Positions 1-64,000 of a DNA stretch of 64,000 bases are shown here, in pieces; position 1 is the first letter of the stretch; each line of letters opens with the position of its first letter. Where the stretch lies: assembly GCF_005048225.1 (NCBI RefSeq), contig NZ_SUNI01000001.1:310001-374000 (forward strand). Reading direction: 5' to 3'. The notes below the pieces were generated by a model. That model ran no database searches and had not been told where the DNA came from. It worked only from the letters and a program-made list of their open reading frames with translations. This stretch comes from Paracoccus gahaiensis (GTDB lineage: Bacteria > Pseudomonadota > Alphaproteobacteria > Rhodobacterales > Rhodobacteraceae). A program made the position numbers and the translations under genes.

Positions 1-486
1 GCGGCCATCCTGGCCTTTCTCTTCGCGCCGACGGTGCGGCCGATGGTGGCGCAGCTGCCCGTGCTGGACCGCTTTCTGGGCGACAGTTGCGAGTTGGCCA
101 CAATCGCGGGCTTCGCGGTGGTCTTTGCCCTGGCGCTGGTGATCTTCTCGATCATCACGCCGCTGTTCTCGTCGGTCGTGCAGCGATCCGCCCTGGGCGG
201 GGTCGATCAGGGCATGGGGTTCCTCTTCGGGGTCGCGCGCGGCATCCTGCTGGTCGCCATCGCCTTCATCGTCCATGACCGGGTGATGACAAGCCAGAGC
301 GTCGAGATGGTCGAGAATTCGCGCTCGGCGCAGGTCTTCGCCCGCATGCGCGGCCAGATGGACGAGCAGATCCCCGCCGACGCGCCGGGCTGGATCGTCA
401 ACCGCTACGAGCAGATGGTCGCCGCCTGCACCGCCGATGCGGTCCCGGTGACCCCCGCCACCCCCACCACGCCCGCAGTGAACTGA
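1..486 (+). CDS. cvpA: CvpA family membrane protein (5' partial)
   Basis: The frame is open from base 1, so the start lies outside the window; 161 codons are visible. Two strong hydrophobic stretches can be read (around ALVIFSIITPLF and GVARGILLVAIAFIV), followed by a charged then Pro/Thr-rich tail, the usual shape of CvpA/colicin V production proteins. These are inner-membrane proteins of poorly defined role in envelope homeostasis. The next gene downstream on the same strand is purF, and cvpA-purF is a classic linkage in proteobacteria, which strengthens the call. Two hairpins separate it from purF, so some transcription may stop in between. Confidence 0.85.
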   Translation, partial: AAILAFLFAPTVRPMVAQLPVLDRFLGDSCELATIAGFAVVFALALVIFSIITPLFSSVVQRSALGGVDQGMGFLFGVARGILLVAIAFIVHDRVMTSQSVEMVENSRSAQVFARMRGQMDEQIPADAPGWIVNRYEQMVAACTADAVPVTPATPTTPAVN

Positions 487-497
487 TCCGTACCAAG

Positions 498-520
498 ATC
501 CGCCCGCATGACGGGCGGAT
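498..520 (+). terminator. Perfect 9-bp hairpin after cvpA
   Basis: ATCCGCCCG pairs with CGGGCGGAT around a CATGA loop, 12 bases after the cvpA stop codon. No T-run follows, so it may be a stability element or a weak or Rho-assisted terminator. Confidence 0.45.
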
Positions 521-530
521 GACGAAAAAG

Positions 531-554
531 CGCCCCCGCCCGACCGCGGGGGCG
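531..554 (+). terminator. Second GC hairpin between cvpA and purF
   Basis: CGCCCCCG pairs with CGGGGGCG across an 8-base loop. It is preceded by AAAAAG and followed by TGACTTT, giving a weak terminator-like layout. It lies 11 bases after the first hairpin, forming a tandem pair upstream of purF. Confidence 0.5.
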
Positions 555-618
555 TGACTTTAGGGGTTCCCGGCCCTACATAGCGCAGGACAGCCCCCAG
601 CCATCGAGGTCCGTGCCA

Positions 619-2109
619 ATGCAACCATTCCTGGCCCATCCCTTCGATTCGGACCGCCTCCACGAAGAATGCGGCATCTTCGGCGCCATCGGCGTGCTTG
701 ACGCGTCGAACTTCGTGGCCCTCGGGCTGCACGCCCTGCAGCATCGCGGGCAGGAGGCCGGCGGCATCGTCACCCACGATCCCGAACACGGCTTCAACAG
801 CGCCCACCGCTTCGGCTATGTGCGCGACAACTTCACCAAGCCGGACGTGATGTCGACGCTGCCCGGGCCGCTGGCCATCGGCCATGTGCGCTACTCGACG
901 ACCGGCACCAAGGCCAATACCGCGATCCGTGACGTGCAGCCCTTCTTCGGCGAGTTCCACATGGGCGGCTGCGCCATCGCCCATAACGGCAACATCACCA
1001 ATGCCGCCGCGCTGCGCCGCGAACTGATCGAGCGCGGCTCGATCTTCCAGTCCTCCTCGGACAGCGAATGCATCATCCACCTGATGGCCCGGTCGATCCA
1101 GCGCAACATCCCCGAGCGGATGAAGGACGCCCTGCGCCGCGTCGAGGGCGCATTCTCGGTCATCGCCATGACCCGCACCAAGCTGATCGGCGTGCGCGAC
1201 GCCTTGGGCGTGCGCCCGCTGGTCGTGGGCCGGGTGGGCGAGGACGGCTATGTGCTGGCCTCCGAGACCTGCGCGCTGGACATCATCGGCGCGGAATTCC
1301 TGCGCGAGGTCGAGCCGGGCGAGATGGTGGTGATCTCGAAGGGCAAGATCGAAAGCTCGCGCCCCTTCGGGCCCTCCACGGGGCGGTTCTGCATCTTCGA
1401 GCACGTGTATTTCTCGCGCCCCGATTCGATCATCGGCGGGCGCTCGGTCTATGAGACCCGCCGCCAGATCGGCGTGGAACTGGCGCGCGAGGCCCCGGTC
1501 GAGGCCGATCTGGTCTGCCCGGTCCCCGACAGCGGCACCCCCGCCGCCATTGGCTATGCGCAGGAATCGGGGATTCCCTACGGCATGGGCATCATCCGCA
1601 ACCAGTATATGGGCCGGACCTTCATCGAGCCCTCCGAGCAGATCCGCAACATGGGCGTCCGGCTGAAGCTGAACGTCAACCGCGCGCTGATCGCTGGCAA
1701 GCGGGTGGTGCTGGTCGATGACAGCGTGGTGCGCGGCACCACCAGCCGCAAGATCAAGGACATGATCCTGGATGCGGGCGCCGCCGAGGTGCATTTCCGC
1801 ATCGCCTCGCCTCCGACCGCCTGGCCCTGCTTCTACGGCGTCGACACGCCCGATCGCGACAAGCTGCTGGCCGCCAACATGACGCCCGACGAGATGCGCG
1901 AATGGATCGGCGTGGACAGCCTGTCCTTCGTCTCGCTGGACGGGCTGTATCGTGCGGTGGGCGAGGCCGAGGGGCGCAACAAGAGCTGTCCGCAATATTG
2001 CGATGCCTGCTTCTCGGGCGACTACCCGGTGGCGCCCTTCGACCAGCTGGAGCGCGGCTTCCGCATGAAGGTCGGGTCGGAAACGGCGGTCAAGCAGGCC
2101 GCAGAATAA
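619..2109 (+). CDS. purF: Amidophosphoribosyltransferase
   Basis: First committed step of purine synthesis: PRPP plus glutamine gives phosphoribosylamine. The N-terminal Ntn glutaminase domain begins at the HEECGIFG motif. Cys18, counted from the ATG, would be the nucleophile exposed after removal of a short propeptide. The C-terminal phosphoribosyltransferase domain carries the PRPP loop VVLVDDSVVRGTT near residue 362. Length (496 aa) is normal. A GTG at 613 is in frame, but the GAGG at 606-609 is better spaced for the ATG at 619. Cytosolic. It follows cvpA and converges on the Nudix-purK-purE cluster. Confidence 0.97.
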   Translation: MQPFLAHPFDSDRLHEECGIFGAIGVLDASNFVALGLHALQHRGQEAGGIVTHDPEHGFNSAHRFGYVRDNFTKPDVMSTLPGPLAIGHVRYSTTGTKANTAIRDVQPFFGEFHMGGCAIAHNGNITNAAALRRELIERGSIFQSSSDSECIIHLMARSIQRNIPERMKDALRRVEGAFSVIAMTRTKLIGVRDALGVRPLVVGRVGEDGYVLASETCALDIIGAEFLREVEPGEMVVISKGKIESSRPFGPSTGRFCIFEHVYFSRPDSIIGGRSVYETRRQIGVELAREAPVEADLVCPVPDSGTPAAIGYAQESGIPYGMGIIRNQYMGRTFIEPSEQIRNMGVRLKLNVNRALIAGKRVVLVDDSVVRGTTSRKIKDMILDAGAAEVHFRIASPPTAWPCFYGVDTPDRDKLLAANMTPDEMREWIGVDSLSFVSLDGLYRAVGEAEGRNKSCPQYCDACFSGDYPVAPFDQLERGFRMKVGSETAVKQAAE

Positions 2110-2126
2110 GGGTGCGTCCCGCGACG

Positions 2127-2182
2127 GCGGGGGGCCAGCCCCCCGCACCCCCCGGGATATTTCAGCCAAGATGAAGGGGGTG
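2127..2182 (+). repeat. Intergenic repeat, copy A (hairpin plus conserved core)
   Basis: A 9-bp hairpin (GCGGGGGGC/GCCCCCCGC, 2127-2146) is followed by the core GATATTTCAGCCAAGATGAA starting at 2156. CACCCCC at 2146-2152 can also pair with GGGGGTG at 2176-2182, enclosing the core. It lies between the 3' ends of purF and the Nudix gene. Four more copies occur in the window. Confidence 0.85.
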
Positions 2183-2190
2183 GGGTTCGC

Positions 2191-2628
2191 TTAGAAGATG
2201 ACCGTCTCGAGCGGGTCGTAATGCGCGTCGCCGCCGCCCCAGATGGACGCGCCGAGGCTGTCGGGTTTGTGGCGAAGTTGCGCGAGGTCGGCCCGCGTCA
2301 CCCATCGGGCGCGGTTCACGATGCCTTCGGGGTCGGCCAGGGTGATCAGGTCGGGGCCGGTCAGGGTGGCGCGGAAGTGGATCTCGACTTGGTGGAAGCC
2401 TGAGGCGGGGTCGTGGAACTCGTTGATCAGGAAGGGGGCGCCGGGGGTGACCTGCAAGCCGGTCTCCTCGGCCACCTCGCGGATGAGCGTGTCGGGCAGG
2501 GACTGGCCCGGCTCGACCCCGCCGCCGGGCAGGCACCACAGGTCCGAGCCATGGCCCGGCCAGGCATTCACCACCAGCACCAGGGCCCGATGCAGGATCG
2601 CCGCGCGGACCGCGAGGCGGGGGGCCAT
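2191..2628 (-). CDS. Nudix hydrolase
   Basis: A 145-aa single-domain protein. The Nudix box runs from about residue 36 to 58 and ends REVAEETGL, with Arg50, Glu51, Glu54, Glu55 and Gly57 in place. The first Glu of the box (G-x5-E) is Gln42 here, a deviation at a position usually conserved but outside the metal-binding REUxEE core. The family hydrolyses nucleoside diphosphate-linked substrates; the substrate cannot be told. The ATG overlaps the purK stop codon by one base (TGATG), so it is co-translated as the third gene of purE-purK-Nudix. The longer open frame inside purK was discarded. Confidence 0.88.
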   Translation of the reverse strand: MAPRLAVRAAILHRALVLVVNAWPGHGSDLWCLPGGGVEPGQSLPDTLIREVAEETGLQVTPGAPFLINEFHDPASGFHQVEIHFRATLTGPDLITLADPEGIVNRARWVTRADLAQLRHKPDSLGASIWGGGDAHYDPLETVIF

Positions 2629-3662
2629 CAGCCGGTGATCCGGTTCACATGGCCCATCTTGCGACCGGGACGCGCCTCGCCCTTGCCATAGAGATGGACC
2701 TGGGTGCGCGGCTGCGCCAGCAGCTCGGGCACGCGGTCCATGTCGTCGCCGATCAGGTTCTCCATCACCACATCGGCATGGCGGCGGCCATCGCCCAGGG
2801 GCAGGCCCGCCACGGCGCGGACATGCTGCTCGAACTGGTCGACGGCACATCCGGCCTGCGTCCAATGGCCGGAATTGTGGACGCGCGGCGCGATCTCGTT
2901 CACGATCAGGCCCTGGGGGGTGACGAACAGCTCGACCCCCATGACGCCCACATAGTCCAGCGCGGTGGCGATGCGGGCGGCGATCAGCACGGCATCGGTG
3001 GTGACCGCCCCGGCCAGGCCGCAGGGCACGGTGGTGGTGCGCAGGATGCCACCTTCATGCACGTTCAGGCCCGGATCGAAGGCCGCCACCTGCCCATCGG
3101 CGCCGCGCGCGACGATGACGCTGATCTCGGCCGAAAAGTCGATGAACCCTTCCAGCACTGAGGGCCCGCCGGTCCAGTCGGCGGGGCCGTCCCCGATGCG
3201 GACCTGGCCCTTGCCGTCATAGCCCATGCGGCGGGTCTTGAGGATCGAGGGGCGCCCGATCTCCGCGATGGCCGCGTCCAGCGCGCCCGCATCGGGGACA
3301 TCGGCGAAGGGGGCGGTGGCCAAGCCGATCTGGTTCAGGAAGGACTTCTCCGTCAGCCGGTCCTGCGAGACGGCCAGCGCGCGGCGGTTCGGGCGGATGG
3401 GCGCCAGGCTTTCCAGCAGATCCAGCGCGCTGGTCGGCACATTCTCGAATTCATAGGTGATGACATCGACCGAGGCGGCGAAGGCGCGCAGGGCGGCCTC
3501 GTCCTCGTAGGGAGCCGTCGTCACGCGCCAGGCGACATCGCCGGCCGGCGCCGCGCCGGGCTCGAAGATGTGGCAGCGCAGCCCGAGGCGGCTGGCCGCG
3601 ACCGAGATCATGCGGCCCAGCTGACCGCCGCCCAGGATGCCGAGGGTGCGGATCTCACTCAT
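2628..3662 (-). CDS. purK: N5-carboxyaminoimidazole ribonucleotide synthase
   Basis: The ATP-grasp enzyme that carboxylates AIR to N5-CAIR in purine synthesis. The N-terminal [10 protein letters not shown] Rossmann-like start, the [13 protein letters not shown]-binding segment near residue 140 and the [13 protein letters not shown] motif are typical of PurK. Length (344 aa) is normal. It overlaps purE by 8 bases upstream and the Nudix gene by 1 base downstream, so the three form a tight minus-strand operon. The product is handed to PurE for the mutase step. Confidence 0.96.
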
Positions 3663-4152
3663 CGACCGGCTCCTCGGGGATCGAGGCCGACAGCGCCGCG
3701 CGCCAATCGTCCAGCCTTTGTGCCAAAGACGGATCGGACAGTGCCAGGATGGCGGCGGCCATCAGCCCGGCATTGGCGGCGCCCGCAGCCCCGATGGCCA
3801 TGGTGGCCACCGGATAGCCCTTGGGCATCTGCACGATGGAATAGAGCGAATCGACCCCCGACAGGGCCTTGGTCTGGACCGGCACGCCGATCACCGGGAT
3901 CCGCGTCTTGCTGGCCATCATGCCGGGCAGATGCGCCGCCCCGCCCGCGCCCGCGATGATGACGCGCAGCCCGCGATCGACGGCCGAGCGGCCATAGTCC
4001 CACAGCCGGTCGGGGGTCCGATGGGCGCTGACGATGCGCGCGTGCCAGGGAATGCCCAGCTGGTCCAGCACATCCGCCGCCTCGCGCAGGGTCGGCCAGT
4101 CGGACTGGCTGCCCATGATAATTCCCACCGGTTCGTCCATCGCGGCCCCCAT
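3655..4152 (-). CDS. purE: N5-carboxyaminoimidazole ribonucleotide mutase
   Basis: Class I PurE, which converts N5-CAIR to CAIR. The IIMGSQSDW motif near the N-terminus and [14 protein letters not shown] contain the conserved Ser, Asp and His of the active site. The ATG at 4152 has AAGGA only 3 bases away. A second ATG at 4140 (MDEPVGII) is an equally plausible start and would give 161 aa. It is the first gene of the purE-purK-Nudix operon. The presence of PurK indicates the bacterial two-enzyme route. Confidence 0.96.
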
Positions 4153-4198
4153 TGATCCTTGCCGGGTCCCGCATAGCGCGGGGGGGCGCGGCCTTCAA

Positions 4199-4417
4199 TC
4201 AGGCGATGATGTCGGGGGTCAGCTCGTCCTCCAGCCGGGCGATGCGATCCTTGAGCGACAGCTTTTGCTTCTTCAGCCGCTGCAGGGCCAGGGACGAGGT
4301 CAGCTGCTGGCCCTGCAGGGCCGCGATCGCCTCGTCCAGATCGCGATGCTCGCAGCGCAGCGCCTCGAGGCGGGTGCGCGCGATATCATCATGGGTCATC
4401 GAATGCTGCATGTTCAT
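4199..4417 (-). CDS. YdcH/DUF465 family small coiled-coil protein
   Basis: About 72 aa from the ATG at 4417 (MNMQHS). Most of it is a predicted helical coiled coil rich in Leu, Arg, Glu and Gln, with the LDEAIAAL and LKKQKLSLKDRIARLEDEL stretches typical of DUF465. The function of the family is unknown. Upstream ATGs, including one at 4453, lack a recognisable ribosome binding site, and none of the starts is strongly supported. It is transcribed away from hsp20. Confidence 0.75.
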   Translation of the reverse strand: MNMQHSMTHDDIARTRLEALRCEHRDLDEAIAALQGQQLTSSLALQRLKKQKLSLKDRIARLEDELTPDIIA

Positions 4418-4534
4418 CTTTGGACGCTTTCGGGCTGTCGATGCCGGTTTCATCCAGTATAGCGCGGCGATGCGCGTCTGTTAACTGCCCCTGTTCGAAT
4501 CCGGGGCTGCGGGCGCATTGCACGACATGCAGTT

Positions 4535-4564
4535 CTTGCAAAAATGCCCGCGACTTTCCATATT
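4535..4564 (+). promoter_or_regulatory. Candidate RpoH (heat-shock) promoter of hsp20
   Basis: CTTGCAA at 4535-4541 and TTCCATAT at 4556-4563 resemble the sigma-32 -35 and -10 elements, with a 14-base spacer. The site is about 70 bases before the hsp20 ATG, and its position in front of a small heat-shock gene supports the reading. Confidence 0.5.
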
Positions 4565-4633
4565 CCGATCAGGCGGGTTGCCACATCGCTTCGGGACCCG
4601 CGCCACGCAGTCGCTGCAATGCAAAGGGCTGAG

Positions 4634-5062
4634 ATGACAAAGATGTCCTTGGGGTCTCACCCCTATCTTCTGGGCTTCGACCAGCTAGAACGCCTGGCCG
4701 AACGCGCCGCCAAAGGGGCCGAGGGCTATCCGCCCTTCAATATCGAACATATCGCGCCCAACGGGTTCCGCATCACGCTGGCCGTCGCAGGCTTTGCCGA
4801 GGAGGATCTGGCGATCACGACCGAGGACCGCCAACTGGTCATCCGGGGCCGCCAGCCCGAGGGCGAGGACAACCGCGTCTTTTTGCATCGCGGGATCGCG
4901 GCCCGCGCATTTCAACGCAACTTCGTGCTGGCCGACGGCGTTGAGGTGATGGGCGCGGGTCTCGACAACGGGCTTTTGAACATTGATCTGAGACGGGTCA
5001 CCCCGCATCAGGTCGTCCGATCCATTCCCATCAGCCGCAAGGAAGGGGAACGTCTTGAATAG
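4634..5062 (+). CDS. Hsp20 family small heat shock protein
   Basis: A 142-aa small heat-shock protein, an ATP-independent holdase chaperone of the cytosol. The alpha-crystallin domain spans roughly residues 36-130 (NGFRITLAVAGF, LVIRGRQ, FQRNFVLADGVEV). The ATG at 4634 is preceded by AAAGGG at 5 bases' distance. The alternative longer frame from 4544 starts inside the probable promoter. It is coupled to the DUF1150 gene by an 8-base overlap, a pairing common in Rhodobacterales. A sigma-32-like promoter lies upstream. Confidence 0.92.
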   Translation: MTKMSLGSHPYLLGFDQLERLAERAAKGAEGYPPFNIEHIAPNGFRITLAVAGFAEEDLAITTEDRQLVIRGRQPEGEDNRVFLHRGIAARAFQRNFVLADGVEVMGAGLDNGLLNIDLRRVTPHQVVRSIPISRKEGERLE

Positions 5063-5282
5063 CAGATACGATTTCGGCGATATCGACGTCGCCCAGACAG
5101 TCTACATCCGCAAGGTGGCCCTCGCCACCCTGCCCCGCGACATCCGCGAGCAGCTGCCCGAAGGGCAGGACGTCTATGCCGTGCATGATGCCGAGGGCGA
5201 GCGTCTGGCCTTGGTCCAGGATCGCAGCCTGGCCTTCACGCTGGCGCGGCAGAACGAGATGATGCCGGTCAGCGTTCACTGA
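5055..5282 (+). CDS. DUF1150 family protein
   Basis: A 75-aa protein with the look of DUF1150 (VYIRKVALATLP near residue 16, then an acidic-to-basic C-terminus). Function unknown; a heat-shock accessory role is only suggested by its place directly behind hsp20. It starts with TTG at 5055, inside the end of hsp20, preceded by GGAAGGGGAA, so translation is probably coupled. Its 3' end overlaps the convergent beta-propeller gene by 7 bases. Confidence 0.85.
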   Translation: MNSRYDFGDIDVAQTVYIRKVALATLPRDIREQLPEGQDVYAVHDAEGERLALVQDRSLAFTLARQNEMMPVSVH

Positions 5283-6094
5283 CCGAGCCGCGCATAGCGC
5301 ATGAAGGCAAAGGCGTGCCCGTCCGGCGCCCAGCAGGGCACGTTAAGCGTTCCCTGCCCTCCCCACAAATCCAGCAGCTTCCGCCGCCCCGTCCCGTCCG
5401 GTCGCATGATGTGCAGCGCCACGGGACGGTCGCGCGGGTGGTCCTGCGTGCCCGGCGCATAGGCCAGCCATATGACGTGGCTGCCACAGGGCGAGGGATG
5501 GGGAAACCAGTTCACATGGTCGTCGCGAAAGACCGGTGCGGCCTCTGATCCGTCGGACCGCATCCGCCAGATCTGCGCGTGCCCCGTGGCGTCCGAGTTG
5601 AACCAGATCCACGTGCGGCAGGGGCTGAGATCCGGGCCGTCATGATGGGCGATGCCCGGGGTCAGGATCCGCTCGTCGTGGCCTTCCAGGTCGCAGCTGG
5701 CGATCCGCACGACCCGGTCGCCGCCGCGCGCGCAGGCATAGACCAGACGTTCCGTCCCGGCGCCGTGCCACCAGCTGGGCCGGGGCAGCGGCAGGGTCCG
5801 CACCTCGCGCCCATCCGAGATGTGGATGCCCGCCCCCGTCCCGTCATGCGCCGAAAAGACGATGCGCCCGTCGGGCAGGATGCCGTGGTCGTTGTTGCAC
5901 CGCTCGGGGCAGCCGGTGTCGATCAGGTGCAGCCCCGCTTCGTCCGCCCGCCACAGCCGCCCCTCGCCATTGACAAGGAACCAGCCATCGGGATGCCAGT
6001 TCGGCGCCTCGATCAGTTTTTCCGTGCGCAGGATCACCCGGGCGCTGGCCGAGGCCAGATCCCAGACCTCCAGCGAGGATCGCCAGCCGCTCAT
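5276..6094 (-). CDS. TolB-like (PD40/WD40) beta-propeller protein
   Basis: A 272-aa protein built of repeated strands with motifs such as PNWHPDGWF, ILPDGRIVFSAHDG, IWRMRSDGSEAAP, HIMRPDGTGRR and CWAPDGHAFAF, the pattern of TolB-type PD40 repeats. It has no signal peptide, unlike TolB itself, so it is probably cytoplasmic. Its ATG overlaps the stop of the MFS transporter (ATGA), so the two are co-translated. The substrate or partner is unknown. Oligogalacturonate-lyase-type propellers are an alternative relative, but no lyase residues could be identified by eye. Confidence 0.75.
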   Translation of the reverse strand: MSGWRSSLEVWDLASASARVILRTEKLIEAPNWHPDGWFLVNGEGRLWRADEAGLHLIDTGCPERCNNDHGILPDGRIVFSAHDGTGAGIHISDGREVRTLPLPRPSWWHGAGTERLVYACARGGDRVVRIASCDLEGHDERILTPGIAHHDGPDLSPCRTWIWFNSDATGHAQIWRMRSDGSEAAPVFRDDHVNWFPHPSPCGSHVIWLAYAPGTQDHPRDRPVALHIMRPDGTGRRKLLDLWGGQGTLNVPCWAPDGHAFAFMRYARLGQ

Positions 6095-7518
6095 CCGGGT
6101 ACCCGCACGCGGCGCACCGTGCGGGCCCGGATCGCCAGCAGGGTCAGGATCGCGGCAAAGACGCAGACCTGATAGGTCAGCGCGGTGGCCAGCGCCGCCG
6201 GATAATCGCCCGTCCCGCGCAGATGCACGAAGAACAGGCTGGAGGCCAGCGCGATGCCGATGGCCGCGCCGACCTGCTGGAAGGCCTGCATCCCTCCGGT
6301 CGCCGCCCCCGCCATCGGCCCGGGCACGTCGCGCAGCACCATCTGGAACAGCGGCGAGATGGCCAGCCCCATTCCGAAACCGTTCAGGGCCAGGGGCGCG
6401 GCCAGCGTCCACAGATGCAGATCGGCGGGCGGATGGCCCGCCGCATGGCGCAGCCAGATCATGCCGACCAGCATGATCCCGGCGCCCATCGCGATGCGCC
6501 GGGTCATGGCGCGGATGCCGAAGCGCGCCGTCACCCAGCTGCCCAGCATCACCCCCAGAGGAAAGGGTGCCGTGGCCAGCCCGGATTGCAGCGGGCTCAA
6601 CCTGAAGCCCGTCTGCAGATAGATCGCCAAGATCAGGAACATCCCCGGAATGGCCGAGAAATGCAGCATCACCACGATGACTCCCGACAGATAGCCCCGG
6701 TCGCGCAAGAGCTGCACCGGCAGCAGCTGTTCGCGGCCCGCGCGTTCCAGCGCCTGCTGGCGGCGCCAGAACAGCCAGCCCACCGGCGCGGCGCTGGCCA
6801 GCGCCACCAGCGACCACCACGGCCAGCCCAGCAGCGGCCCCTCGATCACCGGCAGCACGACCAGCGTGATGGCGGCGGCGAACAGCCCGACCCCGCGCCA
6901 GTCGATGGCCATCTCGCGCGCCGAGGACATGGTCGGGATCAGCCGCAGGCCGCCCAGAACGACCAGCAGGCCGATGGGCAGGTTCACCAGGAAGATCGGC
7001 CGCCAGCCCAGCCCCTGGATGTCGGCGGTGATCAGCAGCCCGCCCAGCAGCGGCCCGCTGACCGCGCCAAGGCTGACCACGACGCCCGCCAGCGCGAAGG
7101 CCCGGGCCTTCTGCTCGGGTGCGAACAGCACATGCATGATCGCCATGACCTGCGGCACCATCATCGCGCCGCCGATCCCCTGCAGCGCCCGCGCCGCGAT
7201 CAGCACCCAGATGCCCGGCGCCAGCCCGCACAGGACCGAGGCCAGCGTGAAGAGCCCCACCCCCGACAGGAACAGCCGCTTGCGCCCCAGCTTGTCCCCG
7301 AACCGCCCGCAGGGCAGCAGCCCCACCGCGAAGGCCAGCACATAGGCGGCCGAGACCCATTCGATCTGCGTCTCGGTCGCGTTCAGGTCGGCCCGGATCG
7401 AGGGCAGCGCCACGTTGACGATGCTGACATCGACTAGGTTCATGAAATTGCCCATCAGCAGCAGCACGGTCGCGGCCCAAGGGTTCACGCCCCTGGGCGC
7501 GGCGGTCGATGTGGTCAT
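6091..7518 (-). CDS. MFS transporter, DHA2 (14-TM drug:H+ antiporter) type
   Basis: A 475-aa polytopic membrane protein. The opening FMNLVDVSIVNVALPSI, the motif A loop GRFGDKLGRKRL after the second helix, and ARALQGIGGAMMVPQ are hallmarks of DHA2 exporters of the EmrB/QacA kind. About 14 hydrophobic helices can be traced. The ATG at 7518 is preceded by AAGGA at 8 bases; the longer upstream frame lacks such a site. It probably exports small hydrophobic compounds by proton antiport. No regulator gene is adjacent. It is co-translated with the downstream propeller gene. Confidence 0.9.
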   Translation of the reverse strand: MTTSTAAPRGVNPWAATVLLLMGNFMNLVDVSIVNVALPSIRADLNATETQIEWVSAAYVLAFAVGLLPCGRFGDKLGRKRLFLSGVGLFTLASVLCGLAPGIWVLIAARALQGIGGAMMVPQVMAIMHVLFAPEQKARAFALAGVVVSLGAVSGPLLGGLLITADIQGLGWRPIFLVNLPIGLLVVLGGLRLIPTMSSAREMAIDWRGVGLFAAAITLVVLPVIEGPLLGWPWWSLVALASAAPVGWLFWRRQQALERAGREQLLPVQLLRDRGYLSGVIVVMLHFSAIPGMFLILAIYLQTGFRLSPLQSGLATAPFPLGVMLGSWVTARFGIRAMTRRIAMGAGIMLVGMIWLRHAAGHPPADLHLWTLAAPLALNGFGMGLAISPLFQMVLRDVPGPMAGAATGGMQAFQQVGAAIGIALASSLFFVHLRGTGDYPAALATALTYQVCVFAAILTLLAIRARTVRRVRVPG

Positions 7519-7602
7519 CGGGGATATCCTTCGCGGCGGAAACGGCCGGGGTCGAACCTTCGGGTGGCAGGGCGGGTTCCGCGCGCCCCGGGACAAACGC
7601 GA

Positions 7603-7631
7603 AACGGCCCCGGCAGGGTGCCGGGGCCGTT
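7603..7631 (-). terminator. Terminator hairpin downstream of sat-cysC
   Basis: A perfect 13-bp stem, AACGGCCCCGGCA/TGCCGGGGCCGTT, with a 3-base loop lies 20 bases after the sat stop. On the minus strand it runs into TTTCGCGTTTG, consistent with intrinsic termination. Confidence 0.75.
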
Positions 7632-7650
7632 CCGAAACTTGCAGTCGCGA

Positions 7651-9360
7651 TCAGCTGAGGCCGATCAGGCCCATGCTTTCCAGCTTCAGCAGCACCTGGT
7701 GGGCGGCGCCGTCCACGTCGATGTCGCTGGTGTCGACGACCAGCTCGGCATTCTTCGGCTCTTCATAGGGATCCGAGATCCCGGTGAATTCCTTGATCTT
7801 GCCTTCGCGGGCCAGCTTGTACAGGCCCTTGCGGTCGCGGCGCTCGCATTCCTCGATCGGGGTCGAGATATGGACCTCGACGAAGGCGCCACCGGCCTCG
7901 ACCATCTCGCGCACGGCGCGACGGGTCGCGGTGTAGGGCGCGATCGGCGCGCAGATCGCGATGCCGCCGTTCTTGGTGATCTCGGACGCGACATAGCCGA
8001 TCCGCTTGATGTTGATGTCGCGATGCTCCTTCGAGAAGCCCAGCTCCGAGGACAGGTGCTTGCGGACCACGTCGCCGTCCAGCAGCGACACGGGACGCCC
8101 GCCCATCTCCATCAGCTTGACCATCAGCGCGTTGGCGACGGTCGACTTGCCCGAACCCGACAGGCCGGTGAAGAACACCGTGAAGCCCTGCTGGGCGCGC
8201 GGCGGCGAGGTGCGGCGCAGCTGCTGCACGACCTCGGGGAAGCTGAACCATTCGGGAATGTCCAGACCCTCGCGCAGGCGGCGGCGCAGTTCGGTGCCGC
8301 TGATGTCCAGCACGGTCGAGCCCTCGGGGATCTCGTCGGCGGGGAAATAGCTGGCCTTTTCCTGCACATAGACCATGTGCTTGAAGTCGACCATCTCGAC
8401 GCCGATCTCGTCCTTGTACTGGGTGAACAGGGTCTGGGCGTCATAGGGACCGTAGAAGTCCTTGCCTTGGCTGTTCTTGCCCGGACCGGCATGGTCGCGG
8501 CCCACGATGAAGTGCGTGACGCCATGGTTGGCGCGGATCAGGCCGTGCCAGACCGCCTCGCGCGGGCCCGCCATGCGCATCGCCAGGTTCAGCAGCGACA
8601 GGTTGGTGGTCGCGGCCGGATACTTGTCCAGCACCGCCTCGTAGCAGCGCACGCGGGTGAAGTGGTCCACGTCGCCCGGCTTGGTCATGCCGACGACCGG
8701 ATGGATCAGCAGGTTGGCCTGCGCTTCGCGGGCGGCGCGGAAGGTCAGCTCCTGATGCGCGCGGTGCAGCGGGTTGCGCGTCTGGAAGGCCACGACGCGG
8801 GTCCAGCCCAGCTTCTTGAAGAAGGCGCGCAGCTCGTTGGGCGTGTTGCGGCGGGCGCGGAAGTCGTAATGCGTCGGCGTCTGCAGACCCTTGACCGGGC
8901 CACCCAGATAGACCGGGCCCGCGGTGTTGTGCAGGTAGTTGACCGCCGGATGGGCCAGATCGTCGGCGCCGAAGACCTTCTCGGCTTCGAGCGCCTTGTT
9001 CGGCACCCATTTGTCGGTGACCGACATGATCGCCAGGATCACGCCTTCCTGATCGCGCAGCGCGATGTCGGTGCCGGTGGGCAGGCCGTCGGCAAATTTC
9101 TCAGACACGTCCAGCGTGATGGGCATCGGCCACAGCGCGCCCGATTCCAGCCGCATCTCGTTGACGACGCCGTTGTAGTCGGCCTCGGTCAGGAAGCCCT
9201 TCAGCGGGTTGAAGCCGCCGTTCATCAGCAGCTCCAGATCGCAGATCTGGCGCGGCGTCAGGTCCCAGCTGGGCATCTGCCCCGCATCGTCCTTGAGCGC
9301 CTCGGCGGCGGCCTCCGAGACGTAGAGTTCGGGGATCGGGGTCTGGTTGGGCAGGGTCAT
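7651..9360 (-). CDS. Bifunctional sulfate adenylyltransferase / adenylylsulfate kinase
   Basis: A fusion of Sat and CysC that makes APS and then PAPS from sulfate and two ATP, for cysteine synthesis or sulfation. The ATP-sulfurylase domain covers about residues 1-380 with QTRNPLHRAH near 195 and GRDHAGPG near 288. The APS kinase domain covers about 395-569 with the P-loop GLSGSGKST near 398 and the DGDVVRK segment. Both halves look intact. The ATG at 9360 is taken as the start; an in-frame TTG lies 6 bases upstream. It stands alone between its own promoter candidate and terminator, and cysDN-type genes are not seen nearby. Confidence 0.95.
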   Translation of the reverse strand: MTLPNQTPIPELYVSEAAAEALKDDAGQMPSWDLTPRQICDLELLMNGGFNPLKGFLTEADYNGVVNEMRLESGALWPMPITLDVSEKFADGLPTGTDIALRDQEGVILAIMSVTDKWVPNKALEAEKVFGADDLAHPAVNYLHNTAGPVYLGGPVKGLQTPTHYDFRARRNTPNELRAFFKKLGWTRVVAFQTRNPLHRAHQELTFRAAREAQANLLIHPVVGMTKPGDVDHFTRVRCYEAVLDKYPAATTNLSLLNLAMRMAGPREAVWHGLIRANHGVTHFIVGRDHAGPGKNSQGKDFYGPYDAQTLFTQYKDEIGVEMVDFKHMVYVQEKASYFPADEIPEGSTVLDISGTELRRRLREGLDIPEWFSFPEVVQQLRRTSPPRAQQGFTVFFTGLSGSGKSTVANALMVKLMEMGGRPVSLLDGDVVRKHLSSELGFSKEHRDINIKRIGYVASEITKNGGIAICAPIAPYTATRRAVREMVEAGGAFVEVHISTPIEECERRDRKGLYKLAREGKIKEFTGISDPYEEPKNAELVVDTSDIDVDGAAHQVLLKLESMGLIGLS

Positions 9361-9432
9361 GTGCAAAGCTCACGGTTACGCGAAAGGGAATCGACACGCG
9401 CAACCTGAAGGGGACCGCGTGATACCAGCACA

Positions 9433-9461
9433 GCCATAGCCGCGAAAAAAGCGATATTCAA
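9433..9461 (-). promoter_or_regulatory. Candidate sigma-70 promoter of sat-cysC
   Basis: On the minus strand TTGAAT (9461-9456) and TATGGC (9438-9433) are separated by 17 bases, about 75 bases upstream of the sat ATG. A recognisable but unproven housekeeping-type promoter. Confidence 0.35.
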
Positions 9462-9568
9462 GTCTGGGAAAACGCTTTTGCGTCGTCACGGCGCCGGGGG
9501 TGTGGCAGAGGAACCCTGCCAAGGCGCCTACGTTGGGTTTGCGACCGCATGGCAACCCGGAGGCTTCG

Positions 9569-10111
9569 ATGACCGACCACACCCCCGCCACCCCCGAAGA
9601 ACAGCGGGCCCTGAGCCAGGAAGAGCTGGGATTTGCCAATCAAAGCCGCCAGCCCGCCCTGGGTCAGCTGTCCGACAAGGACCTGTCGGATCTGATCGGG
9701 CTGCTGCGGGTGCGCCGAAACCGCGCCCGCGACATCGCCGCCCGGCAGGGCCGTGAGGCGCGCGGCAAGGTCCGGCCCTCGGGCAAGTCCTCGGCCGGCG
9801 GCAACGAGGGCACGCGCAGCAAGGCGGAATACCTGACCGCCGCGCTGGACCGCGCCACCGAGGAACGCGGCCGCCGCGAGGCCGGTGGCGCCAGCCAGAC
9901 CGAGCTGGCCGAACAGGCGATGCAGCTGAAGACCGAGGCCGAGACGCCGAATCCGATGCTGGAAGGAGGCGGCGCGCTGCACCCGAACGATCCTGATGCC
10001 GATCCCGGCAAGAAGGGCTTGGCCGGCACCGAGCGCGCTACCGCGCCCTCCGGTGCATTGGATCACGCCGGAGACCTGCCCGCCCGCGAACGCTCGGGCA
10101 CGCGCAAGTGA
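9569..10111 (+). CDS. Hypothetical hydrophilic protein
   Basis: Not recognised as a named family. It has 180 aa and is strongly hydrophilic, with a likely disordered Gly/Asp/Pro-rich C-terminal half. One ordered-looking region at about residues 36-70 is rich in Leu and Arg (LSDKDLSDLIGLLRVRRNRARDIAARQ) and could be a helical pair. There are no cysteines, no signal peptide and no membrane helix. The ATG at 9569 has a good GGAGG site; the longer frame from 9500 lacks one. It is monocistronic, diverges from sat-cysC and converges on ispG. Similar proteins seem common in alphaproteobacteria, but the function is unknown. Confidence 0.7.
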   Translation: MTDHTPATPEEQRALSQEELGFANQSRQPALGQLSDKDLSDLIGLLRVRRNRARDIAARQGREARGKVRPSGKSSAGGNEGTRSKAEYLTAALDRATEERGRREAGGASQTELAEQAMQLKTEAETPNPMLEGGGALHPNDPDADPGKKGLAGTERATAPSGALDHAGDLPARERSGTRK

Positions 10112-10154
10112 CGCCCGGATCCGGGTCTGCGCCCATGATCGGCTGACACCAAGG

Positions 10155-10183
10155 AAAAACCCCCGGCGACACCGCGTCGGGGG
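10155..10183 (-). terminator. Intrinsic terminator of ispG
   Basis: CCCCCGGCG...CGC-GT-CGGGGG forms a 9-bp stem with a 2-base bulge and an ACAC loop. On the minus strand the stem is followed by five T residues, a clear terminator for ispG. Confidence 0.75.
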
Positions 10184-10303
10184 CTACACCAAAATCACCG
10201 GATCATCTTGCCGGGGCGAATCGGCTTCGACAGCCTGCTTCGGCAGGGGTCGCCCATCGGCGCCAGCCTCAGCCCCCGGCCTTTCGTCACAGAACCATGC
10301 GCC

Positions 10304-11425
10304 TTACTCTGCCGCCTTCGCCTCGGCCTCCAGCACCTCGGCACGCTTCTCGACCAGTTCGACGATGTGATCGACCATCTGGTCGTTGGACAGCTTGTGG
10401 CTCTGCTTGCCGGCCATGTAGATCATGCCCGAGCCCGCGCCGCCGCCCGTGAAGCCCAGATCGGTCATCAGCGCCTCGCCGGGGCCGTTCACCACGCAGC
10501 CGATGATCGACAGGCTCATCGGCGTCTTGATGTGCTCCAGCCGCTGCTCCAGCGCCTCGACCGTGCGGATCACGTCGAAGCCCTGCCGCGCGCAGGAGGG
10601 GCAGCTGATGATCTGCACGCCCCGCGTCCGCAGCCCGAGCGATTTCAGGATCTCGAAGCCGACCTTGACCTCCTGCACCGGATCGGCGGACAGGCTGACG
10701 CGGATCGTGTCGCCGATCCCCGACCACAGCAGGTTGCCCAGACCCACGGCGGACTTCACCGTGCCGCCGACGAAGCCGCCGGCCTCGGTGATGCCCAGAT
10801 GGATCGGCGCATCGGTGATCTCGGCCAGCTGCGCATAGGCGGCCGCCGACAGGAACACGTCGCTGGCCTTCACGCTGATCTTGAACTCGTGGAAATCGTT
10901 GTCCTGCAGGATCTTGATGTGATCCATGCCGGATTCGACCATCGCATCCGGGCAGGGCTCGCCGTATTTCTCCAGAAGATGCCGCTCCAGCGACCCCGCA
11001 TTGACCCCGATCCGCATCGAGCAACCGTGATGCCGGGCCGCCTTGATGACCTCGCGCACCCGGGTCTCGTCACCGATATTGCCGGGATTGATGCGCAGGC
11101 AGGCCACGCCCGCCTCGGCCGCCTCGATGGCGCGCTTGTAGTGGAAATGGATGTCCGCCACGATCGGCACCGGGCTTTCGCGGCAGATCTCGCGCAGCGC
11201 GGTCGTCGTCTCCTGATCGGGCGCGCTGATGCGCACGATGTCGGCCCCGGCCTCGGCGCAGGCGATGACCTGGTCCAGCGTGGCACGCACGTCATGGCCG
11301 TTGGTGTTGGTCATGGTCTGCACGCTGATCGGGGCGTCGCCGCCCACGGGGACGTTGCCCACCATGATCTGGCGCGATTTCCGGCGTTCGATGTTGCGCC
11401 AGGGACGGATCGGGTTCAGCGACAT
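10304..11425 (-). CDS. ispG: 4-hydroxy-3-methylbut-2-enyl-diphosphate synthase (flavodoxin)
   Basis: IspG/GcpE of the MEP isoprenoid pathway, a 4Fe-4S enzyme that reduces MEcPP to HMBPP. The TIM-barrel N-terminal half contains [12 protein letters not shown] and [10 protein letters not shown]. The cluster cysteines are in SCPSCARQ near residue 280 and CVVNGPGEA near 310. Length (373 aa) is normal for the bacterial two-domain form. It is a single gene followed by a strong terminator. Confidence 0.96.
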
Positions 11426-11487
11426 GGGCGGCCTCCGGGGGTTCGCCCCTCAGATAAGCCATCGAGGCCGCGACGACAACCGCCCCC

Positions 11488-12144
11488 TCAGCGACCGAGC
11501 GCGCCCAGCACCACCCCCAGGCAATCGCGGGGCAGCATCAAGAGCATCGGCCCCTCGATCCGCAGGCTCACCGGCCCCAGGGCGCGGTTCGAGGTTCCGA
11601 CCCGCCCGCCCGGCGTCATCTCGATCCCGTCGATCGGCCATTCCAGCCCCCGGCTGGTCCCGCGCGCCGGGCCCATAGGAAACAGCGACACCCGCGTTCC
11701 CGCCGGCAGTGGCAGGTCGATCCGCGCCGGACAGGCCAGGATCACGTCCTCCGAGGCCAGCATCACCACCCGAGGCGCCTCCGGTTGCACGAGGGCCGTC
11801 AGGGCCGCCAGCGTGTGATCCAGACGCAGCCCGGCAAATCCCACCGCCATGATCAGCGGCGCGTCGATCCGTCCCAGGCATTTGGCAAAATCGGTGCTGT
11901 CCTGCTCGGCCACCTCCAGCAGGCGTCCGCCGGGCACCCGTGCCCGCGCGGCGTCGGAGATGCTGTCCAGATCCCCGATCACCCAATCGGGCGCCCGTCC
12001 CAGATCATGGGCCCGGTCCGCCCCCCCATCCGCCGCCACCAGCAACGGAGCGACCGCCAGGGCACCGTCCAGATCCTCCGAAGCGACCGCACCGCCACCG
12101 ATCACGGTCACCCCGCGCGGATCGCGGACCCAAGCGGACCTCAC
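11488..12144 (-). CDS. Thiamine pyrophosphokinase
   Basis: Transfers pyrophosphate from ATP to thiamine to give thiamine diphosphate. LLVAADGGADRAHDLG and WVIGDLDSIS are the signature of the catalytic domain, EQDSTDFAKCL contains the conserved Asp-Ser-Thr-Asp motif, and a beta-rich C-terminal domain follows (VSLFPMGPARG). The start is GTG at 12144, overlapping the stop of the DUF2842 gene (GTGA), giving 218 aa. A longer open frame to 12327 is antisense-like noise. No TPP riboswitch is seen because the gene is internal to an operon. Confidence 0.9.
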   Translation of the reverse strand: MRSAWVRDPRGVTVIGGGAVASEDLDGALAVAPLLVAADGGADRAHDLGRAPDWVIGDLDSISDAARARVPGGRLLEVAEQDSTDFAKCLGRIDAPLIMAVGFAGLRLDHTLAALTALVQPEAPRVVMLASEDVILACPARIDLPLPAGTRVSLFPMGPARGTSRGLEWPIDGIEMTPGGRVGTSNRALGPVSLRIEGPMLLMLPRDCLGVVLGALGR

Positions 12145-12350
12145 CCCTTGCCGACGCCCAGGAAGACCTTCTTGAAGGGCAGCGCCCACAGGACCCCCAG
12201 ACCGACATAGATCAGCAGCTCGATCCAGATCGGCTGGCGCCCGAAGCGCCCGTCCAGCCAGTTCATCAGCGTGACCGCCGCCATCACATAGAGCGGCAGC
12301 GCCACGACCAGAATGAAGATCGACCACCTCTTGCGGGCCTTCAGCTGCAT
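12141..12350 (-). CDS. DUF2842 domain small membrane protein
   Basis: A 69-aa protein with two hydrophobic helices (IFILVVALPLYVMAAVTLMNWL at about 11-32, then IELLIYVGLGVLWALPF) separated by a short basic loop, as in DUF2842. Function unknown; inner membrane. The ATG at 12350 is preceded by AAAGGA, which is part of intergenic repeat copy B. It is coupled to the thiamine pyrophosphokinase gene by a 4-base overlap and lies downstream of purA on the same strand. Confidence 0.82.
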   Translation of the reverse strand: MQLKARKRWSIFILVVALPLYVMAAVTLMNWLDGRFGRQPIWIELLIYVGLGVLWALPFKKVFLGVGKG

Positions 12351-12362
12351 GACGGGTCGTCC

Positions 12363-12397
12363 TTTCATCTTGGCAGAAATATCCCCCAGGGGGTCCG
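12363..12397 (-). repeat. Intergenic repeat, copy B
   Basis: On the minus strand the core GATATTTCTGCCAAGATGAA runs from 12383 down to 12364, preceded by CCCCCTGGGGG. It sits between the purA stop (12458) and the DUF2842 start (12350), oriented like both genes. Bases just after the core (AAAGGA) appear to serve as the DUF2842 ribosome binding site. Confidence 0.85.
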
Positions 12398-12457
12398 GGG
12401 GAAAGGATGTCCCCCGGCGGTCGCGGGACGCAAGGGGACGCGGGGTCGCGGGCGAGA

Positions 12458-13750
<1,293 letters not shown>

Positions 13751-13865
13751 GACCGATCCTTTTCGTTGTCCGAAACTCTTTTCGGATTGCGTCTAGCGCA
13801 TCGAAGATGATGGGGGAAGGCGCGATTTCCCAAGGAGGGCGGGACCTTGCCGGGGGGCGACGACC

Positions 13866-13938
13866 GGGGGCGCTTCGCCCCCCGGACCCCCCGAGGATAT
13901 TTATGCCAAGATGAAAGGTGGGGGTTCGGCCCCCCGCC
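13866..13938 (+). repeat. Intergenic repeat, copy C, flanked by two hairpins
   Basis: A hairpin GGGGGCG-CTT-CGCCCCC (13866-13882) is followed by the core GATATTTATGCCAAGATGAA starting at 13896 and a second hairpin (GGGGG/CCCCC, 13920-13935). The unit abuts the slyX stop codon at 13939. The core points towards slyX, opposite to slyX transcription. Confidence 0.85.
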
Positions 13939-14172
13939 TCAGTAATGCGGGGGGCGCTGGTCGGTCAGGGCGACCTGGCCGGGGGCGTCGGCCTGGCGGT
14001 CGGCCTCGGCCTGCAGCAGCAGGTCCAGGCGGCGGGTCAGCCGGGCCAGGTCGCGGTCCTGGCGGGCGATCACCTCGGACAGGTCCTCGGTCAGGCGGGC
14101 CAGATGGGCCAGCGCCTCTTCCAGCTGCAGAAGCCGGTCCTGCGCGCCGGGCGCTGCGGGCTGCTTGTCCAT
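13939..14172 (-). CDS. slyX: SlyX family protein
   Basis: A 77-aa coiled-coil protein ([25 protein letters not shown] and following heptads) ending in the characteristic Pro-Pro-His-Tyr C-terminus of SlyX. The molecular role of the family is unknown; no domain beyond the coiled coil is seen. The ATG at 14172 follows GGAAGGTG, a good ribosome binding site. It diverges from hisS with only 58 bases between the starts, so their promoters must overlap. Confidence 0.88.
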
Positions 14173-14230
14173 GTCGTCACCTTCCGTTAGAGCGGCGCCT
14201 GAATATGGGCCCGAAAAGGCGACCGATACC

Positions 14231-15712
14231 ATGGCAAAAGACAAGAAGCAGCCCCGCCCCAAGGCCGAGACGCCCAAGGGGTTCCGCGATTACTTCGGCA
14301 GCGACGTGACCGAGCGCAAGCGCATGCTGGACCGCATCGCCGAGGTCTATCACCGCCACGGCTTCGATCCGCTGGAGACCAGCGCCGTCGAGACGGTCGA
14401 GGCCCTGGGCAAGTTCCTGCCCGACGTGGACCGCCCCAATGCCGGCGTCTTCGCCTGGCAGGAGGAGGCCGTTCCGGGCGGCGGCACGGCGGGCGACTGG
14501 CTGGCGCTGCGCTATGACCTGACCGCGCCCCTGGCCCGGGTCGCGGCGCAGTACCGCAACGACCTGCCCAGCCCCTATCGCCGCTATGCGATGGGTCCGG
14601 TCTGGCGCAACGAGAAGCCCGGCCCGGGGCGGTTCCGGCAGTTCTATCAATGCGATGCGGATACGGTGGGCTCGGGGTCGGTCGCGGCGGATGCCGAGAT
14701 CTGCGCGATGCTGGCCGATGCGCTGGAGGCCGTGGGCATCGCCCGCGGCGACTATCTGGTGCGCATGAACAACCGCAAGGTCCTGAACGGGGTGCTCGAG
14801 GCGGCCGAGGTCGACACGGACCGCGCCGACGACGTCCTGCGCACGATCGACAAGTTCGACAAGGTCGGCCGCGACGGCGTCCTGGCGCTGCTGACCACGG
14901 GACGGCGCGACGAGAGCGGCGCGCAGATCGAGGGCGTGGGCCTTTCCGAGGCGCAGGCCGCGCCGGTGCTGGCCTTCCTGACCTCGAAGGGCGCGGACAA
15001 TGCCGCGACGCTGGACAATCTGCGCGCCGCCGTGGGCGTCTCGCAGATGGGCGCCGAGGGGGTGGACGAGCTTTCGCAGATGGCCGGCCTTCTCTCCGCG
15101 ATGGGCGTGGCCGAGGACCGGGCCGTGATCGACCCGTCGGTCGTGCGGGGCCTGGGATATTATACCGGGCCGGTCTTCGAGGCCGAGCTGACCTTCGAGA
15201 TCCTGGACGAGAAGGGCCGCAGGCGCCAGTTCGGGTCCGTCGCGGGCGGCGGGCGCTATGACGGGCTGGTCGAGCGCTTCACCGGCCAGAAGGTGCCTGC
15301 CACCGGCGTCAGCATCGGCGTGGACCGGCTGCTGGCCGCGCTGCGCGCCAAGGGGCTGGCCGGGGACGAGGCGGCGGGACCGGTCGTCGTGACGGTCATG
15401 GACCGCGACCGGATGGCCGATTATCAGGCCATGGCCGCCGATCTGCGCGCCGCCGGGATCCGGGCCGAGGTCTATCTGGGCAACCCCAAGAACTTCGGCA
15501 ACCAGCTGAAATATGCCGACAAGCGCGGCGCCCCGGTGGCGATCATCCAAGGCGAGGACGAGGCCGCGCGCGGCGTCGTGCAGGTCAAGGACCTGATCCT
15601 GGGCGCCAGGATCGCGGCCCAGGCCTCGCTGGACGAATGGAAATCCCAGCCCGCCCAGACCGAGGTGGCCCGCGCCGATCTGGTGGCCGAAGTGCGGCGG
15701 ATCCTGGGATGA
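14231..15712 (+). CDS. hisS: Histidine--tRNA ligase
   Basis: Class II aminoacyl-tRNA synthetase that charges tRNA-His. TPKGFRDYF at the N-terminus, [24 protein letters not shown] (motif 2) and [11 protein letters not shown] with AGGGRYDGL (motif 3 region) are all present, followed by an anticodon-binding domain. Length is 493 aa from the ATG at 14231. The stop codon overlaps the hisZ start (ATGA), placing hisS first in a hisS-hisZ-hisG operon, so tRNA charging and histidine synthesis share a transcript. Confidence 0.95.
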
Positions 15713-16785
15713 TCACCAAGCGCGACAAGCAGGATGTCGGCCAGCGCCTGCTGGCCCGCTTTCGGGCGACCGGCGCCGAGGAGGTCGCCCCCGACATCCT
15801 GCTGCCCGCCGAGAGCCTGCTGGACCTCTATGGCGAGGACCTGCGCGCGCGCGCCTATGTCACCGCCGACCCGATCCGGGGCGAGATGATGCTGCGCCCG
15901 GATTTCACCGTGCCGGTGGTGCAGGCCCATATGCGGACGGGCGCCGAGCCCGCGCGCTATTGCTATCTGGGCGAGATCTTCCGCAAGCAGGACATGGGCG
16001 ACACCCGCCCCGAGACGCCGCGCGACCACGAATACCTGCAATGCGGGTTCGAGCTGTTCAGCCGCGATCCCGCCGCCGATGCCGAGGTCTTCGCGCTGTT
16101 CCACGAGGCGCTGGCGCCGCTGGACCTGCAGGCCGAGACGGGCGACATGGGGCTGCTGTTGGATGCCGTGGCGGGGCTGCCGCTGACGCAGGCGCGGGCC
16201 TGTGCCCTCTCTCATCACATCTGGCGCCCGGGCCGCTTCGCGCGGCTGCTGGCGCGGTTCTCCAGGCCCGCGGTGGCGCGGGCGTTTCCGGACAGCACCG
16301 CGCCCTGGGCCGGGATGCGGTCCGAGGACGAGATGATCCGCCGCATCGCGCGCCTGCAGGCCGATGCCGCCGTGCCGCCCTTGTCCCCGGTCTGGACCGA
16401 GCGGCTGGAGCGGCTGTTCGCTCTGCGTGCGCCCGCATCGGACGCCCTGCCGGCGCTGGTTGAACTGGCCCGCGACATGCCCGCCATCGCCCCGGCGGTG
16501 GACCGCATCCACGCGCGGATGGACGCCATCGCGGCGCGCGGGATCGACCTGGGCGCGGTGATCTTCGATGCCAGCCACGGGCGCACCACGCTGGAATATT
16601 ACGACGGCTTCACCTTCACCTTCCATGCCGACCGCACGCTGCCCGGGCGCGCGACCTGGCCGCCCGTCGCCTCGGGCGGGCGCTATGACGCGCTGACCCG
16701 CGTGCTGGGACGCGGGCGCGAGATCCCCGCCGTGGGCGGCATCATTCGCCCCGGACTGGTCGCCGAACTGGAGGCATCCGCATGA
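15709..16785 (+). CDS. hisZ: ATP phosphoribosyltransferase regulatory subunit
   Basis: A catalytically inactive HisRS paralogue that forms a hetero-octamer with short-form HisG and provides histidine feedback control. The HisRS-like core is visible ([41 protein letters not shown]), but no C-terminal anticodon-binding domain follows. Length is 358 aa. The ATG at 15709 overlaps the hisS stop, and its own stop overlaps the hisG start, so the three genes are translationally coupled. Confidence 0.93.
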
Positions 16786-17483
16786 TCCGCCTTGGGGTGC
16801 CGTCCAAGGGGCGGCTGATGGAACAGACCTTCGACTGGTTCGCCGCGCGTGGCGTGCGCCTGTCGCGCGCCGGGTCGGACCGCGAATATGCGGGCCGGGT
16901 CGAGGGCGCGGAGGGCGTGCAGCTGGTCCTGCTGTCGGCCGGAGAGATCCCGCGCGAGCTGGCGGCGGGGCGGATCGAGCTGGGCGTGACCGGCACCGAT
17001 CTGGTGCGCGAGAAGCTGGCTGGCTGGTCCTCGGACCTGGTCGAGCTGGCGCCGATGGGCTTCGGCCATGCCGACCTGATCCTAGCGGTGCCCGATTGCT
17101 GGCGCGATTGCCGCGACCTGGACGATTTTGCCGCGATCACCCGCGATTTCCGCGCGCAGCACGGGTTCCGCCTGCGCATCGCCACGAAGTATCACCGGCT
17201 GGTACGCGCGCATCTGGCCGCGCACGAGGTCGCCGATTACCAGCTGGTCGACAGCCAGGGCGCGACCGAGGGCACCGTCGCCAACCAGACCGCCGAGGCG
17301 ATCGCCGACATCACCTCGTCGGGCGAGACGCTGCGGGCCAACAACCTGCGCATCCTGGACGAGCCGCCGATCCTGCGCTCGCAAGCGACGCTGTTCGCGG
17401 CCCGCGCGGCCCTGGGTCCGGATCTGGACGCCTTCGCCGCTGTCCTGGGCCTTCAGTCGGGGGGCGTGTCGGGCCGGGGGTGA
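16782..17483 (+). CDS. hisG: ATP phosphoribosyltransferase, short form
   Basis: First step of histidine synthesis: ATP plus PRPP gives phosphoribosyl-ATP. GVPSKGRLMEQT at the N-terminus and DSQGATEGTVANQTAEAIAD with ITSSGETLRANNL at the PRPP site define HisG. At 233 aa it lacks the C-terminal regulatory domain, so it depends on HisZ, encoded immediately upstream with a 4-base overlap. The last 31 bases overlap the 3' end of the convergent ccoS gene. Confidence 0.95.
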   Translation: MIRLGVPSKGRLMEQTFDWFAARGVRLSRAGSDREYAGRVEGAEGVQLVLLSAGEIPRELAAGRIELGVTGTDLVREKLAGWSSDLVELAPMGFGHADLILAVPDCWRDCRDLDDFAAITRDFRAQHGFRLRIATKYHRLVRAHLAAHEVADYQLVDSQGATEGTVANQTAEAIADITSSGETLRANNLRILDEPPILRSQATLFAARAALGPDLDAFAAVLGLQSGGVSGRG

Positions 17484-17626
17484 TCGTCCCACCGGTCCGA
17501 CAGCACCCGTTCCCCATCGCCCTTGGGATCCTCGAACTGGCGGTTCCTCAGCGCCCAGAGGAACGCGCCGAGGCCCACCCCCCCCAGGGCCAGCGAGACG
17601 GGGATCAGGATGACCAGGATCTCCAT
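17453..17626 (-). CDS. ccoS: cbb3-type cytochrome oxidase assembly protein CcoS
   Basis: A 57-aa single-pass membrane protein: MEILVILIPVSLALGGVGLG is the helix, followed by AFLWALRNRQFEDPKGD, the conserved CcoS feature. It is needed for insertion of heme b and copper into cbb3 oxidase. The ATG shares one base with the ccoI stop (TGATG), making it the last gene of ccoGHIS. Its 3' end overlaps hisG by 31 bases on the opposite strand. Confidence 0.93.
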   Translation of the reverse strand: MEILVILIPVSLALGGVGLGAFLWALRNRQFEDPKGDGERVLSDRWDDHPRPDTPPD

Positions 17627-19830
17627 CAGCGGGCCTTTCCGTTCAGGCGGAGCGCGTTCAGCGTCACCGTGATCGAGCTGGCCGACATGGCCAAGGCGGC
17701 CAGCAGCGGTGTGGCCAGACCCATCACCGCAAACGGCACCGCGATGACGTTGTAGCCGATCGAGATGGCAAAGTTCTCGCGGATCCGCCGGGTGGCCTGA
17801 CGCGCGATGACCAGCGCCTCGGCCACCGGCGCCAGATCCCGGCCGGTCAGCACCATGTCGCTGGCCACCCGCGCCGCATCCAGCGCGCTGGCCGGAGAGA
17901 TCGAGGCATGGGCCCCCGCCAGCGCCGCCGTGTCGTTCAGCCCGTCGCCGACCATCAGCACGCGGGCACCTTCGTCCGACAGTGTGGCGATGGCCGCGGC
18001 CTTACCCATCGGGCTGATGCCCGCGCGCCAGTCCTCGATGCCCAGCTGCGCCGCCAGCGCCTGCACCGGCGCCGCGCGGTCGCCTGACAGCAGGATCACC
18101 CGCAGCCCGTCCGCCTTCAGCCGGGCGATGCACGCCTCGGCGCCCGGGCGCAGCCGGTCCGAGAAGTCCAGCCGCAGCGGCGGCTGATCCCCGACCGCCA
18201 GCCAGCTGGACAGGGTCGCGCTGTCCTGTTGCGGGCCAAGCCCCAGCCAGTCGGCGCGGCCAAGCCGCAGCGCCTGCCCCTGCCAGATGGCGCTGACGCC
18301 CTGCCCCGGATGCTCGCACAGATCCGTGACAGTGGCGGGGATCGTGCCCTCCAGCCCCTCGGCCAGAGCGCGCGACAGGGGATGCGACGACCCCTGCGCC
18401 AGGGCCAAAGCGGGGGCGCGCAGGACCTCGGGGACATCCGTCAGCAGCAGCGGCTGGCCCAGGGTCAGCGTGCCGGTCTTGTCGAAGACGACCGTGTCCA
18501 CCTCGGCCAGACGCTCCAGCGCGGTGCCGTCCTTGATCAGCAGCCCGCGCCGGAACAGCCGCCCCGAGGCCGAGGTCACCACCGCCGGCACCGCCAGCCC
18601 AAGCGCGCAGGGGCAGGTGATGATCAGCACCGCCGCCGCGATGTTCACCGCCAGCCGGACATCGCCCGTGCCCCAGAGCCAGCCCAGAAAGCTGCCGAAG
18701 GCCAGCAGATGCACAGCCGGCGAATAGGCCCGCGCGGCGCGTTCGGCCAGCGAGGTATAGCGGCCCCGCGCCGTCTCGGCCGCCTCGACCAGCGCGGTCA
18801 GGCGCGCCAGCGAACTGTCCTGTCCCGCCGCCGTCACCCGCAGGTCCAAGGGGCCGGTCAGGTTCACCTCGCCCGCCTGCAGGGCCGTGCCGGGGCCTGC
18901 GGGCACCGGCATCGTCTCGCCCGTCAGCAGGGCCCGGTCGATCTCGCTGCGCCCCTGCGCGATGATGCCGTCTGCGGGGATGCGCCCGCCGGGGCGCACG
19001 CGGATCAGATCGCCCGGGCGCAGGTCGGCCACCGCCACCGCCCGTTCCACCATCCCCGAGATCAGGGTGGCGCGCGGCACCTCCAGCGCGGTCAGCTCGG
19101 CTGCGGCGGACCGCGCGATGGCGCGGGTGCGGTGGTCCAGATAGCGCCCGATCAGCAGGAAGAAGCACAGCATCACCGCCGCGTCGAAATAGGCGTGATG
19201 GCCCGATTGCGTCGTCTCGAAGACGCTGATCGCGCTGGCCAGGATCAGCGCCAGCGAGATCGGCACGTCCATCCCCAAGCGCCGCGCCTTCAGCGAGGTC
19301 CAGGCGCTGGCGAAGAAGGGCCGGCCCGCGAAGGCCACGGTCGGCAGGGCGATGGCGGCGCTGATCCAGTGGAACAGGTCGCGGGTCGCGGCCTCGGCCC
19401 CCGACCAGACCGCGACCGACAGGATCATCACGTTCATCATCGCGAAGCCCGAGATGCCGATCCGCATCAGCAGATCGCGCCCCGCCCGGTCGGCCGAGGC
19501 CCCGACCAGCGCGTCGGGATCCAGCTCATGCGCCTCATGGCCGGCGCGGGCCAGCACCGGGACCAGATCCAGCGCGGTCAGGCCGGGCGCCTCGATGGTC
19601 ACGCGGCGCAGGGTCAGGTTGACGCGGGCAGCCTTGACGCCGGGATGGGCCATCAGCGCGCGCTCGGCCGAGGTGATGCACAGCGCGCAATGCGCGTCGG
19701 GCAGCGACAGGACCAGCCGGGCGGGACGCGCGGCCTCGGCCCGTTCGGCCAGGCGCTGCGCCAGGGGGGCGGCGTCGCAGGCCGGGCAGGCGCCAAGCCG
19801 GTGATGGTGACCAGCGGACAGGTCGGCCAT
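17626..19830 (-). CDS. ccoI: Copper-transporting P1B-type ATPase (cbb3 assembly)
   Basis: CcoI/FixI, which pumps copper across the inner membrane for cbb3 oxidase. It is 734 aa from the ATG at 19830. Two N-terminal Cys pairs (C15PAC18 and C48ALC51) suggest metal binding, the second within the heavy-metal-associated domain. Eight helices, the TGE loop (LLTGETMPV), the intramembrane TCPCALG metal site, DKTGTLT with the phosphorylated Asp, the SSHPLSRA motif and GDGLNDTAAL are all intact. It sits between ccoH and ccoS, with 4 bases separating it from ccoH. Confidence 0.95.
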   Translation of the reverse strand: MADLSAGHHHRLGACPACDAAPLAQRLAERAEAARPARLVLSLPDAHCALCITSAERALMAHPGVKAARVNLTLRRVTIEAPGLTALDLVPVLARAGHEAHELDPDALVGASADRAGRDLLMRIGISGFAMMNVMILSVAVWSGAEAATRDLFHWISAAIALPTVAFAGRPFFASAWTSLKARRLGMDVPISLALILASAISVFETTQSGHHAYFDAAVMLCFFLLIGRYLDHRTRAIARSAAAELTALEVPRATLISGMVERAVAVADLRPGDLIRVRPGGRIPADGIIAQGRSEIDRALLTGETMPVPAGPGTALQAGEVNLTGPLDLRVTAAGQDSSLARLTALVEAAETARGRYTSLAERAARAYSPAVHLLAFGSFLGWLWGTGDVRLAVNIAAAVLIITCPCALGLAVPAVVTSASGRLFRRGLLIKDGTALERLAEVDTVVFDKTGTLTLGQPLLLTDVPEVLRAPALALAQGSSHPLSRALAEGLEGTIPATVTDLCEHPGQGVSAIWQGQALRLGRADWLGLGPQQDSATLSSWLAVGDQPPLRLDFSDRLRPGAEACIARLKADGLRVILLSGDRAAPVQALAAQLGIEDWRAGISPMGKAAAIATLSDEGARVLMVGDGLNDTAALAGAHASISPASALDAARVASDMVLTGRDLAPVAEALVIARQATRRIRENFAISIGYNVIAVPFAVMGLATPLLAALAMSASSITVTLNALRLNGKAR

Positions 19831-19834
19831 GATC

Positions 19835-20293
19835 TCAGCTCCCCACGTAAAGCGGCAGGCGCAGGCGCACCTGCGTGCCATCCGCCGCCTCGGCGGTCAG
19901 GTCGGCATTCCAGTTGCCCGGGGCCAGCCGCACCTGTCCGTGCCAGCGGCCCGCCGCCTCGGCCAGCAGCCGGGGATGCTGGTCGGCCTGCAGATGCGTG
20001 GGCCGGCGCAGGACCAGCGCCAGCGCGCGCGGCCTGACCCCCTGCCCCTCGGCATCCTGCAGGGTCAGCAGCAGCCGGTCGCCGTCCAACGACAGGGCGG
20101 CGGTCCAGCCGAGGGCGGCCTGGGCCGCACGCTCGGCCTCGAATTGCTGCGAGGCGATATAGGCGCTGCGCGTCTCGAGCCCGGGAAAGCTGCGCACGGC
20201 CTGGAAGGCCATGACCAGATTGACGCCGATGATCACGGCAAAGGCCCCGACCGTGATGGCCAGCACGTGGCGGCCGGTAAGTTCGCGGGTCAT
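19835..20293 (-). CDS. ccoH: FixH/CcoH family protein
   Basis: A 152-aa protein with one N-terminal membrane helix (HVLAITVGAFAVIIGVNLVMAF) and a periplasmic domain that ends in the beta-rich LRLPLYVGS. In related bacteria CcoH stabilises cbb3 oxidase assembly intermediates; sequence is poorly conserved, so the call rests partly on position. It overlaps ccoG by 4 bases and precedes ccoI. Confidence 0.9.
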   Translation of the reverse strand: MTRELTGRHVLAITVGAFAVIIGVNLVMAFQAVRSFPGLETRSAYIASQQFEAERAAQAALGWTAALSLDGDRLLLTLQDAEGQGVRPRALALVLRRPTHLQADQHPRLLAEAAGRWHGQVRLAPGNWNADLTAEAADGTQVRLRLPLYVGS

Positions 20294-21705
20294 TCGGCGT
20301 CCCTTCCATGAAAGACGGTGTCGATCTCAGCCCGAGCCGGGCTGCCGGGATCGCGGGCCGTCAGGATGACGGGGGTGGCGCCGGTGCCCGCCAGCGGGCT
20401 GCCCGGCGCCGCGGTCAGATAGACCCGGCGGGTCAGGGTCTGGTCGGGTGGCACGGTGATGGCGCCGTCCGTCTCGCCCTCGACGCTGACCTCGATCGCG
20501 CCCGGGGCCTCGACGGCGATGTCATAGCGCACCGCCTCGTGCTGCTTGTTGCGCAGGCGCAGCTCATAGGCGTTGCGGACCGCGCCGTCCGACAGGGTGA
20601 CGAACATCGGGTTGCGCACCGGCGTCACGCTGAGATCGATCTGCGAGCGCAGGACCAGCGCCGTGGCCAGCAGCACGCCGATGCCGGACCACAGAGTCGC
20701 ATAGATCAGGGTGCGGGGGCGCAGCACATGGCGCCAGGGGCTGCGGGGGGCGGTGCCGGCGCGCTCGGCCGTCTCGTCGGACAAGGCCAGATAGCCGATC
20801 AGCCCGCGCGGGCGCCCGGTGCGGTCCATCATCTGGTCGCAGGCATCGATGCACAGCGCGCAGGTGATGCATTCCAGCTGTTGCCCGTCGCGGATGTCGA
20901 TGCCCGTCGGGCAGACGGACACGCAGGCCAGGCAGTCGATGCAGTCGCCCGCCCCCTCGCCCTTGCCGCGCGGCTCTCCGCGCCAGTCGCGATAGGCGAC
21001 GGTCAGCGTGTCCTCGTCCATCATCGCGGCCTGGATGCGCGGCCAGGGGCAGGCATAGATGCAGATCTGCTCGCGGGCGAAGCCGCCGAAGAGGAAGGTC
21101 GTCGCGGTCAGGATGGCGATGGTCATCCAGGCGACGGGTGGCGCCGACAGGGTCGCCAGATCGCGCGCCAGCGTCGGCGCGTCGGTGAAGTAGAACACCC
21201 AGGCCCCGCCGGTCAGCACCGCGATCACCAGCCAGACCGCCCATTTCGCCCCGCGCAGCCCGGCCTTGCGCACCGACCAGCCCTGCCGGTGCAGGCGGAT
21301 GCGGGCGTTGCGGTCGCCCTCGATCCAGCGCTCGACCAGAATGAACAGGTCGGTCCAGACGGTCTGCGGGCAGGTATAGCCGCACCAGACCCGCCCGAGC
21401 GCCGAAGTGAACAGGAACAGCCCGAGCCCCGCCATGACCAGCAGGCCCGCAACGATGTAGAATTCGTGCGGCCAGATCTCGATGCCGAAGAAGAAGAAGC
21501 GCCGATGCGCCAGATCGACCAGCACGGCCTGATCGGGCATGGCCGGACCCCGGTCCCATCGCAGCCAGGGGGTGATGTAGTAGATGGCCAGCGTGACCGC
21601 CATCACCGCCCATTTCAGGCTGCGGAACCGCCCGCTGACGCGCTTGGGAAAGATCGGCTCGCGGGCGGCGTAAAGGCTGGGCGGGTCCAGCTGCGGGGTG
21701 GTCAT
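20290..21705 (-). CDS. ccoG: Cytochrome c oxidase accessory protein CcoG (FixG/RdxA)
   Basis: A 471-aa polytopic protein with about five membrane helices and a cytoplasmic double ferredoxin-like domain: CIDCLACVSVCP near residue 258 and CITCALCIDACD near 285, which would bind two 4Fe-4S clusters. The second motif ends CD rather than CP. CcoG is thought to reduce copper for cbb3 oxidase; a C-terminal Ig-like domain follows. It leads the ccoGHIS operon, and a 14-base FNR box ends 55 bases before the start, fitting microaerobic induction. Confidence 0.95.
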   Translation of the reverse strand: MTTPQLDPPSLYAAREPIFPKRVSGRFRSLKWAVMAVTLAIYYITPWLRWDRGPAMPDQAVLVDLAHRRFFFFGIEIWPHEFYIVAGLLVMAGLGLFLFTSALGRVWCGYTCPQTVWTDLFILVERWIEGDRNARIRLHRQGWSVRKAGLRGAKWAVWLVIAVLTGGAWVFYFTDAPTLARDLATLSAPPVAWMTIAILTATTFLFGGFAREQICIYACPWPRIQAAMMDEDTLTVAYRDWRGEPRGKGEGAGDCIDCLACVSVCPTGIDIRDGQQLECITCALCIDACDQMMDRTGRPRGLIGYLALSDETAERAGTAPRSPWRHVLRPRTLIYATLWSGIGVLLATALVLRSQIDLSVTPVRNPMFVTLSDGAVRNAYELRLRNKQHEAVRYDIAVEAPGAIEVSVEGETDGAITVPPDQTLTRRVYLTAAPGSPLAGTGATPVILTARDPGSPARAEIDTVFHGRDAE

Positions 21706-21759
21706 GGCGGACTCCTGTTGCGCGTTGCGCCATCTAGGCCCCGCGCGCGCCGTCCGTCC

Positions 21760-21773
21760 TTGACCTGCATCAA
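21760..21773. promoter_or_regulatory. FNR/FnrP box upstream of ccoG
   Basis: TTGACCTGCATCAA fits the FNR consensus TTGAY-N4-RTCAA exactly. It is a dyad in the 75-base gap between the NicO gene stop and the ccoG start. In Rhodobacter and Paracoccus the cco genes are known FNR-type targets, so low-oxygen activation of ccoGHIS is expected. Confidence 0.78.
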
Positions 21774-21780
21774 TCCCCGG

Positions 21781-22734
21781 CTACAGCAGCACCGCCACCG
21801 AGACCGCCGCGATCAGCGCCCCGGCCCCCAATTGCATCGCGCCGGGCAGCCAGCGCGCCGTCTGCGCCCAGGGGCCCGTCTGGGGCAGCAGCGCAAAGCT
21901 GCCCCGTCGCGCCCAGACCGCCAGCCCCGCGACGGCCAGCGTGACCGTCGCGGTGCCCAGGCCCATGGCGAAGGTTCCCAGAATGCCGGTGCCGAAGATC
22001 CCCATCCGCCAGGTCAGGATCAGCAGGAACAGGGCGCCGGTGCAGGGACGCGCGGCGATGGAGGCCACCACCAGTAGCCCGTCGCGCAGGGACCGCGTCT
22101 CGGCCAGCTGCCGGGGCGTCGGGCCATGCGCATGGCCGCAGCCGCACGCGGGGCCGTGATCGTGGTCGTGGTCGTGGTCGTGAGAATGCGCGTGATCGTG
22201 GGAATGGCCGGGGACGCCATCCCGTGCGGCCTCATGCCGCAGCATCTTCAACCCGCGCAGGGCCAGCCACAGCCCGACCAGCGCGACCAGCACGGTGCTG
22301 ATCCGCGCCATATGGGCCTCGGACAGGTCGGTCAGCGCCTCGCGACCCAGATCCAGGATCGTGATGCCGCCCCAGACCAGCGCCACCGCCACGCCCGCCT
22401 GCGCCAGCGACGATGCCAGCGACAGTCCCGCCAGCCGGGCCAGCGGCACCTGCGAGCCAAAGCCATAGCTTCCGATGACCAGCTTGCCATGACCCGGCCC
22501 GACCGCGTGAAAGACCCCGTAGCCGAAGCAGACCCAGACCAGCGAGGCCGTGGCGCCCGGATCACCCGCCCTGAGCGCCCGCAGCGCGCCCGCCATCAGG
22601 TCCTGCGCCGCGCGCTGCTGCAGGGCGGCCCACCGCTCCAGCCCGGTCAGCCCGCCCGACAGCCACAGGGCCATCAGGATCAGCCCGGCCCCGAGCCCGA
22701 CCAGCGCCAGCACCCGCCACAACCCCCTGCTCAT
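21781..22734 (-). CDS. NicO family nickel/cobalt-type metal transporter
   Basis: A 317-aa polytopic protein with about six to seven helices. It has the FHAVGPGHGKLVIG motif (HxxGPGHG) near residue 75 and a second conserved loop IAARPCTGALFLLI. A cytoplasmic loop in the middle holds about a dozen His residues alternating with Asp plus two Cys, a metal-binding spacer. The family exports or imports Ni or Co; direction and metal cannot be told from sequence. The ATG overlaps the stop of the DUF1007 gene, and the gene lies directly upstream of ccoGHIS on the same strand. Confidence 0.88.
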   Translation of the reverse strand: MSRGLWRVLALVGLGAGLILMALWLSGGLTGLERWAALQQRAAQDLMAGALRALRAGDPGATASLVWVCFGYGVFHAVGPGHGKLVIGSYGFGSQVPLARLAGLSLASSLAQAGVAVALVWGGITILDLGREALTDLSEAHMARISTVLVALVGLWLALRGLKMLRHEAARDGVPGHSHDHAHSHDHDHDHDHGPACGCGHAHGPTPRQLAETRSLRDGLLVVASIAARPCTGALFLLILTWRMGIFGTGILGTFAMGLGTATVTLAVAGLAVWARRGSFALLPQTGPWAQTARWLPGAMQLGAGALIAAVSVAVLL

Positions 22735-23408
22735 GGTGCGTCCCCGCAGCGCAGATGGATCTCGTCCGCGCCCGCCGCGCCGATATCGACGACCAGCATC
22801 TCGGGGGTCATCGCGCCCTCTGCCTCGTCCAGACCCTCGGCCACCGCGCGGGCATAGGCATCGGCGGCGGCGAAGGGATCGCCCACGCGCTGATCCACCG
22901 CGCAATCCGCGCCCCGGATCACCGGCGGCGCGGGAATGGCGAACTGCACGTAATATTCCGGATCGTAGACCCTGAGCCGCAGGGGCTGCGCACCGTCCAG
23001 AGGCTGGGCCAGCGGCCGGACATGGGACGAGATCAGCCGCCCGTCCTCGTAGCGCGTCGGCAGATGGCGAGGCGCCTCCAGCGCGACGGGGGCTCCGTCG
23101 ACATCCAGATAGAGGCGCCCGTCGAACCCTTCCTCCCAATCGGCATCGAAGCCCTGCAGGGCCGCCTGCTCATCGGGCGTCAGCACCCCGTCGCCATCGG
23201 GGTCGAGGCCCAGATCCTCGATGATCAGCAGCGAATAGAAATCGTCATAGGCCCATTCGACGGTCACCTGCGTCAGCGCCCCGCCCGGGTCATAGTCCAG
23301 CGCCAGCCCGGCATCGATGAAGACATGCGGATGGGCCAGCGCCGCGCAGGGCAGCGCCGTCAGCAGGGCGGCGGTCAGGAACTTGGCGGGCAGGGTCATC
23401 GCGGGCAT
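22731..23408 (-). CDS. DUF1007 family periplasmic protein
   Basis: A 225-aa protein with a signal peptide ending near ALAHPHVF. A calcium-type EF-hand loop can be read at about residues 69-80 (D-P-D-G-D-G...E), followed by a beta-rich domain with EYYVQF. DUF1007 genes are regularly coupled to NicO transporters, as here (4-base overlap), suggesting a periplasmic metal-handling partner. The start at 23408 has AGGTG upstream; an ATG at 23399 is also possible. Confidence 0.82.
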   Translation of the reverse strand: MPAMTLPAKFLTAALLTALPCAALAHPHVFIDAGLALDYDPGGALTQVTVEWAYDDFYSLLIIEDLGLDPDGDGVLTPDEQAALQGFDADWEEGFDGRLYLDVDGAPVALEAPRHLPTRYEDGRLISSHVRPLAQPLDGAQPLRLRVYDPEYYVQFAIPAPPVIRGADCAVDQRVGDPFAAADAYARAVAEGLDEAEGAMTPEMLVVDIGAAGADEIHLRCGDAP

Positions 23409-23553
23409 GGGGGCGGCACCTTGGCAATCTCGGCCCGTCCAGTTACCCCCGGCGCTGCGGGCTTGCAAATCACCGCCGCGCCAGAGGTCGCAGGCGCGGA
23501 ACCCAAAGGCCCGGGCGCGGTTGCGCCCGGCGCCGCAACTTCAGGATGACACG

Positions 23554-24528
23554 ATGGGCTTGGGACGACGGATGAGGCTGGCCTTGGGCCTTGCCGTGCT
23601 GGGGATGGGACTGGCGGGGTGCGGGCGGGCGGTCGATGCCCGCGCCGGCGCGCGCGAGGCCGGGTTCGAGGCGCAGTTCCCGCCCACCGGCCATCTGCTG
23701 GAGGTGGGCAGCACCACCATCCATGCCCATGTCGAGGGCACGGGCCCCGACCTGATCCTGCTGCACGGCGCCAGCGGCAACAGCCGCGATTTCACCTTCG
23801 ATCTGGTGGACCGGCTGAAGGACCGCTACCGCGTCATCGCCTTCGACCGGCCCGGCCTCGGCTGGTCCGACCCCATCGGCGCGCAGACCGCCAATCCCAT
23901 CGCACAGGCGGAACTGCTGCGCGCCGCCGCCGACCAGCTGGGCGTGCGCGATCCCATCGTGCTTGGCCACAGCTATGGCGGCGCGGTGGCGCTGGCCTGG
24001 GCCGCGCGCGCGCCCTCGGACACGGCGGCGCTGGTGATCGTCTCGGGCGCGACGATGCCTTGGCCGGGCGATCTGACCGGCTGGTACGCCTTCATCGGCA
24101 CGCCCTTGGGCGACCGGGTGGGGCCGCCCCTGCTGACCGCGCTGGCGCCCCTGGCCTTGGGCGACGCGATCATGGCGGGGATCTTCGCGCCCCAGCCCCT
24201 GCCCCCGGGCTATGCCGACTATATCGGCGTGGGGCTGGCCGTGCGGCGCGAGAACTACCGCGCCAATGCCGCCCAGATCAGCGGGCTGCGGCCCTATCTG
24301 CGGGTGATGGCCCCGCTTTATCCGCAGCTGACCCTGCCGGTCGAGATCCTGCATGGCGACCAGGACACCATCGTGCCCGCCTTCGTCCATGCCGAGCCGC
24401 TGGCCCGCGCCCTGCCCGATGCGGCGCTGACGATCCTGCCCGGACAGGGCCACATGCCCCAGCACGGCGATCCCCAGGCCATCGTCGACGCCATCGACCG
24501 CGCCGCCGCTCGCGCGGGCCTGCGTTAG
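23554..24528 (+). CDS. Alpha/beta hydrolase, predicted lipoprotein
   Basis: A 324-aa alpha/beta-hydrolase fold protein. The oxyanion region ILLHGASGN, the nucleophile elbow GHSYGG (Ser near 139), the acid in HGDQDTIV (Asp near 268) and the base in GQGHMPQH (His near 299) complete a catalytic triad. The N-terminus has a basic start, a hydrophobic run and a lipobox LAGC, so it is probably a membrane-anchored periplasmic lipoprotein, unusual for this fold. Substrate unknown; epoxide-hydrolase or lactonase-like esterases are nearest in appearance. The start at 23554 has GGATG upstream. Confidence 0.85.
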   Translation: MGLGRRMRLALGLAVLGMGLAGCGRAVDARAGAREAGFEAQFPPTGHLLEVGSTTIHAHVEGTGPDLILLHGASGNSRDFTFDLVDRLKDRYRVIAFDRPGLGWSDPIGAQTANPIAQAELLRAAADQLGVRDPIVLGHSYGGAVALAWAARAPSDTAALVIVSGATMPWPGDLTGWYAFIGTPLGDRVGPPLLTALAPLALGDAIMAGIFAPQPLPPGYADYIGVGLAVRRENYRANAAQISGLRPYLRVMAPLYPQLTLPVEILHGDQDTIVPAFVHAEPLARALPDAALTILPGQGHMPQHGDPQAIVDAIDRAAARAGLR

Positions 24529-24595
24529 GCGCCTGCGCTGAGGGGTTGCGCATCGCGCCCCCGCGCCGCAGGCTGCACAAAACAAGGAAATCCCC

Positions 24596-25252
24596 ATGCT
24601 GATCCTTCACGGCGTCACCCGTTCCCGCGCCTCGCGCGTCATCTGGCTGTGTCACGAGCTGGACCTGCCCTTCCGGCAGGTGCCGGTGATCCAGGCCTAC
24701 CGGCTGGCGGATGCCGAGGCCGAGGACGCGCCCCTCAACACCCGAAGCCCCGATTTCCTGGCGCTGTCGCCGGCGGGCGCGATCCCGGTGATCGAGGACG
24801 AGGGGCTGGTCCTGTCGGAATCGCTGGCCTGCACGCTGCATCTGGCGCGCAAGCATGGCGGCCCCACCGGCCCGCAGGACTATGCCGAGGATGCGCTGAT
24901 GGGGCAGTGGTCGCTCTATGGCGCGACCGCGATCGAGCCGGACGCGCTGACCATCCTCTATCTGCACGACCGCACCCTGTCCGAGCCCGAGGATGCGGGG
25001 CTGGTGGCCGAGGCCGCCGAACGTCTGGTCCGGCCCCTGAAGGTGCTGGAGGATCATCTGGCCACCCATGCCTATCTGATCGGCGGGCGGTTCACCGTGG
25101 CCGACCTGAACATGGCCGAGATCGTGCGCTATGCCCAGGGCTACGGCCCGCTGATGGAGCCCTTCCCCGCGATCCGCGCCTGGCTGTCGGCCTGCCAGGA
25201 TCGCCCGGCCTTTCAGGCGATGTGGGCCGCGCGTCTGGCCGAGCCCGCCTAG
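24596..25252 (+). CDS. Glutathione S-transferase family protein
   Basis: A 218-aa protein with an N-terminal thioredoxin-like GST domain (LHGVTRSRASRVIWLCHEL, AIPVIEDEGLVLSESLAC) and a helical C-terminal domain (IGGRFTVADLNMAEIV). Ser/Arg at the TRSRAS segment is the likely glutathione-activating region, as in the bacterial beta/theta-like classes. Cytosolic. Substrate unknown. It stands between a hydrolase gene and parE, with no clear operon. Confidence 0.9.
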   Translation: MLILHGVTRSRASRVIWLCHELDLPFRQVPVIQAYRLADAEAEDAPLNTRSPDFLALSPAGAIPVIEDEGLVLSESLACTLHLARKHGGPTGPQDYAEDALMGQWSLYGATAIEPDALTILYLHDRTLSEPEDAGLVAEAAERLVRPLKVLEDHLATHAYLIGGRFTVADLNMAEIVRYAQGYGPLMEPFPAIRAWLSACQDRPAFQAMWAARLAEPA

Positions 25253-25272
25253 GCGCCCAAGGATCGGGCGCC
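25252..25272 (+). terminator. Hairpin directly after the GST gene
   Basis: GGCGCCC pairs with GGGCGCC around AAGGATC, beginning at the last base of the stop codon. No T-run follows, so it is at best a weak terminator. Confidence 0.4.
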
Positions 25273-25369
25273 ACCCATGGGGGCTGGGGGCCCGGGGGCC
25301 ACAACCCCTTGCCGCCCGCCCCCGCCCCATGAGATAAGCGCCGCGATCCTTATCAGCGAGCGACCCCCG

Positions 25370-27331
25370 ATGGCCGACGACCTTCTTTCCGGCAACGCCG
25401 CCAGCGACGCCTATTCCGCCTCCTCGATCGAGGTGCTGGAGGGGCTGGAGCCCGTCCGCAAGCGCCCCGGCATGTATATCGGCGGCACCGACGAACGCGC
25501 GCTGCACCATCTGGTGGCCGAGATCCTGGACAACTCGATGGACGAGGCGGTGGCCGGCCATGCCAGCCGCATCGAGGTCGAGTTGCTGGCCGATTACAGC
25601 GTCGTCGTGCGCGACAACGGGCGCGGCATCCCCATCGACCCGCATCCCAAGTTCCCCGGCAAGTCCGCGCTGGAGGTGATCCTGTGCACCCTGCATGCGG
25701 GGGGCAAGTTCTCGGGCGACACCTACCAGACCTCGGGCGGCTTGCACGGGGTCGGCGCATCTGTGGTCAATGCGCTGTCGGATCTGATGGTCGTGCAGGT
25801 CGCGCGCAACAAGGAACTCTATGAACAGCGCTTCTCGCGCGGCATCCCGCAGGGGCCGGTGGCCAGGATCGGCGCGGCGCCGAACCGGCGCGGCACCACC
25901 GTGACCTTCCATGCCGACGAGGAGATCTTCGGCCATCACCGCTTCAAGCCCGCGCGGCTGATCAAGATGGTCAAGTCCAAGGCCTACCTGTTCTCGGGCG
26001 TCGAGATCCGCTGGAAGTCCGAGATCGACGATGGCGAGACCCCGCGCGAGGCCACGTTCCGCTTTCCCGGCGGTCTGGCCGATTATCTGGCCGAGGTCCT
26101 GGCCGGCGCCAGCACCTATTCCGACCGCCCCTTCGCGGGCGGCGTCGATTTCCGCGAGAAGTTCGGCGTGCCGGGCAAGGTCGATTGGGCGATCACCTGG
26201 ACCCCCGCCCGCGACGGCTTCATCCAGTCCTATTGCAACACCGTCCCCACCCCCGAGGGCGGCACGCATGAGCTGGGCTTCTGGACCGCCATCCTCAAGG
26301 GCGTGCGCGCCTATGGCGAGCGGGTGAACAACAAGAAGGCCGCGCAGATCACCCGCGAGGATCTGGGCGTGGGCGGCTGCGCGCTGGTCAGCTGCTTCAT
26401 CCGCGAGCCCGAATTCGTGGGCCAGACCAAGGACCGGCTGGCCACGACCGAAGCCGCGCGCCTGGTCGAGGGCGCGGTGCGCGACCATTTCGACAACTGG
26501 CTGGCCGCCGACACGAAATCGGCGGGCGCGATCCTGGACTTCCTGATCCTGCGCGCCGAGGAACGCCTCAAGCGCCGCCAGGAAAAGGAGACCGCCCGCA
26601 AGACCGCCACCAAGAAGCTGCGCCTGCCCGGCAAGCTGGTCGATTGCAGCGCCACCAACCGCGAGGGGACCGAGCTGTTCATCGTCGAGGGCGATTCGGC
26701 CGGGGGCAGCGCCAAGATGGCCCGCGACCGCACCAACCAGGCGCTGCTGCCTTTGCGCGGCAAGATCCTGAACGTGCTGGGCGCGGCCTCCTCGAAGATG
26801 GGCGCCAACCAGGAGATCAACGATCTCTGCCAGGCGCTTGGCGTCAGCATGGGCACGCGCTTCAATGTCGACGACCTGCGCTATGACAAGATCATCATCA
26901 TGACCGATGCCGATGTGGACGGGGCGCATATCGCGTCCCTGCTGATGACGTTCTTCTTCACCCAGATGCGCCCGATGATCGACAAGGGTCATCTGTACCT
27001 GGCCTGCCCGCCGCTCTACCGCCTGACGCAGGGGGCGCACCGCATCTATGTCTCGGACGATGTCGAGAAGGAGCGGATGATGGAAAAGGGCCTGGGCGGG
27101 CGCGGCAAGATCGACGTGCAGCGCTTCAAGGGCCTGGGCGAGATGGACGCCAAGGACCTCAAGGACACGACGATGAACCCCAAGACGCGCAAGCTGATCC
27201 GGGTCAGCATCGACGATGACGAGGGCGGCGAGACCGGCGACCTGGTCGAGCGCCTGATGGGCAAGAAGCCCGAGTTGCGCTACGAATACATCCAAGAAAA
27301 CGCACGCTTCGTGGAAGAGCTAGATGTTTAA
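25370..27331 (+). CDS. parE: DNA topoisomerase IV subunit B
   Basis: The ATPase subunit of topoisomerase IV, which decatenates daughter chromosomes with ParC. The GHKL ATP site (EILDNSMDEAVAGHA, DNGRGIPID, TSGGLHGVG), the TOPRIM domain (VEGDSAGGSAK, TDADVDGAHI) and PLRGKILNV are clear. At 653 aa it matches ParE rather than the longer GyrB. The ATG at 25370 is chosen over a Pro-rich upstream extension. Its TAA stop is shared, on the opposite strand, with the stop of the HEPN gene. Confidence 0.95.
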   Translation: MADDLLSGNAASDAYSASSIEVLEGLEPVRKRPGMYIGGTDERALHHLVAEILDNSMDEAVAGHASRIEVELLADYSVVVRDNGRGIPIDPHPKFPGKSALEVILCTLHAGGKFSGDTYQTSGGLHGVGASVVNALSDLMVVQVARNKELYEQRFSRGIPQGPVARIGAAPNRRGTTVTFHADEEIFGHHRFKPARLIKMVKSKAYLFSGVEIRWKSEIDDGETPREATFRFPGGLADYLAEVLAGASTYSDRPFAGGVDFREKFGVPGKVDWAITWTPARDGFIQSYCNTVPTPEGGTHELGFWTAILKGVRAYGERVNNKKAAQITREDLGVGGCALVSCFIREPEFVGQTKDRLATTEAARLVEGAVRDHFDNWLAADTKSAGAILDFLILRAEERLKRRQEKETARKTATKKLRLPGKLVDCSATNREGTELFIVEGDSAGGSAKMARDRTNQALLPLRGKILNVLGAASSKMGANQEINDLCQALGVSMGTRFNVDDLRYDKIIIMTDADVDGAHIASLLMTFFFTQMRPMIDKGHLYLACPPLYRLTQGAHRIYVSDDVEKERMMEKGLGGRGKIDVQRFKGLGEMDAKDLKDTTMNPKTRKLIRVSIDDDEGGETGDLVERLMGKKPELRYEYIQENARFVEELDV

Positions 27332-28053
27332 TCCAGTTTAGAGAACGGACGGCACAAAAAATCTGGATATATCGAATCCAGATGCGGCAAGCGGTTTGTT
27401 CGGCTTGATGGAGCGGACATATAGTCTTTGAAGAAAGCTTCTATCCGCTCATCGAGGGCAGTTTTTCCATAGAACAGCGATCGAAGAAATGGCAGTTCGG
27501 GATGATCATTTGGCGGCCAGACGTCCAAGTGAATGCCAAACTGGATTGAGTAGATATCCTTGAGCAAATCACCCATTTCGCTCAAGGTGCTCTCAATCTC
27601 GGTAAGGCTCACCCAACCGACCCGCGCTTCCTGCTTCAGCGACGCTAGATCGGTATGTGCCAAGTGCTTGTCGCGACGTTGTCTGAGAGAATAAGCCCGA
27701 TTGCAAAGATCCTCCCGGCGTTCCTGACAATGCAGGCTTATTTCTGACGCCGGAAGCTTTGAAATCATGAGGTCGAACGATAAATTCACGAACTTCGTGC
27801 GCCCGGACTTTGCCGGATCCAACAAACGGCAAAGTCCGAGGACAATTGAGTCAAATAATGCGTCTTGAATAACTCTCGACAAAGCACCCGACGCAGCATT
27901 CATAATCTCGACACGTCTGACGTCGCCATACAGACCAGCATAAGCTCGCTTTTGCTCCATGATCTGAGCAAGGTGCAACCAGCAATATTCAAAGATAGCC
28001 TCGAGAGCTTCTGCGTCGCTTAATTCGTCGAGACGCTCCCATGGACGCTTCAT
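27328..28053 (-). CDS. HEPN domain protein, AbiU2-like (putative RNase/defence)
   Basis: A 241-aa all-helical protein. DALFDSIVLGLCRLLDPAKSG and the HEPN-type motif R127-DKHLA-H133 (R-x5-H) match the AbiU2-like HEPN family, whose members include phage-abortive-infection and toxin ribonucleases. Its base composition is strikingly AT-rich compared with both neighbours, indicating recent transfer. It starts 5 bases after the hemF stop and shares its own stop tetranucleotide (TTAA) with parE, so it fits exactly between two housekeeping stop codons. No cognate antitoxin or transposase is visible. Activity is inferred, not shown. Confidence 0.72.
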   Translation of the reverse strand: MKRPWERLDELSDAEALEAIFEYCWLHLAQIMEQKRAYAGLYGDVRRVEIMNAASGALSRVIQDALFDSIVLGLCRLLDPAKSGRTKFVNLSFDLMISKLPASEISLHCQERREDLCNRAYSLRQRRDKHLAHTDLASLKQEARVGWVSLTEIESTLSEMGDLLKDIYSIQFGIHLDVWPPNDHPELPFLRSLFYGKTALDERIEAFFKDYMSAPSSRTNRLPHLDSIYPDFLCRPFSKLD

Positions 28054-28058
28054 CAGGC

Positions 28059-28925
28059 TCACACCCACTTCGCCAGGGGCGGCAGGCTCATCAGGACCGC
28101 ATCTGCGTTGTGGCCGGTCTCCAGCCCGAACTTGGTGCCCCGGTCGTAGACGAGGTTGTATTCGGCATAGAGGCCCCGGTGGATCAGCTGCGTGTCGCGG
28201 TCGGCCTCGGTGAAGGGGTCTGCCATGCGCGCCTCGGCCAAAGGCAGGAAGGCGGGCAGGAAGGCCTCGCCCACGGCGCGGGTGAAGGCGAAATCGGCCT
28301 GCCAGTCGTCGGTGTTCAGGTCGTCGTAGAAGATCCCGCCCACGCCCCGCGCCCGGCCGCGATGGGGGATGAAGAAATACTCGTCCGCCCAGGCCTTGAA
28401 GCGGTCGTAGTAATCGGCGCCGTGGGGCGCGCAGGCCTCCCGCAGGGTGTCGTGGAAATGCGCGGTGTCCTCGGGGTATTCGAGGCAGGGGTTCAGGTCG
28501 GTGCCGCCGCCGAACCACCAGGCGCCGGGCGTCCAGAACATGCGGGTGTTCATGTGGACCGCCGGGGCATGCGGGTTCTGCATATGCGCGACCAGGCTGA
28601 TGCCCGAGGCCCAGAAGCGCGGATCGCTGTCCATGCCCGCGACGCCGCGCGCGGCCATCGCCGCCTGCGCGCGGGGCGCCAGCGTGCCATGGACCTGCGA
28701 CCAGTTCACGCCGACCTTCTCGAAGACCCGGCCGCCGCGCATCACCGACATCAGCCCGCCGCCACCGTCATTCTCGCGGGTGGTGGGGGTGACCTCGAAC
28801 CGGCCCGGGGCGGTGGGGCCCGCGGCGCGGTCCTCCAGCGCCTCGAAGGCCGCCACGATGCGGTCGCGCAGGGTGTGGAACCAGTCGGCGGCGTCGTGGC
28901 GTTGGTCGTCCATGGCATCGGTCAT
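28059..28925 (-). CDS. hemF: Oxygen-dependent coproporphyrinogen-III oxidase
   Basis: Aerobic decarboxylation of coproporphyrinogen III to protoporphyrinogen IX in heme synthesis. TRENDGGGGLMSVM, PHAPAVHMNTRMF, WFGGGTDLNPCL, HRGRARGVGGIFYDD and the C-terminal YNLVYDRGTKFGL are standard HemF motifs. It is 288 aa from 28925; an in-frame ATG at 28913 is possible. The transcript probably continues into the HEPN gene 5 bases downstream. Confidence 0.96.
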   Translation of the reverse strand: MTDAMDDQRHDAADWFHTLRDRIVAAFEALEDRAAGPTAPGRFEVTPTTRENDGGGGLMSVMRGGRVFEKVGVNWSQVHGTLAPRAQAAMAARGVAGMDSDPRFWASGISLVAHMQNPHAPAVHMNTRMFWTPGAWWFGGGTDLNPCLEYPEDTAHFHDTLREACAPHGADYYDRFKAWADEYFFIPHRGRARGVGGIFYDDLNTDDWQADFAFTRAVGEAFLPAFLPLAEARMADPFTEADRDTQLIHRGLYAEYNLVYDRGTKFGLETGHNADAVLMSLPPLAKWV

Positions 28926-29004
28926 CGGTGATCCGCCTCATTCGTGATTTGCAAACCTGCTTGCGTCGGCGCTAGCATCGCCCGACCCCTTAAAGAGAGC
29001 CGTC

Positions 29005-29421
29005 ATGCGCCGCAACACCGCCCTTGCCCTGAGCCTTGCCCTGCCCTTGGCGCTGGCCGCCTGCGGCACCCCGCAGGAACGCTGCATCGACCGCAATACC
29101 AGCGAATACCGGACGATCAGCGCGCTTCTGGCCGAGGTCGAGGGGAACCTGGCCCGCGGCTATTCCTGGCAGGAGCGGCAGGTGGTCCGCACCCGCTTCG
29201 AGCAGTGCCGCCGGGTCTATCGCGACCGGGACGGGCAGCAGCACGTCACGACCTATGGCTGCTGGCGCGACTATGTGGACAGCGAACGGTACCGGGTGCC
29301 GATCGACCCGGCCGCGGAGACGCGCAAGCGCGACGGGCTGGAGGCGCGGCAGGCGGCGCTGTCGGGGGGCGCGCGGGCTGCCGTGTCGGCCTGCCGGGAG
29401 GCCTTTCCCGAGGAGGCGTAG
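29005..29421 (+). CDS. Small predicted lipoprotein
   Basis: A 138-aa protein with a classic lipoprotein signal: basic MRRN, a hydrophobic run and the lipobox LAAC (Cys20). The mature part is hydrophilic with four further Cys (in QERCID, EQCRRV, YGCWRD and SACREA), possibly two disulfides in the periplasm. I recognise no functional family; similar small Cys-containing lipoproteins occur in Rhodobacterales. Single gene, followed by repeat copy D and the convergent SDR gene. Confidence 0.75.
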   Translation: MRRNTALALSLALPLALAACGTPQERCIDRNTSEYRTISALLAEVEGNLARGYSWQERQVVRTRFEQCRRVYRDRDGQQHVTTYGCWRDYVDSERYRVPIDPAAETRKRDGLEARQAALSGGARAAVSACREAFPEEA

Positions 29422-29441
29422 CGCGGTCTGGGGGCGCCGCA

Positions 29442-29504
29442 GGGGGGCGCTGCCCCCCATCGCGTGCCGCGATGCCCCCCGGGATATTTCGGCCAAGATG
29501 AAAG
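29442..29504 (+). repeat. Intergenic repeat, copy D
   Basis: Hairpin GGGGGGC-GCT-GCCCCCC (29442-29458) is followed, 24 bases on, by the core GATATTTCGGCCAAGATGAA starting at 29483. It fills the gap between the lipoprotein stop (29421) and the SDR stop (29511). Confidence 0.85.
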
Positions 29505-29510
29505 CTGGCG

Positions 29511-30317
29511 TCAGAGGATCTGGGCGGTGACCGGGTCGGCCAGGCTGCGGCCGCCATCGACGGTGATGATCTGGCCGGTCACGAAGCGGGCGCCGTCGCT
29601 GCAGAGATAATGCACCGTCTCGGCCAGCTCGTCGGCGGCGGCGATGCGGCCCAGGGGCGTGCCGGCGATGATCAGGGCGCGGGTGTCGGGATTGTCCTTC
29701 AGCGCACATTGCAACTCGTGCGACATGACGCTGCTGAAGCTGACGCCGTTGACGCGGATGCGGTGCGGAGCCAGCGCCAGGGCCAAGCCGCGCGTGGCCT
29801 GTTCCTGTGCAGCGCAGGCGATGGAATAGCCCAGCATCGAGGGCACCGGGCGCCGCGCCGCCAGGGTCGAGATGTTGACGATCGCGCCGGTCTGGCTGGC
29901 GGTGCCCTCGCCCTCGGCCTGGCGGATCATCCGCTTGGCGACCATCTGCGACAGGCGCAGCCCGGCCAGCATGTTCTGGCGCAGCATCTCCTCGAGCGCG
30001 TCCATGTCGGTGTCCAGGGGATCGCTGCCCCGCACGAAGCGATGCGCATTGACCAGGATGTCGACCCGGTCGAAGGCGTCCAGCGTGGCCGAGAGCAGGT
30101 TCGCCATGGCCAGCTTTTCGGACATGTTGCCCACGAAGCGGCGTACCTGCGTCTGGCCATCCTCGTAATCCGAGACGACCGAATTCAGCGCCGCCTCGTC
30201 GCCATCGGCGAACATCACCGAAGCGCCGCGCTCGGCCAGATGCCGGGCGATGGCCAGGCCCACGCCGCGCGCCGCCCCGGTCACGATGGCGGTCTTGCCC
30301 TGGATCGAGAGGGTCAT
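29511..30317 (-). CDS. SDR family protein with altered catalytic motif
   Basis: A 268-aa short-chain dehydrogenase/reductase fold. The cofactor motif T13-G-A-A-R-G-V-G20 is intact and the C-terminus has the usual VTGQIITVDGG. However, the active-site YxxxK reads Y164-S-I-A-C168, so the catalytic Lys is Cys (codon TGC), and the NNAG motif is NAHR. Oxidoreductase activity may be lost or changed. It overlaps the methyltransferase gene by 4 bases and is last in a clpS-methyltransferase-SDR run. A binding or regulatory role is possible. Confidence 0.85.
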   Translation of the reverse strand: MTLSIQGKTAIVTGAARGVGLAIARHLAERGASVMFADGDEAALNSVVSDYEDGQTQVRRFVGNMSEKLAMANLLSATLDAFDRVDILVNAHRFVRGSDPLDTDMDALEEMLRQNMLAGLRLSQMVAKRMIRQAEGEGTASQTGAIVNISTLAARRPVPSMLGYSIACAAQEQATRGLALALAPHRIRVNGVSFSSVMSHELQCALKDNPDTRALIIAGTPLGRIAAADELAETVHYLCSDGARFVTGQIITVDGGRSLADPVTAQIL

Positions 30318-31324
30318 CGCCGCGCGGCCTTGCGGGTCGTGGCGCTGCCCTTGCCGGCGGCGCTGGCCTCGATCACCTTGAAGCGGGTGTCGCCGGCGAT
30401 CTCGTGGACCTGGCCGAAATGCTGGGCCAGCACCTGCTCGTAGGGCAGGTGGCGATTGGCGACCATCCACAGCTTGCCCGCCCCGGTCAGCAGCCGCGCC
30501 GCCGTGGCGATGAAGGCGGCGCCGAGGCGCGGATCGGCCTCGCGCCCCGCATGGAAGGGCGGGTTCATGATCACGCCGTTCACCGGCTCCTTCAGCGCGA
30601 AGTCGCGGGCATCGGCCCAGTGGAAGCGGGCGCGCGGATCCGTGACGTTCTGCCGCGCCGAAGTCAGCGCCGCGTGGTCGGCCTCGACCAGATGCAGCTC
30701 GGTGACGCCGGCGCGGGCCAGGGCCTGTGCCGACAGCCAGCCCCAGCCCGCGCCCAGATCGACGATCCGCGTGGGCAGCTTGGGCGGCAGGTGATCGACC
30801 AGCATCCGCGAGCCCGGATCGACATGATCGGCCGAGAAGACGCCGGGCAGGGTCGTGAAGCCGGGCACGACCTCGCGGGCGCGGGCCTGCCACGCCTCGG
30901 GCAGGCCTTCCGGCGGCAGGGTCAGGCGGAAGATCTTGCCATGGGCCTTGCTGATCACCTCGGTCACCGGGGCCAGCGCGCGCAGTTCCTTGAGGAGCGC
31001 ATCGGCGCCGTCGGTCTTCTGCCCATCCACCCAGAGGGGCGCGCCGGGGGCCAGATGGGCGGCGGCCAGCGCCAAGCGGGCCCGGGCGGCCTCCTTGGCG
31101 CGCGGCAGGCGGACGATGGCGGTGTCGAAAGTGCCATCGACCGCCGGGCTGACGCGAAGGCCGCGCGCGGCCAGGCCGTCATGCTCGGCGACATGGCCCT
31201 GCACGATGGTCAGGTGCTGCGGGTCCAGCGGGGACAGATCCTCGGCGGCGGTCGCGCCGATGAACAGGACCTCGCCCCCGGGATGGCCATCCGGAAAGGC
31301 CAGGTCCAGTCGTGATTGGGTCAC
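30314..31324 (-). CDS. RsmC-like class I SAM-dependent methyltransferase
   Basis: A 336-aa two-domain protein. A degenerate N-terminal half is followed by a Rossmann methyltransferase with the SAM site RIVDLGAGWGWLSAQAL and the catalytic NPPFH motif near residue 254, which is typical of N2-guanine rRNA methyltransferases RsmC and RlmG. The probable substrate is 16S or 23S rRNA guanine. It lies 4 bases after clpS and overlaps the SDR gene. Confidence 0.85.
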   Translation of the reverse strand: MTQSRLDLAFPDGHPGGEVLFIGATAAEDLSPLDPQHLTIVQGHVAEHDGLAARGLRVSPAVDGTFDTAIVRLPRAKEAARARLALAAAHLAPGAPLWVDGQKTDGADALLKELRALAPVTEVISKAHGKIFRLTLPPEGLPEAWQARAREVVPGFTTLPGVFSADHVDPGSRMLVDHLPPKLPTRIVDLGAGWGWLSAQALARAGVTELHLVEADHAALTSARQNVTDPRARFHWADARDFALKEPVNGVIMNPPFHAGREADPRLGAAFIATAARLLTGAGKLWMVANRHLPYEQVLAQHFGQVHEIAGDTRFKVIEASAAGKGSATTRKAARR

Positions 31325-31328
31325 AGGG

Positions 31329-31658
31329 TTACTCTTTTTCCATGGTGCATTGCAGGGGATGCTGCTGGCGCCGGGCCAGTTCCATCACCTGGGCGACCTT
31401 CGTTTCGGCCACCTCGTGGGAGAAGACGCCCACCACCGCCACGCCCCGGCGATGCACGGTCAGCATGATCTCGATGGCTTGGGCATGGGTCATGTTGAAC
31501 AGGCGTTCCAGCACATGGACGACGAACTCCATCGGCGTGAAGTCGTCGTTCAGCAGCAGGACCTTGTACATCGGCGGGCGTTGCGACTTGCTGCGCGGCT
31601 TGACGGCCAGATCGGACTGGTCGTCGGGCATGTCGGGAGCGGTCATCCAGTGCGTCAT
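31329..31658 (-). CDS. clpS: ATP-dependent Clp protease adaptor ClpS
   Basis: The N-recognin adaptor that delivers N-degron substrates to ClpAP. The core [23 protein letters not shown] and the C-terminal [18 protein letters not shown] are typical. It is 109 aa from the ATG at 31658 or 105 aa from the one at 31646; the first follows AGGAACG at a slightly long distance. The methyltransferase gene follows 4 bases downstream. clpA is not in the window. Confidence 0.93.
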
Positions 31659-31892
31659 CGGCGGGGGTCGTTCCTGAATGCTGCGGGCGGCGGGGCGGCC
31701 GGTGCCGGCCCCTGGGGTGAAATATAGCGCAAAGCGGCCCGGATGAAAGCCCCCCGCGCGGATCACCCCGGTTCGCGCGGAAGATGAATTTAGATGGAAT
31801 GCACGGTTCCAAGGAAAAAACTCCCGTGCTATTCTCATGTGATTAACGACGGGCGTGCGACAAACGACGTGCCCGCTTGAGGCAGAGAGACA

Positions 31893-33599
31893 GTGACAGT
31901 GAACAGATTTCCCCAAGTCTTCCGGGTGCTGCGTCAGGCCGTGCTGGCCACCCTTCTGCTGTCCCTTCCGGCAGCAGCGGCGCCCTTCGCGGCCTATGTG
32001 ATGGATGCCCGGACAGGACAGCCCATCTATCGCCAGAACGCCGACACCCGGCTGCATCCCGCGTCGCTCACCAAGATGATGACGCTCTACATGGCCTTCT
32101 CGGCCATCGAGCGGGGGCAGGTCCGGCTGGATTCGCGCTTCACCATCTCCAGCAAGGCCGCCAACGAGCCGCCCTCCAAGCTGGGCCTGCGCGCGGGCCA
32201 GAAGATCGAGCTGCGCTATCTGATCCGCGCCGCCGCGATCAAGTCGGGCAACGACGCCGCCACCGCCCTGGGCGAGGGGCTGGCGGGATCCGAGCAGGCC
32301 TTCACCCAGCAGATGACCCAGATGGCCCGCGCCCTGGGCATGAACAACACCCAGTTCCGCAACGCCCACGGGCTGACGCAGGAGGGGCATTACTCGACCG
32401 CCCATGACATGAGCATCCTGGGCCGTCACCTGTTCTATGATTTCCCCCAGTATTACAACCTGTTCTCGCGCCGCACGGCGGATGCGGGCATCGCGCAGGT
32501 GACTGCGACCAACCGTCGCTTCCTGGACGACTATCCGGGCGCGGACGGGATCAAGACCGGCTACACCCGGGCGGCGGGCTTCAACCTGACCGCCTCGGCG
32601 CAGCGCGGCAACAAGCGGCTGATCGCCACGGTCTTCGGCGGCACCTCGACCGCGCAGCGCAATCAGGTGATGGCGGAACTGCTGGACAACAGCTTCCCCC
32701 GCATCCCCGACCGCGTCCGCGAGGTCAAGCCGCAGCGTCCGCGCATGCTGGTCCAGTCGACGACCCGTCGCGCCCAGGTTGCAGCCAGCCCGGCGGCGAC
32801 GCAGCCCGAACCGCAGCGCATGGTGCTGCAGGCCTCGCCGCCGCCCTCGACCCGCCCGGCGGCCCAGCCTTCTGTCGCGGCCGTGGCTGCCGCCGCGCCC
32901 TCGGCGGTGGATCTGACCGAGGCGCTGCGCCGTGCAGGCGCCACGGCCCCTGCCCCGGCCGCCCCGGGAATCGCGCTGGCCAACAGCCTGCGTCCCCGTG
33001 CCCGGCCCGGCGCGGCGGCGCCCGCAAGCCCCGCCGCCATCGAAGAGGCGATCGCCACGGCGGTGGCCTCGGATGCGGCGCCGGCAGCCTCGGCCAGCCT
33101 TGCGGCCCCGGTGCTGGCGGCCTCGAACCGCCCCGCGCCCTCGCCCCGCCGCAGCGCGAGCACCGCCGCCGTGACCGAACCTCGGCAGGTCGCCGCAGCG
33201 CCCGAGCCTGCCGCCCCGCAGCCGCAGGCGGCCCCGGGCAGCCTGTCGCTGGACAGCTCGAACGCCCCCCGGCCCCGGTCCGAGACGGTGATTCTGGCCG
33301 CGATGGGCGAAGGCGATCTGGGCAGCCCCGAGGCGCTGGAGGTCGTGCGCCGCCCGACCGACAGCGGCCGCAACTGGGGGGTCTCGCTTGGCCTGACCAC
33401 CTCGCAGGCCGAGGCGGACCGGCTGCTGCTGGGTCTGGCGCTGCAGGACGGCAACCTCTTCGGGCGGGCCAGCCGTCAGGTGGCCAATACCAACCGGGGA
33501 TTCGAGCCGCGATTCGGCAACCTATCCAAGGGACATGCCGAACTGGCCTGCGAGCGCATGCACAGCCGCTCGCGCCCCTGCACCGTCGTCGGGAACTGA
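31893..33599 (+). CDS. D-alanyl-D-alanine carboxypeptidase with C-terminal SPOR domain
   Basis: A low-molecular-weight penicillin-binding protein (S11 family) that trims the terminal D-Ala of peptidoglycan stem peptides. Catalytic motifs are S58-L-T-K61, S118-G-N120 and K221-T-G223. An N-terminal signal peptide is cut near AAAAPF. About residues 280-480 form a long Ala/Pro-rich linker, and the final 75 residues ([19 protein letters not shown]) resemble a SPOR domain that would bind denuded septal glycan, suggesting action at the division site. The start is GTG at 31893, with a second in-frame GTG at 31899. Confidence 0.88.
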
Positions 33600-33619
33600 T
33601 CCCCGACGTCTCGGACTCG

Positions 33620-33647
33620 CGCCCCGTCCCTGAAAAGGGGCGGGGCG
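33620..33647 (+). terminator. Terminator hairpin of the D,D-carboxypeptidase gene
   Basis: CGCCCCGTCCC pairs with GGGGCGGGGCG (11 bp, one G-T pair) around TGAAAA, followed by TTGTC, 20 bases after the stop. Confidence 0.7.
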
Positions 33648-33678
33648 TTGTCATGTCCGAAGGGGCGGCGCGCAACGC

Positions 33679-33714
33679 AAAAACCCCGGAACCGGCGGCG
33701 ACCGGTCCGGGGTT
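33679..33714 (-). terminator. Intrinsic terminator of ychF
   Basis: AACCCCGG-A-ACCGG pairs with CCGGT-CCGGGGTT (13 bp with one bulge) around CGGCGA. On the minus strand it ends in a run of five T residues, 58 bases after the ychF stop. Confidence 0.75.
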
Positions 33715-33771
33715 GGACGAGATGACGTCAGGCGCGCCCGGGGTTTCCCGAGGGCAGCCGTCCGGCCTCCC

Positions 33772-34869
33772 TCAGCCGCTGAACAGGAAATGCAGCACGT
33801 CGCCGTCCTTGACCTCGTAGGTCTTGCCCTCGACGCGCAGCTTGCCCGCCTCGCGGGCCCCGGCCTCGCCCTTGCCGGCAACGTAATCGTCATAGGCGAT
33901 GGTTTCCGACCGGATGAAGCCCTTCTCGAAATCGCCATGGATTACGCCCGCCGCCTGCGGGGCCAGCGTGCCGCGCGTGATGGTCCAGGCGCGCGCCTCC
34001 TTGGGACCCACGGTGAAATAGGTCTGCAGGCCCAGCAGCTGGTATCCGGCGCGAATCAGCCGGTCCAGGCCCGGCTCCTCCAGCCCCATCTCGCCCAGGA
34101 ACATCTGCGCCTCCTCGGCGTCCAGCTGGCTGATCTCTTCCTCGATCCGGGCCGAGATCACCACATGGCCCGCGCCCTGCGCCTCGGCCATCTCGCGGAC
34201 CTTCTCGGACATCGCGTTGCCGTGGGCGGCCTCGTCCTCGGCCACGTTGCACACGAACAGCACCGGCTTGGCGGTCAGCAGCTGCAGCATGTCCCAGGCC
34301 CGGCGGTCGTCGTCGGACACGGTGATCGTGCGCGCCGGGCGGCCCTCGTTCAGCGCGGCCAGCGCCTGTTGCAGCAGCCGCTGCTGGTCGGCGGCATCCT
34401 TGTCGCCGCCCTTCAGCTTGCGCGCCAGATTGGCCAGCCGCCGCTCGATCGATTCCATGTCCGAGATCATCAGCTCGGTCTCGATCACCTCGGCATCGGC
34501 CAGGGCGTCGACGCGGCCCTCGACATGGGTGATGTCGCCATCCTCGAAGCAGCGCAGCACATGGGCGATGGCATCGACCTCGCGGATCGTGGCCAGGAAC
34601 TGGTTGCCCAGACCCTCGCCCTTGCTGGCGCCCTTCACCAGACCGGCGATGTCCACGAAGGTGATCCGCGTCGGGATGATCTGCTTGCTGCCCGCGATCT
34701 GCGCCAGCGTGTCCAGCCGCGCATCGGGAACGGCGACCTCGCCCACATTCGGCTCGATCGTGCAGAAGGGAAAGTTCGCGGCCTGTGCCGCGGCGGTCCG
34801 TGTCAGTGCGTTGAACAGCGTGGACTTGCCGACATTCGGCAGCCCGACGATCCCCATGCGAAAGCCCAT
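33772..34869 (-). CDS. ychF: Redox-regulated ATPase YchF (Obg family)
   Basis: A 365-aa member of the universally conserved Obg-related P-loop NTPases, ATP- rather than GTP-preferring, which bind ribosomes and influence stress responses. [17 protein letters not shown] is the P-loop, followed by [21 protein letters not shown] helical insert lies in the middle and a TGS domain ([20 protein letters not shown]) at the C-terminus. Single gene, followed by a clear terminator. Confidence 0.95.
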
Positions 34870-34999
34870 GACTGCACCCTTTTCAAAACGATTTCCGGGC
34901 TGCTGTTACGCGCCCCGCGCGGCCAAGTCCAGCGGTGGGCCCGATTGCACCCCGTCCCCATGCGGGCTAGTGCTGGCACCAAAGAGGACGGGGACGGAC

Positions 35000-35797
35000 A
35001 TGACCAGAATCGACGACAGGTTTGCGGCGCTGAAGGCCGAGGGCAAGAAGGCCTTCGTGGCCTATATGATGGCCTCGGACCCCGATGACGCCACCGCTCT
35101 GCAGATCATGCGCGGCCTGCCCGAGGCGGGCGTCGACATCATCGAGCTGGGCATGCCCTTCACCGATCCGATGGCGGATGGCGCCACGATCCAGGCGGCG
35201 GGCCAACGGGCGCTTGCGCAGGGTGGCAGCGTCAGCCGCACGCTGGACATGCTGCGCGCCTTCCGGCGCGAGGACACGACCACGCCGGTCGTGCTGATGG
35301 GATACTACAACCCGATCTATGCGCGGCCCGGTGGCGTCACGCAGTTCCTGACCGATGCGGTCGAGGCGGGCGTCGACGGGCTGATCGTCGTCGACCTGCC
35401 CCCCGAGGAGGATGCCGAGCTGTGCGTGCCCGCCACCGCCGCCGGGCTGAACTTCATCCGGCTGGCGACGCCCACCACCGATGACCGCCGCCTGCCCGCC
35501 GTGGTCAAGAACACCACCGGCTTCGTCTATTACGTCAGCGTCACCGGCATCACCGGCGCCGCCGCCGCCAATGCCGCCGATGTCGCCCCCGAGGTCGCGC
35601 GCATCCGGGCGGCGGCGAACCTGCCGGTCGTGGTGGGCTTCGGCATCTCGACCCCCGAGGCGGCCCAGGCCATCGCCTCGGTTGCGGATGGCTGCGTGGT
35701 GGGCAGCGCCATCGTCAAGCTGATCGGCGAGGGCCGCCCGGTCCCCGAGATCCTGGACTTCGTCCGCGCCCTGGCCGCGGGGGCGCATCGCGGGTGA
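35000..35797 (+). CDS. trpA: Tryptophan synthase alpha chain
   Basis: Cleaves indole-3-glycerol phosphate to indole, which tunnels to Trp[16 protein letters not shown] contains the catalytic Glu and Asp. [27 protein letters not shown] and [13 protein letters not shown] are family motifs. 265 aa, normal length. trpB is not adjacent, so the gene is split from the rest of the trp genes. Its stop overlaps the GTG of the VOC protein (GTGA), and that protein's stop overlaps the next start, forming trpA-VOC-GNAT. Confidence 0.96.
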
Positions 35798-36357
35798 GCC
35801 TGACCTTCGACCATGTGGCGATCGCCGCCCGCAGCCTGGACGAAGGCGCGGACTGGCTGCAGGCACGGCTTGGCCTGGCCTTGCAGCCGGGCGGGCGGCA
35901 TCCGGGCCTGGGCACCCACAACATGCTGCTGTCGCTTGGTCCCGGCGAATATCTGGAACTGATCGCCCCGGACCCGGACAGTCCCGACCGCCCGCGCTGG
36001 TTCGGGCTGGACAGCTTTGACGCCGCGCCCTGCGTGGCGGGCTGGGTGGCGCGCGAGGATCCCCTGACCGCCCCGCCGGGTACCCAGATCGCCACCGCCA
36101 GCCGGGGCGATCTGTCCTGGCGCATCACCCTGCCCTTGGCCGGGCAGATGCCGCGCGACGGCGCCCAGCCCATGCGGATCGATTGGGGCACGGGCCCGCA
36201 TCCGTCCGACCGCCTGCCCGATCACGGGCTGCGGCTGGCCCGCCTGACCCTGCCACTGGACCGGCTGGACCTGTCCGACCGCCGCCTGATGCTGACCGGG
36301 GCGGGCACGCCCATGACGCTGACCCTGACGCGCGACGGAACCGAGGTCACCCTGTGA
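35794..36357 (+). CDS. VOC (glyoxalase-like) family protein
   Basis: A 187-aa protein with the [18 protein letters not shown] start and [13 protein letters not shown] strand of glyoxalase-like VOC folds, where His and Glu commonly bind a metal. Substrate unknown. It starts with GTG inside the trpA stop and ends inside the GNAT start, so it is translationally coupled on both sides. Whether it relates to tryptophan metabolism is not evident. Confidence 0.8.
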
Positions 36358-36887
36358 TCCTGCGCGCGGCCACCTTGGCGGATGTGCCGCAGATCGCCGC
36401 GATCTGGAACCCCATCGTGCGCGACACCGCCATCACCTTCTGGCCGACCGAGCGGTCCGAGCCCGAGATCGCCGCCCTGATCGCCGATCGGCAGGCGGGC
36501 GGTCACGCCTTTCTGGTGGCCGAGACGGACCGGATCGCCGGTTTCGGCACCTATACCCAGTTTCGCGGCGGGGCGGGCTATGCGCACAGCCAGGAACACA
36601 CGATCTATCTGGCGCCCGGCCAGCGCGGCCTGGGCCTGGGCCGTTCCCTGCTGTGCGGGCTGGAGGATCACGCCCGCGCGCGGGGCCATCGCCTGCTGAT
36701 CGGCGGGATCACCGGATCCAACCTGGGCTCGATCGCCTTTCACGCGGCGATGGGATATGCCCAATGGGGTCGCATTCCGGGAGCGGGATGGAAATTCGGG
36801 CAGTATCATGATCTTGTGCTGATGGGCCGCGATCTGAGCGTGACGCGCGACACCCCGCCCCTATCGCCGGGCGTGATCAGCGGCTAG
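36354..36887 (+). CDS. GNAT family N-acetyltransferase, phosphinothricin-acetyltransferase-like
   Basis: A 177-aa protein that starts with GTG at 36354 ([19 protein letters not shown]). The acetyl-CoA binding motif A reads IYLAPGQRGLGLGRSLL, with the Q/R-x-x-G-x-G/A pattern. The IWNPIVRDTAITFW opening and the ending FHAAMGYAQWGRIPGAGWKFGQ resemble Pat/MnaT-type enzymes that acetylate amino acid analogues or methionine derivatives. Coupled to the VOC gene by a GTGA overlap. Confidence 0.85.
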   Translation: MILRAATLADVPQIAAIWNPIVRDTAITFWPTERSEPEIAALIADRQAGGHAFLVAETDRIAGFGTYTQFRGGAGYAHSQEHTIYLAPGQRGLGLGRSLLCGLEDHARARGHRLLIGGITGSNLGSIAFHAAMGYAQWGRIPGAGWKFGQYHDLVLMGRDLSVTRDTPPLSPGVISG

Positions 36888-36896
36888 ACTGGCTGC

Positions 36897-37640
36897 ATGG
36901 ATTGTTGCGCGACCCCCTCGGCCTGCACGGGCCCCTGCCCGACCCTTCCGCCGCCCCGCAGCTTCTGGCAGCGGATGGCCGACCGTGTCGTGGCCTTCCT
37001 GTGGACGAACCACCCCGCGACGCCGCCCGAACGCTCGGTCGCCTTCACGATCGCGGTGATCGCGCTTGGCGCCAAGCTGGCCAAGGCCGACGGCACCGTC
37101 GCCCGGTCCGAGGTGGCGGCCTTTCGCCGCGTCTTCATCATTCCCCGGTCCGAGGAGAAGAACGCCGCCCGGGTCTTCGATCTGGCGCGGCAGGATGTGG
37201 CGGGCTTCGATGCCTGGGCGCGCAAGATGGCCTCGATGTTCACCCCCGGCGATCCGGTGCTGCTGGACGTGATCGAGGGGCTGTTCGTCATCGCCGTCGC
37301 CGACGGTCCCCTGCACGAGACCGAGATCGCCTTTCTCGATGAGGTCGGACGCATCTTCGGCCTGGCCCCCGCCCAGATCGACGCGATCCGGCGCCGCCAT
37401 GACAGCGGTGCGGGCTGCCCCCCCTGCGAGGTGCTGGGCGTGGCTCCCGACACGCCGCTGCCCGAGGTCAAGCGCCGCTGGCGTCAGCTTCTGCAGGAGA
37501 ATCACCCCGACAAGGCCATCGGACGCGGGTTGCCGCCCGAGGCGATCCGTCTGGCCGAGGCCCGCACACGCCGCCTGAACGAGGCTTGGGACAGCTATCG
37601 CACGCGCGATCGCCCGGCCCCGCAGATGGGCGCCGCCTGA
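36897..37640 (+). CDS. DjlA-like TerB/J-domain protein
   Basis: A 247-aa protein with a TerB-like helical domain at about residues 45-165 (SVAFTIAVIALGAKLAKADG, FVIAVADGPLHETEIAFL) and a C-terminal J-domain at about 178-240 with the HPD tripeptide (ENHPDKA). It probably recruits DnaK. No membrane helix is clear, unlike enteric DjlA. The first 15 residues carry four Cys (DCC, SAC, GPC) and there is no good ribosome binding site, so the true start may be further in, for example Met27 at 36975. Confidence 0.8.
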   Translation: MDCCATPSACTGPCPTLPPPRSFWQRMADRVVAFLWTNHPATPPERSVAFTIAVIALGAKLAKADGTVARSEVAAFRRVFIIPRSEEKNAARVFDLARQDVAGFDAWARKMASMFTPGDPVLLDVIEGLFVIAVADGPLHETEIAFLDEVGRIFGLAPAQIDAIRRRHDSGAGCPPCEVLGVAPDTPLPEVKRRWRQLLQENHPDKAIGRGLPPEAIRLAEARTRRLNEAWDSYRTRDRPAPQMGAA

Positions 37641-37678
37641 GCCTTGCAGCGCCCCTCGTTTCTGCCCATCTTCGGGGC

Positions 37679-38113
37679 ATGAGACATGCAATCGCCCCCC
37701 TTGCCCTCGCTCTGGCGCTGACCTTCGGTCCCGCGCAGGCGCAGGACGGCCCCGCGCCCGCTCCCGAGGAGCCCGGCCTGTTCGATCGCAGCCTCGACGG
37801 CCTCTTCGGGCAGTTCTTTGGCAAGGAGCCTGCGCCAGACGCTGAGGGCCCGACCAATGATCCGACCGGCGATCTGGCCGGGGCGCTTCGCCGGATGGGG
37901 CCGGCGCTGCGAGATCTGGCGACGCAGGTCGACGACATCCGCAACTATCAGGCGCCCGAGCGTCTGCCCAATGGCGACATCCTGATCCGGCGCCGCGAGG
38001 ACGCCCCGCCTCCGCCTCCTCTGGGCGAGACGCTGCGCCCCGACCCCGAGGCCGGCCCGGACGGCGCCGATCCCGACCTGACCGATCCCGACCAGCCGCA
38101 GATCGCGCTCTAG
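37679..38113 (+). CDS. Small secreted protein of unknown function
   Basis: 144 aa with a clear signal peptide (MRHAIAPLALALALTFG, cut near AQAQ). The mature part is acidic and Pro-rich, with one ordered-looking segment (GPALRDLATQVDDIRNYQAPERLPNGDILI) and a tail of Pro and Asp repeats. I recognise no enzymatic motif; similar proteins occur across Rhodobacterales, sometimes mislabelled as ATPases. Its TAG stop is shared with the convergent exonuclease gene through CTAG. Confidence 0.7.
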   Translation: MRHAIAPLALALALTFGPAQAQDGPAPAPEEPGLFDRSLDGLFGQFFGKEPAPDAEGPTNDPTGDLAGALRRMGPALRDLATQVDDIRNYQAPERLPNGDILIRRREDAPPPPPLGETLRPDPEAGPDGADPDLTDPDQPQIAL

Positions 38114-40065
38114 TCGGGCAGGTTCGCGTCGGCGATCAGGCTACGATGGCGCCGGGCCTCGGCCCAGGCCTCCTCGAAGCGGGTGATGCCCTTGGCCTCC
38201 AGCGCCGGGATCAGCTTGAGGAAGGCCTCGGCCGTGGCGACGGTGTCGCCCATCGCGGTGTGGCGGGCCTCGGGCGGGATCTCGATGCCAAGCCGTTCCG
38301 TCAGCGCATCCAGCGTATGGACCGCCGACTGCCCCCAGACCATCGCGGACAGGGCGACCGTGTCCAGCACCCGGTTGTCGAAATGCGCGCCCGTCTGCGC
38401 ACGGGCCCGGCGCAGGAAGCCCATGTCGAAGGGCGCGTTATGGGCGATCAGCACGCTGTCGTCGCAGAAATGCCGGAAGGCCGTCAGCGCCGCCGTCAGG
38501 TCGGGGGCATCCGCGACCATCGCGTCGGTGATGTGGTGGATCGCGGTCGAGCCGGGAGGGATCGGGCGGCCGGGATTGACCAGCGTGTCGAAGCGTTCCC
38601 CCGTCAGCCGGCCCCGTGCCAGCCGCAGCCCGGCGATCTGCACGATGGCATCGTGGTCGTTCAATCCCGTTGTCTCGGTGTCGAAGACCACGCAGGTCAG
38701 GTCCGCCAGCCGCGACGAGGCCACGCCCCGCGCCGCCAGCGCGAAATCATAGGTCACGCCGGACCCGTCAACGGTCCCCTCGGCCAGGGGCAGCGGCATG
38801 ACCAGCGCGGCGGCGGGGCCCGACGCCTCGGGCCAGATGCCGGTGCCGTGGCGGGCGAGGATCTCGGTGCCCGTCAGGTCGGGCTGGCCGGGATCGGGGG
38901 CATCGGTCAGCCAGGCCTCCAGCAGGTCGATGGGCACGGGGGCGCCGGACCATTCCAGCGCCAGCCGCATCTGATCGGCCTGATCGGGATGGATGGCCAG
39001 CACCGGCGCATGGCCCAGATCGCGCAGCCGCGCGTCCAGCGCCAGCAGCAGTGCGTTCAGCCCCGCCGCCTCGGCGCGGAAGGCCAGGCGCGGCAGGGGA
39101 CCGGCGGGGGTCAGCCCGGCGGCCAGCTCGTCCAGGCCCGCCATCTGGGCCGGCGCGTCGCTGGCCAGGATCTGCGACAGGGTGCGGGTGGTCGAAGCCA
39201 GGCCCTGCCCCTCGGCCCGGATCGCCAGCGCCAGCGCGGGCGGGATCGGGCCGTCCAGCGCGTCCAGCATCGGCACAAGCGTCGCGGCATGGCGGCGCAG
39301 CGCCTCCAGCGTGGCGCGCGGCGCGGGGCGGTCCACGGCGGCGTCGCGCAGAATCAGAAGCAGGCCCCCCTCGCCCATGCTGTCGATGGGGCGCAGCCGT
39401 CCCGACAGGCGCAACCCCGCTGCCGTCAGGCAGGTCAGGTCGGTCGCCCCTGCCCCCGCCGCCAGCCGCACCCGTGCGGCGCGCAGCGCGCCGGGGGTCA
39501 GCAGGCGGTCCAGCATCCCGTCCAGCGCCAGCCCCGGCAACAGCCGCGCCGCGCTGGCGTTGTAGAAAACCACCCGCCCCCGTGCATCGGCCATGACCGC
39601 GCCCGACCCGAAATCGGCCAGGATCGATTCGAGGCTGGCCTTCTCGCGCGCCAGTTCCGCTGCATGGGCCTCAAGCGCAGCGTCCAGCGCCTCATCCGAG
39701 CGCTGCCGGGCCAGTGCCGCATCCCGCGCGGCGGGGCCCAGATCGGCCAGATAGCGGGACTGCGCCAGATCGGGCACCCGCCCAGTGCGCAGCGCGCCGG
39801 CCAGCGCCTCGATGGGCCGGGCGATGTTCTGGTCGAACAGGTACCACAGCCCGGTCACGATGCCGGTCAGCCCGAAGCCCGCCAGCAGCGCGCCCTGGAT
39901 CGCGGCATCCGTCCCGCCCGACCCCGCGCGCCACAGCGCCAGCCCCGCCAGCGCCAGCGCCGCGCCAAGCGAGCCCAGAAACATCAGCAGGATGCGCACC
40001 CGCAGCGAGCCGCGGACCGCCCCGCCCGGTGCGGGCAGTCCGGCATCCGGGGCCGGGGCCGTCAT
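38110..40065 (-). CDS. Membrane PAS protein fused to a DnaQ-family 3'-5' exonuclease
   Basis: 651 aa in three parts. Two membrane helices lie at about 23-45 and 56-77. A HAMP-like and helical linker then leads to a PAS-like domain (about 143-190) and a long region with histidine-kinase flavour but no convincing catalytic His or ATP site. The last 190 residues are a complete DEDDh exonuclease: D462-x-E464 (DTETTGL), HNAPFD (Asp547), and H602-x4-D607. It would sit at the inner membrane with the nuclease in the cytosol. It overlaps the receiver gene by 4 bases and ends the acetate block. Exonuclease substrate and signal are unknown. Confidence 0.85.
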   Translation of the reverse strand: MTAPAPDAGLPAPGGAVRGSLRVRILLMFLGSLGAALALAGLALWRAGSGGTDAAIQGALLAGFGLTGIVTGLWYLFDQNIARPIEALAGALRTGRVPDLAQSRYLADLGPAARDAALARQRSDEALDAALEAHAAELAREKASLESILADFGSGAVMADARGRVVFYNASAARLLPGLALDGMLDRLLTPGALRAARVRLAAGAGATDLTCLTAAGLRLSGRLRPIDSMGEGGLLLILRDAAVDRPAPRATLEALRRHAATLVPMLDALDGPIPPALALAIRAEGQGLASTTRTLSQILASDAPAQMAGLDELAAGLTPAGPLPRLAFRAEAAGLNALLLALDARLRDLGHAPVLAIHPDQADQMRLALEWSGAPVPIDLLEAWLTDAPDPGQPDLTGTEILARHGTGIWPEASGPAAALVMPLPLAEGTVDGSGVTYDFALAARGVASSRLADLTCVVFDTETTGLNDHDAIVQIAGLRLARGRLTGERFDTLVNPGRPIPPGSTAIHHITDAMVADAPDLTAALTAFRHFCDDSVLIAHNAPFDMGFLRRARAQTGAHFDNRVLDTVALSAMVWGQSAVHTLDALTERLGIEIPPEARHTAMGDTVATAEAFLKLIPALEAKGITRFEEAWAEARRHRSLIADANLPD

Positions 40066-40442
40066 GGCGCGGCGGGACCCGGCGCCAGCAGCCGCGCCAT
40101 CTCGGCGCGCAGCTCGGCCAGTTCGAAGGGCTTGGCGATGAAGCCGTCGGCACCAAGGGCCAGGCCCTTGCGACGCTCCACCACCGAGCCGCGCGCCGTC
40201 ATCATCAGCACCCGCACATCCGCCAAGGCCGGATCGGCCCGCACGTCCTGCACGATCTGATAGCCCGAGACCTCGGGCAGCATCACGTCCAGCAGCACCA
40301 GATCGGGATGCATCTGCCGGATGCGGTCCACCGCGCCCTTGCCGGTGGCGATGCGGTCGTGGCGGTGGCCGTCGCGGGTCAGCAGGAAATCCAGCGCGGT
40401 GGCGATGTTGTCCTCGTCCTCGACGATCAGGATGTCAGCCAT
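40062..40442 (-). CDS. Single-domain response regulator (CheY-like receiver)
   Basis: 126 aa, a receiver domain only: acidic pocket E8-D9-E10-D11, phospho-acceptor D52 (LVLLDVMLPE), T82 and K104 (FIAKPFE). No output domain follows, so it must act by protein contact. The ATG overlaps the two-helix membrane protein by 8 bases, and the stop overlaps the PAS-exonuclease gene by 4 bases. The latter is the natural candidate partner, as sensor or target. Confidence 0.92.
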   Translation of the reverse strand: MADILIVEDEDNIATALDFLLTRDGHRHDRIATGKGAVDRIRQMHPDLVLLDVMLPEVSGYQIVQDVRADPALADVRVLMMTARGSVVERRKGLALGADGFIAKPFELAELRAEMARLLAPGPAAP

Positions 40443-40938
40443 CGGTGGGCTCCTTCGGGCAGACGGCGGCGAAGGCGGCATCGTCGCCCGCAGGCGTCCA
40501 GTCGCCGCGCGCGGGCCGGATGCGGTCGCCCGCGCAGTCGAAATCCTGCGGGACGATGATGGTCTGGCCGCGCCGCTCGACCAGCATGATCGGCGCGCTG
40601 CGGGTGCCGCCCTCGGCCCCGGTGATCTGGGCGGGATCGACGGCGGCAAAGCGCACCTCGACCGGGGCCAGATAGGTCCAGGGCGCCCAGGGCTGGCTGT
40701 CGCGGCCGACGACCAGCACCTCGGAGCCCTGCGGAAGGGTCGCCACGGCGCGACCGTACCACGCATAGTCGTTCCACACCGAATAGGCGACCATCGCCAG
40801 CCCGATCCCTCCGGTCAGCAGCCAGGGTGGCGGGTTCAGCCCCGCCTTGCGCGCCGCATGCATCCCCGCATACAGCACCGCCGCCGCGCCGACCGCGACC
40901 GCGATCACCCCCAGCAGATCCGCACCCATCCCCGTCAT
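40435..40938 (-). CDS. Two-helix membrane protein of unknown function
   Basis: 167 aa with two N-terminal hydrophobic helices (GVIAVAVGAAAVLYAGM and WLLTGGIGLAMVAYSVW) and a C-terminal soluble domain that is probably periplasmic, with two Cys (DFDCAGD and AAVCPKE). I recognise no family. It is locked between the DUF294 gene (4-base overlap) and the receiver gene (8-base overlap), so it belongs to the acetate-linked signalling unit, perhaps as a sensor or anchor. Confidence 0.72.
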   Translation of the reverse strand: MTGMGADLLGVIAVAVGAAAVLYAGMHAARKAGLNPPPWLLTGGIGLAMVAYSVWNDYAWYGRAVATLPQGSEVLVVGRDSQPWAPWTYLAPVEVRFAAVDPAQITGAEGGTRSAPIMLVERRGQTIIVPQDFDCAGDRIRPARGDWTPAGDDAAFAAVCPKEPTDG

Positions 40939-42746
40939 CCCAGCATCCCCTTGCCATGTCCCACCGCCGATTGCATGCCGCGCACCACCACGAAGGCGTC
41001 GCGCAGATGACTGCGTTCGAAATCCGACAGATCCGCCGGCGAGAGGTAATTGTCGGGCTTGCGCCCCGCGCGCACCAGATGCGCCTGGTTTTCCAGACGC
41101 ACGGTCTGGATCATGTCATAGGCCGCGATCAGGTCCCGCGCACCCGTCCCCGAGATGACGCCCCGCGCCTCGGCATCCTCCAGCCGGGCGCGGGTGTTGA
41201 CCGATCCGATGCGGCCCTGCAGCGCATAGCAGCGGCCCAGATCGGTGACCGGCACGACGCCATTGTGCTTCATGTCGATATGATGGCGATGCTCGCCCGA
41301 GCGGATCGTGGCGAAGCCGCCGATCAGCCCCAGGGGCGGGCGGTGCTTGAGCGAATTGGCGATCATATGCGCCACGAAGATCGAGTTCTTCGACGCCGCC
41401 TCCAGCGTCTCGCGCTGCAGGCTGTCCAGCAGCGCGCCCTCGCCGCCGATGGCGCGCAGGTCGAACATGACCGAGGCCAGCATCTGCGCTTCGGGGCTGG
41501 GATGGGCGATCCAGTCGCGGAAATAGCCCCGCCAGACCGGGGCCGGCTGGCGCCAGCGCGGGTTGCTGGCCATCATGTCGCCCGGGCAATGCACATAGCC
41601 GCAGGCATCCAGCCCGTCGCAGACGCGCGCCGCCAGGTCGCGGAACCACGGATGGGCGGGATCGGCGCCGGGTTCCAGAATCAGGCAGTTGTCCTGATCG
41701 CTGACGCCGGTCTGTTCCTGCCGGCCCTGGCTGCCACAGGCCGCCCACAGCCACAGCGCGGGGGCCGGCCCCAGATCGGCCACGGCCAGATCCAGCAGCC
41801 GGCGGGTGACCGCATCGGCGATGTCGGTGATCATCCGGGTGACGATCTCGTGGCGCTGGCGCGCCTGGACCAGTTGCAGCAACAGCTCGGGGATGCGGGC
41901 GGTCACGCGCGCCATGCCTTCGGTGTCGCGCGCCAGCGCCACCTCGCGGATCAGCCCGGCCGCCGAGATCGCCTGCACCCGGGTCAGGTCGGTCTGGCTG
42001 ATCATGCCGGTGAAGCGGCCATCCTCGACCACCGGCAGGTGGCTGATCTTGCGCTCCAGCATGATGTTCAGCACGTCATAGCCAAGCGCGGTCGGCGCCA
42101 GCGTCACCGGGTCGGGCGTCATCACCTGGCTTACCGGCTGGCGCATGTCGCGCCCTTCGGCGACGACACGGTTGGACATGTCGCGGATGGTGACCAGACC
42201 GATCAGGCGCCCGCCCTCGGTCACGCCGAGGCTGCTGATGCGGGCCTCGCGCATCATCTGGGCGGCGGTGATGATCGGCGTCTCGGGCGGGCAGCTGACC
42301 GGCTTGCCCGACAGCAGCTCGCCCACCTTCAGCCGCGCCACGTCGCTGCCGCGATCCACCGGCCCCCGGCCCCGGTCGAAGAAGCGCGCGATGGCGCGGT
42401 GTTCCGAGATCAGGCGGATCACCTCGGCCCGGGGCAGCATCAGGATCTGGGCCTCGTCCAGCGCCCGGGCCGAGGTCACCGCGACCCCGTCGCGCAGAAG
42501 CCCGCGCTCGCCGAAGGAATTGCGCGGCCCCAGCTGCGAGACGCTGTCGCCGTTGCGGTCGGTGACCGCCACATGGCCGGTCTCGATCAGGTAGAGGCCG
42601 GGCAGCCGGTCGCCGAAGTCATAGACCGGATCGCCGGCGGCAAAGCGCCTGCGGCTGAAGGAACCGGCGACCCGCGCCAGCTCGTCCCGCTTCAGGCAGT
42701 CATAGGGATGCACGGTGGAGATGAACTCTGCAGTGCGATCGGACAT
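40935..42746 (-). CDS. cNMP-binding/CBS/DUF294 nucleotidyltransferase-like protein
   Basis: A 603-aa cytosolic protein. An N-terminal cyclic-nucleotide-binding domain covers about 10-125 (GDPVYDFGDRLPGLYLIETG), a CBS pair about 150-270 (ISSLGVTEGGRLIGLVT, VMTPDPVTLAP, ISHLPVVEDGRFTGMIS), a DUF294 nucleotidyltransferase-like domain about 300-440 with GSQGRQEQTGVSDQDN, and a DUF294 C-terminal domain. This architecture (GlnD-like, PF03445/PF10335) is repeatedly found beside actP-type acetate permeases. It may sense nucleotide status and modify a partner. Overlaps its downstream neighbour by 4 bases. Confidence 0.9.
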   Translation of the reverse strand: MSDRTAEFISTVHPYDCLKRDELARVAGSFSRRRFAAGDPVYDFGDRLPGLYLIETGHVAVTDRNGDSVSQLGPRNSFGERGLLRDGVAVTSARALDEAQILMLPRAEVIRLISEHRAIARFFDRGRGPVDRGSDVARLKVGELLSGKPVSCPPETPIITAAQMMREARISSLGVTEGGRLIGLVTIRDMSNRVVAEGRDMRQPVSQVMTPDPVTLAPTALGYDVLNIMLERKISHLPVVEDGRFTGMISQTDLTRVQAISAAGLIREVALARDTEGMARVTARIPELLLQLVQARQRHEIVTRMITDIADAVTRRLLDLAVADLGPAPALWLWAACGSQGRQEQTGVSDQDNCLILEPGADPAHPWFRDLAARVCDGLDACGYVHCPGDMMASNPRWRQPAPVWRGYFRDWIAHPSPEAQMLASVMFDLRAIGGEGALLDSLQRETLEAASKNSIFVAHMIANSLKHRPPLGLIGGFATIRSGEHRHHIDMKHNGVVPVTDLGRCYALQGRIGSVNTRARLEDAEARGVISGTGARDLIAAYDMIQTVRLENQAHLVRAGRKPDNYLSPADLSDFERSHLRDAFVVVRGMQSAVGHGKGMLG

Positions 42747-42815
42747 CCGGGGGAAATCTTTCGAGGGTCGGAGGATGCCGCGCCCCCCGGGATGGGGGGG
42801 ACGCGGCGGTGATGG

Positions 42816-44624
42816 TCAGTGCGCGACGGCGTCGCCGGCACCGCGCGGGACGCGGATCGATTCGACCAGCTCCTGCACATGGGCCGGAGGACGCTGGCTG
42901 ATCGCCGAGACGCCGAAGGCCACGGCAAAGTTGATCATCGCGCCGATGGTGCCGAAGGAGGCCGGCGAGATGCCGAACAGCCAGGCATCGGGGGTGTCGG
43001 GCAGGATATTGGTCCCGGCGACGAAGAAGAACCCCTTGTAGGCGAAGATGTAGAGGATGGTCGTCAGCATCCCCGCGATCATGCCCGCGATGGCGCCTTC
43101 CTTGCCGACCCGCTTGGAGAAGATGCCCATCATCAGCACCGGGAAGATCGAGCTGGCGGCCAGCCCGAAGGCCAGGGCCACGGTCTGCGCCGCAAAGCCC
43201 GGCGGATTCAGACCCAGGATCGTGGCCACCAGGATCGAGGCCGCCATCGAGATTCGGGCGGCGTTCAGCTCGCCCTTTTCGCTGATATTGGGCATCAGCG
43301 TGCCCTTGATCAGGTCGTGGGACACGGCGCCCGAGATGGCCAGCAGCAGACCCGCCGCGGTGGAGAGGGCCGCGGCCAGGCCGCCGGCGGCGACGATGGC
43401 GATGACCCAGCCCGGCAGGTTGGCGATTTCGGGGTTGGCCAGCACCATGATGTCGTTGTTCACGGTGGTCAGCTCGTTCCCGGCCAGGGCCTGCGATGCC
43501 GCCATGTCGACCACGGGGCCTGCGGTGGCGGCGTCGTTGTAGTACTGGATCAGGCCGTCGCCGTTCTTGTCTTCCCAGTTCAGCAGGCCGGTGGCCTGCC
43601 AGGTCCGCATCCATGCCAGATCGGGCGAGGTCTCGATGGCGTCCAGCGAGACGGCGGGCTGGCTGTAGGTGTCGCCGGTCAGCGCGCCCGGCCACATGGT
43701 GGCGGTCAGGTTGAAGCGGGCCATCGAGCCGACAGCCGGGGCGACCGTATACAGCAGCGCGATGAAGACCAGCGCCCAGCCTGCCGACTTGCGCGCATCC
43801 GAGACCTTGGGCACGGTGAAGAAGCGGATGATGACATGCGGAAGGCCCGCGGTGCCGATCATCAGCGCCATGGTGAACAGCACCATGTCCAGGGTCGAGT
43901 TGTGATGCGCGGTGTATTCGCGGAAGCCCAGGTCGGTGACCAGCATGTCCAGCTTGGACAGGAAGGCCATGCCCGAGGCCTCATGCGTGCCGAACAGGCC
44001 TAGCTGGGGCAGGAAGTTGCCGGTCAGCTGCAGCGAGATGAAGATCGCCGGGATGGTATAGGCGATGATCAGCACGACATATTGCGCGACCTGCGTGTAG
44101 GTGATGCCCTTCATGCCGCCAAGAACGGCATAGCAGAACACCAGCGCCGCACCGATCCACAGGCCGGTCGAGTTCGACACCTCCAGATAGCGCGAGAAGG
44201 TCACGCCCACGCCGGTCATCTGGCCGATCACATAGGTGATCGAGACGATCAGCAGGCAGATCACGCCGATGATGCGCGCGGTCGGCGAATAGAAGCGGTC
44301 GCCGATGAATTCCGGCACGGTGAACTTGCCGAACTTGCGCAGATAGGGCGCCAGCAGCAGGGCCAGCAGCACGTAGCCGCCCGTCCAGCCCATCAGATAG
44401 GTCGAGTTGTCATAGCCCGTAAAGGCGATGAGGCCGGCCATCGAGATGAAGGAGGCCGCCGACATCCAGTCTGCCGCCGTCGCCATGCCGTTCATGACCG
44501 GGCTGACGCCGCGGTTGGCAGCATAGAACTCGGCGGTGGACTTGGCGCGGCAATAGATGGCGATGCCGATATACAGCGCGAAGGACGCGCCGATGAACAG
44601 AAGGTTCAGGGTGAATTGGCTCAT
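42816..44624 (-). CDS. actP: Sodium:solute symporter, acetate permease type
   Basis: A 602-aa SSS-family permease with about 13 helices (GMATAADWMSAASFISMAGL, FGKFTVPEFIGDRFY, GMKGITYTQVAQY, PHVIIRFFTVPKV). The presence of a DUF4212 partner and the VC_2705-like length fit the acetate/pyruvate-type symporters. The ATG at 44624 follows GAGGAC and lies 10 bases after the DUF4212 stop. It takes up acetate or similar short carboxylates with Na+, feeding Acs upstream in the same block. Confidence 0.88.
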   Translation of the reverse strand: MSQFTLNLLFIGASFALYIGIAIYCRAKSTAEFYAANRGVSPVMNGMATAADWMSAASFISMAGLIAFTGYDNSTYLMGWTGGYVLLALLLAPYLRKFGKFTVPEFIGDRFYSPTARIIGVICLLIVSITYVIGQMTGVGVTFSRYLEVSNSTGLWIGAALVFCYAVLGGMKGITYTQVAQYVVLIIAYTIPAIFISLQLTGNFLPQLGLFGTHEASGMAFLSKLDMLVTDLGFREYTAHHNSTLDMVLFTMALMIGTAGLPHVIIRFFTVPKVSDARKSAGWALVFIALLYTVAPAVGSMARFNLTATMWPGALTGDTYSQPAVSLDAIETSPDLAWMRTWQATGLLNWEDKNGDGLIQYYNDAATAGPVVDMAASQALAGNELTTVNNDIMVLANPEIANLPGWVIAIVAAGGLAAALSTAAGLLLAISGAVSHDLIKGTLMPNISEKGELNAARISMAASILVATILGLNPPGFAAQTVALAFGLAASSIFPVLMMGIFSKRVGKEGAIAGMIAGMLTTILYIFAYKGFFFVAGTNILPDTPDAWLFGISPASFGTIGAMINFAVAFGVSAISQRPPAHVQELVESIRVPRGAGDAVAH

Positions 44625-44634
44625 GACTGGGTCC

Positions 44635-44892
44635 TCACTCGTCCACGCCGTGTTCGGCATCCAGCTTGTTCATGCGCCAAGCGTAGAAGAAGATCAGCAC
44701 GATGAAGCACAGGATCGATCCCTGCTGGGCGAACCAGAAGCCCAGATCCGTCCCGCCCACCGGGATCGACGAAATCAGCGGCCGCAGGATGATGCCGAAG
44801 CCATAGGACACCAGCGCCCAGATCGCGATGCTCACGTAGATGATGCGAAGATTTGCCTGCCAATAGGCATTCGAAGATTGTCTGTCACTCAT
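44635..44892 (-). CDS. DUF4212 small membrane subunit of the symporter
   Basis: An 85-aa protein with two helices (IIYVSIAIWALVSYGFGIIL and ILCFIVLIFFYAWRMNKLD) and the N-terminal NAYWQANLRII motif of DUF4212. The family always accompanies SSS symporters of this type and may be an accessory subunit. The start at 44892 follows GGGAGGGAC; longer frames run into a GC-rich leader. It lies between acs and actP. Confidence 0.9.
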   Translation of the reverse strand: MSDRQSSNAYWQANLRIIYVSIAIWALVSYGFGIILRPLISSIPVGGTDLGFWFAQQGSILCFIVLIFFYAWRMNKLDAEHGVDE

Positions 44893-44981
44893 GTCCTTGG
44901 GTCCCTCCCTGTTCAGACATCTGGTCGATCCGCCTTGTGGTGGTCCGCGCCCGCCCCGGCGGAGGGTCGGGCGACATTGCG

Positions 44982-45006
44982 GGGGCCCCGAAGAAGGCCG
45001 GGCCCC
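44982..45006 (-). other. GC hairpin between acs and DUF4212-actP
   Basis: GGGGCCC (44982-44988) can pair with GGGCCCC (45000-45006) across an 11-base loop, 10 bases after the acs stop. No T-run follows on the minus strand, so it may partly stop or protect the acs transcript rather than end it. Confidence 0.35.
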
Positions 45007-45015
45007 GGCCAAGCG

Positions 45016-46971
<1,956 letters not shown>

Positions 46972-47075
46972 GACATCCCCCTCCGTCTCGGCCATGCGCC
47001 AGGCCCGGGGCGGGTTCGGTTGACCAGAACCGCGCGCCGGGCTGCGTTGGGAAGGATGTTAATCACAGTCGGGAC

Positions 47076-47130
47076 AAAAAGTTAACATGTTTTTTATAAA
47101 GGGAATTCTTGTCAATAAATTGACCAGACT
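47076..47130 (-). promoter_or_regulatory. AT-rich acs control region with a dyad
   Basis: The 257-base gap upstream of acs is markedly AT-rich in its centre (47076-47155). It holds the dyad GTCAA-TAAA-TTGAC at 47111-47124, a second palindrome AACATGTT at 47084-47091, and TATAAA on the minus strand just after a TTGACA. The dyad is the reverse layout of an FNR box, so it is probably the site of another regulator. Confidence 0.4.
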
Positions 47131-47166
47131 TACAAGTGAACGGTAAAGTCTTCACAAAGCCGTCAA

Positions 47167-47191
47167 GGCCCGCCGGGATGACCGGCGGGCC
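47167..47191 (-). terminator. Hairpin downstream of the beta-helix gene
   Basis: A perfect 10-bp stem, GGCCCGCCGG/CCGGCGGGCC, with loop GATGA begins 37 bases after the beta-helix stop codon. On the minus strand TTGACGGCTTTG follows, giving a weak T-rich tail. Confidence 0.6.
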
Positions 47192-47228
47192 CTCGGATCC
47201 GTCCCTGCCAAGGTCGGAGGCGCCGCGC

Positions 47229-49523
47229 CTAGTTCGGTCGGTCCATCCGGGCATAGAGGCTGACCCGCCCGCGCAGCGGCTGCGCCCAGGTCAGGCGGAT
47301 CTGGCGCTTTGCGCTCCCGATCTCGGGGGTGACGGTGGGGCTGGCATCGACGCGCGCCCCCGAGGCGCTCAGAAGCGGCGTCTCGGTCACCACGGACTGC
47401 ACCGATCGGGCCCAGGCCTGGAAGGGCAGCCCGGTCAGCGCGGGCGTCGTCCAGGTCGCCGAACTGCTGTTCTGGGTGAGCTGCACCATCAGCGGGTTGG
47501 CCACATAAGTGTTCACGCCGTTGAAGGTGTTCGCCTCGAATTGCAGGTTGCGCATGGCGCCATAGTTAAGATTCGCGATCGAACTGTCGACCCGGTCGAT
47601 CCGGGTGATGTTGCCGAAGAGCGCCTTGAAGACATTGCCCACCACGTTCAGCCCCTGGATGAAATGGCCGGAGCCGTAGGGCTTGACGGTGATCCAGGTG
47701 AACCAGGGCGCGGTGTTGGAACACAGGAAGGTGTTGCCGGTCAGGGTCAGCCCGCCAAAGCTGAACTCAGATCCGGTGAAGGTGGGAACCGCGCTGTGCT
47801 CGTTCGTCCATTCGATCGAGGCATTGTCGATGTAATTGCCGTTCACCGTGGTCTGCACATTGGGCTGGGTCAGCACCAGCCCGGCATAGCGCAGCCCCTC
47901 GCCCGACCCGTCGCCCTGGAACCAGTGGTTGCCGCTGATGATGTGCCCGCCGCCATTGGCCACCAGGAAATGCGCGAACCGCACGAAGCGGTTGTTGCGG
48001 ATCTTGATGTCATTGGCATTGGTGTTGATGGCGATGGTGGTGCGCTGCTGGGCGGGCAGGTCCATGTCGTCGGACAGGAACTGGCAGTTGTCGACCAGCA
48101 GATCCTGACAGCCCCGCCCGATCGAGGTGATGCCGCGATTGACGGGACGGGTGAAGTAGCAGTCGGTGAACTGGATCATCTCGCCCTTGGGCGCCAGCAT
48201 CACGCCGCTGGCCACGCGGCCGCTGCTGAAATCGATCTTGGCGAAATTGAGGCGGCTGACCTCGCGCATCCCCGAGAAGTCGATCAGATAGCGGAAGCGC
48301 TCGAAGGAATAGGTCCGGGTGCCGGCGCCGCCGTAGAAGGGCTGCGACAGGGTCAGGGTCTTCTGCGCCACGTCGCGCTCGCGCACATAGACCTCGCGGC
48401 CGACCCCGTTGCCGCTGATGCGGCTGCCCACCTCGATGGCGGCGACATTGGCCACCGCCGTCAGCAGCAGGGGCTGCGCGGGGCTGTAGGTGCCCACGCT
48501 GGTGGCGCGCCCGATCTCCCAGGCCGGGCCCGGCTTGGCCTGGATCGAGCCGTTCTGGATCACCCGCCGGTTCGAGAAGCCATCGGTCGTGGGCGCCAGT
48601 TCGGTCACGATCAGCGGCGCCTCCAGATCGACACGGCGCCCGCAGAGGTCCAGCGAGATGTGGTCGGTATAGCCCAGCAGCGCCTGGATCGCCTTCTGCA
48701 GGCCAAGCGTCTCGTCCCCAAAGGCATCGGCATAGGTCGGAAAGTCGAAGCTGCGCAGCAGCGAGACCCGGGTCGCGGCAGGGGTGACGATGCGGCCCCG
48801 GAAGCGGATGCGGCTTTCGATCGACAGATCGCCCGAGATAAAGAACGTCCCCTCGGGCACCAGCACCGCACCGCCCCGGCTGGCCCGGTCGGCGGCCAGG
48901 AAGGCCGCGCGGTCATTGGTGACCCCGTCGCCCACCGCGCCGTAATCGCGCACATCGACCCAGTCCAGAAGCGAGGGCACGAAGGCCGCCGTGATGTCCT
49001 CGATCCGGATCGATTCGATGCGGAAGGCGCCGCCATTGGCGCCGACCAGATCCAGCCCGAAATGCCCGTAGGTGGGGGCCGTGCCCCAGGGCATGTCGAC
49101 GCCCGGGCGCTTGCCTATGCCGACGATGGCGCTGACCTCGACCACCGCGCCATAGGATTGCAGCGCGACCGTGGGGCCGGTGGTGACCAGCCCGGACACG
49201 GGATTGCGCGAGGCGTTGCCCGCCCAGCCCGCGATCCGCACCCCGGCCAGCGCGCCCGCCACCGCCTTGACCCGCGCCGAGATGCGCAGGTAGACGCCGG
49301 GAATCATCGGCGTCTCGCCCATGAAGCGGATGCTGGTGGTGGTCTGCTGCTTGGCGATTTCCAGGCAGGGCCCGAAATCCTGATCGGCGGGTACCAGCGC
49401 GGCATTGGCCGCCTGGTCCCAGGTCGGGCTGCCCGACCGGCCGTCCGTGCGCGACCAGGCGCCCAGGCCCGCCCTGAAGGCGGGCGGCATCAGCAAAAGC
49501 CCGTTCGTGATCGCTATGTTCAT
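47229..49523 (-). CDS. Pectate-lyase-superfamily beta-helix protein, phage/GTA spike-like
   Basis: 764 aa. The N-terminal ~180 residues form a beta-rich domain with ITNGLLLMPPAFRAGLGAWS. At about residue 190 the pectate lyase 3 / glycosyl hydrolase 28-related start appears (VRDYGAVGDGVTNDRAAF), followed by a long right-handed beta-helix (IKIRNNRFVRF, ISGNHWF, VNGNYID) and a C-terminal cap. There is no signal peptide. Such proteins serve as receptor-binding or capsule-degrading spikes; head spikes of the Rhodobacter GTA are encoded apart from the main cluster, and this gene may be such a unit (inference). Alternatively an exopolysaccharide lyase. Single gene. Confidence 0.75.
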   Translation of the reverse strand: MNIAITNGLLLMPPAFRAGLGAWSRTDGRSGSPTWDQAANAALVPADQDFGPCLEIAKQQTTTSIRFMGETPMIPGVYLRISARVKAVAGALAGVRIAGWAGNASRNPVSGLVTTGPTVALQSYGAVVEVSAIVGIGKRPGVDMPWGTAPTYGHFGLDLVGANGGAFRIESIRIEDITAAFVPSLLDWVDVRDYGAVGDGVTNDRAAFLAADRASRGGAVLVPEGTFFISGDLSIESRIRFRGRIVTPAATRVSLLRSFDFPTYADAFGDETLGLQKAIQALLGYTDHISLDLCGRRVDLEAPLIVTELAPTTDGFSNRRVIQNGSIQAKPGPAWEIGRATSVGTYSPAQPLLLTAVANVAAIEVGSRISGNGVGREVYVRERDVAQKTLTLSQPFYGGAGTRTYSFERFRYLIDFSGMREVSRLNFAKIDFSSGRVASGVMLAPKGEMIQFTDCYFTRPVNRGITSIGRGCQDLLVDNCQFLSDDMDLPAQQRTTIAINTNANDIKIRNNRFVRFAHFLVANGGGHIISGNHWFQGDGSGEGLRYAGLVLTQPNVQTTVNGNYIDNASIEWTNEHSAVPTFTGSEFSFGGLTLTGNTFLCSNTAPWFTWITVKPYGSGHFIQGLNVVGNVFKALFGNITRIDRVDSSIANLNYGAMRNLQFEANTFNGVNTYVANPLMVQLTQNSSSATWTTPALTGLPFQAWARSVQSVVTETPLLSASGARVDASPTVTPEIGSAKRQIRLTWAQPLRGRVSLYARMDRPN

Positions 49524-49658
49524 CGGCTATCCCTTCCTGATCCCCCTGAGGACCGGACCCGCGGCCCGTTCCGATGGGACAAGGAATGGGGAAGAAAGGT
49601 TAATGCCGGCTGAAGGCCGCGCGCGTTGCACGATCCGGTCGCGCAACGGCGGCGCCGG

Positions 49659-49712
49659 CCGGGGGGCTGTCAGCCCCCCGGACCCCCCGAGGATATTTCC
49701 GCCAAGATGAAG
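49659..49712 (+). repeat. Intergenic repeat, copy E
   Basis: A 10-bp hairpin CCGGGGGGCT-GTC-AGCCCCCCGG (49659-49681) is followed by the core GATATTTCCGCCAAGATGAA starting at 49692. It ends 26 bases before the lysK stop codon (49738) and points against lysK, like copy C with slyX. Confidence 0.85.
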
Positions 49713-49737
49713 GGGAAGGCGCCGTCCGTTTTGGGCG

Positions 49738-51324
49738 TCAGGCGGGGGTGCCGGCCAGTTGGCCCGACAGCGCGGTCTCGATCAGGGCGCGGGTCTCGTC
49801 GATGCCGTAGAGCGCGATGAAGCCGCCGAAGCGCGGGCCCTGATCGGCGCCCAGCAGGACCTGATAGAGCGCCGCGAACCAGTCGCGCAGCGGCTCGAAC
49901 CCGTGCTCCTTGCCGATGGCGAAGACCATGGACTGCAGCGCCTCGGGGTCGGCGGGCTGGTCCCACGCGGACAGGCGTGCGGCCAGATCCTCCATCGCGC
50001 GGCGCTCGACGTCGGTGGGCGCGCGGAAGGTCCGGGTGGGCGCCACGAAATCGGTGAAGTAGCGCAGCGCGAAGCCTGCCGCCGCGTCCAGATCGGGATG
50101 GGTCTGGGGCGAGGCGTCGGGCGCATAGCGGCGGATGAAGCCCCAAAGACCCTCCTTGCCGGTCTGGCCCGCGACGGCGGCCAGATTGAGCAGCATCTGG
50201 AACGAGACGACCATGTCGGAGGCCGGAACCTTGCCGCCATGGATGTGCCAGACCGGGTTGGACAGCTGCTGGTCTGGGGTCTGGTCGGGCCAGGCGCGCA
50301 GCTGCTGATGGTATTCGTCCACCGCCTTGGGGATCACGTCGAAATACATGCGCTTGGCGGATTTCGGCTTCTGATACATGAAATAGGACAGGCTTTCGGT
50401 CGCCGCATAGGTCAGCCATTCGTCGATCGACAGCCCGTTGCCCTTGGACTTGCTGATCTTCTGCCCGTGCTGATCGAGGAACAGCTCGTAGGTGAAATGC
50501 TCGGGCGGGCGACCGCCGAGGATTTTGCAGATGCCGTCATAGATGGGCGTGTTGGTGCTGTGATCCTTGCCGTACATCTCGAAGTCGACGTCGAGCGCGG
50601 CCCATCTGGCGCCGAAATCGGGCTTCCATTGCAGCTTGACCTGACCGCCGGTGACCGGAAGCGTGGTTTCCTGGCCGTCCTCGACGAAGGTGATGGTGCC
50701 GGCCTTGGCATCGACATGGGTGATGGGGACGTACAGCACCCGGCCCGTCTTCGGGCTGATCGGCAGGAAGCAGGAATAGGTCTGCTGGCGTTCCTCGCGC
50801 AGGCTGGCCAGCATCACCTCCATGATCTGATCGTATTTCTCGGCGGCGCGCAGCAGCGTCTCGTCGAACCTGCCCGAGGCATAGTATTCGGTGGCGCTGA
50901 CGAATTCGTAGTCGAAGCCGAATGTGTCCAGGAAGCGGCGCAGCATGGCGTTGTTGTGGTCGCCGAAGCTGTCATGCGTGCCGAAGGGGTCGGGCACGGC
51001 GGTCAGCGGCAGTTGCAGATGGGCCTGCATCATGTCCTGCTGGGGCACGTTCTCGGGAACCTTGCGCATCCCGTCCATGTCGTCCGAGAAGCAGATCAGC
51101 CGCGTGGGGATGTCGCTGATCAGCTCGAACGCGCGGCGGATCATGGTGGTGCGCGCGACCTCGCCGAAGGTGCCGATATGGGGCAGGCCCGAGGGGCCGT
51201 AGCCGGTCTCGAACAGGACATGGCCCTTGTCGGGGGCCTTCTTCTCGTACCGTTTCAGCACCCGGCGCGCTTCCTCGAACGGCCAAGCCTTCGATGTCAT
51301 CGCGGCATCGCGCAGGGTGGTCAT
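49738..51324 (-). CDS. lysK: Lysine--tRNA ligase, class I
   Basis: A 528-aa class I (archaeal-type) LysRS, the form used in most alphaproteobacteria instead of class II LysS. The HIGH-like motif is in [16 protein letters not shown] and the KMSKS-like motif is KISKSKGNG near residue 290. A helical anticodon-binding region fills the C-terminal third. The ATG at 51324 has AGGAG 8 bases upstream; the longer frame from 51351 reads through that site. It diverges from the terB-like gene. Confidence 0.95.
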
Positions 51325-51412
51325 GAGCAGATCTCCTGTTGAGGTCCGCATGGCTTATTGAAAGCGTCGCATATCGTCAATATTCTGACGCCGAACCCAT
51401 GCGAGGCCCATC

Positions 51413-51835
51413 ATGACCATCGACCTGCCTTCCCTGTCCCCCTGCGACGCGCTGGTCGCGGTGATGGTGGCGGTCTCTGCCTCCGACAACACGGTCCGCA
51501 CGTCCGAACTGGTGGCGATCCAGCGCATGGTCGATCATGCGCCGGTCTTCGCCGCCTATGACGACGACCGAATCCGCGCGATCAGCCAGACGGTGATGAC
51601 CCTGTTCGAGGAGGAGGACGGTGTGGACGCGCTGTTCGGCCTGATCCGCGACGCGCTGCCCGAGAAGCTGTACGAGACCGCCTATGCGCTGGCCTGCGAC
51701 GTGGGCGCGGCCGACGGGCGGCTTTACGAGGGCGAGGTGATGATGCTGGCCGAGATCCGCGACCAGCTGAACATCAGCCGCCTGCATGCCGCCGCGATCG
51801 AGCTGTCCTCGCGCGTGCGCCACGTCACCGTCTAG
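51413..51835 (+). CDS. TerB family (tellurite resistance-like) protein
   Basis: A 140-aa all-helical protein with two repeats of the TerB pattern: AVMVAVSASDNTVRTSELVAI and ALACDVGAADGRLYEGEVMML, each with acidic residues that could bind metal. No other domain is present. The function of stand-alone TerB proteins is unclear; no other ter gene is near. Its TAG stop is shared with the convergent dacB gene through CTAG. Confidence 0.85.
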   Translation: MTIDLPSLSPCDALVAVMVAVSASDNTVRTSELVAIQRMVDHAPVFAAYDDDRIRAISQTVMTLFEEEDGVDALFGLIRDALPEKLYETAYALACDVGAADGRLYEGEVMMLAEIRDQLNISRLHAAAIELSSRVRHVTV

Positions 51836-53214
51836 CCGTCCAGCCGCCCCGCGAAGGCGCGCACCAGATCGCCCTGCAATGCCTTGGCCTGCCGGGTCCA
51901 GGGCGCGACGCCCGGGGGCATCTCCTGCCCGATGGCCGCCTGCCGCCGGTCGGGATCCGCGCAGAAGATCGCGAAGACGCCCTGCCCCCCGGACGGGCCG
52001 GTGACATAGCCCGCCAGATTCGAGACGAAATTCAGCGTGCCGGTCTTGGCCGCGACGGTGAAGCGGTCCGAAGGGTGCGGCTCGACCGTGTCGGCGCGCA
52101 TCAGCGGCGCCAGCAGCAGATCGCGCCCCGGCCCGGCCAGGATGCGGGTCATCGCGAAGGGGCTGATCCGGCTGCCCTGCGACAGGCCCGAATGATCGGC
52201 CAGCCGCATCCCCTGCCCCAGTTCCGCCAGCCAGAGCCGCATCGCCTCGGCCGAGGCGCCCGGGTCTGCCGCCCCGCTGGCCTGCAGGCCAAGCGCCTCG
52301 GCCGTCAGGTTGGTCGAATAGCGCAGCATGTCGCGGACCAGCGCCACCACCGGGGGGCTGTCATGGCGCGCCAGCACCTCGCCCTGCGGCAGCCGGTCGA
52401 TCACCTGGGCGGCGGGCAGCGCCAGACCCCGCGCCCGGCAGAGGGTCTGGAAGACATCCGCCGCGTACAGTTCCGGCAGGCGCACCGGCATCCAGCGGCT
52501 GCCCGGCACGGCCAGGGCGCCGCGCGCGATGGTCCAATGCTCCTGCGCCGCGTCCTGGCGATAGGTGAACAGCCCGGGATGGTCGCCGAGCCGTGCGGTG
52601 ATCGTCCAGGCCTGGGGGGAATGGCGGGCGGCGCGGGCCTCGGCCCGGATGCGCGGCTCGGCGGTGCTGCGGGTCCAGCCCAGATGCACCCGGTTGAAGT
52701 TCAGCATCAGGCCCGAGAGGGCAGGATTGTAGGCCAGGTGGTCGTCCTGCTCGGGGGCGATCTCGGGCAGTTGCGGCAGCGCGCCGCCCCAAACCCCGAA
52801 GCGCGCGGGCGCGGGCTGCCCCGTGGCCACCAGCCGGTCGGCCAGATCCGCCAGATCGTCGGTGCTCAGCACCGGATCGCCGCCCCCCGCCAGGATCAGC
52901 ATGTCGCCCGACAGGATCACCTCGGTGGCAAAACGGCGATCCGGGCCAAGCCGGTCCAGCGCATAGAGCGCGGTGATCGCCTTCATCGTGCTGGCCGGCG
53001 CCTGAGGGAGTGCCGCCTTGGCCAGGGCCAGCGGCTCGGTGCCATCGGTCAGGGCATAGGTCACCTGCCCCGGCAGGGCGGCGCGGCGCAGGATGTCGCG
53101 GGGATCGGGGGCGGGCTTGGGGCGCGGGCGCAGGTCCTGCCCCTGCGCGCCTGGCACCGAAGGCACCAGCGTCGCGCCCAGGGCTGCCAGGAAGGCGCGG
53201 CGACCGAGGCTCAT
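51832..53214 (-). CDS. dacB: D-alanyl-D-alanine carboxypeptidase/endopeptidase (PBP4 type)
   Basis: A 460-aa S13-family penicillin-binding protein that cuts peptidoglycan cross-links and terminal D-Ala. Catalytic S75-T-M-K78, the YSTN motif and AAKTGTLN are present. The N-terminus reads GRRAFLAALGATL, a twin-arginine-like or ordinary signal peptide leading to the periplasm. The ATG at 53214 overlaps the nadD stop (ATGA). It belongs to a nadD-dacB pair, and its stop is shared with the terB-like gene. Confidence 0.93.
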   Translation of the reverse strand: MSLGRRAFLAALGATLVPSVPGAQGQDLRPRPKPAPDPRDILRRAALPGQVTYALTDGTEPLALAKAALPQAPASTMKAITALYALDRLGPDRRFATEVILSGDMLILAGGGDPVLSTDDLADLADRLVATGQPAPARFGVWGGALPQLPEIAPEQDDHLAYNPALSGLMLNFNRVHLGWTRSTAEPRIRAEARAARHSPQAWTITARLGDHPGLFTYRQDAAQEHWTIARGALAVPGSRWMPVRLPELYAADVFQTLCRARGLALPAAQVIDRLPQGEVLARHDSPPVVALVRDMLRYSTNLTAEALGLQASGAADPGASAEAMRLWLAELGQGMRLADHSGLSQGSRISPFAMTRILAGPGRDLLLAPLMRADTVEPHPSDRFTVAAKTGTLNFVSNLAGYVTGPSGGQGVFAIFCADPDRRQAAIGQEMPPGVAPWTRQAKALQGDLVRAFAGRLDG

Positions 53215-53804
53215 GCCCCTGCCCCGCGAAGGCTGGTCGAGGACAGGGGGGACATCGGCAGGTTCAGCAGCACCCAGGCCGGCGCCGCCCGCAGGGCCAG
53301 CTCGCCCGCGCGGGTCTCGGGAAGGCGGGCGGCGCGCAGGACACCGGCGGCGACCGACTGGCGGGCCGAGAGCCGGGTTCCGGGGCGGGCCAGCACCGCG
53401 ATGGGCACCTGCCCCGCGATCTGCCGCCAGCGGTCCCAGTGATGGAACTGCGCCATGTTGTCCGACCCCATCAGCCAGACGAAGCGCACCCCGGGATAAA
53501 GACGGGCCAGCGCGGCCAGCGTGTCGGCGGTCATGCGCAGGCCCATCCTGGCCTCCAGATCGGTGACGACGATGCGGGGATCGTGGATCAGGTCGCGGGC
53601 CGCCTGTAGCCTCAGGTCCAGAGGCGCTGGCCCGCGCGCCTTCAGCGGATTGCCCGGCGACACCAGCCACCAGACCCGGTCCAGATGCAGCCGCCGCAAC
53701 GCCGCCTTGCTGATCTGGACATGCCCCGAGTGGGCGGGATCGAAGGACCCTCCCAGAAGACCGATGCGCTGGCCAGGCCGCGCGAGGGGAAAGCCCGTCC
53801 GCAT
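53211..53804 (-). CDS. nadD: Nicotinate-nucleotide adenylyltransferase
   Basis: Converts nicotinate mononucleotide to deamido-NAD in NAD synthesis. GLLGGSFDPAHSGHVQIS carries the nucleotidyltransferase HxGH motif, WWLVSPGNPLK and FVWLMGSDNMAQFHHW are NadD signatures, and SPLSSTSLRG is the C-terminal ISSTxIR-like motif. 197 aa, normal. Coupled to dacB by a 4-base overlap. Confidence 0.94.
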   Translation of the reverse strand: MRTGFPLARPGQRIGLLGGSFDPAHSGHVQISKAALRRLHLDRVWWLVSPGNPLKARGPAPLDLRLQAARDLIHDPRIVVTDLEARMGLRMTADTLAALARLYPGVRFVWLMGSDNMAQFHHWDRWRQIAGQVPIAVLARPGTRLSARQSVAAGVLRAARLPETRAGELALRAAPAWVLLNLPMSPLSSTSLRGAGA

Positions 53805-53877
53805 GTCAACCGCTTAGCCGATCGCGCCGCCCATGCCAACAAGCTGGGCGGCGTCATCTGCAAAACCGGGACAGCGC

Positions 53878-55479
53878 CTACTTCACCGTGATGCGGCCGT
53901 CGGTATAGGGAGTGTATCCCCCCTCCTGCGCGCCCAGATAGTCGGCCAGGACCTCGGCCAGGTCGGGCCCAAAATCATAGGCATTCTGCCCGTTGCTGGC
54001 AAAGACCGCGTATCCGTCGCCGCCGCCGCGCATGTAGTTGTTGGTGGCCACGCCATAGGTCGCCGCCTCGTCGATGGCCACCCATTCGCCCTCGGCCTGA
54101 ACCATCACCTCGCTGATGCGGGCCCCGGCTTCGGCAGCGGGATCGACCGTGTACTTCAACCCTGCGACCTGGGCGAAACGCCCCGCCTGTTCCTCGTACT
54201 GGCTGGCGCCGTTCTCCAGCGCGGCGATGATGTCGGCCCCGGTCAGCTCGAAGGTGGCCAGCGTGTTCTGGAACGGCAGGACCGTATAGACCTCGCCCAT
54301 CGTCACGTCGCCTTCGTCGATCGAGGCGCGCAGGCCCCCGCCGTTCTGGATGGCGATGGTGACGCCCTGATCGGCCACGCGGTCGACCATGGCATCTGCC
54401 ACCAGGTTGCCCATCTCGCATTCCTGCGCCCGGCAGACCTCGCGCGCGCCCTCGATGGGCGCCGTCGTGCTGGCCACGACCTCCTCGCGCAACGCAGCGA
54501 TGGGCTGGGCCATCTCGGCCACCCGCGCGGCGATCCCCTCGTCCTCGGCCACCGAGGCGTCCAGCAGCACCGGCTGCCCCTCGGCGCTGACCAGCACGCC
54601 CGCATCGTCGAAGGTCAGCGTCAGGTGACCCAGATACTTGCCATAGGCATAGGCCTGCGCCACCGGCACCTCGGTGCCGTCAGGCCCGGCCACCATGGTC
54701 GGATAGGCATCGACCGCCCCCTCCATGTCGCCCAGCAGCGTGTGGGAATGCCCGCCGATGATCGCGTCGATGCCCGCCACTTCGGCGGCCAGCTCCAGAT
54801 CGCGCACATAGCCCACATGGGTCAGCGCGATGACCTTGTCGACACCCTGATCGGCCAGCTCGGCGGCGGCGGCGGCAAGGCTGTCGGCATCGTCCTGGAA
54901 GATCACCGATGGGCCGGGCGACGAGGTCTCGGGCGTGTCCATCGCCAGGGCCGAGACGATGCCGATCCGCGTGTCACCGACCTCCAGCACCGTGTGCTTG
55001 GCAACCTTGTCGGCCAGCACATTGGACTGCGAGACATCGAGGTTGCTGGACAGGATCGGAAACTCGACCCCGTCGGTCAGCACGGCCAGCCCGTCGGGAC
55101 CGTCGTCGAATTCGTGGTTGCCCACCGCCATCGCGTCATAGCCGATGGCCGACATGAACTCGACGACCTCCTCGCCCTTGTAGGTCGTGTAGAACAGCGT
55201 TCCCTGATACTGGTCGCCCGCATCCAGCACGATCACGTTGCCGCCCTCGGCGGTGATCTGGTCGCGCAGCTCGTTGATCTTGGTGGCGATCCGGGCCACC
55301 CCGCCGAAGCACTCGTCGGCGGCCAGCTCCTCCTCGCTGCAGGTGCTGTCATAGGCGTTGATCGGCTCGATCCGGCTGTGCACATCGTTGGTGTGAAGGA
55401 TGTGCAGAACGGTCTCCGCCTGCGCGGTGCCCGCGCACAGCGCAAGGACCGAGGCGGCGGCAAGAAGGCGTCGTGTCAT
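53878..55479 (-). CDS. Periplasmic 5'-nucleotidase / metallophosphatase
   Basis: A 533-aa UshA-like enzyme. A signal peptide (LLAAASVLALCAGTAQA) is followed by a calcineurin-like domain with two-metal ligands in ILHTNDVHSRI, VLDAGDQYQG, VGNHEFDDG and GGHSHT. The C-terminal 5'-nucleotidase domain has AIQNGGGLRASI and the substrate-stacking loop NNYMRGGGDGYAVF. It hydrolyses extracellular nucleotides for phosphate or nucleoside salvage. Two Cys pairs may form disulfides. Single gene. Confidence 0.93.
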   Translation of the reverse strand: MTRRLLAAASVLALCAGTAQAETVLHILHTNDVHSRIEPINAYDSTCSEEELAADECFGGVARIATKINELRDQITAEGGNVIVLDAGDQYQGTLFYTTYKGEEVVEFMSAIGYDAMAVGNHEFDDGPDGLAVLTDGVEFPILSSNLDVSQSNVLADKVAKHTVLEVGDTRIGIVSALAMDTPETSSPGPSVIFQDDADSLAAAAAELADQGVDKVIALTHVGYVRDLELAAEVAGIDAIIGGHSHTLLGDMEGAVDAYPTMVAGPDGTEVPVAQAYAYGKYLGHLTLTFDDAGVLVSAEGQPVLLDASVAEDEGIAARVAEMAQPIAALREEVVASTTAPIEGAREVCRAQECEMGNLVADAMVDRVADQGVTIAIQNGGGLRASIDEGDVTMGEVYTVLPFQNTLATFELTGADIIAALENGASQYEEQAGRFAQVAGLKYTVDPAAEAGARISEVMVQAEGEWVAIDEAATYGVATNNYMRGGGDGYAVFASNGQNAYDFGPDLAEVLADYLGAQEGGYTPYTDGRITVK

Positions 55480-55630
55480 GCGTGATTCCCTGAGATGGCC
55501 TGTCGGTCGGATGACGCAGCTTGGCGCAGCCGCGCCACCGGGTCAAACCGTCATGGCCCTGTCCTAGGGGTCGCGCATGACATCACGATGACGCCTTGAC
55601 CCGATGCCCGAAGGCGCGGCAAATGCCCCC

Positions 55631-55966
55631 ATGCAGATCTACAAGGTTCTCCGCGCGCCCGAATGGGCGCAGATGCAACGCGACGGGCAGACCGCCGGGG
55701 CCCCCGTCGATCTGGCCGACGGCTATGTCCATCTCTCGACAGCCGAACAGCTGCCCGTGACGCTGGAGCGGCATTTCGCGAAGGCCGAGGGGCTGGTCCT
55801 TCTCGCCTGCGCCGCCGAGCGGATGGGTGCGGACCTGCGGTGGGAGCCGTCGCGCGGCGGGGCGCTGTTCCCGCATCTCTACCGTGCGCTGGCGATGTCG
55901 GACGTCCTGTGGTCGCGGCCCCTGCCGCTGCAGGATGGCCGCCACCAGATCGGGGACCTGACATGA
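55631..55966 (+). CDS. DUF952 family protein
   Basis: A 111-aa protein with the start [13 protein letters not shown] and the motifs [20 protein letters not shown] and [17 protein letters not shown] that define DUF952, a fold related to ADP-ribosyltransferase-like RES/KptA proteins. Biochemical role unknown. The ATG at 55631 is taken over the upstream start at 55604. Its stop overlaps the pyrD start (ATGA). Confidence 0.88.
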
Positions 55967-57021
55967 GCCTGTTGGAAAGCCTCGGCCTCAGGGCGCTGCA
56001 CCGCCTGGACCCCGAACGCGCGCATGACCTGTCGATCCGCGCGCTGGAACGTGGGCTGGCGCCGCTGCATGGGGCGCCGGTCACCTCGGACCGGCTGCGG
56101 CTGTCGCTGGCGGGGCTGGATCTGCCCAATCCGATCGGGCTGGCGGCGGGCTATGACAAGAACGGCCGCGTCATCGCGCCCTTGATGCGCGCGGGCTTCG
56201 GGTTCCTGGAAGTCGGCGCCGCCACCCCGCGCCCCCAGCCCGGCAACCCCAAGCCGCGCCTGTTCCGGCTGACCGGGGATCAGGCGATCATCAACCGCTT
56301 CGGCTTCAACAACGAGGGCGCCGAGGCAGTGGGCCCCCGCCTGGCCGCCCGGCCCAAGGGTATCCCGGTCGGGCTGAACCTTGGCGCCAACAAGGACAGC
56401 ACGGACCGGGCCGAAGATTTCGCGCAGGTCCTGATCCGCGCGGGGGCCTCGGCGGATTTCGTGACCGTCAACGTCTCCTCGCCCAATACCGAGAAGCTGC
56501 GCGACCTGCAGGGCGCTGACGCGCTGGCAGCCCTTCTGGACCGGGTGCTGGCGGCGCGCGACAGCCTGCCCGTCCGCGTGCCGGTCTTCGTCAAGATCGC
56601 CCCGGACCTGACCGATCCCGAGATCGCCCAGATCGCCGCCGTCGCCCGCAACGCGCGCCTCGACGGCATCATCGCCACCAACACGACCCTGTCGCGCGAC
56701 GGCATCACCGGACCGCATGCGGCCGAGACCGGCGGCCTCTCCGGCCGCCCGCTTTTCAAGCGGTCGACCCGCGTGCTGGCGCTGCTGCACCGCGAGACGC
56801 AGGGCAGCATTCCGCTGATCGGCGTGGGCGGCATCTCGGATCCGCAGGATGTCTGGGACAAGCTTGCTGCCGGGGCAAGCGCGGTGCAGGTCTATTCGGC
56901 GATGATCTATCAGGGCCTGTCGGTGGCGCCCCGGCTGGCGCTGGCGCTGGACGAGCGGCTGGCGCGGGACCGCATCAGCCTGCCCGAACTGACCGGCAGC
57001 GATGCCGCGCGCTGGATCTAG
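55963..57021 (+). CDS. pyrD: Dihydroorotate dehydrogenase (quinone)
   Basis: Class 2 DHODH, which oxidises dihydroorotate to orotate with FMN and the quinone pool. It is membrane-associated through its N-terminal helices ([20 protein letters not shown]). [34 protein letters not shown], the Ser-containing [14 protein letters not shown] and [20 protein letters not shown] are typical. 352 aa. Co-translated with DUF952; its stop is shared with cysE via CTAG. Confidence 0.95.
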
Positions 57022-57845
57022 GTGTAATCCTCGATCCCCAGCAGCTGGTTCATGCTGTAGGACGGCTCGAGACAACCCGCATCCCCGATCACGCGCGCGG
57101 GCACGCCCGCGACGGTCTTGCAGGACGGCACGTCATGCAGCACCACGGATCCTGCCGCGATCCGCGAGTGGTGGCCGACATGGATGTTGCCCAGCACCTT
57201 CGCTCCCGCGCCGATCAGCACCCCGTCGCCGATCTTGGGATGACGGTCGCCATCCTCCTTGCCGGTGCCGCCAAGCGTCACCGAATGCAGCATCGACACG
57301 TCGTTGCCGACCGTCGCCGTCTCGCCGATGACGATGGAATGGGCATGGTCGATCATCACCCCGGTGCCGATCTTCGCCGCCGGGTGGATGTCCACGCCAA
57401 AGCATTCCGAGCAGCGCATCTGCACGAAATAGGCCATGTCGCGGCGCCCCTGCTGCCACAGCCAATGCGCCATGCGATAGGCCTGCAGCGCCTGGAAGCC
57501 CTTGAAGAACAGCACCGGCTGCAGCAACCTATGCGTGGCCGGGTCGCGGTCATAGACGGCCATCAGATCGGCCCGCGCCGCATCGCCCATCTGCGCGGTG
57601 GTGGCATAGGCCTGATCGGCGATCTCGCGCAGGATCTGCTCGCTCATCTCGCCCGAGGCCAGCTTCAGCGAGAAGCGATAGGCCAGCGCGGCCTCCAGGC
57701 TCTGGTGATGCAGCAGGCCCGCATGGATCAGCGCGCCCAGCAGTGGCTCGCCCGCGACGGCGGCGGAGGCCTCGTCGCGCAACTGCGACCAGATCGCGTC
57801 GCGATCCAGCGCCAGCGGGGTCTTGTCGACATGTTGCATGTTCAT
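57018..57845 (-). CDS. cysE: Serine O-acetyltransferase
   Basis: Makes O-acetylserine, the carbon skeleton for cysteine. A helical N-terminal domain (about 1-140) precedes a left-handed beta-helix of hexapeptide repeats ([36 protein letters not shown]). The catalytic His residues lie in DIHPAAKIG and MIDHAHS. 275 aa from the ATG at 57845; an upstream start at 57887 would add 14 residues. It probably supplies the acceptor for sulfide from the sat-cysC route elsewhere in the window. Confidence 0.94.
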
Positions 57846-57933
57846 CCTGAAGCCCACCCGATCCTTTGGTTCCCTTACATAAACCACATGACGATGCGGT
57901 TAAAGACGGGCGGGCCCAAAACGATCCGCAGCG

Positions 57934-58644
57934 CTAGGTCGGCAGCCGCATCTCCAGCCAATGCACCGCCAGGCGGATGCGCCCGCCGGTCATCGTGCCG
58001 CCTTCGGCGGTCACGATCAGCGGCTCGGTCTGGTAATAGGCCGTCGGACTGCCCAACAGGCCCCGCGCCCAGGACCCCTCCTCCTTGCCCAGACCCTGAC
58101 CGAAGCGGTTCAGCGCCCCCGTGGTGCCAAGCCGCCAGCTGGCCAGCGTGCCGGTCAGGCCGCTGGCCACCCGGCCCACCGCGCCGATGACCAGTGCCCC
58201 CGCCGGGATGAACACATCGGTCGTGACGCTGGCGCCGCCGCCCAGGATCACCTCGCCCTCGGTCATCCCGGCCATCAGCCCCGATCCGCCCGCACCCAGG
58301 CTCAGGGCACCCACGGCCCAGTCCGTGCCGTCGTGGATCGCCTGCAGCCCGCGATCGGCCACGAAGGCCCGCATGCCCGACGCGGGCGGCAGAAAGACCC
58401 ATCCCCCATTCGCCCCCACCGCGATCCGCCCCCCCTGCCCGGACCACACGCCCTGGCCCGAGGCCGGCACGCCCCAGCACTGGCCGTCCAAGACCGCCTC
58501 GGGCGGAACCGCCACCGAGACGCTCTGCAGCACCAGGTTCACCATGCCGTCCAGCCGCATCAGTGCCTCGTTGACGGTGACATGCTTCTGGGCCTGCGCG
58601 GGGGCCAGAAGCGCCATCTGCAGGCGCGTCGTTTCACCGGACAT
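57934..58644 (-). CDS. DUF2793 protein behind the GTA tail gene
   Basis: 236 aa. The N-terminus (RLQMALLAPAQAQKHVTVNEALMRLD) is the DUF2793 signature, followed by a Gly-rich beta domain (VFLPPASGMRAFV, HDGTDW) and a second beta domain. DUF2793 proteins occur as tail or spike accessories in GTA and siphophage clusters. The ATG at 58644 lies inside the 3' end of the g15-like gene (11-base overlap), showing that it is part of the GTA transcript. Function is inferred from context. Confidence 0.85.
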   Translation of the reverse strand: MSGETTRLQMALLAPAQAQKHVTVNEALMRLDGMVNLVLQSVSVAVPPEAVLDGQCWGVPASGQGVWSGQGGRIAVGANGGWVFLPPASGMRAFVADRGLQAIHDGTDWAVGALSLGAGGSGLMAGMTEGEVILGGGASVTTDVFIPAGALVIGAVGRVASGLTGTLASWRLGTTGALNRFGQGLGKEEGSWARGLLGSPTAYYQTEPLIVTAEGGTMTGGRIRLAVHWLEMRLPT

Positions 58645-61600
58645 CGAAATCTCTCCTTGCAAAGGGGCCGCGCCCGAAGGTCTGCGACAATTGGGCCACG
58701 GCGACCGTGATCGGGCCGGGCGGCAGCGACGCCCAGAGGGGTTCGGGCACGCTCCAGTCGGGGCTCGAGGTCTGCACCTCGGCAAGAGTCGCGCCGTCGC
58801 GGATCAGGCGCAGCAGATAGCGTTCGCTCTCCTCGCCCAGGGGAATGTCGGGACCCTCCCAGCCATCCCCCTCGATCCGGCTGCGCCGCACCCAGGTGAC
58901 CTGGCGCCCCTCCATCCGCAGATGGCAGGGTGCATAGGGCCGCAGCCCGATCCCCTGGGCCACGGTCGTCAGGCTGCGATAGCTGGCATCGTCGGGCGCG
59001 CGCAGTGCCGGGCCGACGCGCCAGAACCGCTCCCGCCCCCGGGCCGAGGGCGGCAGGTCCAGCTGCCGGGGCGCGGCATCCAGCAGCACGACCAGACTGC
59101 CCGCGGGCCAGACGGGCGGCATGACCCCATCCGTCCCCGCCTGACCGCGCAGGCGGTGGCTGATCTCCCAGAGATTGGGGGCCACCAGATCGGCGCGGGC
59201 GAACTGCATCACCTCCCAGCCCTCCAGGCTGCCATCGCCGATGGCCAGCGCATTGGCGCCCGACAGCAGCGCGCGCTCGGTCACGGATCGCAGCGGATCG
59301 CCGACCAGCCGCAGCCGCAGGGGCGCACCCCGGTCGATCACCCCGGGCCGGGCGCGGGCCAGCGGGGTCAGCGTCCGCCCGATCAGCGCCCGGCGCTGCA
59401 ACAGGGTGTTCAGCTCGAACCCGCCCTCGGGTTCGGCCGAGCCATAGGCCGCGACCGAGCCCGGCCAGGGATGGGCCGCGACCGCCAGCCAAGGGGCGTG
59501 CGGCACCTCGTCGCCGCGCAGCAGCGGCAGGTCCAGCATCACCGGGAAGACCGGCATCGGTGGCGCATAGCGGCGCATCCCGCCCTGCTCCTGAAAGCTC
59601 AGCCGCGGGGTGTAGAGGCCGGGATCGACCCGTACCGCGTCGATGGTGATGGCGCCCGCCCGCTCGACCCGGTCGATGCGCCAGCGGCGGCTGTCCTGCC
59701 CCGGCATCCGGCTGGTGATCACATCGCCCGGCCCCAGATCGGCGCGCGAGGGCGGCAGGGCGAAGCGCGCCGTGTCCCGGGCCAGCTCGGCCTCGGCGAT
59801 CCAGCGATCGGCGATGGCACGACCCTCGGCGCGCGTCAGCACCATCGCGAACTCGCTCTCGGACACGGCGCGGCGGTCGGCATCGGCCAAGCTCGCCTCG
59901 GCGGTGGCCACCCCGTAATCGCCGCCTGCCGCCACATGGCTCAGCCGCAGCTGGCCCGGCTGCGTGGCCTCGACCTGCCGCACCGTCTCGAAGCCGGTGA
60001 CCTCGTCGGCCAGCGCCAGATCCTCGGGCCCGATCTCGGCCAGGGCCAGCCCGTCGCGCATGACAAAGCGCAGCATGCCGTCCCGCTCGACCGCATCGAA
60101 GCCATGAGCCAGCATCAGCGGCTGCAGCGCCGCCCGGGCCGATTCGGACCCCTGCAGCGCATAGCCGCGGACCACCCCGGACAAGCCCGACACGTCCACA
60201 CGCTCAAGCCCCGCCGCCCGGCAGATGTCGCCGACCACCGCACGCAATGTCACCGCGCCCGCCCGTCCGTTCAGCCAATGCCCGCGCTCCCAGGCCGGGC
60301 CGTCCGACCACAGATCCTCGCGCCCCGGAAAGGCCGGGTAGGGCCGCGCATCCCAGCACCAGACATGCGCGCGGTCCAGATCCAACATCCGCAGACCCTG
60401 CGCACTGACCGGGTTGTTGTCCGGATCGCGCCAATGCGCCATCACCGCCTTGACATAGGCGGCCTGCAGCCCGTCATTGCGCGTGCCGTTCGAATAATAA
60501 GGCAGCATGCTTTCCGAGGACAGCGCGTCCAGGAACTTGTTGGGCTGGTTGGTCGCCTTGTCCAGCGCTGCACAGCCGAACTCGGTGAACCAGATCGGCT
60601 TGGATTCGGGCACCCATGCGGTTGCCTGCGCCTGCCGCACGCCGCCGGGGCGGTCGTAATGCAGGTTCTGCCACCAGCTTTTCAGATCCTTGTAGCGCCA
60701 GACCCAGGCCTCGTCATAGGTCCCGTCGGTGATCGGCGTGCGGATCTGCGCATCGCGGTCGGCCTCGCTGGCATAGAACCAGTCGAACCCCTCGCCCCCC
60801 GCCACATTGGCGCGTAGATAATCGATATTGTCGATCCGCCCCCAGGACGCGTCCAGATGGTCGTCGCCGTCACGCCAGTCCGACAGCGGCATGTAATTGT
60901 CGATGCCGATGAAATCGATGTTCGGGTCCGCCCAGAGCGGGTCGAGGTGGAAGAACAGCTGCCCCTCGCCCGGATGATGCCCGAAATATTCCGACCAGTC
61001 GGCGGCATAGCCGATCTTGACCCCCGGCCCCAGGATCGACCGCACATCCTCCGCCAGCTGGCGCAGGGCGGCCACGGCCGGATAGCTGTTCTGCGGCCCC
61101 CGGATCCGGGTCATCGCGACCATCTCGGACCCGATCAGGAAGGCGTCGCAGCCGCCTGCCGCCGCGCAGAGATGCGCGTAATGCAGGATGAAGCGGCGAT
61201 AGGACCATTCCTCGGGCCCGGCATAGCTGACCTGGTCGCCGCTGCGGATGAAATGCCCGGGCTCGGCGGTGCCGAAGAACGCCGCGACCTGCTGGACCGC
61301 CGCCTCCGTCCCATCCGTCGTCCCCGGGCGCCCCGGCGCCACGCTGGTGGTGATGCGCCCACGCCAGGGCAGCGCCGGCTGTTCCTCGGCCCCATAGGGA
61401 TCGGGCAGCCCGTTGCCCGCCATCTGCTCCATCAGGATGAACGGATAGAAGATCGCCCTCCGCCCCGAGGACGCCAGCGCCCGCAGGCCCTCGATCACCG
61501 ACTGGTCCGAGGGGGTGCCGCCATAGATCGGGCGTCCCTCCTGCCGGGCGACCTCGACGGCCCCGGCACGGGTGATGCCGCCCGCGCGCCACGGCATCTC

Positions 61601-62515
61601 GGCGCCGTCGACCTCGCGGAACTCGACCTTGGGGCGGACCTCGCACTGGCCGATCCGCAGGTCGCTGCCGAACCAGGACACGACCATCGCGACCGAGCCG
61701 ACCCCGGGCAGCTCGCGCCCCAGCACGTCCAGCGAGGCGGCGAAATCCGTGCCGCCCATCGGCGTATTGGTGTTGAAGCTGCGGCTTTCGCCCAGATCGC
61801 CGCTTTCGGTCACTGCGGTCGTGGCCAGGGCATATTCGCCGGTCCCGGGGATCAGCGCCACCGCCCGCACGTCGCGCGACAGCCCGCTGCCGTCGCGGGC
61901 CGGGCAGGTCACCTCGAAGCTCAGCTGCGGCAGCCGGTTGCCCCAGGGCTCCAGGCTCAGGTTCTCCAGCACCACATAGGCGATGCCGCGATAGCTGGGC
62001 GCCGCGTCGCCCTCCAGCGCGGCGATGACCGGGTCGGGCATCTGCGCCTCCTCGCCCAGGTAGATGCGCAGGTTCAGATCCCGCTGCGCGACCTCCTCGC
62101 CATCCGCCCAGATCCGGCCGACCGACAGGACCGGCCCCTCGGCCAGGGCCAGGGCCAGCGACAGGCGATAGCTGATCTGCGTGACCTGCGTGCGCGGCGC
62201 GCCCTTGCCGCCGCCCGCATCCTCGGTGCGGGTGATCTCCTCCAGGGGCGAGGCCCAGATCACGTGGCCCGGCACCCGCATCTGGCCCCAGATGCGCGGC
62301 ACCGCCATGCCCTCGCCGGCGGTCTGGATGCGCAGCCGGTCGATGCGCCCGGTCTCGACCGCCCGCGCCCCGCCGCCCAGCAGGCGCTGGTCGATGGCCC
62401 GACCGACCAGCGCGCCTGCCGCGCGTCCCAGCACGGCGCCCGACAGGCCCAGCACGGCACCGCCGAAGCCCGCCCCAAGCGAGGCCCCCACGGCAGACAG
62501 GACAATCGTGGCCAT
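58634..62515 (-). CDS. GTA tail-tip/host-specificity protein (RcGTA g15-like)
   Basis: 1293 aa, the distal baseplate megatron protein of Rhodobacter-type gene transfer agents. A hydrophobic Gly/Ala-rich N-terminus (LSAVGASLGAGFGGAVLGLS) precedes a beta-rich domain. The TIM-barrel GTA_TIM domain lies at about 440-720 (GCDAFLIGSEM, KIGYAADWSEYFG, IWFTEFGCAALD). It is followed by tail-protein domains with VARQEG- and LPPSARG-type strands. It would contact the recipient cell surface and may cleave glycan, though that activity is inferred. It follows the NlpC/P60 gene by 24 bases and overlaps DUF2793. Confidence 0.93.
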   Translation of the reverse strand: MATIVLSAVGASLGAGFGGAVLGLSGAVLGRAAGALVGRAIDQRLLGGGARAVETGRIDRLRIQTAGEGMAVPRIWGQMRVPGHVIWASPLEEITRTEDAGGGKGAPRTQVTQISYRLSLALALAEGPVLSVGRIWADGEEVAQRDLNLRIYLGEEAQMPDPVIAALEGDAAPSYRGIAYVVLENLSLEPWGNRLPQLSFEVTCPARDGSGLSRDVRAVALIPGTGEYALATTAVTESGDLGESRSFNTNTPMGGTDFAASLDVLGRELPGVGSVAMVVSWFGSDLRIGQCEVRPKVEFREVDGAEMPWRAGGITRAGAVEVARQEGRPIYGGTPSDQSVIEGLRALASSGRRAIFYPFILMEQMAGNGLPDPYGAEEQPALPWRGRITTSVAPGRPGTTDGTEAAVQQVAAFFGTAEPGHFIRSGDQVSYAGPEEWSYRRFILHYAHLCAAAGGCDAFLIGSEMVAMTRIRGPQNSYPAVAALRQLAEDVRSILGPGVKIGYAADWSEYFGHHPGEGQLFFHLDPLWADPNIDFIGIDNYMPLSDWRDGDDHLDASWGRIDNIDYLRANVAGGEGFDWFYASEADRDAQIRTPITDGTYDEAWVWRYKDLKSWWQNLHYDRPGGVRQAQATAWVPESKPIWFTEFGCAALDKATNQPNKFLDALSSESMLPYYSNGTRNDGLQAAYVKAVMAHWRDPDNNPVSAQGLRMLDLDRAHVWCWDARPYPAFPGREDLWSDGPAWERGHWLNGRAGAVTLRAVVGDICRAAGLERVDVSGLSGVVRGYALQGSESARAALQPLMLAHGFDAVERDGMLRFVMRDGLALAEIGPEDLALADEVTGFETVRQVEATQPGQLRLSHVAAGGDYGVATAEASLADADRRAVSESEFAMVLTRAEGRAIADRWIAEAELARDTARFALPPSRADLGPGDVITSRMPGQDSRRWRIDRVERAGAITIDAVRVDPGLYTPRLSFQEQGGMRRYAPPMPVFPVMLDLPLLRGDEVPHAPWLAVAAHPWPGSVAAYGSAEPEGGFELNTLLQRRALIGRTLTPLARARPGVIDRGAPLRLRLVGDPLRSVTERALLSGANALAIGDGSLEGWEVMQFARADLVAPNLWEISHRLRGQAGTDGVMPPVWPAGSLVVLLDAAPRQLDLPPSARGRERFWRVGPALRAPDDASYRSLTTVAQGIGLRPYAPCHLRMEGRQVTWVRRSRIEGDGWEGPDIPLGEESERYLLRLIRDGATLAEVQTSSPDWSVPEPLWASLPPGPITVAVAQLSQTFGRGPFARRDFDVR

Positions 62516-62539
62516 CAGGGCCTCCTTTGTTCGAAATGC

Positions 62540-62968
62540 TCAGGGAAACCGGAACCGCGCCACGATCCGGGATCGCCAGGGCGGGGTCAGCGGACTTTCG
62601 ATGACCCCATGAGAGGTATAGGCATGCAGAAATCGCGCCTCGTCGCCGACCTGGGACAGGATACCCAGATGCTTTGCGATCGCACCGGGCCGCATGCGGA
62701 ACAGCAGCACCTGACCCGGCCCCCAGGCCGCATCCTGGGCCACGGGCCGCAGATGCCGCATCGCCGCGCCCAGCAGCACCTCGGCGCCGCCGCATTCGGC
62801 CCAATCGGCGGTATAGGCGGGGGGCGCCTCGGGCTCGGCCCCGTGGATCTCGCGCCAGACGCCGCGGATCAGGCCCAGGCAATCCGCGCCGCTGCCCCGG
62901 GCGCTGGCCTGATGCACATAGGGCGTGCCCAGCCAGCCGCGGGCCACCGCGACGACCCGCTCATCCAT
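62540..62968 (-). CDS. NlpC/P60 family peptidase of the GTA tail (g14-like)
   Basis: A 142-aa cysteine peptidase domain. The nucleophile is C30 in GSGADCLGL and the base is H100 in GAIAKHLGIL; a polar third residue should follow in the HAYTSHGV strand. In GTA particles this protein sits in the tail hub and is thought to open the recipient's peptidoglycan. Its start overlaps g13 by 8 bases. Confidence 0.92.
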   Translation of the reverse strand: MDERVVAVARGWLGTPYVHQASARGSGADCLGLIRGVWREIHGAEPEAPPAYTADWAECGGAEVLLGAAMRHLRPVAQDAAWGPGQVLLFRMRPGAIAKHLGILSQVGDEARFLHAYTSHGVIESPLTPPWRSRIVARFRFP

Positions 62969-63791
62969 GACGCGTCACCTGCGGCGCCAGCAGCCAATCC
63001 TCGGGAGGCAGATGCGGAAAGCCCCGGAAATTGGCGAAATTGCCGAATTTCAGCCGGCAGGTCCGGGCCGCCTTGTCGCAGCCCGCCGTCAGGCGCAGCT
63101 GATCGCCCGGCGCCGGCAGAAGGCCAAGCGCCGACCACAGCTCGATCACGCGCCGGCCACCGGGACGGGCGCTGTCGTTCTTGATCGCCGCATGCAGCCC
63201 CTCGGCGGCCCCGCTCTGAACCTCCAGCCGGCCATGCTCGAACCAGTTGGCATCGAAGGCGGGAAAGTCGGAAAAGCTGAAGATCCGCCCCTCCTCCAGC
63301 CCCTCGACTGATCGCTCCACCGACAGGCCCGGCGCGTCCAGATCGACCTGGCAGGCCCCGTCGCCCAAGCGCGCCGAACAGCGCGGGTGATAGACCCGGC
63401 CCTGCGGCGCGTTCAGCAGATCGGCCAAGCCCCGCAGTTCCGCCCGGAAGGCGCCGTTGCTGCGCGAGACCTCGCCCAGGGAGCCGCGAAAGACCAGCCG
63501 CCGCTGCGCGACATCGGTCCAGTCGACCTCCCACAGGCGCAGCTCGGCCCCGTCCCACCGACCCGCCATCAGGTCGCGTTCGGTGATGGCATCGTCGCTC
63601 AGCGCACCAATGGCCTCGGAATTGTCGACCGACAGGCCGGTGCCCTGCACCAGCGCCCGGGCCGTCAGGCCCCGGTCGGGGCGGAACGCGATGCCCCCGA
63701 AGGCCAGCGGTGCGTCGTGATCGGTCAGGCCCAGCACCAGCCCGTCGCCGCGTCGCAGGGACCAGGCGCGGGCTATCGTCGTCACGCTCAT
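62961..63791 (-). CDS. DUF2163 baseplate/hub protein of the GTA (g13-like)
   Basis: 276 aa with the DUF2163 pattern: ARAWSLRRGDGLVLGLTDHD at the start, LVFRGSLGEVSRSNGAFRAEL, RVYHPRCSARLGDGACQV and the C-terminal GCDKAARTCRLKFGNFANF, where four Cys are conserved and may bind an iron-sulfur cluster, as proposed for this GTA baseplate protein. The ATG overlaps the stop of the g12-like gene. Confidence 0.92.
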   Translation of the reverse strand: MSVTTIARAWSLRRGDGLVLGLTDHDAPLAFGGIAFRPDRGLTARALVQGTGLSVDNSEAIGALSDDAITERDLMAGRWDGAELRLWEVDWTDVAQRRLVFRGSLGEVSRSNGAFRAELRGLADLLNAPQGRVYHPRCSARLGDGACQVDLDAPGLSVERSVEGLEEGRIFSFSDFPAFDANWFEHGRLEVQSGAAEGLHAAIKNDSARPGGRRVIELWSALGLLPAPGDQLRLTAGCDKAARTCRLKFGNFANFRGFPHLPPEDWLLAPQVTRHG

Positions 63792-64000
63792 GCCCGCACC
63801 TCCACCACCGGGATGCTGGGCACCTGCCCCGCCTGGAACGAGCTGACCGACACCGCGATCCGGTCCGTGTCGAAGCGCACCGGCACGTCGAACTCGAAGC
63901 CCGCGGTGATCTCGGCCCCGACCTCGGGGGCCTCATGGAACAGGATCAGCCCGGCCCCGTAATCGACGGTATAGTTCAGCTCGACAAAGACCTCGTTGCC
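63788..64000 (-). CDS. DUF2460 tail protein of the GTA (g12-like, partial)
   Basis: Only the C-terminal 70 codons are in the window; the gene runs off the right edge. The readable end (NEVFVELNYTVDYGAGLILF, then EFDVPVRFDTDRIAVS) matches the C-terminus of DUF2460 proteins, the distal tail protein of RcGTA (g12). It shares the ATGA overlap with g13. The cluster order g12-g13-g14-g15 equals that of the Rhodobacter capsulatus GTA. Confidence 0.9.
   Translation of the reverse strand, partial: GNEVFVELNYTVDYGAGLILFHEAPEVGAEITAGFEFDVPVRFDTDRIAVSVSSFQAGQVPSIPVVEVRA

Follow-up and report, generated by a model that had tools for sequence, protein, structure and literature searches.

A membrane-anchored pseudo-histidine-kinase with a predicted DEDDh exonuclease output, encoded beside a lone receiver and a DUF294 nucleotidyltransferase in a monocarboxylate-uptake operon of Paracoccus gahaiensis

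Pairs of genes encoding a CBS domain protein and an exonuclease have been described in the pseudomonads. In Pseudomonas putida, pp_0354 (CBS) and pp_0353 (RNase_T) form an operon, and the promoter of pp_0354 is bound by the regulator ErdR (PMC9927547, PMC8402216). As at the locus described below, a CBS protein is followed here by an exonuclease, and the pair is tied to actP/acs regulation; similarly, in Pseudomonas aeruginosa a CBS protein and exonuclease pair lies next to actP and yjcH (PMC9927547, PMC8402216). According to the available text of the P. putida study, deletion of pp_0353 delays growth on pyruvate and causes no defect on 20 mM acetate, while deletion of pp_0354 causes no defect on either pyruvate or 20 mM acetate, and the authors propose a role for pp_0353 in mRNA decay (PMC9927547). 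Because the two mutants differ on pyruvate, a simple common pathway is not favoured by these data. A mutant in a DUF294-type gene of P. fluorescens, pflu5625, is likewise reported, in the available part of that study, to lack a phenotype (PMC5715377). Within the available text of the P. putida reports, pp_0353 is described by its RNase_T match only, without mention of a membrane or pseudokinase part or of an intervening receiver, and is thus a counterpart by annotation (PMC9927547, PMC8402216).

A second point of reference is provided by DivL and DivK, a pseudokinase and a lone receiver. In the Rhodobacterales, as far as the available text of the relevant report extends, DivK has been lost; one group has a degenerate pseudokinase portion in DivL, and the others lack that portion (PMC9430884).

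The gene of interest lies at 38110..40065 on the minus strand of a stretch of Paracoccus gahaiensis DNA of 64,000 nucleotides, referred to here as the window, and encodes a protein of 651 amino acids composed of two transmembrane helices, a PAS-like region, a pseudokinase core of DHp and CA domains, and a DEDDh exonuclease. An earlier note, made from the sequence of the window, had described an open reading frame with two helices, a HAMP/PAS-like sensory part, a kinase-like middle without obvious catalytic residues, and a complete DnaQ-type exonuclease, and had proposed that a signal sensed at the membrane controls a nuclease in place of phosphorylation. The reading frame and its helices were recovered as described: an AlphaFold2 model of the 651-residue protein, built from alignment A1 (69 sequences, namely the window protein and 68 relatives), has a mean pLDDT of 87 and a pTM of 0.70, and places helices at residues 21-48 and 52-93, followed by a long helix at 109-150. 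Residues 155-241 can be read as a PAS fold in this model, and are followed by the two DHp helices (250-268 and 276-303), a CA-like domain (311-427) and the DEDDh domain (457-638). The combined HAMP/PAS assignment can be refined. A PAS match to the window protein falls below the Pfam cut-off (13.5 vs 22.6 bits), and 46 of the 69 members of A1 match PF00989 (PAS) at E values up to 1, the best being 2.3e-6; HAMP, in turn, is absent both among the five Pfam families matching the window protein and among the best 25 of the 36 families matched by the 69-member alignment. When the N-terminal 245 residues were compared with kinases of the same genome, the best match had an E value of 7e-4. The possibility of a chance or artefactual frame was ruled out by the conservation of alignment columns and by the 80 relatives retained from 506 matches in the genome collection. 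With the whole model as query, Foldseek returned PolC/DnaQ exonucleases as well as LOV-histidine kinases, ThkA and NifL (9qq6).

The DEDDh exonuclease domain is delimited by Pfam, structure matches and the model at about residues 456-640 (38146..38700, minus strand). RNase_T (PF00929) matches residues 459-615 with an E value of 1.8e-34, far above the cut-off, and is the sole Pfam family above cut-off in the window protein. The best 25 of 32 NCBIfam matches all fall at the nuclease domain, and among them TIGR00573, the DnaQ epsilon family, is the only one above its own cut-off (108.9 vs 71.5 bits). By sequence, the nearest solved structures are the PolC-type exonuclease 2p1j, the PolC polymerase 9qpc and E. 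coli epsilon; by structure comparison (VIA) of the whole model, a PolC exonuclease ranks first (Z 24.2, rmsd 2.0, 188 aligned). The sequence proximity to PolC and DnaQ exonucleases lends no specific support to a part in c-di-nucleotide breakdown (pApA/pGpG), a possibility raised in the earlier note. The residues D462, E464, D547, H602 and D607 are all present in the window protein and are invariant in 69 of 69 sequences of A1, which indicates that the nuclease is under selection for its metal site. The active site is thus apparently intact, as predicted for a 3'-5' exonuclease, and the complete exonuclease of the earlier note is borne out, with every metal-binding residue kept.

The region between the PAS-like part and the nuclease (residues 236-432; 38770..39360, minus strand) is, as judged from models and profiles, a DHp-CA histidine kinase fold. 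Modelled alone, it reached a pLDDT of 90. The best 50 Foldseek matches of this region are sensor kinases, complexes of kinases with receivers, and related proteins, for example ChpT, LvrB and phytochromes; the pseudokinase DivL (4q20) takes rank 26. In the VIA comparison the CA domain of PrrB scored best (Z 11.6, rmsd 2.9, 117 aligned), and DivL (Z 10.0, rmsd 2.8, 112 aligned) was tied with the majority of the other matches. In a profile comparison against 15 kinases from the same genome, the middle region of 47 sequences scored 94.8% (E 5.4e-8), and 21 relatives at a greater distance scored 97.8% (E 8.2e-13).

Despite this fold, the kinase core looks dead, the phospho-acceptor His and the ATP-binding motifs having been lost from the sequence. 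In the profile alignment the H-box His corresponds to Glu254, and among 117 relatives with a DHp domain His is found at this position in none, Glu in 57, Asp in 51 and other residues in nine. The G1 Asp aligns to Trp372, a position occupied by Trp in 67 of 69 sequences and followed by an invariant Gly374. The DxGxG pattern is found in one of 69 A1 rows and in none of the 21 more distant relatives, and a G2-like motif in seven of 69 and one of 21, respectively; both occur in 15 of 15 control kinases, but as these were chosen by their H-box and DxGxG patterns, the G2 figure alone serves as an independent control. At Arg346, which aligns to the N-box Asn of the control kinases, 41 of 69 sequences have Arg, and Asn is outside the five commonest letters. 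Because the H-box His is gone and the G1 and G2 motifs have been lost, an active histidine kinase was judged unlikely. The earlier note had named a functional kinase site in the middle region, or an inactive nuclease with missing metal binding, as grounds for abandoning its proposal; with the motifs of an active kinase lacking and the metal-binding residues all present, neither was found.

A variant of the kinase reading is that the protein is still active in an unconventional manner, with another residue, His259 of the Paracoccus lineage, taking the phosphate for the receiver. The receiver gene does adjoin this gene and its Asp is conserved, and His259 is found in 21 of 69 sequences; this residue is not at the phospho-acceptor position, however, and is Pro in 41 of 69. 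The reading is further opposed by the H-box position itself, which is Asp or Glu in 108 of 117 relatives and never His, by G1 and G2 motifs that are mostly absent, and by a HATPase_c scan of the same genome, whose 36 listed places all lie outside this gene and its operon. We consider such an activity very improbable.

If the core has no kinase activity of its own, the question arises as to how phosphorylation might enter the system. A candidate is encoded immediately upstream, where a lone receiver of 126 amino acids with its phospho-acceptor Asp present (40062..40442, minus strand) overlaps the start of the exonuclease gene by 4 nt (ATGA). Among 107 receivers, the phospho-acceptor Asp is found in all 107, the Lys in 106 and the Thr in 103. 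The distribution of this receiver was classified across 173 loci, reduced to 137 by collapsing identical C-terminal parts, with the window excluded, L154 omitted and the receiver of L066 assigned by hand. DHp, CA and an adjacent receiver occur together in 107 of these 137 relatives, and every locus with a receiver has DHp and CA. Eighteen relatives have neither DHp nor CA, and none of the 18 has a receiver; all lie within the window's family group and form one clade on the exonuclease tree (support 99). The remaining 12 have CA without a receiver. In seven of these (L010-L015, L134) the first DHp helix is eroded and in two (L132, L133) the RRP motif is altered, while in L117, L131 and L168 the DHp is more or less kept, yet without an adjacent receiver, which counts against a tie between the two.

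The number of independent events behind this pattern is small. On the exonuclease tree, from which L210, L212, L217 and L227 are absent (motif not matched), the no-receiver label takes six changes, at least three of them forced by starred branches, and an independent-pairs test of receiver versus DHp yields two to three pairs on starred branches (p = 1). A Fisher test gives p of about 1e-21 over 138 related rows, L078, which has a receiver, being counted as DHp-short; because the rows are related, this value is not used as proof, and the association rests on too few independent events for a formal test. Nonetheless, since the receiver overlaps the gene and goes with DHp through evolution, phosphorylation probably enters through this lone receiver partner. 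The earlier proposal of a nuclease in place of phosphorylation can accordingly be kept only in part: the kinase core looks dead and the nuclease residues are intact, but a phosphorylatable receiver overlaps the gene and accompanies its DHp. Neither the lone receiver nor the DUF294 partner figured in the earlier note. As to the source of the phosphate, the same genome contains an ackA match of 402 bits, along with two pta-like ones that do not reach the curated cut-off, so that acetyl phosphate is a possible one. The short natural form of the protein, membrane-PAS-exonuclease, retains DUF294 and M167 in 18 of 18 cases, and its existence suggests that the remaining module can do without the kinase core and the receiver.

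The module is embedded in an operon whose order is acs, DUF4212, a VC_2705-type symporter, DUF294, M167, receiver and exonuclease, all on the minus strand. Specifically, acetyl-CoA synthetase (acs; 45016..46995) is followed by a DUF4212 small symporter subunit (44635..45012, the true start probably being near 44892), a sodium/solute symporter of the VC_2705 family (TIGR03648; 42816..44660, start codon provisional), and a gene (40935..42746) encoding a cNMP-binding domain, two CBS domains, a DUF294 nucleotidyltransferase with its motif GS..SDQD present, and DUF294_C. This last gene lies two genes upstream of the receiver-exonuclease overlap, beyond M167, a conserved small protein (40435..40938) with hydrophobic stretches near its N-terminus (by eye). 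M167 overlaps its neighbours on both sides: it overlaps the receiver by 8 nt, and is itself overlapped by DUF294 by ATGA. The context of acs, DUF4212, symporter and DUF294 is common in the family, and a plasmid of Paracoccus denitrificans PD1222 carries an orthologous operon in which the genes follow one another in the same order (PDEN_RS22665 to RS22695); there, PDEN_RS22695 is annotated as a 3'-5' exonuclease.

Several lines of evidence tie the nuclease to DUF294. Firstly, of 110 loci with enough flanking sequence, 103 have a DUF294 gene in the same orientation within 4 kb upstream (71/72, 18/18 and 2/2, but only 12/18 in distant relatives, a point against the tie). Secondly, 61 genomes of the order were compared, every one of them from the family group to which the window belongs. 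Strong matches to the membrane exonuclease (E 2e-40 or better) are found in 36, and strong DUF294 matches (E 1.6e-42 or better) in exactly these 36. In the remaining 25 genomes the exonuclease matches are all DnaQ-like (E 4e-21 or worse); six of them also have a weak DUF294 match (E 3.9e-6 or worse), in frames of some 920-1030 aa taken for GlnD, and the others have none. Since both genes stand in one operon and are inherited together, the figure of 36 of 61 denotes linkage and not 36 independent events. Thirdly, in other families of the same class, five fusion proteins (L210, L216, L217, L222, L224) join RNase_T, two CBS domains, DUF294 and DUF294_C in a single chain, the exonuclease standing where the cNMP-binding domain otherwise sits. 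The nucleotidyltransferase motif and all five DEDDh residues are present in five of five fusions, and all five DEDDh residues are likewise present in three exonucleases that adjoin a DUF294 gene (L208, L209, L212). Such fusions usually mean a common pathway. As judged from these comparisons of genes and genomes, the linkage to DUF294 is the best clue to the substrate of the nuclease.

These observations bear on two further readings. In the first, the protein serves membrane-tethered RNA decay: the exonuclease would trim or degrade mRNAs, such as those of acetate/pyruvate or TCA genes, the pseudokinase would only localise it, and DUF294 would be a separate regulator in the operon. Structural neighbours do include RNase T and ERI-type exoribonucleases, and in the available text on P. 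putida mRNA decay is the proposed function of pp_0353, with a CBS neighbour that behaved differently on pyruvate (PMC9927547). Such a reading does not account for the proteins that unite exonuclease and DUF294 in a single chain, for the presence of both genes in the same 36 of 61 genomes, or for the tie of the receiver to the DHp domain; we regard it as possible though doubtful. In the second, a proofreading or repair exonuclease has been recruited to the membrane, with no relation to carbon uptake. The sequence is indeed nearest to PolC/DnaQ exonucleases, but another DnaQ-like match, in a separate frame of 239 aa, is present in the genome, and the family commonly shares the acs-DUF4212-symporter-DUF294 context. 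In addition, the exonuclease tree, which includes three of the five fusions, places the DUF294-linked nucleases on the side of the window family, apart from DnaQ-like enzymes, with weak support (79) and long-branch warnings. A role in proofreading or repair is therefore improbable.

The reading we prefer, to which we assign an even chance, is that the pseudokinase, with the receiver docked on it, gates the nuclease, and that the nuclease works together with the DUF294 nucleotidyltransferase in monocarboxylate uptake. On this view, a pseudo-histidine-kinase anchored in the membrane would act through a DEDDh 3'-5' exonuclease in the same chain. Its dead DHp-CA core would act as a dimeric relay and as a docking site for the receiver encoded upstream, by analogy with DivL and DivK; the main ground for assigning the core this role is the DivK/DivL parallel in the Rhodobacterales, together with the receiver and DHp counts. 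The receiver would be phosphorylated by another kinase or by acetyl phosphate, and its phosphorylation, jointly with the PAS domain, would set the position or activity of the nuclease by way of the pseudokinase conformation, which suggests a nuclease switch operated by protein docking instead of phosphorylation. The nuclease and the GlnD-like DUF294 protein would belong to one pathway, most simply with the former taking off and the latter adding nucleotides on a shared target, either RNA or protein, and the outcome would be a tuned uptake and activation of acetate or pyruvate. In a more specific version, the DEDDh nuclease would erase the nucleotides that DUF294 adds to a protein or RNA of monocarboxylate uptake, and its switch would be a phospho-receiver, which acetyl phosphate may charge, that docks on the dead core with its mostly conserved acidic residue in place of His; this version is unlikely and is offered as speculation. 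Should DUF294 and the exonuclease prove to be such an adder and remover couple, a concrete and testable function would be available for two families, one of which has a mutant phenotype in P. putida.

With respect to what has been described, the parts of this system are known, and the pairing of CBS/DUF294 with an exonuclease is partly known in Pseudomonas; the pseudokinase form, which is unusual, was not found described. Specifically, among the matches listed in the open-licence PMC literature, no description was found of a DnaQ/DEDDh output on a PAS or histidine-kinase-like protein, nor of a DUF294-exonuclease fusion. At least one match to 'DUF294' in that literature is, in the text available, actually DUF2946 (PMC7698356).

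Comparison with individual systems reveals both likenesses and differences. Firstly, the window nuclease has the fold and all five catalytic residues in common with DnaQ, PolC exonucleases and RNase T but, unlike these, it is joined to a membrane sensor and linked to DUF294, with no link to a polymerase. Secondly, the C-terminal domain of DUF294 proteins has been grouped, in the available part of the source, with those of GlnD and GlnE (PMC3710099); unlike in those proteins, the remover here would be a DEDDh nuclease. Thirdly, DivL and DivK resemble the window pair in combining a dead core within a PAS-containing protein with a lone receiver, and in both systems, on the available account of DivL, loss of the receiver goes with decay of the pseudokinase (PMC9430884). 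A dead DHp with an adjacent receiver, in the manner of DivL, is found in 107 of 137 loci, the partnership being deduced from adjacency, and the likeness of the window core to DivL is a fold match to 4q20 that is tied with many kinases. DivL, however, acts on the kinase CckA, whereas the window protein bears an enzyme of its own, a nuclease. Lastly, NifL, a transcription factor regulator acting by binding and a Foldseek match (9qq6), is like the window protein in using PAS and a kinase-like core as a protein switch, and differs in that the output enzyme of the window protein sits in the same chain. The usual end point of a two-component sensor is phosphotransfer to a regulator; in this protein the kinase skeleton has seemingly been turned into a control unit for a nuclease in the same chain.

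Located between the genes for the DUF294 nucleotidyltransferase and the lone receiver is a gene (window 40435-40938) encoding M167, a conserved protein for which a Pfam scan of the window returned no family above the cut-off. M167 is retained in each of the 18 short-form loci, in which the membrane-PAS-exonuclease protein occurs without the receiver. Downstream of the operon, and convergent with it, lies a gene (window 36897-37640) with Pfam matches to TerB and, below the cut-off, to DnaJ; a relative of this gene adjoins the operon in 14 of 26 loci (L056-L081).

Additional observations concern the exonuclease gene itself in other genomes. At locus L234 (record 60874-62536), on a plasmid of Paracoccus alcaliphilus, an IS5-type transposase gene interrupts the ortholog, and the upstream DUF294, M167 and receiver genes are whole by annotation. 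A divergent version, an 835-aa frame accompanied by its own receiver, is found in another genome of the window's genus (G006, locus L154). On the exonuclease tree this copy is placed with distant relatives, a position suggesting that a second subfamily was transferred. Copies are also present on MAG contigs titled Exiguobacterium and Arenimonas (L120 and L133); on the tree these are positioned among Paracoccaceae or adjoining Ciceribacter, and the contigs are probably mis-binned or mis-named.

Lastly, in other families of the same class, exonuclease, CBS and DUF294 domains are joined in one chain (L210, L216, L217, L222 and L224), and these fusions retain the active-site motifs of both enzymes.
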